Assembly (NCBI GenBank): GCA_002737115.1 | Contig: NSHR01000034.1 | Coordinates: 1-41,281, forward strand | DNA from: Gemmatimonadota bacterium | Lineage (GTDB): Bacteria > Gemmatimonadota > Gemmatimonadetes > Gemmatimonadales > Gemmatimonadaceae | Reading direction: 5' to 3' | Length of the DNA stretch: 41,281 bases | Shown here: positions 1 through 41,281 of the stretch, in pieces | How the letters are laid out: every line of letters starts with the position of its first letter | Numbering within the stretch: the first letter of the stretch is position 1 | Translations under genes and position numbers: made by a program | Notes under the pieces: generated by a model | What the model saw: only the letters and a program-made list of their open reading frames with translations | Database searches by the model: none | What the model was told of the DNA's origin: nothing

Positions 1-198
1 CTGCGGGCGCGCTACGAACCAACGCCGCATGTGTCCACGCATGGCGCGCTGCTGCGCGAGCAAATGCTGGTGCCGCTCCTGCTCGATGGGCCCGTGACGC
101 ATCTGCCGCAACGCACGACCGACGTGGCGCCCAGCGCGTTGGATCTGCTGGGTGTGACCTCCGACATCCCCTTCGACGGCCGGTCGTTCCTGCGCTAA
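1..198 (+). CDS. C-terminal end of an alkaline phosphatase / type I phosphodiesterase superfamily protein (partial)
   Basis: Frame 1 is open from the first base and ends at a TAA, giving the last 65 residues of a protein that begins outside the window. The segment THGALLREQMLVPLLL followed by TTDVAPSALDLLGV and a terminal DGRSFL resembles the C-terminal end of the alkaline phosphatase superfamily (sulfatases, nucleotide pyrophosphatases, phosphoglyceromutase-like hydrolases). In those families a late His in an HG motif binds metal, and the chain ends in a statement of the type 'D-x-A-P-T-x-L-x-L-x-G'. The active-site nucleophile and most metal ligands lie upstream and cannot be seen, so substrate and localisation are unknown. 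It converges on the minus-strand MazG-like gene with only a 20-nt gap. Confidence 0.6.
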   Translation: MRARYEPTPHVSTHGALLREQMLVPLLLDGPVTHLPQRTTDVAPSALDLLGVTSDIPFDGRSFLR

Positions 199-218
199 CC
201 GGCTGAAGAGCGAAGAGG

Positions 219-545
219 CTATTCCGTGCGGTTACGACTCCGCTCGGTATCGAACCCTTCGGGGTAACGCTTGCGCAGCTTGTCGATGTTGCGTTGCGCG
301 ATGTCGTCCATGCTGAGCCCAAGCACGGTGGCGAAGGCGCCGATGTACCACAGGCAATCGCCCAGCTCTTTCGCCAGCGCGTCCTGATCGAGCGGCGTGG
401 CATGAAAGAGATGCTTCTTGATCACCTCGGCCACTTCGCCGGCTTCACCGGTCAGGCCAAGCGCGGCATTCGCCAGCTGCTGCTCGTGCGTGCGGTCGCG
501 CCCGAGGGTGCGGGCGGCGAGTTCCTGATACTCGTCGAGGGTCAT
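219..545 (-). CDS. MazG-like nucleotide pyrophosphohydrolase
   Basis: A 108-residue all-alpha protein of the single-domain MazG/MazG-like class. These enzymes hydrolyse (d)NTPs to the monophosphate and pyrophosphate and are usually regarded as house-cleaning enzymes. The Mg2+-binding signature is present: GEAGEVAE (E34, E37, E40) pairs with KELGDCLWY (E60, D63), as expected for the EExxE...ExxD motif. The length is typical of stand-alone domains, and no second MazG repeat is present. The ATG start has no strong Shine-Dalgarno sequence. A 9-bp direct repeat lies just upstream (separate entry). The preferred nucleotide cannot be told from sequence. Confidence 0.85.
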   Translation of the reverse strand: MTLDEYQELAARTLGRDRTHEQQLANAALGLTGEAGEVAEVIKKHLFHATPLDQDALAKELGDCLWYIGAFATVLGLSMDDIAQRNIDKLRKRYPEGFDTERSRNRTE

Positions 546-562
546 GGCGATCGTGGGTTGAG

Positions 563-588
563 GACCCTCGAAAGCTAATGACCCTCGA
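563..588. repeat. 9-bp direct repeat upstream of the MazG-like gene
   Basis: GACCCTCGA occurs at 563-571 and again at 580-588, a 17-bp period, 18 bp upstream of the minus-strand MazG-like start. It could be a regulator site or chance; no promoter is obvious beside it. Confidence 0.3.
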
Positions 589-607
589 TGAGGCGCACCT
601 GGTGGGA

Positions 608-1990
608 CTAGAAGCCAGCGACGTTCAGACGGCCACCGGTGAGCGTCTTGCCGGACAACGAGGCGGTCGGCGTCGCCGCGTTCAGAATCGCAGCCTTGAT
701 CTGCGCCGCCGTAGCTAAGGGATTGGCCGCCTTGTACATCGCCACGGCGCCGCTCACATGCGGCGTGGCCATCGAGGTGCCGTTATAGCTGGCGTAGCCG
801 GCCGCGACCTTGCCCTTCGATGAGACCGGGACCGTGGACCAGATACCGCTGCCGGGGGCGCCGATGTCGATCGTGGTGGCGCCGAAGTTCGAGAAGGAGC
901 TGATGCCGCCCGTGCTGGTGATCGAGGCCACGGAGATGACGTTATCCTGCGGATAGTTCGCGGGGTAGCACGCGCTGATGTTGCAATCGAGCGTGCTGTT
1001 GCCGGCGGCCGCCACGAACAGAATGCCGGCCGTGTTGGCGCGCGTGATGGCGTCGGCGAGTGCCTGCGAGAAGCCACCGCCGCCCCACGAATTGCTCGTG
1101 GCGGCGATGTTGAGCCCCTGCCGCGTCTTGAGGTTGGTGAAATAATCCACCGCCTTCACCGCGTTGGCGGTCGTTCCACCGGTGCTGCCCAGGAACTTGG
1201 CGTTCATGAGCTTGACGCTCCAGCAGACACCAGCCACGCCAGTACCGTTCGCGCCCACGCCACCGATCGTGCCGGCGACATGCGTGCCGTGATCGTCGCC
1301 GACGCCGTCGAAGACAGTGCTGTTGTTGCCCGCGAAGTCCCAGCCGTAGATGTCGTCCACCAGCCCGTTACCGTCGTCATCGACGCCAGCCCGACCGGCA
1401 GCTTCGATCGGGTTCTTCGCCGCGTTCGCGGCGAGATCGGGGTGCGTGTACATGTAGCCTTCATCGATGATGCCGATGTACACCGCGCCGCAGTTCTGCT
1501 TGTTGTTGGTCCAAGCCGTCACCGCGCCGCTGCCGTTACCCGCGGCCATACCCCAGAGGGAATTGTTGGTGTAGTACGTGTCGTTCGATGTGGCGTCCGT
1601 GGTGTACACCCAGTTCGGCTCCGCGTACTCCACGTCCGCGTGCGCTTTGAGCGAGGCGATCGCATCCGGCACATTCATCGACGTGCGTAGCACCGTGATC
1701 CCTTCACTGTCGCCGCGGCCGCGCATCGCGGCCGTGACGATCTTCTCTCCAACCTGCGCATTGGCCAAGCGCATGATCTCGCCGCGCGACGCACTCGAGG
1801 CACCCGGTCGGAATCGGACGATCACTTCACCGGGCACAAACTCCGGGCCGCGCGCCACCGCGGCCTGGGGTGCCGCGGCCAGCGCGGGATCAGCGGGGGA
1901 GGTGAGCGATGTCTGCTCGGGCGAACAGGCAGCCAGCGCCGTGGCGGCCGCCAGCGAGGACAAACGAAGAACGAACGGGGACACCTTCAT
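608..1990 (-). CDS. Secreted subtilisin-like serine protease (S8), lipoprotein
   Basis: A 460-residue subtilase. The start is the ATG at 1990, preceded by GGAG about 8 nt away; the longer open frame upstream has no plausible signal peptide. Residues 1-21 form a lipoprotein signal ending LAAC (C22). Residues about 50-128 are an I9-like propeptide (VPGEVIVRFRPG ... DVEYAEPNW). The catalytic triad is D176 in YIGIIDEGY, H234 in DDHGTHVAG and S406 in YNGTSMATPHVSG, with the oxyanion Asn N331 in AAAGN. The usual D-T/S-G at the Asp is D-E-G here. DDDGNG near 204-209 resembles a calcium loop. It probably degrades extracellular or periplasmic protein as a lipid-anchored enzyme. The gene has its own predicted promoter. 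Confidence 0.93.
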   Translation of the reverse strand: MKVSPFVLRLSSLAAATALAACSPEQTSLTSPADPALAAAPQAAVARGPEFVPGEVIVRFRPGASSASRGEIMRLANAQVGEKIVTAAMRGRGDSEGITVLRTSMNVPDAIASLKAHADVEYAEPNWVYTTDATSNDTYYTNNSLWGMAAGNGSGAVTAWTNNKQNCGAVYIGIIDEGYMYTHPDLAANAAKNPIEAAGRAGVDDDGNGLVDDIYGWDFAGNNSTVFDGVGDDHGTHVAGTIGGVGANGTGVAGVCWSVKLMNAKFLGSTGGTTANAVKAVDYFTNLKTRQGLNIAATSNSWGGGGFSQALADAITRANTAGILFVAAAGNSTLDCNISACYPANYPQDNVISVASITSTGGISSFSNFGATTIDIGAPGSGIWSTVPVSSKGKVAAGYASYNGTSMATPHVSGAVAMYKAANPLATAAQIKAAILNAATPTASLSGKTLTGGRLNVAGF

Positions 1991-2047
1991 GGACACAACT
2001 CCGGCGCTGGGTGACAAGAGCGACGCGGTACACCGCGAGACTACGGG

Positions 2048-2076
2048 AGCATCGAACGGACGCAGTGAACGGTCAA
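2048..2076 (-). promoter_or_regulatory. Predicted sigma70-type promoter of the subtilase gene
   Basis: Read on the minus strand, TTGACC (2071-2076) is followed after 17 nt by GATGCT (2048-2053). The 5' UTR would be about 50 nt and would contain the GGAG ribosome-binding site of the protease. The rest of the roughly 300-bp gap between the protease start and the next gene (1991-2294) shows only short, unconvincing open frames. Confidence 0.35.
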
Positions 2077-2281
2077 CAGTGGATTTCGCAACTGTGATAG
2101 CAGCGGCTGCACTCCGCCGTAGTCCGCCTGAAGAATGTGCCAGCGCGTGACGGGACACGGTTTCCGTTCCTGCATGTCGTACCGCTCGCCGGCCAACGAC
2201 CCCGTGGCGGTTCCCGGCGCCAGGATCGCGGCCGCCACGCGCCAGACAAGGGTTTCCCCACCCGTGTCGGGGCAAACGCAC

Positions 2282-2287
2282 TAGATT
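2282..2287 (+). promoter_or_regulatory. -10 box of a probable leaderless transcript
   Basis: TAGATT ends 7 nt before the ATG at 2295, so transcription would begin at or next to the start codon. There is no Shine-Dalgarno sequence and no clear -35. The same geometry recurs upstream of several other genes in this window. Confidence 0.4.
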
Positions 2288-2294
2288 TCCCTGC

Positions 2295-2543
2295 ATGCCG
2301 TGGCTCCGCCTGTCCCTCGTACTCTCGCTCCGAGCGATCACCAACCCGTTGCTGGCCATCGATTTGCTGCGCGTGGCGTGGCGATTCCGGCACCGGCATT
2401 GGTTCCGGCGGTTTCCATTCCTGCCGCTGCCGGCCACCAACTACGTGAAGTGGCGCATGTATACAGCCTATGGGGACGAAGCCGCGATTCCGCCGGCCGA
2501 CGACGTGATCGCCTTCGCCCGCTGGGTGGGACGCCAGCCGTAA
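2295..2543 (+). CDS. Small basic hypothetical protein coupled to queG
   Basis: An 82-residue protein I do not recognise. The N-terminal third is hydrophobic with interspersed Arg (PWLRLSLVLSLRAITNPLLA), followed by an Arg/His/Phe/Trp-rich stretch around residues 28-41 and a segment LPATNYVKWRMYTAYGDEA that looks like a folded, conserved core. It is probably real: a -10-like box sits 7 nt before its ATG, and its stop overlaps the queG start in a TAATG, which implies translational coupling. Reading frame composition is like its neighbours. It may associate with the membrane through the N-terminal helix, but a role in queuosine synthesis is only suggested by the coupling. Confidence 0.6.
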   Translation: MPWLRLSLVLSLRAITNPLLAIDLLRVAWRFRHRHWFRRFPFLPLPATNYVKWRMYTAYGDEAAIPPADDVIAFARWVGRQP

Positions 2544-3643
2544 TGGGTAGCGGCGGCGCGGTGGGCCGCCACACGACCACGGCCGAGCGTACGCAGCGCC
2601 TGAAGGCGCAGGCCTTCGGCTTGGGGTTCGACCTGGTGGGGATCACCACGCTGGGCGAGCCCGCGACCCGCACCGCCTTCGACACCTGGCTCGACGCTGG
2701 GCTGCACGGAGACATGGCCTATCTCGCCGGCGATGGCGCCGCATTGCGCCGGGACAGCCGACGCCCACATGCCGGGGCCACCCACGCCATCGTGCTGGCC
2801 ACACAGTACGGCGGACGCGAGCCCAGCGGCCCGGTGGCGCGCTATGCGCGCGGCGACGACTACCACGAGCTGCTGCGCGAGCGTACGCGAGCGTTGCACC
2901 ACTGGCTGGAGGCCGAACTGTGCCGACCGGTGAACGCGCGGCCCTACGTCGATAGCGGCCCCGTGCTGGAACGGGACCTCGCGCAACGCGCGGGGCTGGG
3001 ATGGTTTGGCAAGAACACGATGCTGATCAATCCGAAGGCGGGGTCGTTCTTCTTTCTGTCGTCGCTCTTGCTGGAGCTGGGTGCCGACGTCGCCCTCGAC
3101 GTGGACGATCCCTTCGAGGCCGATCGCTGCGGGAGCTGCACGCGCTGTCTCGACGCCTGTCCGACGCAGGCCTTTACGGGCCCGCGCGTGCTCGACGCCA
3201 CGCAGTGTATCAGCTACCTCACGATCGAACTGCGCGGGGCGATTCCGGAGTCGCTGCGCGAGAAGATCGGCGGGCTGCTGTACGGCTGCGATATCTGTCA
3301 GGACGTGTGTCCGTGGAACGTGTCGTTCACGACCTCGCTGCGTGAGGAGGCGTTCCGTCCGCGGGAGATGTTTCTCGATGCGGGATCACGTGAGGGCACG
3401 CGGGCATTGGCGCGCGAGATCTTGATGATGGACGCCGCGGCCTACGCGGCCGCGTTCAAGGGCAGTGCGATCAAGCGCGCCAAGCTGTGGATGCTGAAGC
3501 GGAACGCGTGTGTGGTGCTGGGAAATGTGGGCACGCACCAGGATCTCACGGTGCTCGAGGTGATGCTGCGGCACGAGCATGAGGTCGTGCGCGAGCATGC
3601 GTCGTGGGCAGTTGCCAGAATCACACGACTCGCGCAGCAGTAG
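2543..3643 (+). CDS. queG: Epoxyqueuosine reductase QueG
   Basis: A 366-residue cobalamin-dependent iron-sulfur enzyme that performs the last step of queuosine synthesis in tRNA, reducing epoxyqueuosine to queuosine. The start is the ATG inside the TAATG overlap with the small upstream gene; the longer upstream frame is a shadow of that gene. The conserved RPYVDSGPVLERDLA contains the proton-donor Asp (D137). Eight Cys form two ferredoxin-like 4Fe-4S sites: C196, C199, C202, C206 and C222, C249, C252, C256. The C-terminal 80 residues look like the HEAT-like extension of the family. Tgt, an earlier enzyme of the same pathway, lies 32 kb away at 36.1 kb; preQ1 synthesis genes are not visible. 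A short TGCAG-TAA-CTGCA hairpin (3650-3662) sits between queG and the convergent recQ. Confidence 0.95.
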   Translation: MGSGGAVGRHTTTAERTQRLKAQAFGLGFDLVGITTLGEPATRTAFDTWLDAGLHGDMAYLAGDGAALRRDSRRPHAGATHAIVLATQYGGREPSGPVARYARGDDYHELLRERTRALHHWLEAELCRPVNARPYVDSGPVLERDLAQRAGLGWFGKNTMLINPKAGSFFFLSSLLLELGADVALDVDDPFEADRCGSCTRCLDACPTQAFTGPRVLDATQCISYLTIELRGAIPESLREKIGGLLYGCDICQDVCPWNVSFTTSLREEAFRPREMFLDAGSREGTRALAREILMMDAAAYAAAFKGSAIKRAKLWMLKRNACVVLGNVGTHQDLTVLEVMLRHEHEVVREHASWAVARITRLAQQ

Positions 3644-3666
3644 GCGTCATGCAGTAACTGCAGGGA

Positions 3667-5271
3667 TCATCCCCGCAGCACGTCCAAAAACGCGGCGCCG
3701 TAGCGCTCGAGTTTGGCCTCACCAACACCAGGCACCTGCAGCAGCTCACGGGAACTGCCCGGCCGGCGGGCGACCATCTCCAGCAACACCTTGTCGCCGA
3801 ACACGATGTACGCCGGCACGCCAGCCTCGTCGGCTAGTTCGCGCCGCACCACGCGCAGCCGTTCGAACAGCGCCTTATCGTCGTCGTCCAACATCGCGGC
3901 GTCGGGACCGCGCGACGTGCGCCCGCCCGGGCCCGCGCTCACGGCGGCACGGCGACCGCGCGACGTCCCCACCTGCGATGCCACCAGCTCGGCGATACGC
4001 TCGTCGGTCTTATGCCCCGTGCACACGTCGCACGAGCCTCCGCACGGCTCGATGACTTCGTCGAAGTGCGCCACCAGCGCCTGATGCCGGCAGCGCGACC
4101 GCTCCACGAGATCGAACAGCGCCACCGTGGCGAGCCGCGTGCGTTCGCGCACGCTGTCGTCATCGAGATTATCCAGAAAGCGCTCGTGCAGCTTCACGTC
4201 GGCCCATGAGTAGAACATCACGCAATCACTTGGCACGCCGTCGCGACCGGCGCGACCGATTTCCTGATACCACGACTCGATGTCCTTCGGCATGTCGCGA
4301 TGAATCACGAAGCGCACGTTGGACTTGTCGATGCCCATGCCGAACGCCACCGTCGCCACGATCACGTCGATGTCATCGCGCTGAAAGGCTTCCTGATTGC
4401 GCGCCCGCACGTCGGGCTCGAGACCGGCGTGATACGGCAGGGCACGAATGCCCTGTGCCGACAGGAACTCCGCCGTCTGATCCACGCCTTTTCGGCTCTG
4501 GCAGTACACGATGCCGCTTTCGCCATCACGCGCGCGAATGAGTGCCAGCATTTCGGCGCGCGTATTTCCGCCCTGCCCTTTCTTACGCGTCGCGATTTGC
4601 AGATTGGGTCGAAAGAACGAGCCCTTGAAGCCAGCTGGCTTGCGCATGCCGAGCTGCTTGAGAATGTCCAGCGCAACGCGGCGGGTGGCGGTCGCCGTGA
4701 GGGCGAGCACCGGAACATCGAGCTGCTCCTTGAGCCCCTGCAAGCGACGATACGAGGGGCGGAAATCATGCCCCCACTGGCTGATGCAGTGCGCTTCGTC
4801 CACCACCAACAGCGAGATGGGGCAGTCGCGCACGAAATCGCCGAGGTACCCGTCGAGCGCTTCGGGAGCGAGGAACACCAGCTCGTATTCGCCGGCACGG
4901 AACGCGTCCATGCGCGCGCGTCGCTCGTCGAAGTCCAGCGTGGAATTGATGGCGGTGACCTTGAAGCCGAGACCCGCCACCGCGTCGACCTGGTCCTTCA
5001 TGAGCGAGATCAGCGGCGAGATCACGAGCACTGTGCCGTCGAGCAGTCGCGCCGGCAGCTGGTAGGTGAGCGACTTGCCCGCGCCCGTGGGCATCAGGGC
5101 AATGCAATCCTTACCGGCCAATACGGCGTCGATGACTTCGCGCTGCCCGGGCCGGAACTCGTCGAACCCGAAGACGTCGCGGAGGACGGCTTCGGGTGTG
5201 CGTGACGTGGCAGTCTGTTTGTGGGGCAAGGCGATACGTGTGATCGGTGCGCGAGGGCCGGTGCTCTTCAC
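3667..5271 (-). CDS. recQ: ATP-dependent DNA helicase RecQ, short form
   Basis: A 534-residue 3'-5' superfamily 2 helicase for recombination and replication-fork repair. Seen in order: motif 0 (FRPGQREVI), Walker A PTGAGKS (61-67), DEAH (158-161) in [15 protein letters not shown], motif III TATAT, motif [13 protein letters not shown], motif [12 protein letters not shown], and a zinc site with C394, C410, C414, C417. A C-terminal HRDC domain spans about 463-534 ([13 protein letters not shown]). Only about 45 low-complexity residues separate the last zinc Cys from HRDC, so the RQC winged helix found in E. coli RecQ appears to be absent; this fits the shorter length. The start is a GTG without a good ribosome site; a TTG 14 codons downstream (codon 15) is the alternative. 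Confidence 0.93.
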
Positions 5272-5397
5272 AACTTAACGGCACGACCCCCACGGCAGGC
5301 AGAGGAATGGTGCACGGGAAGCAGCACCCGCTGCCGAGCCGACCCCGATGTTAGGAAAGCCCGCACACCCCGTAGGTGGCGACGGCGACCGGGCACA

Positions 5398-6378
5398 TCA
5401 TCCGTGCGGCGCCACCACCACCTTACCCACCACGCGCCGGTCCAGCATCGCCCGCAGGGCGGCGGCGCTCTGGTCCAACGAATACCGCGCACTGACCACC
5501 GGCGTGATCGTACCGTCGCTCGCCCACACCATCAGTTGTGCGAGGTGGCGCGCGTTCGCGGCGGGCTCGCGTTGCTCGAACGATCCCCAAAACACACCCA
5601 CGATGGAGGCGCCTTTTAACAGCGGCAGGTTGAACGGCAACGCGGGGATGGCACCGCCCGCGAAGCCGACCACCAGATAGCGCCCACCCCAGGCAATACT
5701 GCGAAAGGCGGGTTCGGCGAGGTCACTACCCACCGGATCACAGATCACATTCGGGCCGAGGCCGTTGGTCAGCGCCTTGAGCCGATCGCGCAGCGATTCC
5801 GCGCTGTAATTGATGACGTCGTCGGCCCCGTGCGTGCGGCACAGCGCCAGCTTTTCGTCGGTACTGGCGGCGGCGATCACGCGCGCGCCCAGTGCCTTAC
5901 CGATCATGACCGCGGCGAGCCCTACGCCGCCGGAGGCGCCCAACACCAGCAGCGTCTCGCCGCGGGCGAGCTGTGCGCGATCGGTCAGCGCGTGCATCGC
6001 GGTGCCGTACGCGAGCGGCAGCGTGGCCGCGATGTCGAACGACAGCGCGTCGGGGATCGGCGTGACGGCCGACGCCGGTGCGCACAGGCGCTCGGCAAAG
6101 GCGCCCGTTCGTGTAAAGGCCACCACCCGCTGTCCGACGTGCAGGTGGGTAACACCCGACCCCACCTCGATGATCACGCCGGCGGCTTCTCCTCCGGGTG
6201 TGAATGGCAGCGGCGGACGCACCTGATACTGCCCCATCACCATCAGCGCATCAGGGAAGTTCACGCCGGCGGCGTGCACCGCAATGACGACGTGACCAGC
6301 CTCGGCCACCGGGTCCGCCACGGTTTCCACCGTGAGTGTTTCAGGCTGATCGAAGGCCCGACAGATGACAGTACGCAT
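5398..6378 (-). CDS. NADPH:quinone oxidoreductase-type MDR protein
   Basis: A 326-residue zinc-independent medium-chain dehydrogenase/reductase. The GroES-like N-terminal half contains AAGVNFPDALMVMGQY (36-51) and PFTPGGEAAG (58-67), the pattern of quinone oxidoreductases. The Rossmann half has the NADPH loop GASGGVG (147-153), and GADDVINY follows further on. Catalytic-zinc Cys/His residues of alcohol dehydrogenases are absent. It probably reduces quinones or alpha,beta-unsaturated carbonyls with NADPH in the cytoplasm; the actual substrate is unknown. It lies 126 bp upstream of recQ in the same direction. That gap holds a short palindrome, GCAGC-ACCC-GCTGC at 5321-5334, and no gene. Confidence 0.88.
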   Translation of the reverse strand: MRTVICRAFDQPETLTVETVADPVAEAGHVVIAVHAAGVNFPDALMVMGQYQVRPPLPFTPGGEAAGVIIEVGSGVTHLHVGQRVVAFTRTGAFAERLCAPASAVTPIPDALSFDIAATLPLAYGTAMHALTDRAQLARGETLLVLGASGGVGLAAVMIGKALGARVIAAASTDEKLALCRTHGADDVINYSAESLRDRLKALTNGLGPNVICDPVGSDLAEPAFRSIAWGGRYLVVGFAGGAIPALPFNLPLLKGASIVGVFWGSFEQREPAANARHLAQLMVWASDGTITPVVSARYSLDQSAAALRAMLDRRVVGKVVVAPHG

Positions 6379-6447
6379 GCGACTTAGCTGGTTGAGGTCG
6401 GAGAGGCTGACCGACGCAGCCCCTCGAGCGCGTGTTGGCGGTGTCCG

Positions 6448-7602
6448 TCACAATGCGTCGCGGTAGAGTGCCAGTGCCTGCTCGTAGCTCACGTCGCGCG
6501 GATTATTCACCAGGAGCCGCTGCACCGTCATGGCATCGGTCGCGAGCCCGGGCAGGTCGGCTTCAATTACACCCAATTCGCCCAGCGTGCGCTCGAGCCC
6601 GAGTTCGCCCACGATGATAGCCATCGCATCGATGAACGCGCGGCCGCTGGCACTCCGGTGCCACGTGCGCTCCGTGGCACGCACGGCGTCGGCCAGTTCG
6701 GCGTACATCGCGTCCGCTTCGGCGAGGTTGAACTCGAGCACCGGCAGCAGCACCAAGGCATTACTGAGTCCATGCGGGACATGGAACTGTCCGCTAATGG
6801 GAGAGGCCAGCGCGTTTACCGCGCCGACGGGCGCGTTGGCGAAGGCCATCCCGGCCAGCATGGAGCCCTGCAGCATCGCGCGACGCGCCTCCAGATTGCT
6901 GCCGTCTTCGATCGCCGCAACGATATGATCGGAGAGCAACCGGAGCGCGCGCATGGCGAGCGTATCGGAGAGCACGTTCTTGGCATGACGGCTGGTGTAC
7001 GCTTCGATGGCGTGCACCATCGCATCGATACCGGTCATTGCCGTCACGCGCGCCGGAAGCCCAAGGGTGAGCGTGGCGTCGAGCACCGCGACGTCGGCAT
7101 ACAAACGTCGTGAGACCACGCCCTGTTTTTCGCCGTTCGGCATCGTCACGATCGCGATCGGCGTCACTTCGGAACCGGTGCCCGCCGTCGTCGGCACCTG
7201 AATCAGCGGCCAGCGTACGCCCACCGCACGGCCAACCCCGAACAGCGCGTCGAGCGTCTCACCGGAGCGCGACAGGAGGGCGACAAGCTTGGCGACATCG
7301 AGCGAACTGCCGCCGCCGAATCCGATCACGCCGTCGGCGCCTGTCGCCAGCGCCACCGCTACCGCAGCCTCCACGCACGACGCGGGCGGATCGGCCAAGA
7401 CATCGGAAAAGACCATGACATCGAGGCCCAGCGTGCGCAGCCGCGCGAGCATCGGCTCGAGCAGCCCCGCCTCCACAATGCCGCGATCGGTGACCACGAG
7501 GGGGCGGCTGACACCGAACTCGCGCAGCAGATCACCCAGTCGCTCACTCTCGCCGTCGGCGCAGATCACCCGCGGCGGCGTTTCGAAGCTGAAGTTGGAC
7601 AT
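6448..7602 (-). CDS. Iron-containing alcohol dehydrogenase family protein with altered metal-site residues
   Basis: A 384-residue group III (iron-dependent) alcohol dehydrogenase. The nucleotide-binding loop is GFGGGSSLDVAK (94-105), followed by PTTAGTGSEVT (138-148). Of the four metal ligands known in FucO (D196, H200, H263, H277), three have clear equivalents: D193 and H197 in GIDAMVHAIEAY and H277 in VPHGLSN. The position corresponding to FucO H263 is N263, and the nearby catalytic FucO H267 is S267 (GAVNALASPIS, where relatives commonly read AVHALAYP or VHGMAHP). H274 close by might compensate. The substrate, metal and even activity are therefore uncertain. The ATG at 7602 was chosen because upstream residues lack any family resemblance and a TACCCT box ends 5 nt before it. 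Confidence 0.88.
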   Translation of the reverse strand: MSNFSFETPPRVICADGESERLGDLLREFGVSRPLVVTDRGIVEAGLLEPMLARLRTLGLDVMVFSDVLADPPASCVEAAVAVALATGADGVIGFGGGSSLDVAKLVALLSRSGETLDALFGVGRAVGVRWPLIQVPTTAGTGSEVTPIAIVTMPNGEKQGVVSRRLYADVAVLDATLTLGLPARVTAMTGIDAMVHAIEAYTSRHAKNVLSDTLAMRALRLLSDHIVAAIEDGSNLEARRAMLQGSMLAGMAFANAPVGAVNALASPISGQFHVPHGLSNALVLLPVLEFNLAEADAMYAELADAVRATERTWHRSASGRAFIDAMAIIVGELGLERTLGELGVIEADLPGLATDAMTVQRLLVNNPRDVSYEQALALYRDAL

Positions 7603-7607
7603 GCTCA

Positions 7608-7613
7608 AGGGTA
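7608..7613 (-). promoter_or_regulatory. -10 box of a probable leaderless transcript (iron-ADH)
   Basis: On the minus strand TACCCT ends 5 nt before the ATG of the iron-type alcohol dehydrogenase, with no Shine-Dalgarno sequence between them. Confidence 0.3.
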
Positions 7614-7699
7614 GCGGCCCATGACGAGACGAGTAACCCACGGCATGACCATCAGGGCATGCGCGGCCAGGGCACGCACGACGCGGCCACGTTGAGCGT

Positions 7700-9409
7700 T
7701 TACTTCCGGATCGGCAACAGTTCCGAGACCGCCGATCCATCCTTGCGCGGGTCCGACGCGCCGGAGTTGATCCCCGTGGTGTAGTTGCGCATCACTGCCT
7801 GACCGGCGCCCATGCGCGTGCTTGAGTAGTCGCCGCGCATCACGATCTTGTGGCCCATGGCGGCCAGTGCCTTGAGCACGCCGTCGGGAATGCGCGACTC
7901 GAAGTTCACGTCGCATCCCGGGAATGTCTCCTTCGAGAAGCGCGGGGCATCGAGCGCGCCCTGAATGTTCATGCCGAAGTCGGCGATGTTCGACACGAAC
8001 TGCGCGTGGGCCTGCGCCTGATTCCATCCACCCATGATGCCGAACGCAACGCGCGTGTCGCCCTTTTCCATGAACGCTGGAATGATCGTGTGCAGCGGAC
8101 GCTTCCGTCCGGCGAGTACGTTCGCGCTGGCGGGATCGAAGGAGAAGCCAGCGCCACGGTTGTGCCACACAAACCCGGCATCTGCCACCGCGATACCAGC
8201 GCCAAAGCCAACCGACGAGTAATTACTCTGAATCAGGGAGATCATGTTCCCCTCCTGGTCCACCGCACTCAGGTACGTCGTGCCGTTGTCGGTCCCGCTC
8301 GGCGTGCCGGCGTCAGGGCTGCAGGTGGCCTTCGACGCATTGACCAGCTTCGCGCGTTCGGCCGCATAGGCCTTCGAGCGCATCGCATCCACTGGAATCT
8401 TCACGAAGCGCGGATCGCTGTCGTACCGCTGCATATCGGCGTACGCGAGCTTCTTCGCTTCGATCATGTGATGCAGCGCCGGCACCGAGTTGTGGCCCAT
8501 CGCGGCCAGCGGAAACGTCTCCATAATGTTGAGCATCTCGAGCGCGGCGATACCTTGCCCGTTGGGCGGCAATTCATACACGGTCCAACCGCGATACGTG
8601 GTCGAGATGGGCTCGACCCATTCGCTGTCGAACTCGGCGAGATCAGCGGCCGTCATCGTACCGCCATGCGTCTTGCTGCTGGACAACAGCTTGGCCGCCA
8701 CGGCGCCTTTGTAGAAGGCGGCGGCACCACCGGTGGCAATCTGACGATACGTCTGGGCCAACTCAGGATTCCGGAACAGCTCGCCAGCCTGCGGGAGACG
8801 CCCACCGGGCAGGAACGTCTTCGTGGTCGCCGCATCTTCACGCAGCACCTTCTCGCTGTCCTTCCAGTAGACGCTCACCACTTCACCCACCGGAAAGCCG
8901 GCCTCGGCGTAGGCGATCGACGGCGCCAGCACGTCGGCGAAGCGCTGCTTTCCAAAACGGGCGAGCAACTTCTCCCAGCCGTTCACCGCGCCCGGTACCG
9001 TAGCCGCATCGATCCCGCGCCCCGGCATGGTGGTGCGGCCCTTGGCGCGCAGATGCTCGACGGTGAGCCCCTTGGGCGCCCATCCGGAGGCATTCAGTCC
9101 GTACAGCTTGCCCGACTTGGCTTCGTAGATGATCGCGAACAGATCACCGCCAATGCCGTCGTTCATCGGCGCGACGAGTCCCATCATGGCGTTCATGGCC
9201 ACCGCCGCGTCGATCGCATTGCCACCGCGCTCGAGAATGGACGCGCCAACCTGCGAGGCCAGTACGCTCTCGCTGGCGACGACGCCCTGCTTGGACGTCA
9301 CCATGGATCGCGACTGTGAGCGATCCTGGGCCCCGACCAGCGACGGGGCGAACACCGGTGCAAGCACGGTGGCGAGAGCGGCAACACGGAACGTCAAACG
9401 AGCAATCAT
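7700..9409 (-). CDS. ggt: Gamma-glutamyltransferase, exported
   Basis: A 569-residue Ntn-hydrolase proenzyme that transfers or hydrolyses the gamma-glutamyl group of glutathione and related peptides in the periplasm. Residues 1-28 are a signal peptide ending VGAQ. The large-subunit region includes GVVASESVLASQVGA and GGNAIDAAVA. Autocleavage is expected before T377 in DNGTTYLSAVD, the start of the small subunit. The later GIMGGWNQAQAHAQFV replaces the GSPGG loop of E. coli Ggt, a difference seen in many family members annotated from non-enterics. The ATG at 9409 is preceded by GGAG; the longer frame upstream lacks a signal. It is divergent from the His-rich gene at 9622, and the 212-bp gap between them shows no gene. 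Confidence 0.93.
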   Translation of the reverse strand: MIARLTFRVAALATVLAPVFAPSLVGAQDRSQSRSMVTSKQGVVASESVLASQVGASILERGGNAIDAAVAMNAMMGLVAPMNDGIGGDLFAIIYEAKSGKLYGLNASGWAPKGLTVEHLRAKGRTTMPGRGIDAATVPGAVNGWEKLLARFGKQRFADVLAPSIAYAEAGFPVGEVVSVYWKDSEKVLREDAATTKTFLPGGRLPQAGELFRNPELAQTYRQIATGGAAAFYKGAVAAKLLSSSKTHGGTMTAADLAEFDSEWVEPISTTYRGWTVYELPPNGQGIAALEMLNIMETFPLAAMGHNSVPALHHMIEAKKLAYADMQRYDSDPRFVKIPVDAMRSKAYAAERAKLVNASKATCSPDAGTPSGTDNGTTYLSAVDQEGNMISLIQSNYSSVGFGAGIAVADAGFVWHNRGAGFSFDPASANVLAGRKRPLHTIIPAFMEKGDTRVAFGIMGGWNQAQAHAQFVSNIADFGMNIQGALDAPRFSKETFPGCDVNFESRIPDGVLKALAAMGHKIVMRGDYSSTRMGAGQAVMRNYTTGINSGASDPRKDGSAVSELLPIRK

Positions 9410-9608
9410 CCTGCAACTCCGAGAATGGAGGACGGGTTCGGAACCGGCGACGATGTGGAATATGCGGTCACGGCGTAGCGCGGCGCAGCGGTGGATCCAC
9501 CACGACCGCCCGGATTTGATGACACCGTCTCCACCGGAGGTCGCGGCCGACGGCCAGCGCGCCGTAGCGCACCTCCGGTCCCGCCTCCACTTACGCGGTA
9601 CCCTCAAC

Positions 9609-9614
9609 TAGTAT
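9609..9614 (+). promoter_or_regulatory. -10 box of the His-rich gene locus
   Basis: TAGTAT ends 7 nt before the ATG at 9622, with no Shine-Dalgarno sequence. This would give a leaderless mRNA for the first gene of the three-gene secreted locus. Confidence 0.4.
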
Positions 9615-9621
9615 CCATCTC

Positions 9622-10008
9622 ATGAGGGTGAGCCGACACATCGCCGCGATCGCGCTTTTCGGAGTGCAGCTGCTGCAGGGAGTACTCCCCGCGGCCGGTG
9701 CGGTGTGCGAACGCGAGGCGGCGGCGCCTCCGACCCCCGCGCTCGTGCGCGCCGCACAGCCCCCAGCGGCCACCGGCTCGCATCACCACCACGATGCCGC
9801 GCCCCCCCACGAATCGGCGCCCGCCGAGCATCCGCAGGCGCCAACGGCCTGTTCCATGGCCATGGCCTGCACCGTGGTTGGCGTGCTGAGTCCGGCGGTC
9901 GTGGTCTCGATCGTCGACGTCGCCATCGATGTGCATCGTCCCGTACATGCGGCCGACTGGCCCGTGTCGCTCGACCTCGCCCCCGAGCCCCCGCCGCCGC
10001 GAGGCTGA
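9622..10008 (+). CDS. Small secreted His-rich protein, putative metal binder
   Basis: A 128-residue protein I cannot assign to a family. Residues 1-27 are a convincing signal peptide (RVSRHIAAIALFGVQ ... AAGA). The mature part is Pro/Ala-rich and probably disordered. It carries HHHHD at 54-58, further His at 63 and 70, and a CSMAMAC motif at 77-83, a Cys/Met cluster of a type that can bind Cu(I). A hydrophobic stretch follows (VVGVLSPAVVVSIVDVAID, 85-103), which could be a buried strand or a membrane segment. It is followed by a predicted outer-membrane barrel and a second His/Met-rich secreted protein, so a periplasmic metal-handling role is the best guess. No homologue confirms it. Confidence 0.65.
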   Translation: MRVSRHIAAIALFGVQLLQGVLPAAGAVCEREAAAPPTPALVRAAQPPAATGSHHHHDAAPPHESAPAEHPQAPTACSMAMACTVVGVLSPAVVVSIVDVAIDVHRPVHAADWPVSLDLAPEPPPPRG

Positions 10009-10014
10009 GCATCG

Positions 10015-10041
10015 GGCTCTCCGGTCTCTCCGGATGGAGCC
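10015..10041 (+). terminator. Hairpin just after the His-rich gene
   Basis: GGCTCTCCGG pairs with CCGGA and GAGCC around a TCTCT loop, with a 2-nt bulge. It begins 6 nt after the stop codon and has no T-tract. It may be a weak terminator, attenuator or mRNA-stabilising stem before the downstream barrel gene. Confidence 0.35.
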
Positions 10042-10149
10042 GTCTCAACGTCCTCGCCGTGGATGTCCGCCCGCGCGCTGTGCGCGGGGCGCCGGCATTC
10101 GCCATTTGGTGCGCTGCCCGGCGGCGCACCGCTCGCCCCTGTCCTTCCC

Positions 10150-11025
10150 ATGAATCTGTTTTCGAACCCCGCACGCCTCGACGCGTCGCGTTCTGGCATG
10201 GCCAGACTGCTCGTGGCCGCGATCACCGTGGCCGCGATCATCGTCGCCGCCCCCGTCTCGTCGCTCTCGGCGCAAACCGACTACTACAACACCGATGCCG
10301 GACGCCCCGTCCGCATTGAAGACGCCTATGCCATCGAACGACGCGCGGTCGAGTTGCAGCTCGCGCCATTTCGTCTCGAGCGTGCCCGCGGCGGCAGCTA
10401 CCGCTGGGGCATGGAACCCGAGTTCGCCGTCGGCCTGTTCCCACGCACTCAAGTGGAGATCGGATTTCCGATCGCGCACATGGAGGGCGTGGCCGGGACG
10501 CGTCGTACCGCTCTCGGCGGCATCGACGCCTCGGTGCTTTACAACTTGAACGCCGAGACACGCCTACCCGCGCTCGCGATCGTGGCTGACGTGTTGCTCC
10601 CGGTCGGCCCGATGGCGCCCGACAAGGCGTATCCCTCGTTCAAGGCGATCGCCACGAAAACATTGTCGTGGGCCCGGTTTCACGTGAACGGACAAATGAC
10701 CATCGGCGATGCCCCGCGCGTTGCCGCCGCCAACAGCGAAACGACCGCGTCGGCCGAACTGTCACGATGGCTGGTCGGCGTGGCGGTGGATCGCACGCTG
10801 CCGTTGCGTTCGCTCCTGCTGACCGCCGAGATCGTGACGTCGCAGCCCCTCGATGCGACCGAACCACAGGCCTGGGACGTGGCCGGTGGCACGCGCTACC
10901 AACTGAGCCCACGCCTCGCCGTCGATGGCGGCGGTGGCTACCGCATATCGGGCGCCGATGCTGGCTGGTTCGTCACCGCCGGCGGCGCCGTGTCGCTTGG
11001 ACTCCCTTGGTCTTCCCGCCGCTAA
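10150..11025 (+). CDS. Predicted outer-membrane beta-barrel protein (transporter-like)
   Basis: A 291-residue exported protein. The first 42 residues form a long signal peptide whose hydrophobic core ends SSLSAQ; an internal ATG at 10198 would give a shorter, equally good signal. The mature chain alternates polar and hydrophobic residues in strand-sized stretches (YRWGMEPEFAVGLFPRTQV, EIVTSQPLDATEPQAWDV) and ends in ...VSLGLPWSSRR. It resembles the family annotated as 'transporter' or 'MetA-pathway of phenol degradation' outer-membrane proteins, but weakly. It lies between two putative metal-binding secreted proteins and is 15 nt upstream of the second, so the pair is likely co-transcribed. 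Its transport substrate cannot be stated. Confidence 0.7.
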   Translation: MNLFSNPARLDASRSGMARLLVAAITVAAIIVAAPVSSLSAQTDYYNTDAGRPVRIEDAYAIERRAVELQLAPFRLERARGGSYRWGMEPEFAVGLFPRTQVEIGFPIAHMEGVAGTRRTALGGIDASVLYNLNAETRLPALAIVADVLLPVGPMAPDKAYPSFKAIATKTLSWARFHVNGQMTIGDAPRVAAANSETTASAELSRWLVGVAVDRTLPLRSLLLTAEIVTSQPLDATEPQAWDVAGGTRYQLSPRLAVDGGGGYRISGADAGWFVTAGGAVSLGLPWSSRR

Positions 11026-11040
11026 CTACGAGCCGATCCC

Positions 11041-12618
11041 ATGATCTCTATTCGTCTGGCGCGCGGTCTCGTGACCGCCGCGCTCACGCTCGCCGCCTTC
11101 GCCACGCCGCGCGTCGCGCAGGCCCAGTGGACCACCACGTACGAACAGTTCTATCTCCAGGCCTCGCACAACTGGACGTTTCGCAACCAGTACGCATCGG
11201 CCGATCGACTGTTCAATGCCTTCGACTACGGCCACGCGATTCTGTACGAAACGCTCTGGACCAAGCCCAACGCACCCGCGTCGCGGCTCGAGGTAAAGGA
11301 ATTCGACTATCTCACTAAGACCGTACTGGTCAAACCGCCACGCCTCCCGCTCGAGGAGGCCGCCATCGAGCCCAAGTACGCGCAGCTCGCGCCGGAAGCC
11401 AAGGTGATGTTCGACTGGGCGCATTTGTTGCACCGGCAACTGTACGATGTGCTGGCCGACGAACGCCTGAACGACGCGCAGCGCGACCGCGAAGCCCAGC
11501 GCATCATCGTGTACTACCGCAGCCGCCCCGACCTGGCATTCAGCTCGAAGCCCAAGACGATGGCGCTGATGCAAGAGCAGTCGTACTCCCTCGCCTTCCG
11601 CAAGAAGTATCCGAAGTTCAACGGACTCATCTGGGGCTATCACTGGCTACAGGTCGGGCTGTACGAACCGCTGCTGGTTGGCAAAACCGTGGCCGCGAAG
11701 CAGGCTGGTGTTCGCGCCACGGTTGCCCGGTTCTGGCAGATGGTGGATGGGGCGCCGACGGCACTGCCGTACCAGATGCCGATGACGGCGACGGTGGCGC
11801 CCGCGTTCGCCGCGCGGTTTCCAGAGGCCGCGATCATCTTCGACAACCTGCACTCCATGCATGACGTGGTCTCGGACATTCTGAGTAACGACGCCGTGCC
11901 TCGTGACCGCAAGCGCACCGAGATCCTGCGCGCCGCGCGCCTGTATCGCGACGACACGTCGTACGTGATGCCGGTGGCGGCGTGGCTCGCGATGTCGAAC
12001 CATATGGGCATCGAGAACATGGGCGGGCCATCGGCGGGATTCCTGCCCACGCTCCCCACGCCCACGGTGACCTCTGGTGCTGTGATGACGCACGACTGGG
12101 AGACCGGTGCCATGAAGGGCTTCACGTATGGCTCGGCAGCGTCCGGAGTCGCTGCCGGTGGTGAGCACGCGGGTCACGACATGGCCGCCATGGCCGCCAT
12201 GGCCATGCCAACGACCGTGCCGTCAACGACACCCGCAGCCAACGACAGCGCCGACGTGGCCGCGCTGGTGCACCGTTTCCACGACGCGCTCGAACAGGGC
12301 GACAGTGTCGCGGCGATCGGTCTCCTCGCGGACGACGCGGAGATTCTGGAGAGTGGGTCGGTGGAAACGGTGGCGGACTACCGCGCGCATCACCTGCCCG
12401 CCGACATCGCGCTCGCGAAGGCGATCAAGAGCACACGGGCGCCCCTCCGCGTGCTCGTACAGGGCGACCTCGCCACCAGCACCTCCACGTCGACAACCAA
12501 GGGCACGTTCCGTGACCGCGCCATCGACTCGGCCGGCGCTGAACTCATCGTGGCCCGACGGACGTCGCAAGGGTGGCGGATCTCAGCCATTCACTGGTCG
12601 TCACGGCGACGCAACTGA
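11041..12618 (+). CDS. Secreted two-domain protein: His-rich helical domain, His/Met linker, NTF2-like domain
   Basis: A 525-residue exported protein with a signal peptide ending VAQAQ (about residue 29). Residues 30-350 are an unrecognised, probably helical domain with repeated His in helix-like contexts: FDYGHAILYE (H65), FDWAHLLHRQLYD (H128, H131), GYHWLQVGLYEP (H201) and FDNLHSMHDVVSD (H271, H274). A linker at 374-390, GEHAGHDMAAMAAMAMP, is rich in His and Met. Residues about 403-520 match the SnoaL/DUF4440-type NTF2-like fold (VAALVHRFHDALEQGD ... GWRISAIHW). The composition suggests a periplasmic metal- or heme-binding protein, with the NTF2 domain as a small-ligand or assembly module. 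Function is inference; the N-terminal domain deserves structure-based comparison. Confidence 0.7.
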   Translation: MISIRLARGLVTAALTLAAFATPRVAQAQWTTTYEQFYLQASHNWTFRNQYASADRLFNAFDYGHAILYETLWTKPNAPASRLEVKEFDYLTKTVLVKPPRLPLEEAAIEPKYAQLAPEAKVMFDWAHLLHRQLYDVLADERLNDAQRDREAQRIIVYYRSRPDLAFSSKPKTMALMQEQSYSLAFRKKYPKFNGLIWGYHWLQVGLYEPLLVGKTVAAKQAGVRATVARFWQMVDGAPTALPYQMPMTATVAPAFAARFPEAAIIFDNLHSMHDVVSDILSNDAVPRDRKRTEILRAARLYRDDTSYVMPVAAWLAMSNHMGIENMGGPSAGFLPTLPTPTVTSGAVMTHDWETGAMKGFTYGSAASGVAAGGEHAGHDMAAMAAMAMPTTVPSTTPAANDSADVAALVHRFHDALEQGDSVAAIGLLADDAEILESGSVETVADYRAHHLPADIALAKAIKSTRAPLRVLVQGDLATSTSTSTTKGTFRDRAIDSAGAELIVARRTSQGWRISAIHWSSRRRN

Positions 12619-12745
12619 GTCCCGGGGCCGCATTCGCGGGACCGCATTCGGCCAATTTCCCCGCTAGCACCTCCTTCTCGTATGGCCGACCGGTTAGGTT
12701 CCGTGAGAAGTTCTTTTTTGACGCCCATCATCGAAGGTTTTGCCC

Positions 12746-13138
12746 ATGCCGGACGTGCTGCAGGAATTTTCCTTCGTTGACCGTGGTCGGACGTTTCAGT
12801 GTCGTGTCGCCGCGTCGCGCGTAACGGGACCGGATCCGTGGTGGTGGTTCGAGGTGTCCACCGAACAGCACCAGCGTCACGCGCCGTTCCGCGCCGACCC
12901 CGATGACACGTACGACGTCGTCCAGCAGCGCATGGTGGCCTACTACGACAATTTGCTTGAGCGTCGTGCTGCCCCGGTGGTCAAGAAGTGGAGCCGCCCG
13001 GCACCACAGGCCGCTGCCACCAGTGACGAAGGCTCGGACGTGATCGAGATGGACGCCGAGACGGAAGAAGTCGTGGCCGAGATCGAGGGCGAGATCGCGG
13101 AACTCCCGGCTGAAGACGAGGAAGCCACAGCGGCCTGA
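12746..13138 (+). CDS. Acidic-tailed hypothetical protein
   Basis: A 130-residue cytoplasmic protein with no family I recognise. Residues 1-70 look like a compact alpha/beta fold with aromatic and charged residues (DPWWWFEVSTEQHQRHAPF, TYDVVQQRMVAYYDNLLERR). Residues 90-130 form a highly acidic tail (EMDAETEEVVAEIEGEIAEL) that may be helical or disordered. The ATG at 12746 is preceded by GAAGG at about 8 nt; an in-frame TTG two codons earlier is less likely. The 127 bp upstream contain a repeated CCGCATTCG (12629-12655 area) but no clear terminator or promoter. The gene ends about 100 bp before the molybdoenzyme operon and need not belong to it. Confidence 0.65.
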   Translation: MPDVLQEFSFVDRGRTFQCRVAASRVTGPDPWWWFEVSTEQHQRHAPFRADPDDTYDVVQQRMVAYYDNLLERRAAPVVKKWSRPAPQAAATSDEGSDVIEMDAETEEVVAEIEGEIAELPAEDEEATAA

Positions 13139-13236
13139 GTTGTCCCTAGCTCTGGACGCCCCGACCGCGCGGCACGAGATTCAGGGATGGATTGTCGATC
13201 GACACTCCGCCCCCTGCCCCCGTCCCGCCTGGTCCT

Positions 13237-13755
13237 ATGCCGATTACGCTCAAGGTCAACGGCACACCGCGCACGCTCGACGTGCCTGCCGACATGCCCC
13301 TCTTGTGGGCGCTCCGCGATGAACTTGATCTCAAAGGCACCAAGTTCGGGTGTGGCATAGCCCGTTGCGGCGCCTGCACGGTGCATGTGAACGGCGTCGC
13401 GACGCGCTCCTGCAACACGCCGGTCTCTCGCGTCGCGACGGCCGACATCACGACCATTGAAGGGCTGTCCCCCGATGGTCTGCATGCGGTGCAGCAGGCG
13501 TGGGAAGAACTCGACGTGCCACAGTGCGGCTACTGTCAGGCCGGCCAGATGATGGGTGCCGCCGCGCTGCTGGCGAAGACGCCGAAACCGACCGACGCCG
13601 AGATCGACACGGCGCTCAACACGAATCTCTGCCGCTGCGCCACGTACATCCGCATTCGCAACGCGGTGCACCGCGCCGCCGAGATTAAGTCGGGCGCGAA
13701 GCCGGCCGTGGGTGGATCGACTCCGTCGAAGAACGGCTCCCCTGACAACCGCTGA
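13237..13755 (+). CDS. iorA: Isoquinoline 1-oxidoreductase-type small subunit, 2x[2Fe-2S]
   Basis: A 172-residue electron-transfer subunit of a xanthine-oxidase-family molybdoenzyme. The N-terminal plant-type 2Fe-2S site is [17 protein letters not shown] plus a later Cys in TRSC. The C-terminal helical 2Fe-2S site is CGYCQAGQM and NLCRCATY. All eight Cys are present. No FAD subunit is encoded nearby, as in IorAB and related aldehyde dehydrogenases that pass electrons to cytochromes. The chosen ATG has no good ribosome site; a TTG at 13192 would add 15 Pro-rich residues. The catalytic subunit follows after 10 nt and carries the Tat signal, so this subunit is probably exported as a passenger of the folded complex. 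Confidence 0.9.
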
Positions 13756-13765
13756 GGCCACGACG

Positions 13766-15999
13766 ATGACGACCCAATCCGACATGCCGGGCGTAAGCCG
13801 CCGTGGCTTTTTGCGCGCCACCGCGCTCGCCGGCGGTGGCATTCTGCTGGCCAGCTACGCTGAGCCGCTCGAGGCACTCGAGCGCCTGGGATTACACACG
13901 GGTTTGCCGCCGATGGCCGATCCGATGCTCAGTGCCTTCGTGCGCATCACGCCCGACGGCATTGTCACCATCACCGCGAAGAATCCCGAAATCGGTCAGG
14001 GCATCAAGACGATGCTGCCCATGCTGATCGCCGAGGAGCTCGACGTGGACTGGGCGAACGTGCGCGTGGAGCAGGCCGACTTCGACCCCACCAAGTATCA
14101 GGCGCAGATCGCCGGTGGCAGCACCGCGACGCCCACCAACTGGCTGCCGCAGCGCCGGGTCGGTGCCGCCGCGCGCGCCATGCTGGTGTCGGCCGCCGCA
14201 GCGCAATGGAACGTGCCCGCCGCCGAACTGGAAACCGAGAAGGGCGTCGTGCATCACCGCGCCTCGAAGCGGTCGGCCACGTATGGCTCGCTGGCCAGCG
14301 CCGCGGTGTCGGTGACGCCGCCCGATCTGGCCACGGTGCCACTCAAGGACCCCAAGAAGTTCACCATCATCGGCACGCGCACGAAGACCGTCGGACTGCG
14401 CGATATCCTGATGGGCAAGCCGATGTTCGGCATCGATGTCACGGTGCCCAACATGCACTATGCCACGTTCGTGAAGAGCCCCGTGTTCGCCGCCAAGGTG
14501 GCGAGTGCGAACCTCGACGCGATCAAGGCGATGCCGGGCGTCACGCACGCGTTTGTGGTGGAAGGCACGACGAATCTGCAGGGGCTCATGCCCGGCGTTG
14601 CCATCATCGGCAAGAACTGGTGGATGGTGCAGCAGGCACGGAAGAAGCTCGTGGTCGAATGGGCCGCCCACCCCACGTCACAGCAGTCAAGTGCGGGCTT
14701 TGCGGCCAAGGCGGCTGAGTTCTTCGCGGGCACGCCGCAGCGCACGATTCGCAACGATGGGGATTTCGACGCGGCCATCAAGGGCGCGGCCAAGGTCCTG
14801 AAGGCGGAGTACAGCTATCCGTTCATCTCGCACGCGCCGCTCGAGCCGCAGGGGTGCACCGCGCATGTCACGGCCGACAAATGTGAGCTCTGGACCACAT
14901 CGCAGACGCCGCAAGGTGGACGCGCGCTCGTGGCCACCACGCTCGGCATCAAGGAAGAACAAATCACGATGCACATGGTGCGTGCCGGCGGCGGATTCGG
15001 TCGTCGCCTGTATAACGATCCGCTGGTGGAAGCGGCGTGGATCGCGCGCGAAGCCAAGGTGCCGGTGAAGTTGCTGTGGACGCGTGAAGACGACCTGCAG
15101 CATGACATGTTCCGTCCGGGCGGCTTTCACTCGTTCACCGGTGGCCTCGATGCCAGCGGCAAACTGATCGCGTTCCGCAATCACTTCGCCACGTTCGGCG
15201 AAGGCGAACGGTTTGCACCGAGCGCCGACATCGGCCCCACCGAGTATCCGGCGCGCTTCGTGCCGAATCTCAAGATGGACGTGTCGGTGATGCCGCTGGG
15301 CGTGCCCACCGGTGCCCTGCGTGCGCCACGCTCCAACGCGCTGTCGTTCGCGTTCCAGGGCTTCATCGACGAGTGCGCCGTGGCGGCGGGCAAGGATCCG
15401 CTGCAGTTCCGCATCGACACGCTCAAGGCGGAGATCACGCCCACCGCGCCGCTCACGCCGCAGCAACAGGCGGGGCAGATGGATGCGCAGCGCGTGATCG
15501 GCATTCTCGAGAAGGCGCGCGAGGTGTCGGGCTGGGGCAAGACCAAGCTGCCCAAGGGCACGGGCATGGGCTGCGCCTTCTACTTCAGCCATCGCGGCTA
15601 CTTCGCCGAAGTCGTGCAGGTCACGGTGAGCAAGGCCGGCGACGTGAAGGTGGACAAGGTGTGGGCGATCGGTGACGTCGGCAGCGATATCATCAATCCC
15701 AACCACGCTGAGCAGCAGGTACAGGGCGCGGCAATGGATGGTATGAGCCAGGCGTACGGACAGGAGATCACGTTCACCGCCGGCAAGGTGGACCAGACGA
15801 ACTTCAACAACTATCCGATGCTGCGCATCCGTCAGGCGCCGCCCATCGAAGTGCATTTCGTGAAAACGGCGTTCTCGCCCACGGGCATCGGTGAGCCGGC
15901 ATTGCCGCCCGTCGTGCCCGCGATGATCAATGCGATCTACGCGGCCACCGGCAAGCGCGTACGTCAGATCCCGCTGTCGAAAGTCGATCTCAAGTGGAG

Positions 16000-16003
<4 letters not shown>
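13766..16003 (+). CDS. iorB: Isoquinoline 1-oxidoreductase-type molybdopterin subunit, Tat-exported
   Basis: A 745-residue catalytic subunit that oxidises an aldehyde or N-heterocycle with water-derived oxygen, using Mo-pterin cytosine dinucleotide in characterised relatives. A Tat signal is seen at residues 11-30 (SRRGFLRATAL). Cofactor-binding landmarks include NPEIGQGIKTMLPMLIAEEL, AGGSTAT, VRAGGGFGRRLYNDP and PTGALRAPRSN. The catalytic Glu is E710 in GIGEPALPPVVPA. The length is that of the periplasmic IorB class, not of the larger cytosolic xanthine dehydrogenases. No MocA/XdhC-type maturation factor or cytochrome c partner is adjacent, so cofactor insertion and electron acceptor must come from elsewhere. 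The substrate is unknown. Confidence 0.9.
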
Positions 16004-17683
<1,680 letters not shown>

Positions 17684-17687
17684 GTCG

Positions 17688-17729
17688 TCGGGCGCCGCCA
17701 TCATGGTGACCCGCTACGGCAGCGCCCGA
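17688..17729. terminator. Possible bidirectional hairpin between pgm and the PP2C gene
   Basis: TCGGGCGC (17688-17695) pairs with GCGCCCGA (17722-17729). The arms are perfect, but the loop is 26 nt long, there is no T-tract, and the right arm lies within the PP2C coding end. Weak candidate. Confidence 0.25.
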
Positions 17730-18583
17730 CCCACCACGACCGTGACGTTGTCACTGCCCCCGCGTTCGAGCACGAGGTCGACCAGCTCTCGACACAGCTG
17801 TTCGGACGACGTCATCCGTGAAATGGCCGATCCGATTTCCTCGTCGGACACATGTTTCGTGAGACCGTCTGAACAGACCAGCGTGACCGTGCCCCGCTTA
17901 CCCACATCAACGCGCGAGATCACCGGCAGCGCTTCCTCGGCACCGATGGCGCTCGAGAGCACGTGATTGAGCGGCGAGTTCTGCGCCCGCTCGGGTGAGA
18001 GCGCGCCTCGATCGACCATTTCCTGCGCGATAGTCTGATCACGTGTGACCTGCCGCAGCACGCCGTCGTGGTACGTGTAACAGCGACTGTCGCCCACCTG
18101 CACCACGTACAGCCACGGCCAGACCACGATCGCGACCGACAAGGTCGTCGCCATACGGCGCCCATCGAACTGCGTCTCAGACTGCGTGCACACGCGGTTG
18201 TGCGCTTCGATGGCCGCGTCGCGTAACGCCTCGGTGAACTCGTGTTCGTTGGCCGAGCCCGCGGCGTGATAGCAGCGCATCGCCGACGCGAAGTACTCCG
18301 TGACCGCGATCGTGGCGAGGCGACTCGCTTCACTGCCGTGCGCGCTGCCACCCACGCCATCGGCCACGAGCATGACTGTGGCAAGGCGCTCACCACGCAG
18401 CGTCATCTGATCGATGTTGGGCAGGCTGGTCGAACGTACGACCACCTGTGGGTGCACCGTGCAGAGCAGGAAGTGATCCTGATTGCTGGTGCGGACACGC
18501 CCCTGATGCGTGATCCCGAAGAGATCGAGTGCATCGTCCTTTGGACGAGGGAGCCCGGCGATCTCGGAGAGCGGTGACGTCAT
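17714..18583 (-). CDS. PP2C-family (PPM) serine/threonine phosphatase
   Basis: A 289-residue metal-dependent protein phosphatase. Motifs in order: GRVRTSNQDHF (first metal-site Asp), VMLVADGVGGSAHGSEAS (DGxGG, second Asp), VVQVGDSRCYTY, and LVCSDGLTKHVSDEEI (third Asp), with GSDNVTVVV near the end. This set is characteristic of bacterial Stp1/PrpC-type enzymes that oppose Hanks-type kinases. No partner kinase is visible in the window. Residues 1-25 precede the domain and are not a signal peptide, so it is cytoplasmic. The ATG has no ribosome site; a GATAGT box ends 5 nt before it, with TTGCCG 18 nt further upstream. Confidence 0.92.
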   Translation of the reverse strand: MTSPLSEIAGLPRPKDDALDLFGITHQGRVRTSNQDHFLLCTVHPQVVVRSTSLPNIDQMTLRGERLATVMLVADGVGGSAHGSEASRLATIAVTEYFASAMRCYHAAGSANEHEFTEALRDAAIEAHNRVCTQSETQFDGRRMATTLSVAIVVWPWLYVVQVGDSRCYTYHDGVLRQVTRDQTIAQEMVDRGALSPERAQNSPLNHVLSSAIGAEEALPVISRVDVGKRGTVTLVCSDGLTKHVSDEEIGSAISRMTSSEQLCRELVDLVLERGGSDNVTVVVGRALP

Positions 18584-18588
18584 GACTG

Positions 18589-18594
18589 ACTATC
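18589..18594 (-). promoter_or_regulatory. -10 box of the PP2C gene
   Basis: On the minus strand GATAGT ends 5 nt before the ATG, and a TTGCCG lies 18 nt upstream of it. A leaderless or near-leaderless transcript is predicted. Confidence 0.35.
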
Positions 18595-18707
18595 GCACAG
18601 CGGGGCTGTCGGCGGCAACCGCGAGACGCGACCGCAAGACGATCTGGAGTCGCGATGGCGAGAACTGGCTCGCGTCGAGCGACAGGAAACTGGCGGTGTT
18701 GCATTCG

Positions 18708-18733
18708 GGCGGCGGCTTCGTGACGCCGCCGCC
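18708..18733. other. Strong GC hairpin in a 316-bp divergent gap
   Basis: GGCGGCGGC (18708-18716) and GCCGCCGCC (18725-18733) form a perfect 9-bp stem with an 8-nt loop. It lies between the divergent PP2C gene and the beta-lactamase-like gene. Apart from this stem and a promoter at each end, the 18584-18899 gap shows no credible gene. It could separate the two promoters topologically or belong to a small RNA. Confidence 0.35.
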
Positions 18734-18811
18734 GATGCGCGCGACCGAGACGACCTCACCACACCGGCGTTGCTTTCGACGCATCAGATCGTGGAAACGG
18801 GGTAGATTTGC

Positions 18812-18840
18812 TTGACGGGCACATCCGTTCGTCTTAATTG
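18812..18840 (+). promoter_or_regulatory. Predicted promoter of the beta-lactamase-like gene
   Basis: TTGACG (18812-18817) and TAATTG (18835-18840) are separated by 17 nt. The -35 matches the consensus at five of six positions. A 5' UTR of about 50 nt to the GTG is implied. Confidence 0.45.
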
Positions 18841-18899
18841 CTCACGGTGGGGCTGTTGCGCCCACGGTTTGCTCTTCTCCCCACGGCCGGACACCGCTG

Positions 18900-20342
18900 G
18901 TGTTACTGCTCGCTGCACTCGTGATCGCTGCTGCCGACATGACGGACACCAGCGGGCTCCCGGAGCGGGAGCCGGCGGCGGTCGGCATGTCATCGGCGCG
19001 CCTATCCACCATCGATCGCGTGGTGCAGCGCGGGATCGATGCGGGAGGGTATCCGGGTGCCGCGGTCGTGGTTGGGCGGAAGGGCTACTCGGTGCTGTCG
19101 CGCGGATTCGGCGCCCTCGATTGGAGCGGGCGTGCTCGCGTGTCGTCGCGGGAGAGCCTTTACGATCTGGCGTCGCTCACCAAGGTCGTGGCGACCACCA
19201 CAGCCATCATGGTGCTGTTCGATGCGGGCAAGGTGGATCTCGACGCCCCCGTGTCGCGGTACCTCCCTGACTTTTCCGGCGGGCGGCGCGATCAGGTGAC
19301 GGTGCGTCATCTGCTCACGCACCGTGCCGGTCTCCCGGCTGGCCGTGAACTCTGGCGTATCGCGAAGACCCCGGCCGCCGCGCGTGCGGCCGTGCTGGCC
19401 TCGCCGATCCAGTGCACGCCCGGCAGTTGCTACGAGTATTCCGACCTCGGGGCCGACCTGCTGGGCTTCGTGGCGGAAGCGGCCAGCGGCCAGTCGCTCG
19501 ACGCGTTCCTCGAGCGGAGCGTGTTCACCAAGCTCGGCATGACGGACACCCATTTCCGTCCCGACGCGATGTCGTCGGTACGGACGGCTCCGACCGAAAT
19601 CGCCCCGCCGCGCGGCTACCCGCTGCGGGGTGAGGTGCATGACGAGAATGCCTACGCCCTTGGCGGGGTGGCCGGCCACGCGGGGTTGTTCAGCACCGCC
19701 GAAGACTTGTCGGTGTTTGCCCAGATGCTGCTGGATGGCGGCGTCTACAACGGCGTGCGCGTTGTGTCCGACTCGGCGGTTGCGCTCTTCACCAAGCGGG
19801 CGGCCGGCCATCGCGCCTTGGGCTGGGATACCTGCGACGGCGGGGCCGGCTGCGGGCAGTACATGTCGGAGCGCGCCTTCGGCCACACCGGCTTCACGGG
19901 CACCTCGCTGTGGATCGACCCGGATCGGCAGATGTTCGTCATTCTGCTCACCAACCGGGTACATGCCGCCCGCGCTCGCCGTCCCAGCCAGGTCATCGCC
20001 GACGTCCGGAACGACCTCGCCGATGCGGCTGTGTTGGCTGTGATGGACGACCCGACCGGCGTCCTGGCGATGCCGGTCAATTTCCGCGCCGACCTCGCGC
20101 AGGACTGGAACCGCCCGCTTCGGTCTAGCCGCGCCAGCAGCGCGGCCTCCCGTCGGCGCGCCGCCGCCGCCAAACGGGCCTCGGCCAAACGGGCCGCCGC
20201 CAAGAAGTCTGCCGCCAAGAAGTCTGCCGCCAAGAAGTCCTCGGCCAAGAAGGCGTCGGCGTCCAAGGCGTCCGCCAGCGCCAAGAAAAAGAGCTCGGCG
20301 AAGAAGCCCGTGGTCAAAAAGAGCGCCAAGAACACGCGCTAG
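18900..20342 (+). CDS. Beta-lactamase-family serine hydrolase with a histone-H1-like C-terminal tail
   Basis: A 480-residue class C beta-lactamase-fold enzyme (PF00144-like: esterases, DD-peptidases, glycosidase-associated hydrolases). The nucleophile motif is S92-L-T-K95, the Tyr motif is Y180-S-D, and the third motif is H329-T-G in FGHTGFTGTSLWIDP. The GGVAGHAGLFSTAEDL signature is also typical. Residues about 409-480 form a strikingly basic Lys/Ala/Ser tail with repeated AAKKS and SAKKA units, like histone H1 or bacterial H1-like proteins. The start is unclear: the frame is open from 18816 but contains no ATG, GTG or TTG before the GTG at 18900, which gives a hydrophobic N-terminus (LLLAALVIAAA) with no basic n-region; the ATG at 18939 is an alternative. 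The tail might bind cell-wall polymer, nucleic acid or membrane. Confidence 0.88.
   Translation: MLLLAALVIAAADMTDTSGLPEREPAAVGMSSARLSTIDRVVQRGIDAGGYPGAAVVVGRKGYSVLSRGFGALDWSGRARVSSRESLYDLASLTKVVATTTAIMVLFDAGKVDLDAPVSRYLPDFSGGRRDQVTVRHLLTHRAGLPAGRELWRIAKTPAAARAAVLASPIQCTPGSCYEYSDLGADLLGFVAEAASGQSLDAFLERSVFTKLGMTDTHFRPDAMSSVRTAPTEIAPPRGYPLRGEVHDENAYALGGVAGHAGLFSTAEDLSVFAQMLLDGGVYNGVRVVSDSAVALFTKRAAGHRALGWDTCDGGAGCGQYMSERAFGHTGFTGTSLWIDPDRQMFVILLTNRVHAARARRPSQVIADVRNDLADAAVLAVMDDPTGVLAMPVNFRADLAQDWNRPLRSSRASSAASRRRAAAAKRASAKRAAAKKSAAKKSAAKKSSAKKASASKASASAKKKSSAKKPVVKKSAKNTR
20196..20240 (+). repeat. Three 15-bp repeats encoding AAKKS units
   Basis: GCCGCCAAGAAGTCT is repeated three times (last copy ends TCC), in frame, in the basic tail of the beta-lactamase-like gene. 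Degenerate copies flank it. Because the unit is five codons, copy-number change would alter tail length without a frameshift. Confidence 0.85.
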
Positions 20343-20367
20343 CGGAACAGGGACTGGACTGCTCGTT

Positions 20368-20373
20368 TATTGT
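20368..20373 (+). promoter_or_regulatory. -10 box of the sufT-like gene
   Basis: TATTGT ends 6 nt before the ATG at 20380, with no Shine-Dalgarno sequence; a leaderless mRNA is predicted. Confidence 0.4.
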
Positions 20374-20379
20374 TCGCTC

Positions 20380-20763
20380 ATGGATCAGATCCACGAACCG
20401 ACGCCTGACGCGGAGCCTGCCAGCACGGAGCCATCCGACGCGGCCCCGCAGGACTCCACCGCTGGCGCGATTTCGGCCGATCAGGCGCGCCTGATCCTGC
20501 GCCGAGTCAAGGACCCAGATCTCAATATCAACATCGTCGATCTCGGATTGATCTACGAAGTGCACGTCAACGGTTCGAACGTGCAGGTCGATATGAGCCT
20601 GACGTCTCCAGGATGTCCGTCGGGCCCAGAAATCATGGGCGAGGCGGAAGTGCAGCTCCGAACCATCCCGGGCATCGGCGACGTCACGATGAACCTGGTG
20701 TGGTCGCCGCCTTGGACCCCGGAACGTATCGAGCCCCGGGTTCGCGCCTACATGGGCTTCTAG
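20380..20763 (+). CDS. sufT: SufT-like MIP18/DUF59 iron-sulfur assembly protein
   Basis: A 127-residue protein. Residues 1-30 are an acidic, Pro/Ala-rich extension; residues 31-127 are the MIP18/DUF59 domain. The signature is VKDPDLNINIVDLGLIYEV (D45, D47) and the conserved Cys motif TSPGCPSGP (C79). SufT-type proteins act late in iron-sulfur cluster maturation or transfer. In actinobacteria and firmicutes the gene often lies in the suf operon; here it stands alone 6.7 kb upstream of the suf operon, with its own predicted promoter. The alternative is a Paa/MRP-associated DUF59 protein, but neither family's partners are nearby. The 104 bp between it and the convergent RNase D gene contain an inverted repeat (ATGCTGGC, 20782-20789, with GCCAGCAT, 20830-20837). 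Confidence 0.85.
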   Translation: MDQIHEPTPDAEPASTEPSDAAPQDSTAGAISADQARLILRRVKDPDLNINIVDLGLIYEVHVNGSNVQVDMSLTSPGCPSGPEIMGEAEVQLRTIPGIGDVTMNLVWSPPWTPERIEPRVRAYMGF

Positions 20764-20867
20764 CTGGGCGTGTAGCGCACCATGCTGGCGCGCTCGACTT
20801 GCGCCAGACGCAGCAGCAGATCCTCGGGTGCCAGCATCACCGGGCCGACCCAAAGGGCCGCGCGACG

Positions 20868-22037
20868 TTACTCGACCTTGTACGGCGAGTCGGGGGTCGT
20901 CGCGAACGGAGCGAGCGCCGTCACGAAGCCGGGGCCAAGCACCTCGGCCTGCCACTTCCGGAGCTCGGGGATTTCCTGCAGGTCATCGACGTGGCGCGGA
21001 CGACGGCGCGCCACCGCCTCCATGCGATCGCGCGAGCAGAGCACGCCCGGATCGAGATCGAGCTCGGCGGCCACGACGTCGCGCACCGCTTTGAGCCGCG
21101 CGACGCGGTCGTCGAAGTCCGCTTCCCGGTCCCAGCGCGTGGCCTTGGGAAAGCGCGGCAGATCGGCTTCGGCAACATCGTTGCCGCGCGCGATCGCCTG
21201 CAGGGCTTCCTGCGCCCGGGCGTCATTCATGCCGCGGGGAAAACCTTTCACCGCAAACAGCGCCTCACGTGACGATGGCGCGAGACGCGCGAGATCGAGC
21301 AGCGTTTCGTTGCCGGCCACGCGGAAGGTGGCGCGATCGAGTTCGGACGCGATCGAGTCGCGCCACTTCACAAGCTCCCGCAGTCGCACCAGCTCCCGAC
21401 GGGTGAGATCGCGCGCGCCCTTCATGCGGAGAAAGCTGTTCTCGGCCTGGTCGGGATCCCACCGCGTGGTCTCGGCACGAACGAATTCTTCCTGCGCCCA
21501 ATGCCACCGTCCCTTCGACACCAGCTGCTGATGGAGCTTGTCGCGCAGGCCGAGGAGATGGCGGGTGTCTTGCGCCGCGTAGTCGAGCATGTCCGCGGTG
21601 AGCGGACGCATGCTCCAGTCGGCGCGCTGATGTTTCTTGTCGAGCTTGAGGCCGAAATACTGTTCCAGCAACGCCGCGAGACCGAAGGACCGGATCCCCA
21701 GCAGCTGCGCGGCCACCCGCGTGTCGAACAGATTCTTCACCTGCCAGCCATAGTCCTGATGCAGCAGGCGCAGATCGTAGTCGGCGTCGTGCAATACGAT
21801 TTCGACCTGTGGATCTTCGATCAGCGCCCCCAAGCGCGACGGCTTGCCAATCGGCAGGGGATCGATGACGGCCTCATGGCGATCCGTCGACAGCTGCAGC
21901 AGATAGATGCGGTCGACGAAGCGATGAAAACTCGCGCCCTCGGTGTCGAGCGCGATGGCTCGGACCGGTGATAAATTCGCGAGAAACTGATCGACGGTAT
22001 CGACCGTATCGAGATAGAGCGGTGCGGAAGCTGACAT
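20868..22037 (-). CDS. rnd: Ribonuclease D
   Basis: A 389-residue DEDDy-type 3'-5' exoribonuclease involved in tRNA 3' end maturation and RNA turnover. Catalytic residues are seen as ALDTEG (D31, E33), LHDADYDLRLL (D88) and YAAQDTRHLL (Y153, D157). The C-terminal half contains HRDC-like helices, including VKWRDSIASELDRATFRVAGNETLLDL. The ATG at 22037 was chosen because it places the N-terminus right before the exonuclease domain; upstream in-frame residues have no family similarity. It is divergent from the permease gene. After its TAA the same frame stays open for 35 more codons (see findings). Confidence 0.92.
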   Translation of the reverse strand: MSASAPLYLDTVDTVDQFLANLSPVRAIALDTEGASFHRFVDRIYLLQLSTDRHEAVIDPLPIGKPSRLGALIEDPQVEIVLHDADYDLRLLHQDYGWQVKNLFDTRVAAQLLGIRSFGLAALLEQYFGLKLDKKHQRADWSMRPLTADMLDYAAQDTRHLLGLRDKLHQQLVSKGRWHWAQEEFVRAETTRWDPDQAENSFLRMKGARDLTRRELVRLRELVKWRDSIASELDRATFRVAGNETLLDLARLAPSSREALFAVKGFPRGMNDARAQEALQAIARGNDVAEADLPRFPKATRWDREADFDDRVARLKAVRDVVAAELDLDPGVLCSRDRMEAVARRRPRHVDDLQEIPELRKWQAEVLGPGFVTALAPFATTPDSPYKVE

Positions 22038-22136
22038 GGCACCGCGAAAGGTACATCGGACCGCTTCACGGAGGGGGGAATTCGCCGAATGACTGCGCAT
22101 GGTACCGGCGGTGCCGCGTGAAACGGTCTTCCGCAG

Positions 22137-22142
22137 TAATTT
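22137..22142 (+). promoter_or_regulatory. -10 box of the AI-2E permease gene
   Basis: TAATTT ends 7 nt before the ATG at 22150 and there is no Shine-Dalgarno sequence. This geometry favours 22150 over the in-frame ATG at 22099. Confidence 0.4.
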
Positions 22143-22149
22143 CGTCGAC

Positions 22150-23427
22150 ATGACCACCGTCGATCAGGATCTCCTCCCCGAGCCGCTCCCCCCCGAGCGG
22201 CGAGGCTGGCGTACCGCCGATCTCGCCCGAGCCTCCATCGTCGCCCTTGCCGTCTGGTTCGGGCTACAGCTGGCCTGGTCCGTCAGCTCGCTGCTGTTTC
22301 TCGTCTTCCTGGCCACCCTCTTCGGGCTGGCGGTGGGACGCGGGGTCGACGTCCTCGAGCGATTCCGCATTCGCCGTGGTATCGCGTCGGCGCTGATTGT
22401 GCTGGGCACGCTCGGCACCATTGGTGGCGTGCTGGCGTGGACGGCCCCGACACTGATCGAGCAGGGCAAGCAGCTGCAGACCGAGTTCCCGGAAGCGATT
22501 CATAAGCTCCAGACGTGGATCGACTCGAAGCGCACCGGGCTGGTCGGTACGCTGATCAAGTCGGCGGCAGCGCCACCCGCCGGCGCCGGATCGACCGCCG
22601 TGATCGCGCCGGTCGCGGTGGGGTTGCCCGCCTCGAGCACCCAACCGCCGACCGCCGCGCAGGTCAATCGCGAGGCGGCCGACTCGATCGCCGCATCGCC
22701 CAGCGAGGCGATCAAGAAGCGCATCACTGAAGGGCTGGGCGGCGCGTCCCGGTATCTGTTTTCCTTCGTGTCGAACACGCTGGCGGCCGTTGCCGCCTTC
22801 GTGCTGATGGTGTTCCTGGCGATGTACATCGGCGCCGAGCCCGAGGTGTACCGGGGCTGGCTGCTGTCGGTGGTTCCGGCCACGTCACGCGCGCAGGCGC
22901 GACTGATTCTGGCCGGGATGGCGACCGTGCTGCGCAAGTGGCTGGTGACGCAGATGATCGCGATGGTGGTGATCGGCGTGGTGAGTATGATCGTGTTGCT
23001 GCTGCTGGGCGTGAAGGCGCCGTTTGCGCTCGCGTTCATTGCCGGATTGTGCGAGTTCATCCCGACCGTGGGACCGGTGCTGAGTGCCGTGCCGGCGGTG
23101 CTCATGGCCTTCGTGGACTCGCCCGAAAAGGCGCTGGCCGTCTTGATCGCGTACTGGGGGATTCAGTTCCTCGAGAACAACCTGCTCATTCCCTATCTCA
23201 TGCGCGGTGAGATGGACTTGCCACCGGCGATCACGTTAGTGGCCCAGTCGCTGATGACGCTGGTGTTCGGCTTTATCGGGCTGATGGTCGCGGTGCCGCT
23301 CACGGCGGCCGTGCTGGTGCCGCTGCGCATGATGGCCGAGCGGGAGAATGCGAAGGAGAAAGCCATGCAGCGACGCGGACTGAACATGGATGTGGCGGAC
23401 AGCAGTCCACGCCCGAGGTCCACATGA
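22150..23427 (+). CDS. AI-2E family (PerM/TqsA-like) permease
   Basis: A 425-residue polytopic inner-membrane protein of the AI-2E transporter family, whose members include proposed autoinducer-2 exporters and ion antiporters. Two or three N-terminal membrane helices (residues about 27-100) are followed by an extracytoplasmic segment of about 100 residues containing an Ala/Pro/Ser-rich insertion around 140-185. Four or five more helices follow, with the conserved LCEFIPTVGPVLSAVPA and IQFLENNLLIPYLM motifs. The C-terminus is a short charged cytoplasmic tail. It overlaps the next gene by 4 bp (ATGA), so the two are translationally coupled. The substrate is unknown. Confidence 0.88.
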   Translation: MTTVDQDLLPEPLPPERRGWRTADLARASIVALAVWFGLQLAWSVSSLLFLVFLATLFGLAVGRGVDVLERFRIRRGIASALIVLGTLGTIGGVLAWTAPTLIEQGKQLQTEFPEAIHKLQTWIDSKRTGLVGTLIKSAAAPPAGAGSTAVIAPVAVGLPASSTQPPTAAQVNREAADSIAASPSEAIKKRITEGLGGASRYLFSFVSNTLAAVAAFVLMVFLAMYIGAEPEVYRGWLLSVVPATSRAQARLILAGMATVLRKWLVTQMIAMVVIGVVSMIVLLLLGVKAPFALAFIAGLCEFIPTVGPVLSAVPAVLMAFVDSPEKALAVLIAYWGIQFLENNLLIPYLMRGEMDLPPAITLVAQSLMTLVFGFIGLMVAVPLTAAVLVPLRMMAERENAKEKAMQRRGLNMDVADSSPRPRST

Positions 23428-24230
23428 TCGCCCAACTCGCCGGATATCAGGTCGGCTTCGACGACAGCGGCGACGGGCTGCCGGTCGTCTTCCTGCACGG
23501 CTTTCCGCACGACCGGACCCTGTGGACGGCGCAACGCGTGTCGCTGGCACCGCACGTGCGCTGTATCGTGCCCGACCTGCGCGGCTTCGGCCATTCGAGC
23601 ACCTTTGGGCCCTTCTCGATGGACCAGTACGCCGACGATGTCGTGGCGTTGCTCGACTGGCTCGGGATCGAGGCGGCGGTGGTGTGTGGCTTATCGATGG
23701 GCGGCTACGTTGCGATGGCCATGTGGCGGCGGCACCCCGAGCGTATTCGGGCCCTGATCTTCTCGGACACCAAGGCCGGGGCCGATGATGACGAGACCCG
23801 CGCGCGCCGGGATGAGATGATCGCCATGGTGAGGCGTGACGGTTCGCGGGCGATCGCCGACGCCCAGTTGCAGGGGATGCTGGGGAAGGAGTCACGGGCG
23901 CGGCGTCCCGACGTGGTGAACACGATCCGGGTGATGATGGCGAAGCAGTCGGTGGCCGGGATCATCGGGGCGCTCCAGGCGCTCCGGGACCGGCCGGACT
24001 CACGGGAAACGCTCAGGACGATTACCGTTCCCACACTCGTAGTGGTGGGGGAAGACGACGTGCTGACGCCGATCAAGGAGGCGCGCGCGATCGCCGAAGG
24101 CCTTCCCGCTGCGGCGCGCGTCCGCATGGAGATTATCGCGGGGGCGGGACACCTGCCGTGCGTCGAGCGCCCCGCCGCGACGACGCATGCACTCTCCGAC
24201 TTCCTCGCGTCACTCGCCGATTCGGTCTGA
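23424..24230 (+). CDS. Alpha/beta-hydrolase fold protein
   Basis: A 268-residue cytoplasmic hydrolase. The oxyanion-hole motif is FLHGFPHD (23-30), the nucleophile elbow is CGLSMGGY with S91, the acid is D211 or D212 in VGEDDVLTP, and the base is H243 in GAGHLPCVERP. DLRGFGHS also matches the 3-oxoadipate enol-lactonase/haloperoxidase-like subgroup, but specificity cannot be deduced. No signal peptide is present. It begins inside the stop codon of the permease gene (ATGA overlap), suggesting coupled expression. Confidence 0.88.
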   Translation: MIAQLAGYQVGFDDSGDGLPVVFLHGFPHDRTLWTAQRVSLAPHVRCIVPDLRGFGHSSTFGPFSMDQYADDVVALLDWLGIEAAVVCGLSMGGYVAMAMWRRHPERIRALIFSDTKAGADDDETRARRDEMIAMVRRDGSRAIADAQLQGMLGKESRARRPDVVNTIRVMMAKQSVAGIIGALQALRDRPDSRETLRTITVPTLVVVGEDDVLTPIKEARAIAEGLPAAARVRMEIIAGAGHLPCVERPAATTHALSDFLASLADSV

Positions 24231-24277
24231 CCGACTCCTCGACGGCGCTTTTCAGACTTCGCTCTTTTCCGCCGTCG

Positions 24278-24883
24278 ATGACTGCTCCCGTTTCCGAAGC
24301 CGAACGTTCAACCGCTGCCCGCATCGGGCAGGTGCTGTTTAAGAACCGCGGCTGGCTGCCCGTGCCATTTCTGGCGGTGCCGCTGCTGTTCTCAGGCGTG
24401 CAGTCCCAGCAGACCTGGATTGCCGGACTGCTGCTGGTGCTGCTGGGCGAGCTGGTGCGCACGGCGGGTGTGGCGGCCGCCGGAACCGTGACCCGTCGTC
24501 GCTCGCGCGATGTGCAGCGACTCGTGACCTACGGTGCGTTCGCGTGGTGCCGCAATCCGCTGTACGTGGGCAACTTCCTGGCGTGGATCGGCTTCACCGT
24601 CGTATCGGGCGTGACGTGGTTCATTCCCGTCGCCATCGTGATTTTTGCGATCGAGTACACCCTGATTGTGCGCTACGAAGAGGGTGTGCTGGAAACGATC
24701 TTTGGGCAGGAGTATCTGGACTACAAGGCACGCACGCCGCGCTGGTTCGGCCGGCCGCCCATGGGCAGCACGGAAGGCCAGCACGACTGGGCCGAAGCCA
24801 TCTGGAGCGAGCGCTCGACGGTGCTGCAGTATGTGGTGTTGTGCGGCCTGTTCTGGCTCAAAAACCGCGGCTGGACGTTCTAG
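24278..24883 (+). CDS. Isoprenylcysteine carboxyl methyltransferase (ICMT)-like membrane protein
   Basis: A 201-residue membrane protein of the ICMT/PEMT-like methyltransferase group. Membrane helices are predicted around residues 26-42, 46-66, 90-120 and 175-195. The SAM-binding signature of the group is seen in AWCRNPLYVGNFLAWIG and, after a helix, VRYEEGVLETIFGQEYLDYKA followed by TPRWF. Bacterial members methylate unknown lipids, quinones or small molecules; isoprenylcysteine is not implied. The ATG at 24278 was chosen since upstream residues are non-conserved Arg/Ser-rich sequence overlapping the previous gene. The C-terminus ends with a helix LKNRGWTF that echoes the N-terminal FKNRGWLP. 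Confidence 0.8.
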   Translation: MTAPVSEAERSTAARIGQVLFKNRGWLPVPFLAVPLLFSGVQSQQTWIAGLLLVLLGELVRTAGVAAAGTVTRRRSRDVQRLVTYGAFAWCRNPLYVGNFLAWIGFTVVSGVTWFIPVAIVIFAIEYTLIVRYEEGVLETIFGQEYLDYKARTPRWFGRPPMGSTEGQHDWAEAIWSERSTVLQYVVLCGLFWLKNRGWTF

Positions 24884-24900
24884 AGCGATCCGCGGGTGAT

Positions 24901-24935
24901 ACAAAAGCGGGCCGCGACGTTGTGTCGCGGCCCGC
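24901..24935 (-). terminator. Strong intrinsic terminator of the ferredoxin gene
   Basis: GCGGGCCGCGAC and GTCGCGGCCCGC form a perfect 12-bp stem with a 5-nt loop (24907-24935). On the minus strand it is followed by TTTTGT, the expected T-tract. It lies 20 nt past the ferredoxin stop. It could also slow transcription from the convergent ICMT-like gene. Confidence 0.88.
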
Positions 24936-24955
24936 TGTGCATCCCGCCAAGCGCC

Positions 24956-25219
<264 letters not shown>

Positions 25220-25317
25220 GAGCGAAGTCTCGGGTCCGACGCAACCAGGAATGGCAGCGATTGAGAAGGGAAGATACTCGTGTGTGCACGCGCGACAAGC
25301 GGAACGGCGGCGGGAAC

Positions 25318-25623
25318 TTATCCGCGCCAGGGCGGCAATTCACCCCGCTTGAGGTCGGGATTCTCGCGATAGAGCGTGAACGTGCGACCGATGACCTGGA
25401 TCACTTCGGCGCGCGCGCGTTCGGCGGCGTCGCGAGCGGCCTCCTTGGCCGACAGTTCACCAGCCTTGGCCACCTGCAGCTTCACCAACTCGTGCGTGCG
25501 GAGCACGTCATTGAGACTGGCCAGCAGCGCCGGGGTGAGCCCGGCGTGACCGATATGCACCTGCACGCTCAGGTGATGTGCTTCCGCGCGCAACGCCGCA
25601 CGGTCCTTGCCCTTCATGCTCAT
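25318..25623 (-). CDS. YhbY/CRS1-YhbY (CRM) domain RNA-binding protein
   Basis: A 101-residue single-CRM-domain protein that in other bacteria associates with pre-50S ribosomal particles. Landmarks are [21 protein letters not shown] with the GxxG-type loop GHAG (25-28), [19 protein letters not shown], and the end [13 protein letters not shown]. The ATG at 25623 follows GAGGG by 4 nt; a second ATG two codons later has about 10-nt spacing. It is 28 bp past the stop of the M23 gene in the same direction and is probably the last gene of that transcription unit. Confidence 0.88.
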
Positions 25624-25651
25624 GAATCCCTCGGGCGCCGGCGTGCCGACG

Positions 25652-26371
25652 TCATGGACGCAGGGCATCGAGCGCAAAGAACGAAAACGGGTTGATGGCG
25701 GGACCGTCCCACCAGGCGCGCCCCACGGCCCGCTTCATCACCTGAAAATGGAGATGCGGCGTATCCGGTGGGGCATTGCCCGTCGTTCCAACGTAGCCGA
25801 TCACCGATCCCTTCGCGACTCGGTCGCCCACCGCGAGCCCGTTCCGATAGCGCTCGAGGTGCGCGTAGTAGTACACGAAGTGCTGTTCCGGGTCGGAGGC
25901 GTAGATCACGATGCCGCCCACCGGCCCGGAAAACAGGCGCCCAATGACCAGGTCATCGGAGGCCACGACCGCCGTGTACCGGGGCGCCAGCAAATCCAGC
26001 GCCCGGTGCATGCCGGCGTCGCGCTTGGCCGTGTAGTTGTCTCGGAGCGCGCCACGCGGGATGCCTTCCACCGGGACCATGAGCTGACGCGCCCAAAGGG
26101 CATCGAGGTCGGCGGCGCTCACCCCCGTATCAAGCGGGCCCACATGCGCCGGCGTCGGACCGATCGGTCGCCGAATGGCCGACGCGGACACAGACGCGTC
26201 GGGCGCGGGGGCCGCCGCCGGTCGGCCCGCGCGCGACAAAGAGCAGGCCGCGAACACCGGGAGGAGCGCCACCGTCGTCGCCCATCGGATCGGGAACCGA
26301 GCCGGGAACCGAGCCGGGAACCGAGCCGGGAACCGAGCCGGGAACCGAGCCGGCGCGAGCCACGCCCTCAC
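25652..26371 (-). CDS. M23 metallopeptidase-like lipoprotein with a repeat-expanded signal region
   Basis: A 239-residue exported LytM-type peptidase. Zinc ligands are present: H122 and D126 in GMHRALDLLAP, H206 and H208 in PHLHFQV, with the catalytic His H171 in YYYAHLE. Such enzymes cut peptidoglycan cross-links or bind as inactive regulators; the complete ligand set suggests activity. Residues 8-27 consist of ARFP repeats, encoded by a 12-bp DNA array, in front of a hydrophobic segment ending PVFAAC (C43, a slightly atypical lipobox). The GTG start overlaps the upstream gene's stop (GTGA), supporting both the start and coupling. Confidence 0.87.
   Translation of the reverse strand: MRAWLAPARFPARFPARFPARFPARFPIRWATTVALLPVFAACSLSRAGRPAAAPAPDASVSASAIRRPIGPTPAHVGPLDTGVSAADLDALWARQLMVPVEGIPRGALRDNYTAKRDAGMHRALDLLAPRYTAVVASDDLVIGRLFSGPVGGIVIYASDPEQHFVYYYAHLERYRNGLAVGDRVAKGSVIGYVGTTGNAPPDTPHLHFQVMKRAVGRAWWDGPAINPFSFFALDALRP
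26292..26351. repeat. Five perfect 12-bp tandem repeats inside the M23 gene
   Basis: GGGAACCGAGCC is repeated five times without interruption, plus partial flanking copies. On the coding (minus) strand each unit encodes Ala-Arg-Phe-Pro. Units are whole codons, so slippage would vary the length of the signal n-region without a frameshift. Confidence 0.95.
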
Positions 26372-26880
26372 CCCTTGACCCCTTCCGGGCGGAAGAACGG
26401 CTCGAGGTAGCGCAGCAGGTCGTCCACCGAGCGGACCTGTTCCTTCAGCTCATCGAGCTCGCGCGCGCTCGGCAAGCGCACGCCGGCGCGATTCGCGATC
26501 ACCAGCACGGCATCCTCGAGATCGAGATCGATCAGAGCGTACGCGCGCTCGAGATTGTCGGTGGGGCTCACGAGGTCATGCGGTCCCACGGCACCACGAC
26601 GCTCGGCGAGATAGGCGTACACCTGCGACAGCAACAGCTCGGTGTAGCGCCCCCGAAGCGCATCGCGGAAGCGCGACAGGCCGTCGCGTTCGATGGACGC
26701 CTGATTGATGCGCTGCGCGCGGACGAGCGCGAGCAGTCCGAGTGCCAGCACCACGACGGCAACGATGACGGTCAGACGCACGACGTTCGATGCCTCGGGT
26801 GGGGATGGCGAGAGAGAGGGCGCGAGCACCGTCGCCACGCCGATCCGCCACGAATTATCGAGGCGTTGGCATGGGGCCAT
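26368..26880 (-). CDS. Membrane-anchored hypothetical protein
   Basis: About 170 residues; no family recognised. One hydrophobic helix (VVRLTVIVAVVVLALGLLAL, residues 33-52) is followed by a charged, helical soluble domain (INQASIERDGLSRFRDAL, DDLLRYLEPFF). The start is uncertain: the ATG at 26880 has a TACCTT box 4 nt upstream, while a GTG at 26781 would begin directly at the membrane helix and give 137 residues. The stop overlaps the M23 gene (GTGA). The coupling suggests the two proteins act together in the envelope. If the later start is used, the gap to the suf promoter is about 250 bp and contains a near-perfect palindrome (GCATGG-GG-CCATGC, 26869-26882). Confidence 0.6.
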   Translation of the reverse strand: MAPCQRLDNSWRIGVATVLAPSLSPSPPEASNVVRLTVIVAVVVLALGLLALVRAQRINQASIERDGLSRFRDALRGRYTELLLSQVYAYLAERRGAVGPHDLVSPTDNLERAYALIDLDLEDAVLVIANRAGVRLPSARELDELKEQVRSVDDLLRYLEPFFRPEGVKG

Positions 26881-26983
26881 GCAGAAGGTAGCCTGATGGC
26901 CGTAGCTCCGCGGATACGCGCCGCGCGGTCGCTCCGCCGGACCACGCAGCGGAGCTCGGCCGAATGTACACACGGCTGCAATT

Positions 26984-27003
26984 CGTCAACAGATTCGTTG
27001 ACG
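26984..27003. promoter_or_regulatory. Putative SufR operator
   Basis: CGTCAAC (26984-26990) and GTTGACG (26997-27003) form a perfect 7-bp inverted repeat with a 6-nt spacer. The core CAAC-N6-GTTG is the palindrome I recall as the SufR-binding site in Synechocystis. Its right arm coincides with the -35 hexamer of the suf promoter, so bound repressor would block RNA polymerase directly. The adjacent gene encodes the SufR-like protein, which implies autoregulation. Confidence 0.75.
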
Positions 27004-27027
27004 TAATGATCAAAGCCGAGTTATACT
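26998..27027 (+). promoter_or_regulatory. suf operon promoter, probably leaderless
   Basis: The -35 TTGACG (26998-27003) and -10 TATACT (27022-27027) are separated by 18 nt, each matching five of six consensus positions. The -10 ends 6 nt before the sufR ATG (27034), so the transcript should start at or beside the A of the start codon. There is no ribosome-binding site. Confidence 0.75.
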
Positions 27028-27033
27028 ATCCCC

Positions 27034-27720
27034 ATGCAGGATGTGATCAGCGCGTTAGGGGGATTTCGGGGGGTGCGGGCCGAGTTACTGGTGGCGCTGA
27101 AGAAAGCGCAGCCGCTCACGGCCCACGAGCTCGGGGAACAGTTCGGCCTCACGGCCAACGGACTCCGGCGCTACCTCAAGGCCCTCGAAGAGGATGGTCT
27201 GGTGCGCTACGAGCGCGCGGTGCATGGCGTCGGCGCGCCCGTGTTCGCGTATTCGCTCGCGCCAGCCGGAGAAGCGCTCTTCCCACGAAGCTACGTGTCG
27301 GTGCTGGCCACGGCGCTCGATGCACTGCGGGCCGAGCAGGGAACGGCGGCGGTGGCGGGCGTGTTGGAGGCGGAGTGGGATCGACTGGCCGACGAGGCCG
27401 GGCCGGTGCTGGATGCATTACCGCTCGAAGAGCGCATGCCGTTGGTGGCCGAGTTGTTGACGGCGAAGGGCTACATGGCGGAGGCCGTGCAGGTCGACCG
27501 CGCCGACGGAAAGCCCGCCGTGACCACGCTGCGCATTCACAATTGTGCGGTGCGTGAAATCGCCGATCGGTTCCCGGAAGCGTGTGCGGCGGAAGCAAAG
27601 TTTGTGGAGCGGCTGCTCGGTGTTCCTCTGGTGCGCGGCGCGCATCGGAAGGACGGCTGTGGCCGATGTGAATACGACGTGTCGAGCCACCTTTTGGCCG
27701 AGAAACAGGAGCAGGAATGA
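27034..27720 (+). CDS. sufR: SufR-like iron-sulfur transcriptional repressor
   Basis: A 228-residue regulator. Residues 9-75 are a winged helix ([33 protein letters not shown]). The C-terminal sensory part contains four Cys, C171, C184, C209 and C212, in [15 protein letters not shown] and [10 protein letters not shown]; the first pair is spaced by 12 residues as in SufR proteins. SufR is a homodimeric repressor that binds DNA when its iron-sulfur cluster is present and releases the suf operon when clusters are scarce or damaged. It is the first gene of the operon, next to a matching operator, and overlaps sufB by 4 bp (ATGA). A different iron-sulfur-responsive ArsR/DeoR-type regulator is possible but less likely. 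Confidence 0.87.
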
Positions 27721-29150
27721 GTTCCACTATCGAGTCGCTCGTCAATCGCGAGTATCAATACGGCTTCACGACGGATTTCGAGGCAGAGACGCTCCCGCCC
27801 GGTCTGTCCGAGGAGACGGTACGTTTCATTTCGGCGAAAAAGGGCGAGCCGCAGTGGCTGCTCGACTGGCGCCTGAAGGCGTTCCGGCGCTGGCTCACCA
27901 CGAAGGAGCCGCACTGGGGCAACGTGCAGTATCCGCCCATCGACTATCAGGCCGCGAGCTATTACTCGGCGCCCAAGTCGGTGAAGCCGTTGGCGTCGCT
28001 CGACGACGTCGATCCGCAACTGCTGGAGATGTACAGCAAGCTCGGCATCTCGCTTAGCGAACAAAAGCGCATGAACGGCGTGGCCGTCGATGCCGTGATC
28101 GATTCGGTGTCGGTGGGCACGACGTATAAAGAAGAGCTGAGCAAGTTCGGCATCATCTTCATGTCGTTCAGCGAGGCGGTGCGCGAGCATCCGGATTTAG
28201 TGCAGAAGTACCTCGGCTCGGTGGTGCCGTACAGCGACAACTTCTTCGCGGCGCTGAACAGCGCGGTGTTCTCGGACGGATCGTTCTGCTACATCCCGAA
28301 GGGGGTGCGGTGCCCGATGGACTTGAGCACGTACTTCCGCATCAATGCGGCGGACACGGGCCAGTTCGAGCGCACGCTGATCATCGCCGATGAAGGCTCG
28401 TACGTGAGCTATCTGGAAGGGTGCACCGCGCCCAAGCGCGACACCAACCAGTTGCACGCGGCCATCGTGGAGATCGTCGCGCTCGACGGCGCCACGGTGA
28501 AGTACAGCACGGTGCAGAACTGGTATGCCGGCGACGAGAACGGCCTCGGCGGCATTTACAACTTCGTCACCAAGCGCGCCAAGGCGATGGCGAATGCGAA
28601 GGTGTCGTGGACACAGGTAGAAACCGGTTCGGCCATCACGTGGAAGTATCCGAGCGTGATTCTACAGGGCGACAACAGTGTCGGCGAGTTCTACTCGGTG
28701 GCGGTGGCGAGCAAGATGCAGCAGGCCGACACGGGCACGAAGATGATCCACATCGGCCGCAACACGAGGTCCACCATCGTGTCGAAGGGTATCTCGGCGA
28801 TGAAGGGGCAGAACAGCTACCGCGGCAAGGTGCAGATTCTGCCGAAGGCCGAGGGCGCGCGCAACTATACGCAGTGCGACTCCATGCTGGTGGGTAATGC
28901 CTGCGGGGCGCACACGTTCCCGTACGTCGAGGTGGGGAACAACAGCGCCATTCTCGAGCACGAAGCGAGCACGAGCAAGATCGGCGAAGATCAAATCTTC
29001 TACCTCAAGGCGCGCGGGCTCGACGCTGAACAGGCGGTCTCGATGATCGTGAGCGGTTTTTGCAAGGAAGTCTTTAAGGAGCTGCCGATGGAGTTCGCGC
29101 TCGAAGCGCAGCAGCTGCTTGGCATCACGCTTGAAGGATCCGTCGGGTAA
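27717..29150 (+). CDS. sufB: SufB, Fe-S scaffold subunit of SufBCD
   Basis: A 477-residue beta-helix scaffold protein; with SufC and SufD it assembles nascent iron-sulfur clusters. Residues corresponding to functional E. coli SufB residues are conserved at a constant offset of 18: C236 (E. coli C254) in [10 protein letters not shown]387 (C405) in NYTQCDSM and E416 (E434) in ILEHEASTS. The N-terminal [10 protein letters not shown] and QYPPIDYQ motifs are typical. The start overlaps the sufR stop in ATGA. It is followed by a 41-nt gap to sufC, the longest but one in the operon, which has no ribosome site or terminator. Confidence 0.97.
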
Positions 29151-29191
29151 CCGACGTCCTCCCTACTTCGTACCCCTTACTTCGCTCTTAT

Positions 29192-29938
29192 ATGCTGCAG
29201 ATTACTGATCTCCACGCTGCCATCGACGGCAAGCCGATTCTCAAGGGTATCACGCTCACCGTGAACGCCGGTGAAGTGCATGCCGTCATGGGCCCGAACG
29301 GCTCGGGCAAGAGCACACTGGCCCAGGTGCTGGCGGGCCATCCGGCCTATGAAGTCACCAGCGGCTCCGTGACGTACAACGGCGTGGACCTGCTGGAGCT
29401 GGCGCCGGAAGTGCGCGCACAGAACGGCGTGTTCCTGGCGTTTCAGTACCCGATCGAGATCCCGGGCGTGACCAACGCGTATTTCCTGCGGGCCGCATAC
29501 AACGCGATTCGCAAGTCGAAGGGGCTCGATGAAGTCGATCCGATGGAGTTTCTCGACGTGGTTGAGGAGAAGCTCCAGCTGGTGGACATGGATGTGAGCA
29601 TGATGAGCCGCTCGGTCAACGTGGGCTTCTCTGGTGGTGAGAAGAAGCGGAACGAGATCCTGCAGATGGCCGTGCTGCAGCCGATGCTCGCCATTCTTGA
29701 TGAAACCGACTCCGGTCTCGACATCGACGCCTTGCGCATCGTGGCGAACGGCGTGAACGCGCTCAAGCGCCCGGACAACGCGGCGATCGTGGTGACGCAC
29801 TACCAGCGCCTGCTCAACTATATCGTGCCCGATTACGTGCACGTGCTGGCCGGTGGCCGCATCGTGAAGTCGGGCGACAAGTCGCTCGCGCTGGAGCTCG
29901 AAGCCCGCGGATACGACTGGGTGTTGGAGGCGGCGTGA
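29192..29938 (+). CDS. sufC: SufC, ATPase of SufBCD
   Basis: A 248-residue ABC-type ATPase that drives conformational change in SufB-SufD during cluster assembly. Walker A is GPNGSGKS (34-41), the signature is FSGGEKKRNE (146-155) and Walker B is MLAILDETDSGLDID with D170 and E171. The Q-loop is AFQYPIEIPGV. The SGGEKKRNEI and ETDSGLDIDA sequences are SufC-specific compared with transport ABC ATPases. The ATG has no Shine-Dalgarno sequence. Its TGA overlaps the GTG of sufD. Confidence 0.97.
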   Translation: MLQITDLHAAIDGKPILKGITLTVNAGEVHAVMGPNGSGKSTLAQVLAGHPAYEVTSGSVTYNGVDLLELAPEVRAQNGVFLAFQYPIEIPGVTNAYFLRAAYNAIRKSKGLDEVDPMEFLDVVEEKLQLVDMDVSMMSRSVNVGFSGGEKKRNEILQMAVLQPMLAILDETDSGLDIDALRIVANGVNALKRPDNAAIVVTHYQRLLNYIVPDYVHVLAGGRIVKSGDKSLALELEARGYDWVLEAA

Positions 29939-31278
29939 GCGCGTCGGTGAGCTCCCCGGTGAGCAGCACATTGCACTTCCAGGCGCAGGCCAGCGCGTTC
30001 GCGTCGGCGGCGTCCGACCGCGCCCCTGCCCCGCTCGCCACGTTGCGCGCCGCGGGAGCCGAGGCGTTCGCGCGCCTGGGCTTCCCGACCACGCGCAGCG
30101 AAGACTGGAAATACACGAGTGTGTCGTCGATCGCGAACACGCCGTTCGTGGCCGCGCAGAACCGTGCCGTGGGCACGCTCGACGCCGCGGCACTTGAGCC
30201 GTACACGTTCGGTGGCACGTGGCCGTTGGTGGTGTTCTTGAACGGCCGCTATGCGCCGGCGTTGTCGTCGATCGGCGCGCTACCCGATGGCGTGCGGGTG
30301 ATGGATCTGGCGACGGCCGCCGTACAGGAGCCGGAGCTACTGGCGCGTCATCTCGGCGTGGCGGCTCCGGCCGACCGCGATGGGTTCACGGCGCTCAACG
30401 CCGCCTTCGCCGGCGAGGGCGTGCTGATTCATGTGGCGAAGGAGATGGTAACCGACGTGCCGGTGCACATCCTGCATGTGACCGACGCCAACGGCGCCGG
30501 CGTGATGAGCCACGCGCGTCATCTGCTGGTGGCCGAGCGGCATGCCAAGGCCTCGGTGATCGAGAGCTACGTGTCGCTGGCCGACGTGTCGTACTTCACG
30601 AACGCGGTAGTCGAAGTCTCGGTGGACGACGGCGCCACGCTGCAGCTGCTGCGCATTCAGCGGGAGTCCCCCACGGCGTTTCATGTGGGCACCGTGGAAG
30701 CGCGTCAGGGCCGCGACAGTCACTTCATGGCCTTCACGTTCCAGACCGGTGCGGCGCTCTCGCGCAGCAACGTATTCACGGTTTTGGCCGGCGAGGGCTG
30801 CGGCACGACGCTGAACGGCCTGTACATGCTGGACAGTGCACAGCACGGCGATCACCAGACGCGCGTGGAGCATGTGGCGCCGCATTGTTTCAGCCGCGAG
30901 GCGTACAAGGGCCTGCTCGACGACGCGTCGCACGGCGTGTTCAACGGCAAGGTGTATGTGCACCCCGAAGCGCAGAAGACCGACGGCAAGCAGACCAATA
31001 ACACGCTGCTGCTGTCGAAGGACGCGCAGATCGACACCAAGCCGCAGCTCGAGATTTTTGCGGACGATGTGAAGTGCACGCACGGGGCCACCGTGGGCCG
31101 CATCGACGAGACGGCGCTGTTCTACCTGAAGAGCCGCGGCGTGGGTCAGCTGCTGGCGCGCCAGCTGCTCATGTACGCGTTCGCTGCCGACGTGCTCGAA
31201 ACGATCGAGAACGAGGCCGTGAAGGAAGCGCTGGAGCAGCTGACGATGGTGCGGTTTACGGGTGAGACCAGTCACTGA
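29935..31278 (+). CDS. sufD: SufD, SufBCD subunit
   Basis: A 447-residue SufB paralogue that completes the scaffold. The N-terminal half contains GFPTTRSEDWKYTSVSSI, a standard SufD segment; the C-terminal half contains FADDVKCTHGATVGRID, where C381 and H383 match the conserved Cys/His region at the SufB-SufD interface (E. coli C358/H360). The start is a GTG overlapping the sufC stop (GTGA). It is slightly longer than E. coli SufD owing to an Ala-rich N-terminus. Confidence 0.96.
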   Translation: MSASVSSPVSSTLHFQAQASAFASAASDRAPAPLATLRAAGAEAFARLGFPTTRSEDWKYTSVSSIANTPFVAAQNRAVGTLDAAALEPYTFGGTWPLVVFLNGRYAPALSSIGALPDGVRVMDLATAAVQEPELLARHLGVAAPADRDGFTALNAAFAGEGVLIHVAKEMVTDVPVHILHVTDANGAGVMSHARHLLVAERHAKASVIESYVSLADVSYFTNAVVEVSVDDGATLQLLRIQRESPTAFHVGTVEARQGRDSHFMAFTFQTGAALSRSNVFTVLAGEGCGTTLNGLYMLDSAQHGDHQTRVEHVAPHCFSREAYKGLLDDASHGVFNGKVYVHPEAQKTDGKQTNNTLLLSKDAQIDTKPQLEIFADDVKCTHGATVGRIDETALFYLKSRGVGQLLARQLLMYAFAADVLETIENEAVKEALEQLTMVRFTGETSH

Positions 31279-31283
31279 GCATC

Positions 31284-31745
31284 ATGTCGGATCTACAAGA
31301 GCTGTACCAGTCCGTCATTCTCGACCACAACCGCAAGCCGCGTAATTTCGGCGTGCTCGAGGGGTCGAATCGCGCCGCGGACGGCAAGAATCCGTTGTGC
31401 GGTGACGAAGTCCATGTGGCGTTGCACGTGGATGGCGACGTGATCACCGACGTCAAGTTCACAGGGCACGGCTGTGCGATTTCCAAGGCGTCGGCATCGC
31501 TCATGACGACGGCGGTGAAGGGCAAGACGCGCGAGGAGGCGGAGGCGTTGTTCGCGCGCTTTCACGCGCTGGTGCTCGGGCAGGACGCCGGCGGCGGGAA
31601 GGATCTGGGGCCGCTCGTAGTGTTTTCGGGGGTATCGCGCTTTCCGGTGCGCGTGAAGTGTGCCTCGCTGGCGTGGCACACGCTCAAGGCCGCGCTGGAC
31701 GACGGGCCGACCGATGCGGTGCCTTCCATCAGTACCGAAGCGTGA
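31284..31745 (+). CDS. sufU: SufU, zinc-dependent sulfur acceptor (first copy)
   Basis: A 153-residue IscU-fold protein. Ligands match B. subtilis SufU (C41, D43, C66, C128) at an offset of 2: C39 and D41 in NPLCGDEV, C64 in GHGCAISKASASLM and C126 in VKCASLAWH. The SufU-specific insertion between the second and third Cys is present, which separates it from IscU scaffolds, and the IscU His ligand is replaced. SufU accepts persulfide from SufS through a zinc-swapped complex. It starts 5 nt after sufD and overlaps the Rieske gene by 4 bp (GTGA). Confidence 0.93.
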   Translation: MSDLQELYQSVILDHNRKPRNFGVLEGSNRAADGKNPLCGDEVHVALHVDGDVITDVKFTGHGCAISKASASLMTTAVKGKTREEAEALFARFHALVLGQDAGGGKDLGPLVVFSGVSRFPVRVKCASLAWHTLKAALDDGPTDAVPSISTEA

Positions 31746-32074
31746 GTGGTCCGGACGGGTTTGTTCGGGCGGCGGCGTTGCGGGAGATCGAGGCAGGGCT
31801 TCCGCTGGGTGTGGTGATGCGCGACGGGCGGCGGGTGTGTCTGGTGCGCGACGGCGACGCGGTGCACGCGGTGGACGATCGGTGTCCGCACCGGGACTTC
31901 GCGATCTCCGGCGGTGATCTGGTGGAACCGTGTGTGCTCGAGTGTCCCTGGCACGGCGCGCGCTTCGATGTGCGCACCGGTGCCGTGCTCTCCGGTCCTT
32001 CCACCGACGATCTGGGGACGTATCCCGTGCACGTCGTCGATGGTGATGTCTTTGTCGGGCCGCGTCGCACGTAG
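31742..32074 (+). CDS. Rieske-type [2Fe-2S] ferredoxin in the suf operon
   Basis: A 110-residue single-domain Rieske protein. Cluster ligands are C48 and H50 in DDRCPHRDF and C68 and H71 in LECPWHGARFD. The sequence resembles the small ferredoxin components of ring-hydroxylating dioxygenases (NirD/BphF type), but no oxygenase is nearby. Comparable Rieske genes occur in actinobacterial suf operons, where they are candidate electron donors for cluster assembly. It starts at a GTG inside the sufU stop (GTGA), so it is a true operon member. No signal peptide or membrane anchor is present, so it is cytoplasmic. Confidence 0.92.
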   Translation: MSGPDGFVRAAALREIEAGLPLGVVMRDGRRVCLVRDGDAVHAVDDRCPHRDFAISGGDLVEPCVLECPWHGARFDVRTGAVLSGPSTDDLGTYPVHVVDGDVFVGPRRT

Positions 32075-32122
32075 TTCGCCGTGCGTGGTATGCTGGTAGC
32101 CCGTTCGTATTCGAGAGGTTCT

Positions 32123-33349
32123 ATGTCGATCGCGTCTTTGGCGCCCCGCGCTGATTTTCCGTTGCTCGCCGCTAACCCGGCGATGCACTACCTCGACTCG
32201 GCGGCCACGTCGCAGAAGCCGGCGGCGATGCTCGATGCGTTGCGCCACTTCTACGCCACGTCGAACGCCAATCCGCATCGTGGGGCGTACGCGCTGTCGG
32301 CGCTGGCCACCGACGCGTACCATGATGCCCGCGCGACGATCGCGCGCTTCGTGGGTGTGGCCGATGCCGACTGCCTGATCTTCACGCGCGGCACCACCGA
32401 GTCGATGAACCTCGTGGCGTCGAGCTGGGGCGGCGCGCATGTCGGACCCGGTGATGAGATCGTGGTGTCGGCGCTCGAGCACCATGCCAACTTCGTGCCC
32501 TGGCAGCAGCTTGCGCTGCGCACGGGCGCCACGCTGCGCATCGTGGAGCTGACGCCCACGCAGACGATCGACCTCGACATGCTGCGCGACGTGGTCGGGG
32601 CCCGCACCAAGATCGTGGCCATCACGCATGTGTCGAACGCCGTGGGCTCCATCACCCCGCTGCACGACGTGGTGCGCATCGTGCGCGCGCGCTCGGCGGC
32701 GGTGATCGTGGTCGATGGTGCCCAAGCGGTACCGCACCTGGCCGTGAATTTCGACGCGCTCGATATCGACTTCTATGCGTTCAGCGGCCACAAGCTGCTG
32801 GGCCCGATGGGCATCGGCGTGCTGGTGGGGCGCCGGACGCTGCTGGAGGCGATGCCGCCGTATCAGTTTGGCGGCGACATGATCGAGTGGGTGCGCGACA
32901 CCGACAGCACCTGGAACGTGCTCCCGCACAAGTTTGAGGCCGGCACCCCCAATGCGGCCGACGCCGTGGCCCTGGCGGCCGCTGTACGCTATCTGGGCGG
33001 CCTGGACATGGCGCAGGTGCGTGCGCACGAGATTGCGCTTCTGGAGGCCGCTGAGGCCCGTGTGCGGGCCCTGCCGGGTGTCACCGTATACGGACCACCG
33101 CCGGCCCAGCGCAGTGGCGTGCTCAGCTTCTCGCTGGCCGACGTGCATCCGCACGACTTGGCCACGATTCTCGATCAGCACGGGGTCTGCATCCGAGCGG
33201 GGCATCACTGCGCGCAGCCGCTGATGCGGCGCTTGGGTGTGAGCGCGACGGCGCGGGCCAGCTTCTACGTGTACAGCGATGGCCGTGATGTGGACGCCCT
33301 CGTTGGGGCCCTCACGGCGGCGCAGCAGCTGTTCGCGACGGTCGATTGA
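32123..33349 (+). CDS. sufS: SufS, group II cysteine desulfurase
   Basis: A 408-residue PLP enzyme that removes sulfur from cysteine, producing alanine and an enzyme persulfide that is passed to SufU. The PLP Lys is K224 in FSGHKLLGPMGIG; EHHANFVPW contains the cofactor-stacking His; the catalytic Cys is C363 in RAGHHCAQPLMRRLG, on the short, ordered loop typical of group II enzymes. The ATG at 32123 was preferred because GAGAGG lies 5 nt upstream, the clearest ribosome site in the operon. Its TGA overlaps the TTG start of the second sufU. Confidence 0.96.
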   Translation: MSIASLAPRADFPLLAANPAMHYLDSAATSQKPAAMLDALRHFYATSNANPHRGAYALSALATDAYHDARATIARFVGVADADCLIFTRGTTESMNLVASSWGGAHVGPGDEIVVSALEHHANFVPWQQLALRTGATLRIVELTPTQTIDLDMLRDVVGARTKIVAITHVSNAVGSITPLHDVVRIVRARSAAVIVVDGAQAVPHLAVNFDALDIDFYAFSGHKLLGPMGIGVLVGRRTLLEAMPPYQFGGDMIEWVRDTDSTWNVLPHKFEAGTPNAADAVALAAAVRYLGGLDMAQVRAHEIALLEAAEARVRALPGVTVYGPPPAQRSGVLSFSLADVHPHDLATILDQHGVCIRAGHHCAQPLMRRLGVSATARASFYVYSDGRDVDALVGALTAAQQLFATVD

Positions 33350-33804
33350 GCAGCGTGGCGCCGTTCACGGCGAGCATCGCGGCGATGTATCAGGATGGGC
33401 TCCTGGCCCACCATCGCGCGCCACGCAACCGGCGGATGATCGACGCGCCCACGGCGATCGGCGCGCGCAAGAATCCGGTGTGCGGCGATGAGATCACCGT
33501 GATGGTATCACTCGACGCCGACGCGGTACGCGACGTGGCGTTTACCGGTCGCGGCTGCTCGATCGCGACGGCATCGGCCTCGATGATGACGGATGCCGTC
33601 ACCGGGCTTACCGTAGGGGCGGCGCTGGCGGTGGCGGATGCTGTCGATCGCATGTTGCACGCGTCGGGCGCCGTCGCGAGCGTCGAGGCGGTGCTGCCGG
33701 AGGCGTTGACGCCGTTGCTGGGCGTGGCGCCATTCCCTGGCCGTCATGGCTGCGCGATGCTACCGTGGCAGGCGTTGCGCGAGGCGCTGACGGCGAAGCG
33801 GTAG
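33346..33804 (+). CDS. Second SufU-like protein
   Basis: A 152-residue IscU-fold protein, clearly paralogous to the SufU encoded two genes upstream yet diverged. All four metal-site residues are kept: C46 and D48 in NPVCGDEI, C71 in GRGCSIATASASMM and C136 in GRHGCAMLPWQAL. The SufU-specific insertion is present but has a different sequence (VGAALAVADAVDRML). It starts at a TTG within the sufS stop codon (TTGA); a GTG at 33355 is an alternative. Coupling to sufS suggests it too receives sulfur from SufS. It may serve another acceptor, such as tRNA thiolation or delivery under stress; that is inference. Confidence 0.88.
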   Translation: MSSVAPFTASIAAMYQDGLLAHHRAPRNRRMIDAPTAIGARKNPVCGDEITVMVSLDADAVRDVAFTGRGCSIATASASMMTDAVTGLTVGAALAVADAVDRMLHASGAVASVEAVLPEALTPLLGVAPFPGRHGCAMLPWQALREALTAKR

Positions 33805-33867
33805 CGCGTGTGGTCCCGCCGCGTGGTAGCGGTTGACTCCGCCGGACCACGGCGTTCCATTGCGCCT

Positions 33868-34164
33868 ATGTACGCACTCGCCATCATCCGATACCGTCGC
33901 CCGTTTGAAGAGATCGCTCCTCATGTCGAGGAGCACCGGGCCTACCTGAAGGAACTCAAGGCCCAGGGGCTGTTGCTGGTGTCGGGGCCGTTCGATCCAC
34001 GTACGGGCGGCGGGCTGCTGCTGCGCATCCCCGACGGTGAGGAGATGAATGCGGCGCTGGATCGCATTCGCGACGGCGATCCGTTTACGCGGCGGTCGTT
34101 GGCGCAGTACGAGCTGTTGCCGTGGAACCCGGTGATCGGCACGGAAGGGCTCGACCGGCTCTAG
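33868..34164 (+). CDS. YciI-like protein
   Basis: A 98-residue protein with the ferredoxin-like alpha/beta fold of the YCII family (PF03795-like): YALAIIRYRRPFEE at the N-terminus, HRAYLKELKAQGLLLVSGPF with the conserved His and the SGPF motif, and a C-terminal YELLPWNPVIG. Members include dehydrochlorinases and regulators, but most are uncharacterised. It lies 63 bp downstream of the suf operon. That gap contains inverted arms (GTGGTCC and GGACCAC) and a TTGACT, so a separate promoter is plausible. Confidence 0.75.
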   Translation: MYALAIIRYRRPFEEIAPHVEEHRAYLKELKAQGLLLVSGPFDPRTGGGLLLRIPDGEEMNAALDRIRDGDPFTRRSLAQYELLPWNPVIGTEGLDRL

Positions 34165-34245
34165 GCTGCGGGGTGTGCTGGCGGACGGTTCGTGCTGCGC
34201 GATCCGCTTGACGTTCCGTTGGCTACGCCCTCTCCGGCCGCACGA

Positions 34246-35436
34246 CTAGCGCCCGCCGCAAACGCCCAGCACCGCCAGCGCATTCCCCACGGCACGCTCG
34301 CCCGTAGGATCGGACGGCTTGTTGCGCACGCGAAGCGCGCCGGTGGTGTTATCACGCACAATCATGGCCGACGACCCACCGCCATCGAGATTGATCGCGC
34401 GCTGGGCGCCGAGTGACTGCAACAGCTCGGCCGTTTGCCGCAGGGTCATGCCCACGCTGTAGCCGGGCTGGCGTCCGTCGATGACGGCCAGCAACAATCG
34501 CTGCGATGTGCCGACGCGCGCGATGCCGGCCGCCGTGCGGGGATTGAGCCCCTGAAAACCGGCGTTGCCCTCTTTGTCGACGTCGGCGCCGACCACGCTG
34601 TCAATGAGCAGCACACCACGCCCGCCCACTGTTTCGCGGGGCCAGTAGGGCGTGAGGCGGCGCTGCACCGTGACGGTATCACCGGCCAGCACGCGCGCGC
34701 GCTGCGCTGGCGGCACGATCAGCAGCAACGTATCGCCGAACACCAGCGTGTCGCCCGAGCGCGCCGTGCGCGCGATGTATCGGCCCGTGCTGGTATCCTG
34801 CCGCACGGGCACGATGGGCTCGAGACGCAGGGCGCGGGTGCGCACGAGCGTGTCGAGTGGTACGCCCCACCGCGCGTCGACCAATCCGGCGCGATTGGGC
34901 GCCGGCCGATTCCAGTTCAGGACGTCGACGGTGCCGTGGGCCGAGGTAACGGCACCGGACACCCGGACCGAGTCGATGAACAGGCCGCGCGGCGCGTCAT
35001 ACCCCAGCAGCACGTTCGGGCCCGGGCCGGCAATCACGGTGCCACGCTCAATGTGCGCGTTGGTGGGCACGCCGGGCGGGGCGAACAAGAAGAAATCGGC
35101 GTTCACCGCCGCGATGGCGTGCGATGCGGCCGGCAGTCGCGACAGCAGCACACTGGTGGTGTTCCGCCCCACGGCGGTGGGCTCGCCCTTCACGGCCTGC
35201 ACCGTGGCACACGCGGACATGTTCACGTCGAGCACCCAGGCACGCCACGGGGCTTTCACGTTCACCAGGCGATGCAGGCGTACCGCGCTGGAGAGCACTT
35301 CGGTTTCGATGGTGTCAGCGACCGCGGGTGACACCACAAACGGAAAGCGCGGCGCCCGGCTCGGCACGAGCGTGCGGCAGGCCGCGAGGAATGGCACGAC
35401 GGCGAGCAGCGGCCAGGTGAGGGATCGAATGCGCAT
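34246..35436 (-). CDS. Phosphodiester glycosidase (NAGPA)-domain lipoprotein
   Basis: A 396-residue exported protein. The signal peptide ends FLAAC, with C20 as the lipidated residue. The C-terminal half carries the NAGPA/phosphodiester-glycosidase domain (PF09992-like): NPRTAAGIAR, LLLAVIDGRQPGYSVGMTL and INLDGGGSSAMIV with D351. The N-terminal half has VKAPWRAWVLDVNM and AAVNADFF, a matching first part of the domain. Family members in bacteria remove GlcNAc from phosphodiester-linked glycans or wall polymers. It points away from the VTT-domain gene. Confidence 0.88.
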   Translation of the reverse strand: MRIRSLTWPLLAVVPFLAACRTLVPSRAPRFPFVVSPAVADTIETEVLSSAVRLHRLVNVKAPWRAWVLDVNMSACATVQAVKGEPTAVGRNTTSVLLSRLPAASHAIAAVNADFFLFAPPGVPTNAHIERGTVIAGPGPNVLLGYDAPRGLFIDSVRVSGAVTSAHGTVDVLNWNRPAPNRAGLVDARWGVPLDTLVRTRALRLEPIVPVRQDTSTGRYIARTARSGDTLVFGDTLLLIVPPAQRARVLAGDTVTVQRRLTPYWPRETVGGRGVLLIDSVVGADVDKEGNAGFQGLNPRTAAGIARVGTSQRLLLAVIDGRQPGYSVGMTLRQTAELLQSLGAQRAINLDGGGSSAMIVRDNTTGALRVRNKPSDPTGERAVGNALAVLGVCGGR

Positions 35437-35474
35437 CGGTGAAATATGCGTCCCGATCGCCTCGTCTGCGCTGT

Positions 35475-35480
35475 TATCTT
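35475..35480 (+). promoter_or_regulatory. -10 box of the VTT-domain/tgt unit
   Basis: TATCTT ends 7 nt before the ATG at 35488 with no Shine-Dalgarno sequence. It would drive the VTT-domain gene and the overlapping tgt gene. Confidence 0.4.
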
Positions 35481-35487
35481 TCAGAGT

Positions 35488-36075
35488 ATGTCACGCGAGT
35501 CGACCTGGCTGGCGCGCACGCACGCGCGCCTCGAGCACTGGGCCAACGCGGGATGGTCGAACAGCGTGGTGTTCGGATGGGGCCTGTTGCAGGGTTGCGT
35601 CTTTCCGGGCTTTGCCGACGTGTTCTTCCTTCCGCTGGCGCTGGCGCGTCCGGCACGCGCGTACCGCTACGCGCTGGTCGCCACGGCTGGCACGCTGGTC
35701 GGCAGCGTCGTGCTGTATGTCGCCGGGGCCCAAGCCTTGAGCTGGCTGGAGGGACCGGTGTCCCGGTACTTCACCCTCACGCCGGCCATGATCGACGAGT
35801 ATCGCGGTACGCTGGCGCGGTATGGCGGCTGGGCCATCTTTGCCAGCACGATGTCGCCGCTCTCGACCAAGCTCACCAGCATTGCATCGGGCGCAGCGGG
35901 CGTGCCGTTTCTCCAGTTCTTCGTGGCGCTGGCGGCCGGGCGCCTCACGCGCACGCTGGTGTTCGCGTGGCTAGTGCGTCACGGTGGTGCCAGCGCCGTG
36001 GCTCGATTCACCAAGCATACGCCGGTCGCTGCCTCCCCATCGTCTCCCACGCCGCCACCACGTGCTCATGAGTGA
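35488..36075 (+). CDS. VTT/YqaA-type (DedA-superfamily) membrane protein
   Basis: A 195-residue membrane protein related to YqaA and the SNARE-associated (VTT) group. After a charged amphipathic N-terminus, helices run at about 25-45, 50-78, 115-135 and 140-165. The sequence GCVFPGFADVFFLPLALARP and ATAGTLVGSVVLYVAGA is typical of the reentrant-loop core. DedA-superfamily proteins act in lipid flipping or ion-coupled membrane homeostasis. The start was taken at 35488, where a -10 box lies 7 nt upstream. It overlaps tgt by 8 bp. Confidence 0.8.
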   Translation: MSRESTWLARTHARLEHWANAGWSNSVVFGWGLLQGCVFPGFADVFFLPLALARPARAYRYALVATAGTLVGSVVLYVAGAQALSWLEGPVSRYFTLTPAMIDEYRGTLARYGGWAIFASTMSPLSTKLTSIASGAAGVPFLQFFVALAAGRLTRTLVFAWLVRHGGASAVARFTKHTPVAASPSSPTPPPRAHE

Positions 36076-37339
36076 GTTGTCCGCGCCGCCACGTGAGGCC
36101 GAGGTGACGAGTCCGCGCGCCCTATCCGCGGGCTTCGCGTTTCGCGCGTCGCACGACCGCGAAGGGGCACGGCTGGGCTGGTTCACGACGCCGCATGGGG
36201 TGGTGCAGACGCCGGAGTTCATGCCCGTGGGCACGCGTGCCGCGGTGCGTGGCATCGACATGCGCGAAATGCGTGCGATGGGCACGCAGATGCTGCTCGC
36301 GAATGCATATCACCTGTATCTCAATCCCGGCGATCGCATGGTGCGGGCGTTGGGCGGACTCCACGCGTTTTCGCGCTTCAGCGGTCCGATGCTGACCGAC
36401 TCCGGCGGCTATCAGGTGTTTTCGCTGGCGAAGTTCCGGCAGGTGCGGGAAGAAGGCGTGACGTTCAAGAGCATCGTGGATGGGTCGCGCCACAACTACA
36501 CGCCCGAGCGCGTGATGCAGATCGAGCGCAATCTTGGCGCCGACGTCATCATGCAACTCGATGAATTGATCGAAGGCGGCGCCGAGCATGCGGCGTCGCG
36601 TGCGGCGATGGAGCGCAGTTTGCGGTGGCTCGAACGGTGTCGCATCGAGTTCGACCGTCTCGAGCGCGATGGGCGCGAGCCGGCCACGTCGTTCGCCGTG
36701 CCTGATGGAGCGCCCGCGATGTACGGCGGTGACGCCGAGCAAGAACGCGTGGCACCACCGCAGGCGCTCTTTCCGATCATCCAGGGTGGCACCAGCGACG
36801 ACCTACGCACGGCGTCGATCACCGGCATTCTACAGTCGGGCGACTGGGCGGGCATCGCCATGGGCGGGTTGTCGGTCGGCGAAGCCAAACCGCTCATGTA
36901 CGCCACCTTCGATACCTGCGCGCCGCTGCTGCCCCGCGATAAGCCGCGCTATCTCATGGGCGTCGGATTCCCCGACGATCTCATCGAGGCCGTGCGGCGC
37001 GGCATGGACCTGTTCGACTGCGTGGCGCCCACCAAGATGGGGCGCCACGGCACCGTGTTCACCGAAGACGGCAAAGTATCGATCCGCAAGAGCAGTCACC
37101 GCACCGACCGCCGGCCACTCACCGACAGCTGCCCCTGCCCGGCCTGCACCGACTACGATCGCGCGTATCTGCGGCATCTGCACGCCAACGAGGAACCGTT
37201 GGGGCAGCGCCTGCTCGCGCTGCACAACCTGACCTTTTTGTTGCAACTCATGGACCAGATCCGGTCGGCCATCAGGGAGGAGCGGTTTGCGTCGTGGTCG
37301 ACCGCGTGGCTGGAGCGGTACCGGGCCAAGGGCGCGTAG
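36068..37339 (+). CDS. tgt: Queuine tRNA-ribosyltransferase Tgt
   Basis: A 423-residue enzyme that exchanges guanine-34 for preQ1 in tRNAs with GUN anticodons. The general-base region is MLTDSGGYQVFSL (D111), the nucleophile is D317 in GMDLFDCVAPTKMGRHG, and the GGLSVGE loop is present. The zinc site is C355, C357, C360 and H386. Relative to E. coli Tgt there is an insertion of about 30 residues near 201-230 (REPATSFAVPDGAPAMYGGD), before PQALFPIIQGG. The start ATG lies in the end of the VTT-domain gene, so the two are translationally coupled. QueG at 2.5 kb finishes the same pathway. Confidence 0.95.
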   Translation: MSELSAPPREAEVTSPRALSAGFAFRASHDREGARLGWFTTPHGVVQTPEFMPVGTRAAVRGIDMREMRAMGTQMLLANAYHLYLNPGDRMVRALGGLHAFSRFSGPMLTDSGGYQVFSLAKFRQVREEGVTFKSIVDGSRHNYTPERVMQIERNLGADVIMQLDELIEGGAEHAASRAAMERSLRWLERCRIEFDRLERDGREPATSFAVPDGAPAMYGGDAEQERVAPPQALFPIIQGGTSDDLRTASITGILQSGDWAGIAMGGLSVGEAKPLMYATFDTCAPLLPRDKPRYLMGVGFPDDLIEAVRRGMDLFDCVAPTKMGRHGTVFTEDGKVSIRKSSHRTDRRPLTDSCPCPACTDYDRAYLRHLHANEEPLGQRLLALHNLTFLLQLMDQIRSAIREERFASWSTAWLERYRAKGA

Positions 37340-37483
37340 CGGGTGGCTTCTTCACCGCGAAGGGCGCGACGCGTGAACGGCGCGCAGAATGAGGGGCGCA
37401 TCAACAGCGCGAGGGCGGCCGGCGTAACCGAGATGCCCCCGCGTTGTTCGCCGTTCACCCAGCACCCAGAACCGAGCACTCAC

Positions 37484-38416
37484 ATGCGCCTCGCCGCCTT
37501 TCTCCTGTTCGCCGCCGCCGCGACCTCGCTGCCGGCCCAGTCTCCGGTCCGCACCGCCGACCCTGCGGTGCGCGGCGTGGCGCTCAGTGAGTTCCCGCGC
37601 TTCGTGAAGCTGAGCGACAAGGTCTATGGGTACGAAGAGATCCGACAGCCCGGTTTCACGACCGTCAGTCTGATCGTGATCGGGCGCAACGGGGTGTTGG
37701 TGGCCGATGGGCAAGGCAGTGTGCAGGCAACGCAGACCATGCTCGACAAGATCAAAACGCTCTCGTCGCAACCGGTGAAGTGGTACGTGGTGGGCTCCGA
37801 TCACGGTGACCACACGGCTGGCAACAGCGCGTTGCCCAAGGACATCCAGTTCATCGTGCACGCCAACTCGCTGGCGCAGCTCAAGAAGGACTCGGCCGCG
37901 GCCACAGCGGCGAATCGCCCGCCGGTCGTGATGCCGACAACCGCCATGACGAGCGACAACGAGACCATCGATCTGGGCGGTATCAGCGTGCGGGTGCGCT
38001 TTCTCGGACGCGCGCATACCGGCGGTGACCTCATGGTCGAAGTGCCGTCGGAGAAGCTGCTGTTCATGAGCGAGGCGTATCTCAACCGCGTGTTCCCGGC
38101 CATGCGTTCGGCCTACGGCGCCGAATGGGTGGGAACGATCGACCGCGCGCTCGCCCTCAAAAACGTGGACCGGTTCATTCCGGGACACGGCTTCATCGAA
38201 GACGCGAAGGTGTCGCGTGAAGAGCTGGTGACGTTCCGCGAATCACTGGTGGCGGTGATCGCCGAAGTGAAACGGCTGAAGGCCGCTGGACTTACCGTCG
38301 ATCAGGCGATCGCGCAGGCGAACTGGGGCCCGTACGCGAAGTGGTTCCTGGCTGAACAGCAAAGCCCCATCGCTATCCGTCGCCTGTGGACAGAGCTCGA
38401 TGGGGCCTCGAAGTAA
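37484..38416 (+). CDS. Exported metallo-beta-lactamase-fold protein with a modified zinc motif
   Basis: A 310-residue protein with a signal peptide ending SLPAQ. The fold is recognisable from VSLIVIGRNGVLVADGQGS, the metal loop, GRAHTGGDLMV (H178), KLLFMSEAYL and FIPGHGFI (H235). However, the usual HxHxDH reads SDHGDH (S105, D106, H107, D109, H110), so the first zinc His is Ser, and the bridging Asp position reads Glu (E197, MSEAYL). The protein may bind one metal, a different metal or none. It is probably a periplasmic hydrolase. The 144 bp upstream (37340-37483) contain a 10-bp inverted repeat, GTGAACGGCG/CGCCGTTCAC, but no gene. Confidence 0.82.
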   Translation: MRLAAFLLFAAAATSLPAQSPVRTADPAVRGVALSEFPRFVKLSDKVYGYEEIRQPGFTTVSLIVIGRNGVLVADGQGSVQATQTMLDKIKTLSSQPVKWYVVGSDHGDHTAGNSALPKDIQFIVHANSLAQLKKDSAAATAANRPPVVMPTTAMTSDNETIDLGGISVRVRFLGRAHTGGDLMVEVPSEKLLFMSEAYLNRVFPAMRSAYGAEWVGTIDRALALKNVDRFIPGHGFIEDAKVSREELVTFRESLVAVIAEVKRLKAAGLTVDQAIAQANWGPYAKWFLAEQQSPIAIRRLWTELDGASK

Positions 38417-38419
38417 CCG

Positions 38420-38445
38420 CGCGTCGCTCAGGGAATCGCGACGCG
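38420..38445. terminator. Hairpin between convergent genes
   Basis: CGCGTCGC and GCGACGCG form an 8-bp stem with a 10-nt loop, spanning the 11-bp gap between the MBL-fold gene and the convergent membrane protein gene. No T-tract follows, so termination would be weak or factor-assisted. Confidence 0.35.
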
Positions 38446-38775
38446 GTCCTTCCGCAGCACACGACTTACCAGGCCGGCAAAACCGCCGGCCTGCAGCGCC
38501 GGCAGCGCCAGCGTGGCTACCAACACCGCCCAACCCGGCAGCGCGAAGTTACGGCCGATCGTAGCGGCGAACTCCGTGAGGGCGACGCCACGCTCGGCGG
38601 CGGCGAGCAACAACACCGCGGCCGCCAACGCGGCGGAGAACGCCCCGGCGCGAATCGCGCCCCCCTGCCGGAATATCACGCCGGTGAGGACACCCGCCAC
38701 GGCCGCGCCCCACACGCCGAGAAAACGCTGTGCCACGAATTGTAGCAGGAGCGCGCTGATCAGATTCATCCACAT
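38428..38775 (-). CDS. Small polytopic membrane protein
   Basis: A 115-residue protein with three or four predicted membrane helices (about 4-20, 22-37, 42-62 and 78-102) and a basic C-terminus (RVLRKDRVAIP). No family is recognised. The ATG at 38775 gives an N-terminus MWMNLISALLLQF; the longer frame overlaps the upstream gene and lacks sense. It starts 14 bp after the penicillin-acylase-type gene on the same strand, so the two are likely co-transcribed. The role is unknown. Confidence 0.6.
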   Translation of the reverse strand: MWMNLISALLLQFVAQRFLGVWGAAVAGVLTGVIFRQGGAIRAGAFSAALAAAVLLLAAAERGVALTEFAATIGRNFALPGWAVLVATLALPALQAGGFAGLVSRVLRKDRVAIP

Positions 38776-38789
38776 GGTCGGCGGCCCGT

Positions 38790-41281
38790 TCAACGAGTGA
38801 GAGTGAGCACAGCGCGCGTGTCCGACGCCGCAAGATCCTTGGCGCTGCGCGGCGTGCGCACGCTGTCCAGCTGTCCGTTGGCCCACATCGCGTAGCGATC
38901 GAGATAGCGCGAGCTCGCGGGATTGCCGCTTTGCCCGCCGGGGTACACCGCATGAATGCGCGGCTCCGTGTCCATCTCAACCACCATGCGCCAGCTCGCG
39001 CCAAAATTCGCGCGCTTGGAACTGACCGACGGGTTGAGTGTGCCGCGTCCACCGTCAATCGGCATTTCCGACGCCGCGAAGCCAGCCAGTCGCAGCAGGT
39101 GATTCGGCTTCGCCGGCGCCACGCGTCCCCACGTCCACGGCGTTTTTGCCGGATCACCGTACTCTGTGACCAGCGTGTCGTATGCCGCGCGCAGGGCCTG
39201 TGCGAGAATCACGTTGCGATCTTCGCGCACATCACTCGTGCGTCGGTCATCCCACCAGGCGTTGGCCGAGTCGGCGAGTAGCTGCAGCAGCCGCGACTCG
39301 CTCGGCGTCACCACGCGCGTTTGGGATTTCGCGGGAATGAATTCGTCGTACAACCGGGCGGTGGTCTGCCCCACAGCGGTCTCGAACAGTCGCGCGCCGG
39401 TATTCACGCGCGTGTACTGTCGGTCCCACGATGACAACAGGGCTTCGGCCGCCTTGAGCGATTGCGACGTATCACCGGCCGCGATGCGCGCCCGCGCTGC
39501 TGACACCAGCGCAGGCACCAGAAGATCGGCGCGCACACTGCCGGGGTTGGTGTGGAAGCCGCGCATCTCGTCGACCGTGACCGTACTGTCGGCGCGCAGC
39601 AGGCGATTGATCTGCAGCGCGCGCCAGATCTCGAAGTTGGGATCGGGACCGAGGTACAGCGCGTCTTGCTGCGGATCGATCGGCTGCTGATTCGCCGAGG
39701 CGAGGTAGCCTTGCGCGGGATTCTTCCCCTGCGGGTAGCGCGCCACCGGCCAGTCACCGATCCAGTCGTTCTTGGTGAACCACCCCTCGCGCACCTCCGT
39801 GCCGCGACCGCTGTCCGTCCGCACCGGATAGCGTCCGGTGGAGCGGATCATGATCGTGCCCGACGTATCGGCGGTGATGAAGTTCTGCGCCGGCGCTTGA
39901 TAGTAGCGCGCCATCGAATCGAGAAAGGCTGGCGCACTCGTGGCGTGGAACGCCGCGAAGTAGCCCTCTAACTCCTTGCCCGACTCGAGCACGGTCCAGC
40001 GCATCGACAGCCACTCGCGTCCCTGACGCTGCATCGGCCCGCGATGCGTGTAGTAGATCGTATCGGTGTCGATGATGTGCCCGACCTTGTCGCGATACGT
40101 CTCGATGCGCGTGTCGGCGAACTTCGTCATCACGCCGTCGAGTTCATACGCCGTGGGCGCGGTGTCGGTGTCGACCTTCTCGCGCCAGAAATCCATCACA
40201 TCCGCACCGGTGTTCGTGGCACTCCACGCCACCGCGCGCGAGTAGCCGATGGGCACGCCCGGTAACCCGGGAATCGAGACGCCGCCGATCTCGAAGCTGC
40301 CGGGCACCACGATGTGCACTTCATACCAGATGCTTGGTAACGTGAGCTCGAGGTGCGGATCGCCGGCCAGCATCGCATGCCCGTTGGCCGAGCGCGACGG
40401 CGCCACTGCCCAGTTGTTGCTGGCAAACGCACGCGCCTGTTCGACCGTGGGGTCGGTGTCCTTCAGCCACGACAACGGCGACATGCCGGCCGACGTCGCC
40501 CCCGGCGTCGAGCGTAGCGACGCCACCATGCGCGCCGCCATGCTGTCGGGCGCGCCCGGCGTCGGAATCGCCGACAGCGCAACCCGCGCGGCGTTGCGAC
40601 TCACGGGCTGAATCGGCTCCTGCACCGGCGAGTTCTCTTCCATGAGCGCGTTCGCGGCGGCGTCGCCGACCAGGGCGCGCGCTTCGAGCAGCTCGAGTTC
40701 TCCCGGTCCGCGCGCCAGCGTGTAACCCATGCGGTTGAGCACATGCACGGAGTACAGCGGCAACCATTCGCGTGGCGCGCGATTGAGCAGCTTGTACTCC
40801 ATCGGCCACTGCCCCGGCGACAGCGCGGTGCGATAGGCGTTCACGCCTTCGGCATACGCCAGCAACAGCTTCCCACTTGGCGTGCGCTCACCGATGTCGC
40901 GCCACTTCCGTTCCGCCGAGCGCGGCATGCCAAGCCGACGCGTTTCCTGGTCGGCCGGCAAGGCCGCATCGCCGACCAACTCGGTGAGCGTGCCTTCGCC
41001 GGCGCGGGACTGAATCTCGAGTTGGAACAACCGGTCGCGCGCGGTGACGTAGCCGAGGGCGCGCATGGCGTCGGCATCGGTGGTCGCGAAGATGTGCGGA
41101 ACACTACGTGAGTCGTAGCGCACGTCGACCGTGCCATCGAGCGACGGGATACGGCTGGTGGCTTCCGCCGGCAGATCGTCCACCGCATTGGCCCACAGGC
41201 CAACCGAGGGCGACAGCAAGCCACCGAGTGGCGGCAGCGGACCGGCGCCGGCCACGCCGACATAGGTGGTGCCAATGCCAA
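38790..41281 (-). CDS. Penicillin acylase-family Ntn hydrolase (5' end outside the window)
   Basis: The frame is open to the window edge, so the N-terminus, probably with a signal peptide, is missing; about 829 residues are visible. It is an S45-type amidase that autocleaves to expose an N-terminal Ser. The nucleophile is the Ser encoded at 40419-40421 in RAFASNNWAVAPSRSANG, preceded by the alpha-chain region VRYDSRSVPHIFATTDADAM and GYVTARDRLFQLE. Beta-chain landmarks include AMLAGDPHLEL and PGLPGVPIGYSRAVAWSATN. Homologues hydrolyse penicillins, acyl-homoserine lactones or cyclic-lipopeptide acyl chains; which applies here is unknown. The protein would act in the periplasm. Confidence 0.92.
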   Translation of the reverse strand, partial: GIGTTYVGVAGAGPLPPLGGLLSPSVGLWANAVDDLPAEATSRIPSLDGTVDVRYDSRSVPHIFATTDADAMRALGYVTARDRLFQLEIQSRAGEGTLTELVGDAALPADQETRRLGMPRSAERKWRDIGERTPSGKLLLAYAEGVNAYRTALSPGQWPMEYKLLNRAPREWLPLYSVHVLNRMGYTLARGPGELELLEARALVGDAAANALMEENSPVQEPIQPVSRNAARVALSAIPTPGAPDSMAARMVASLRSTPGATSAGMSPLSWLKDTDPTVEQARAFASNNWAVAPSRSANGHAMLAGDPHLELTLPSIWYEVHIVVPGSFEIGGVSIPGLPGVPIGYSRAVAWSATNTGADVMDFWREKVDTDTAPTAYELDGVMTKFADTRIETYRDKVGHIIDTDTIYYTHRGPMQRQGREWLSMRWTVLESGKELEGYFAAFHATSAPAFLDSMARYYQAPAQNFITADTSGTIMIRSTGRYPVRTDSGRGTEVREGWFTKNDWIGDWPVARYPQGKNPAQGYLASANQQPIDPQQDALYLGPDPNFEIWRALQINRLLRADSTVTVDEMRGFHTNPGSVRADLLVPALVSAARARIAAGDTSQSLKAAEALLSSWDRQYTRVNTGARLFETAVGQTTARLYDEFIPAKSQTRVVTPSESRLLQLLADSANAWWDDRRTSDVREDRNVILAQALRAAYDTLVTEYGDPAKTPWTWGRVAPAKPNHLLRLAGFAASEMPIDGGRGTLNPSVSSKRANFGASWRMVVEMDTEPRIHAVYPGGQSGNPASSRYLDRYAMWANGQLDSVRTPRSAKDLAASDTRAVLTLTR

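Follow-up and report, generated by a model that had tools for sequence, protein, structure and literature searches.

Three adjacent exported ORFs of a Gemmatimonadota bacterium, which we call P1, P2, and P3, probably encode a new copper-handling module of the cell envelope, because in related genomes the set sits among copper-export genes and behind copper-sensor operator DNA. From these sequence comparisons, we consider it fairly likely that the three proteins act on copper in the periplasm and outer membrane and belong to the CsoR copper regulon of the lineage. The link to copper is strong at the level of the family and indirect for the window, by which we mean the whole stretch of 41,281 nucleotides analyzed here; the window alone proves nothing on copper. 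The copper role guessed at in the first-pass annotation thus gained support from comparative evidence, namely, synteny and CsoR operators, and not from the window itself.

The locus occupies positions 9622 to 12618 on the plus strand, as do all the features given for it below. P1 (9622 to 10008) encodes an exported His-rich peptide of 128 aa, P2 (10150 to 11025) a predicted outer membrane beta-barrel of 291 aa, and P3 (11041 to 12618) an exported protein of 525 aa with two domains. The intergenic gaps are 141 bp (P1-P2) and 15 bp (P2-P3), and an alternative start of P2 at 10063, giving 320 aa, is possible. As the first-pass annotation had proposed, the three ORFs are found at this place and each begins with a hydrophobic, signal-like N terminus, to which the models of P2 and P3 add an N-terminal helix. 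Upstream, P1 is flanked by a divergent gamma-glutamyltranspeptidase gene. A Pfam scan of the 19 other ORFs of the window recovered no copper family, bearing out the earlier statement that no standard copper gene is present, and CopC and CopD were likewise absent beside the module among the scanned ORFs.

The evidence for copper comes from the relatives. Homologues were sought in 84,980 species genomes, and of the 203 relatives recovered, the best 80 were taken as loci, nearly all of them titled Gemmatimonadota. P2 lies directly 5' of P3N, the N-terminal domain of P3, in 73 of these best 80 of 203, the exceptions being mostly contig-end cuts. The comparison shows that P2 and P3N form a conserved pair of genes. 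Whether accompanied by P1 or not, this pair is repeatedly found next to genes predicted to encode CopA, a C-H-C CsoR, CopC-CopD, a CopZ-like protein, a cupredoxin, or a CusA-type RND pump. Among the 80 loci, markers were found for Cu-ATPase-like proteins (29 loci), CsoR (16), CopC-CopD (13), CusA-like RND pumps (12), and cupredoxins (6), counts that come from tblastn with one query each and may include related ATPases and RND pumps. Representative neighbors were verified with Pfam as CsoR (PF02583, 1.7e-27), HMA plus E1-E2 ATPase, CopC plus CopD, cupredoxin, DUF305, and HMA proteins. In a stricter test with the curated model TIGR01511 (Cu(I) P1B-ATPase), matches above the cut-off lay at most 10 kb from P3N in 12 of 28 loci from 26 genomes, against 0.34 expected (nominal Poisson P of 3e-15, which overstates independence, several genomes having inherited one arrangement). 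The copper genes are arranged as a divergent copA-csoR pair on the 5' side, collinearly on the 5' side, with copA on the 3' side, or with CopC-CopD directly 3' (13 loci), and this difference in orientation between groups argues for repeated association with copper genes. In many related loci, the window included, the locus DNA examined held no copper gene. In many Gemmatimonas loci, a two-domain protein of the glyoxalase/bleomycin-resistance family (a cluster with nine loci; e.g., L035:8003-8941) is encoded between copA-csoR and P1. The pair is also carried by contig CALQGY020000031.1, titled Candidatus Kuenenia stuttgartiensis; the matching genome groups in the genus of the window, and the title looks wrong.

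Operator sequences point to the same regulon. Type-2 CsoR operators have the form TAC-X9-GTA with N5 (PMC3902906). In 935 kb of locus DNA, we counted 16 copies of the motif TACCC-N5-GGGTA, which has this form, against 0.2 expected from shuffles; elsewhere in the genus, it is present only about once per whole genome. Exact operators stand directly 5' of the module in eight Gemmatimonadota loci: about 30 to 50 bp before P1 in L103, L105, L111, and L115, where the DNA examined contains no copA marker, and 5' of P2 in L070, L110, L116, and L127. The CsoR proteins of the group carry Cu-type C-H-C ligands (RYC...HLKHC in G029, G024, G017, and G003). These loci resemble the CsoR-CopA (copZA) regulon of Streptomyces lividans in TAC-X9-GTA sites with C/G tracts, a C-H-C CsoR, CopA, and a CopZ-like protein, and the module would add to it an outer membrane barrel, a helical protein with six conserved His residues, and a His-rich peptide, the window differing in the lack of an exact operator. 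Indeed, no exact CsoR operator was found 5' of the module in the window. A degenerate operator-like sequence, TACCCTCAACTAGTA (9599 to 9613), with two mismatches to TACCCNNNNNGGGTA, lies 8 bp before P1, but such sites are not above chance across the window (8 found versus 6.1 expected). None within two mismatches was present 5' of P1 in eight relatives, including the close L066 and L092, and an operator-like site with one mismatch precedes P1 in G029.

The window is an entire contig, and its host assembly is 57% complete. In this assembly, the single TIGR01511 match (CopA) is on a different contig, and neither a CopC domain nor a CsoR was found. Close relatives of the host possess CsoR, unlinked to the module. 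In the clade of the window, the P2-P3 pair is thus separated from copA and csoR, so that copper control in this clade is inferred.

The pair recurs in another phylum. Searching plasmids by tblastn, we found P3N homologues in two records, from Methylobacterium fujisawaense and Methylobacterium aquaticum. They are about 20% identical to P3N over the domain (63/308), and both keep all six conserved His residues, whereas the other two of the eight His residues in the window's domain are not kept. In both, a P2 homologue adjoins P3N on its 3' side, an order reversed relative to that in Gemmatimonadota; the M. fujisawaense P2 homologue has an HMM E value of 1e-41. On the M. aquaticum plasmid (L164), an exact operator (8848 to 8862) ends 18 bp before P3N (8881), and a CsoR-family gene (PF02583, 4e-22), encoding a protein without the second Cys, has its own operator at 8052. 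Near the M. fujisawaense pair, neither CsoR nor an operator was found. An ORF close to the M. aquaticum pair (L164:7630-7887) encodes a Cys-rich DUF326 (Csp-like) protein, whose NCBIfam Csp1 match (E 0.03) is below the cut-off. Conserved synteny, on which the first-pass annotation had staked its proposal, is therefore found, also in another phylum, and the genes next to the module are those of copper handling, with operators of the CsoR type.

The barrel that the first-pass annotation had predicted in the middle of the locus is reproduced by the P2 model, a 12-strand barrel (AF2 pLDDT 87, pTM 0.78). The model superposes on FapF (Z 23.9, rmsd 2.5, about 220 residues) and on the COG4313 channel Pput2725 (4rl8; Z 22.1, 220 residues, rmsd 2.5). 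P2 shares with COG4313/PF13557 channels and FapF both the 12 strands and a conserved segment before strand 1, which in P2 reads QTDYYNTDxGRPxxxEDAY. P2 itself matched no Pfam or NCBIfam profile, PF13557 (Phenol_MetA_deg) giving nothing at E values up to 1; this profile matched 23 of 62 P2 relatives (best 5.2e-6), and the P2 profile reached FapF among PDB sequences at an E value of 0.21 only. From its modeled fold, P2 is a divergent member of the COG4313/FapF/PF13557 barrel superfamily and not a CopB/PcoB protein. PcoB/CopB (7pge) resembles P2 in being a small barrel within copper gene clusters, but this assignment was rejected, since 7pge ranked only 38th in Foldseek (E 2.8e-4, TM 0.39 on the query) and the CopB Pfam profile matched none of 62 P2 family members at E values up to 0.01. 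Where the substrate of a COG4313 channel is known or has been proposed, it is a hydrophobic molecule that the channel takes up (PMC4493636). P2 is linked to its constant partner P3N and to copper genes rather than to phenol, sphingosine, or amyloid genes, and no hydrocarbon or other catabolic gene was seen as a conserved neighbor of P2 in related loci. The earlier caveat that the barrel might belong to an unrelated hydrocarbon-uptake family with its own partners thus applies to the superfamily, which includes hydrocarbon channels, and not to the partners.

P3N (11128 to 12075, aa 30 to 345) is an undescribed all-alpha domain, modeled mostly at pLDDT 93 to 99, with a tandem internal duplication, its halves aligning to each other (hhalign probability 95.8, E 8e-9). 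Each half contains three near-invariant His residues, namely, H65, H128, and H131 and H201, H271, and H274, each kept in 79 to 81 of 82 sequences, the remainder being mostly gaps. They are flanked by the near-invariant residues W126, Q133, Y135, D136, Y159, W202, Y208, D268, and N269. The six conserved His residues are most naturally read as a metal centre. Type-3 copper proteins (hemocyanin, tyrosinase) likewise present six helical His residues, three per half, and may offer an analogy for how P3N works; P3N differs from them in the spacing (H-x62-H-x2-H and H-x69-H-x2-H) and in the absence of a sequence match, the tyrosinase/hemocyanin family being recovered neither by Pfam in 63 members nor by the PDB profile search. 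More generally, the P3N region matched no Pfam family in any of the 63 members and no NCBIfam family. The P3N profile found no relative among PDB sequences (best E 0.41, taken as noise), a sequence-based result, the list of a Foldseek search with the whole P3 model having been filled by the NTF2 domain.

P3N is followed by a His/Met-rich linker (12076 to 12249, aa 346 to 403), predicted to be disordered (pLDDT below 50 at 371 to 397), which contains HAGHDMAAMAAMAM (12166 to 12207); relatives of P3 have similar His/Met-rich tails. The C-terminal domain P3C (12250 to 12612, aa 404 to 524) is an NTF2-like DUF4440 domain and gave the sole Pfam/NCBIfam match of P3 (PF14534, 30.2 bits, curated cut-off 25.2). 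Its nearest solved structure is PDB 3bb9 (Sfri_1973; Z 19.2, 118 residues at 1.4 A), which it resembles in profile and fold, P3C being distinguished by its fusion behind P3N and the linker. P3C-like domains also occur as standalone proteins near CopC (G001, G021, G022, G031, and G034). The C-terminal partner of P3N is variable, as indicated by a DUF2231 match in another member of the P3 alignment; in L083 and L055:789-3620, P3N is fused to DUF305 and not to DUF4440.

P1 contains the motifs HHHHD (9781 to 9795) and C-S-M-A-M-A-C (9850 to 9870) and ends in PEPPPPRG. Both motifs, and the His/Met linker of P3, had been cited earlier as metal-binding composition, and the P1 features recur in about 22 loci of distant species, where short, exported, His-rich peptides of the Cys-x5-Cys type with a PEPPPPR-like end are encoded 5' of P2. 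This resemblance extends far beyond the range of BLAST, which recognizes P1 within the genus only, and Pfam and NCBIfam gave no match to P1 except a single meaningless one (E 0.72). In L070 and L127, a CopZ-like ORF takes the place of P1 (HMA match confirmed for L070). Directly 5' of P2, L125 encodes an exported His/Met-rich protein (743 to 1477) of CpxP/Spy-like look with no Pfam match. We also considered that P1 might be a bufferin-like RiPP copper peptide, although no maturation gene of that kind was noticed beside it. The description of the proteins as new thus stands for P1 and P3N, which have no Pfam or NCBIfam match and on which no paper was found in the literature searched; the literature search found no paper on the P2-P3N pair either.

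We propose that, when cytoplasmic copper rises, CsoR would leave its operator and CopA would move Cu(I) into the periplasm, where P1, together with the His/Met linker in P3, may buffer it. P3N would hold copper at a six-His centre to which either half of its duplicated helical domain contributes three His residues, and P2, as a gated COG4313/FapF-like barrel, would pass copper or a copper complex across the outer membrane, most likely outward.

The same P3N residues might instead belong to an enzyme dependent on copper or another metal, with P2 passing its substrate. The six His residues would then make up either one dinuclear centre or two mononuclear ones, with the invariant Tyr, Trp, Asp, and Asn nearby, and the copper neighbors would reflect an enzyme that needs copper or detoxifies under copper stress. 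We regard this as somewhat unlikely. It would account for the near-invariant second-shell-type residues beside the six His residues and for the twin-arginine-like signal (MRTLSRRGLL) of a Methylobacterium P3N homologue, such signals being used by many cofactor-loaded proteins. Uptake of phenolics by the barrel superfamily of P2 (PMC4493636) would also suit an enzyme, but no known enzyme family matches P3N, the loci have no conserved catabolic partner, and the low-complexity His/Met tails suggest binding rather than catalysis.

Two further readings change the direction or the cargo of the barrel. P2 could admit copper or a copper chelate at low copper, P3 loading cuproenzymes or CopC-CopD. The position of CopC-CopD directly 3' of the module would be in line with such acquisition, as an import role is possible for CopCD, but the presence of CopA and of operators of the CsoR type indicates that excess copper induces the module, and we hold this role to be unlikely. 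It is quite improbable that the cargo is a hydrophobic compound or another metal and that the copper genes nearby belong to a shared stress island: the fold family of P2 and the many loci without copper neighbors are compatible with it, but even loci that lack copA, as well as a locus in another phylum, have operators directly at the promoter of the module itself. A chance meeting of three exported but unrelated His-rich proteins would agree with the failure of BLAST to recognize P1 outside the genus, yet the kept gene order, the adjacent Methylobacterium pair, and the P1-type peptides at the same place render it extremely improbable, and for P2-P3, the conserved order and the Methylobacterium pair refute it.

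As to the wider interest of the proposed copper-handling module, little is understood of how copper passes the outer membrane beyond PcoB and CusC-type routes. Here, within copper regulons across a phylum of bacteria from soil and water, and once more in Methylobacterium, a barrel has an unnamed protein with six conserved His residues as its constant partner. It is possible, if doubtful, that P3N founds a hitherto unrecognized class of periplasmic copper proteins, arisen by duplication and built around a six-His dinuclear centre, and that with P2 it forms an as-yet-unknown, CsoR-controlled outer membrane copper route common to Gemmatimonadota and some Alphaproteobacteria. Annotators gain two families to name, and experimenters gain a defined pair, whose promoters predict copper induction, for study in culturable strains.

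Elsewhere in the window, on the 3' side of P3, ORFs at 13192 to 16003 encode a 2Fe-2S protein and a molybdopterin hydroxylase subunit of the isoquinoline-oxidoreductase type, and a small acidic ORF with no Pfam match (12740 to 13138) lies between P3 and this pair. ORFs at 27717 to 33349 resemble the SUF iron-sulphur assembly genes sufB, sufC, sufD, and sufS, as judged by eye from their translations.
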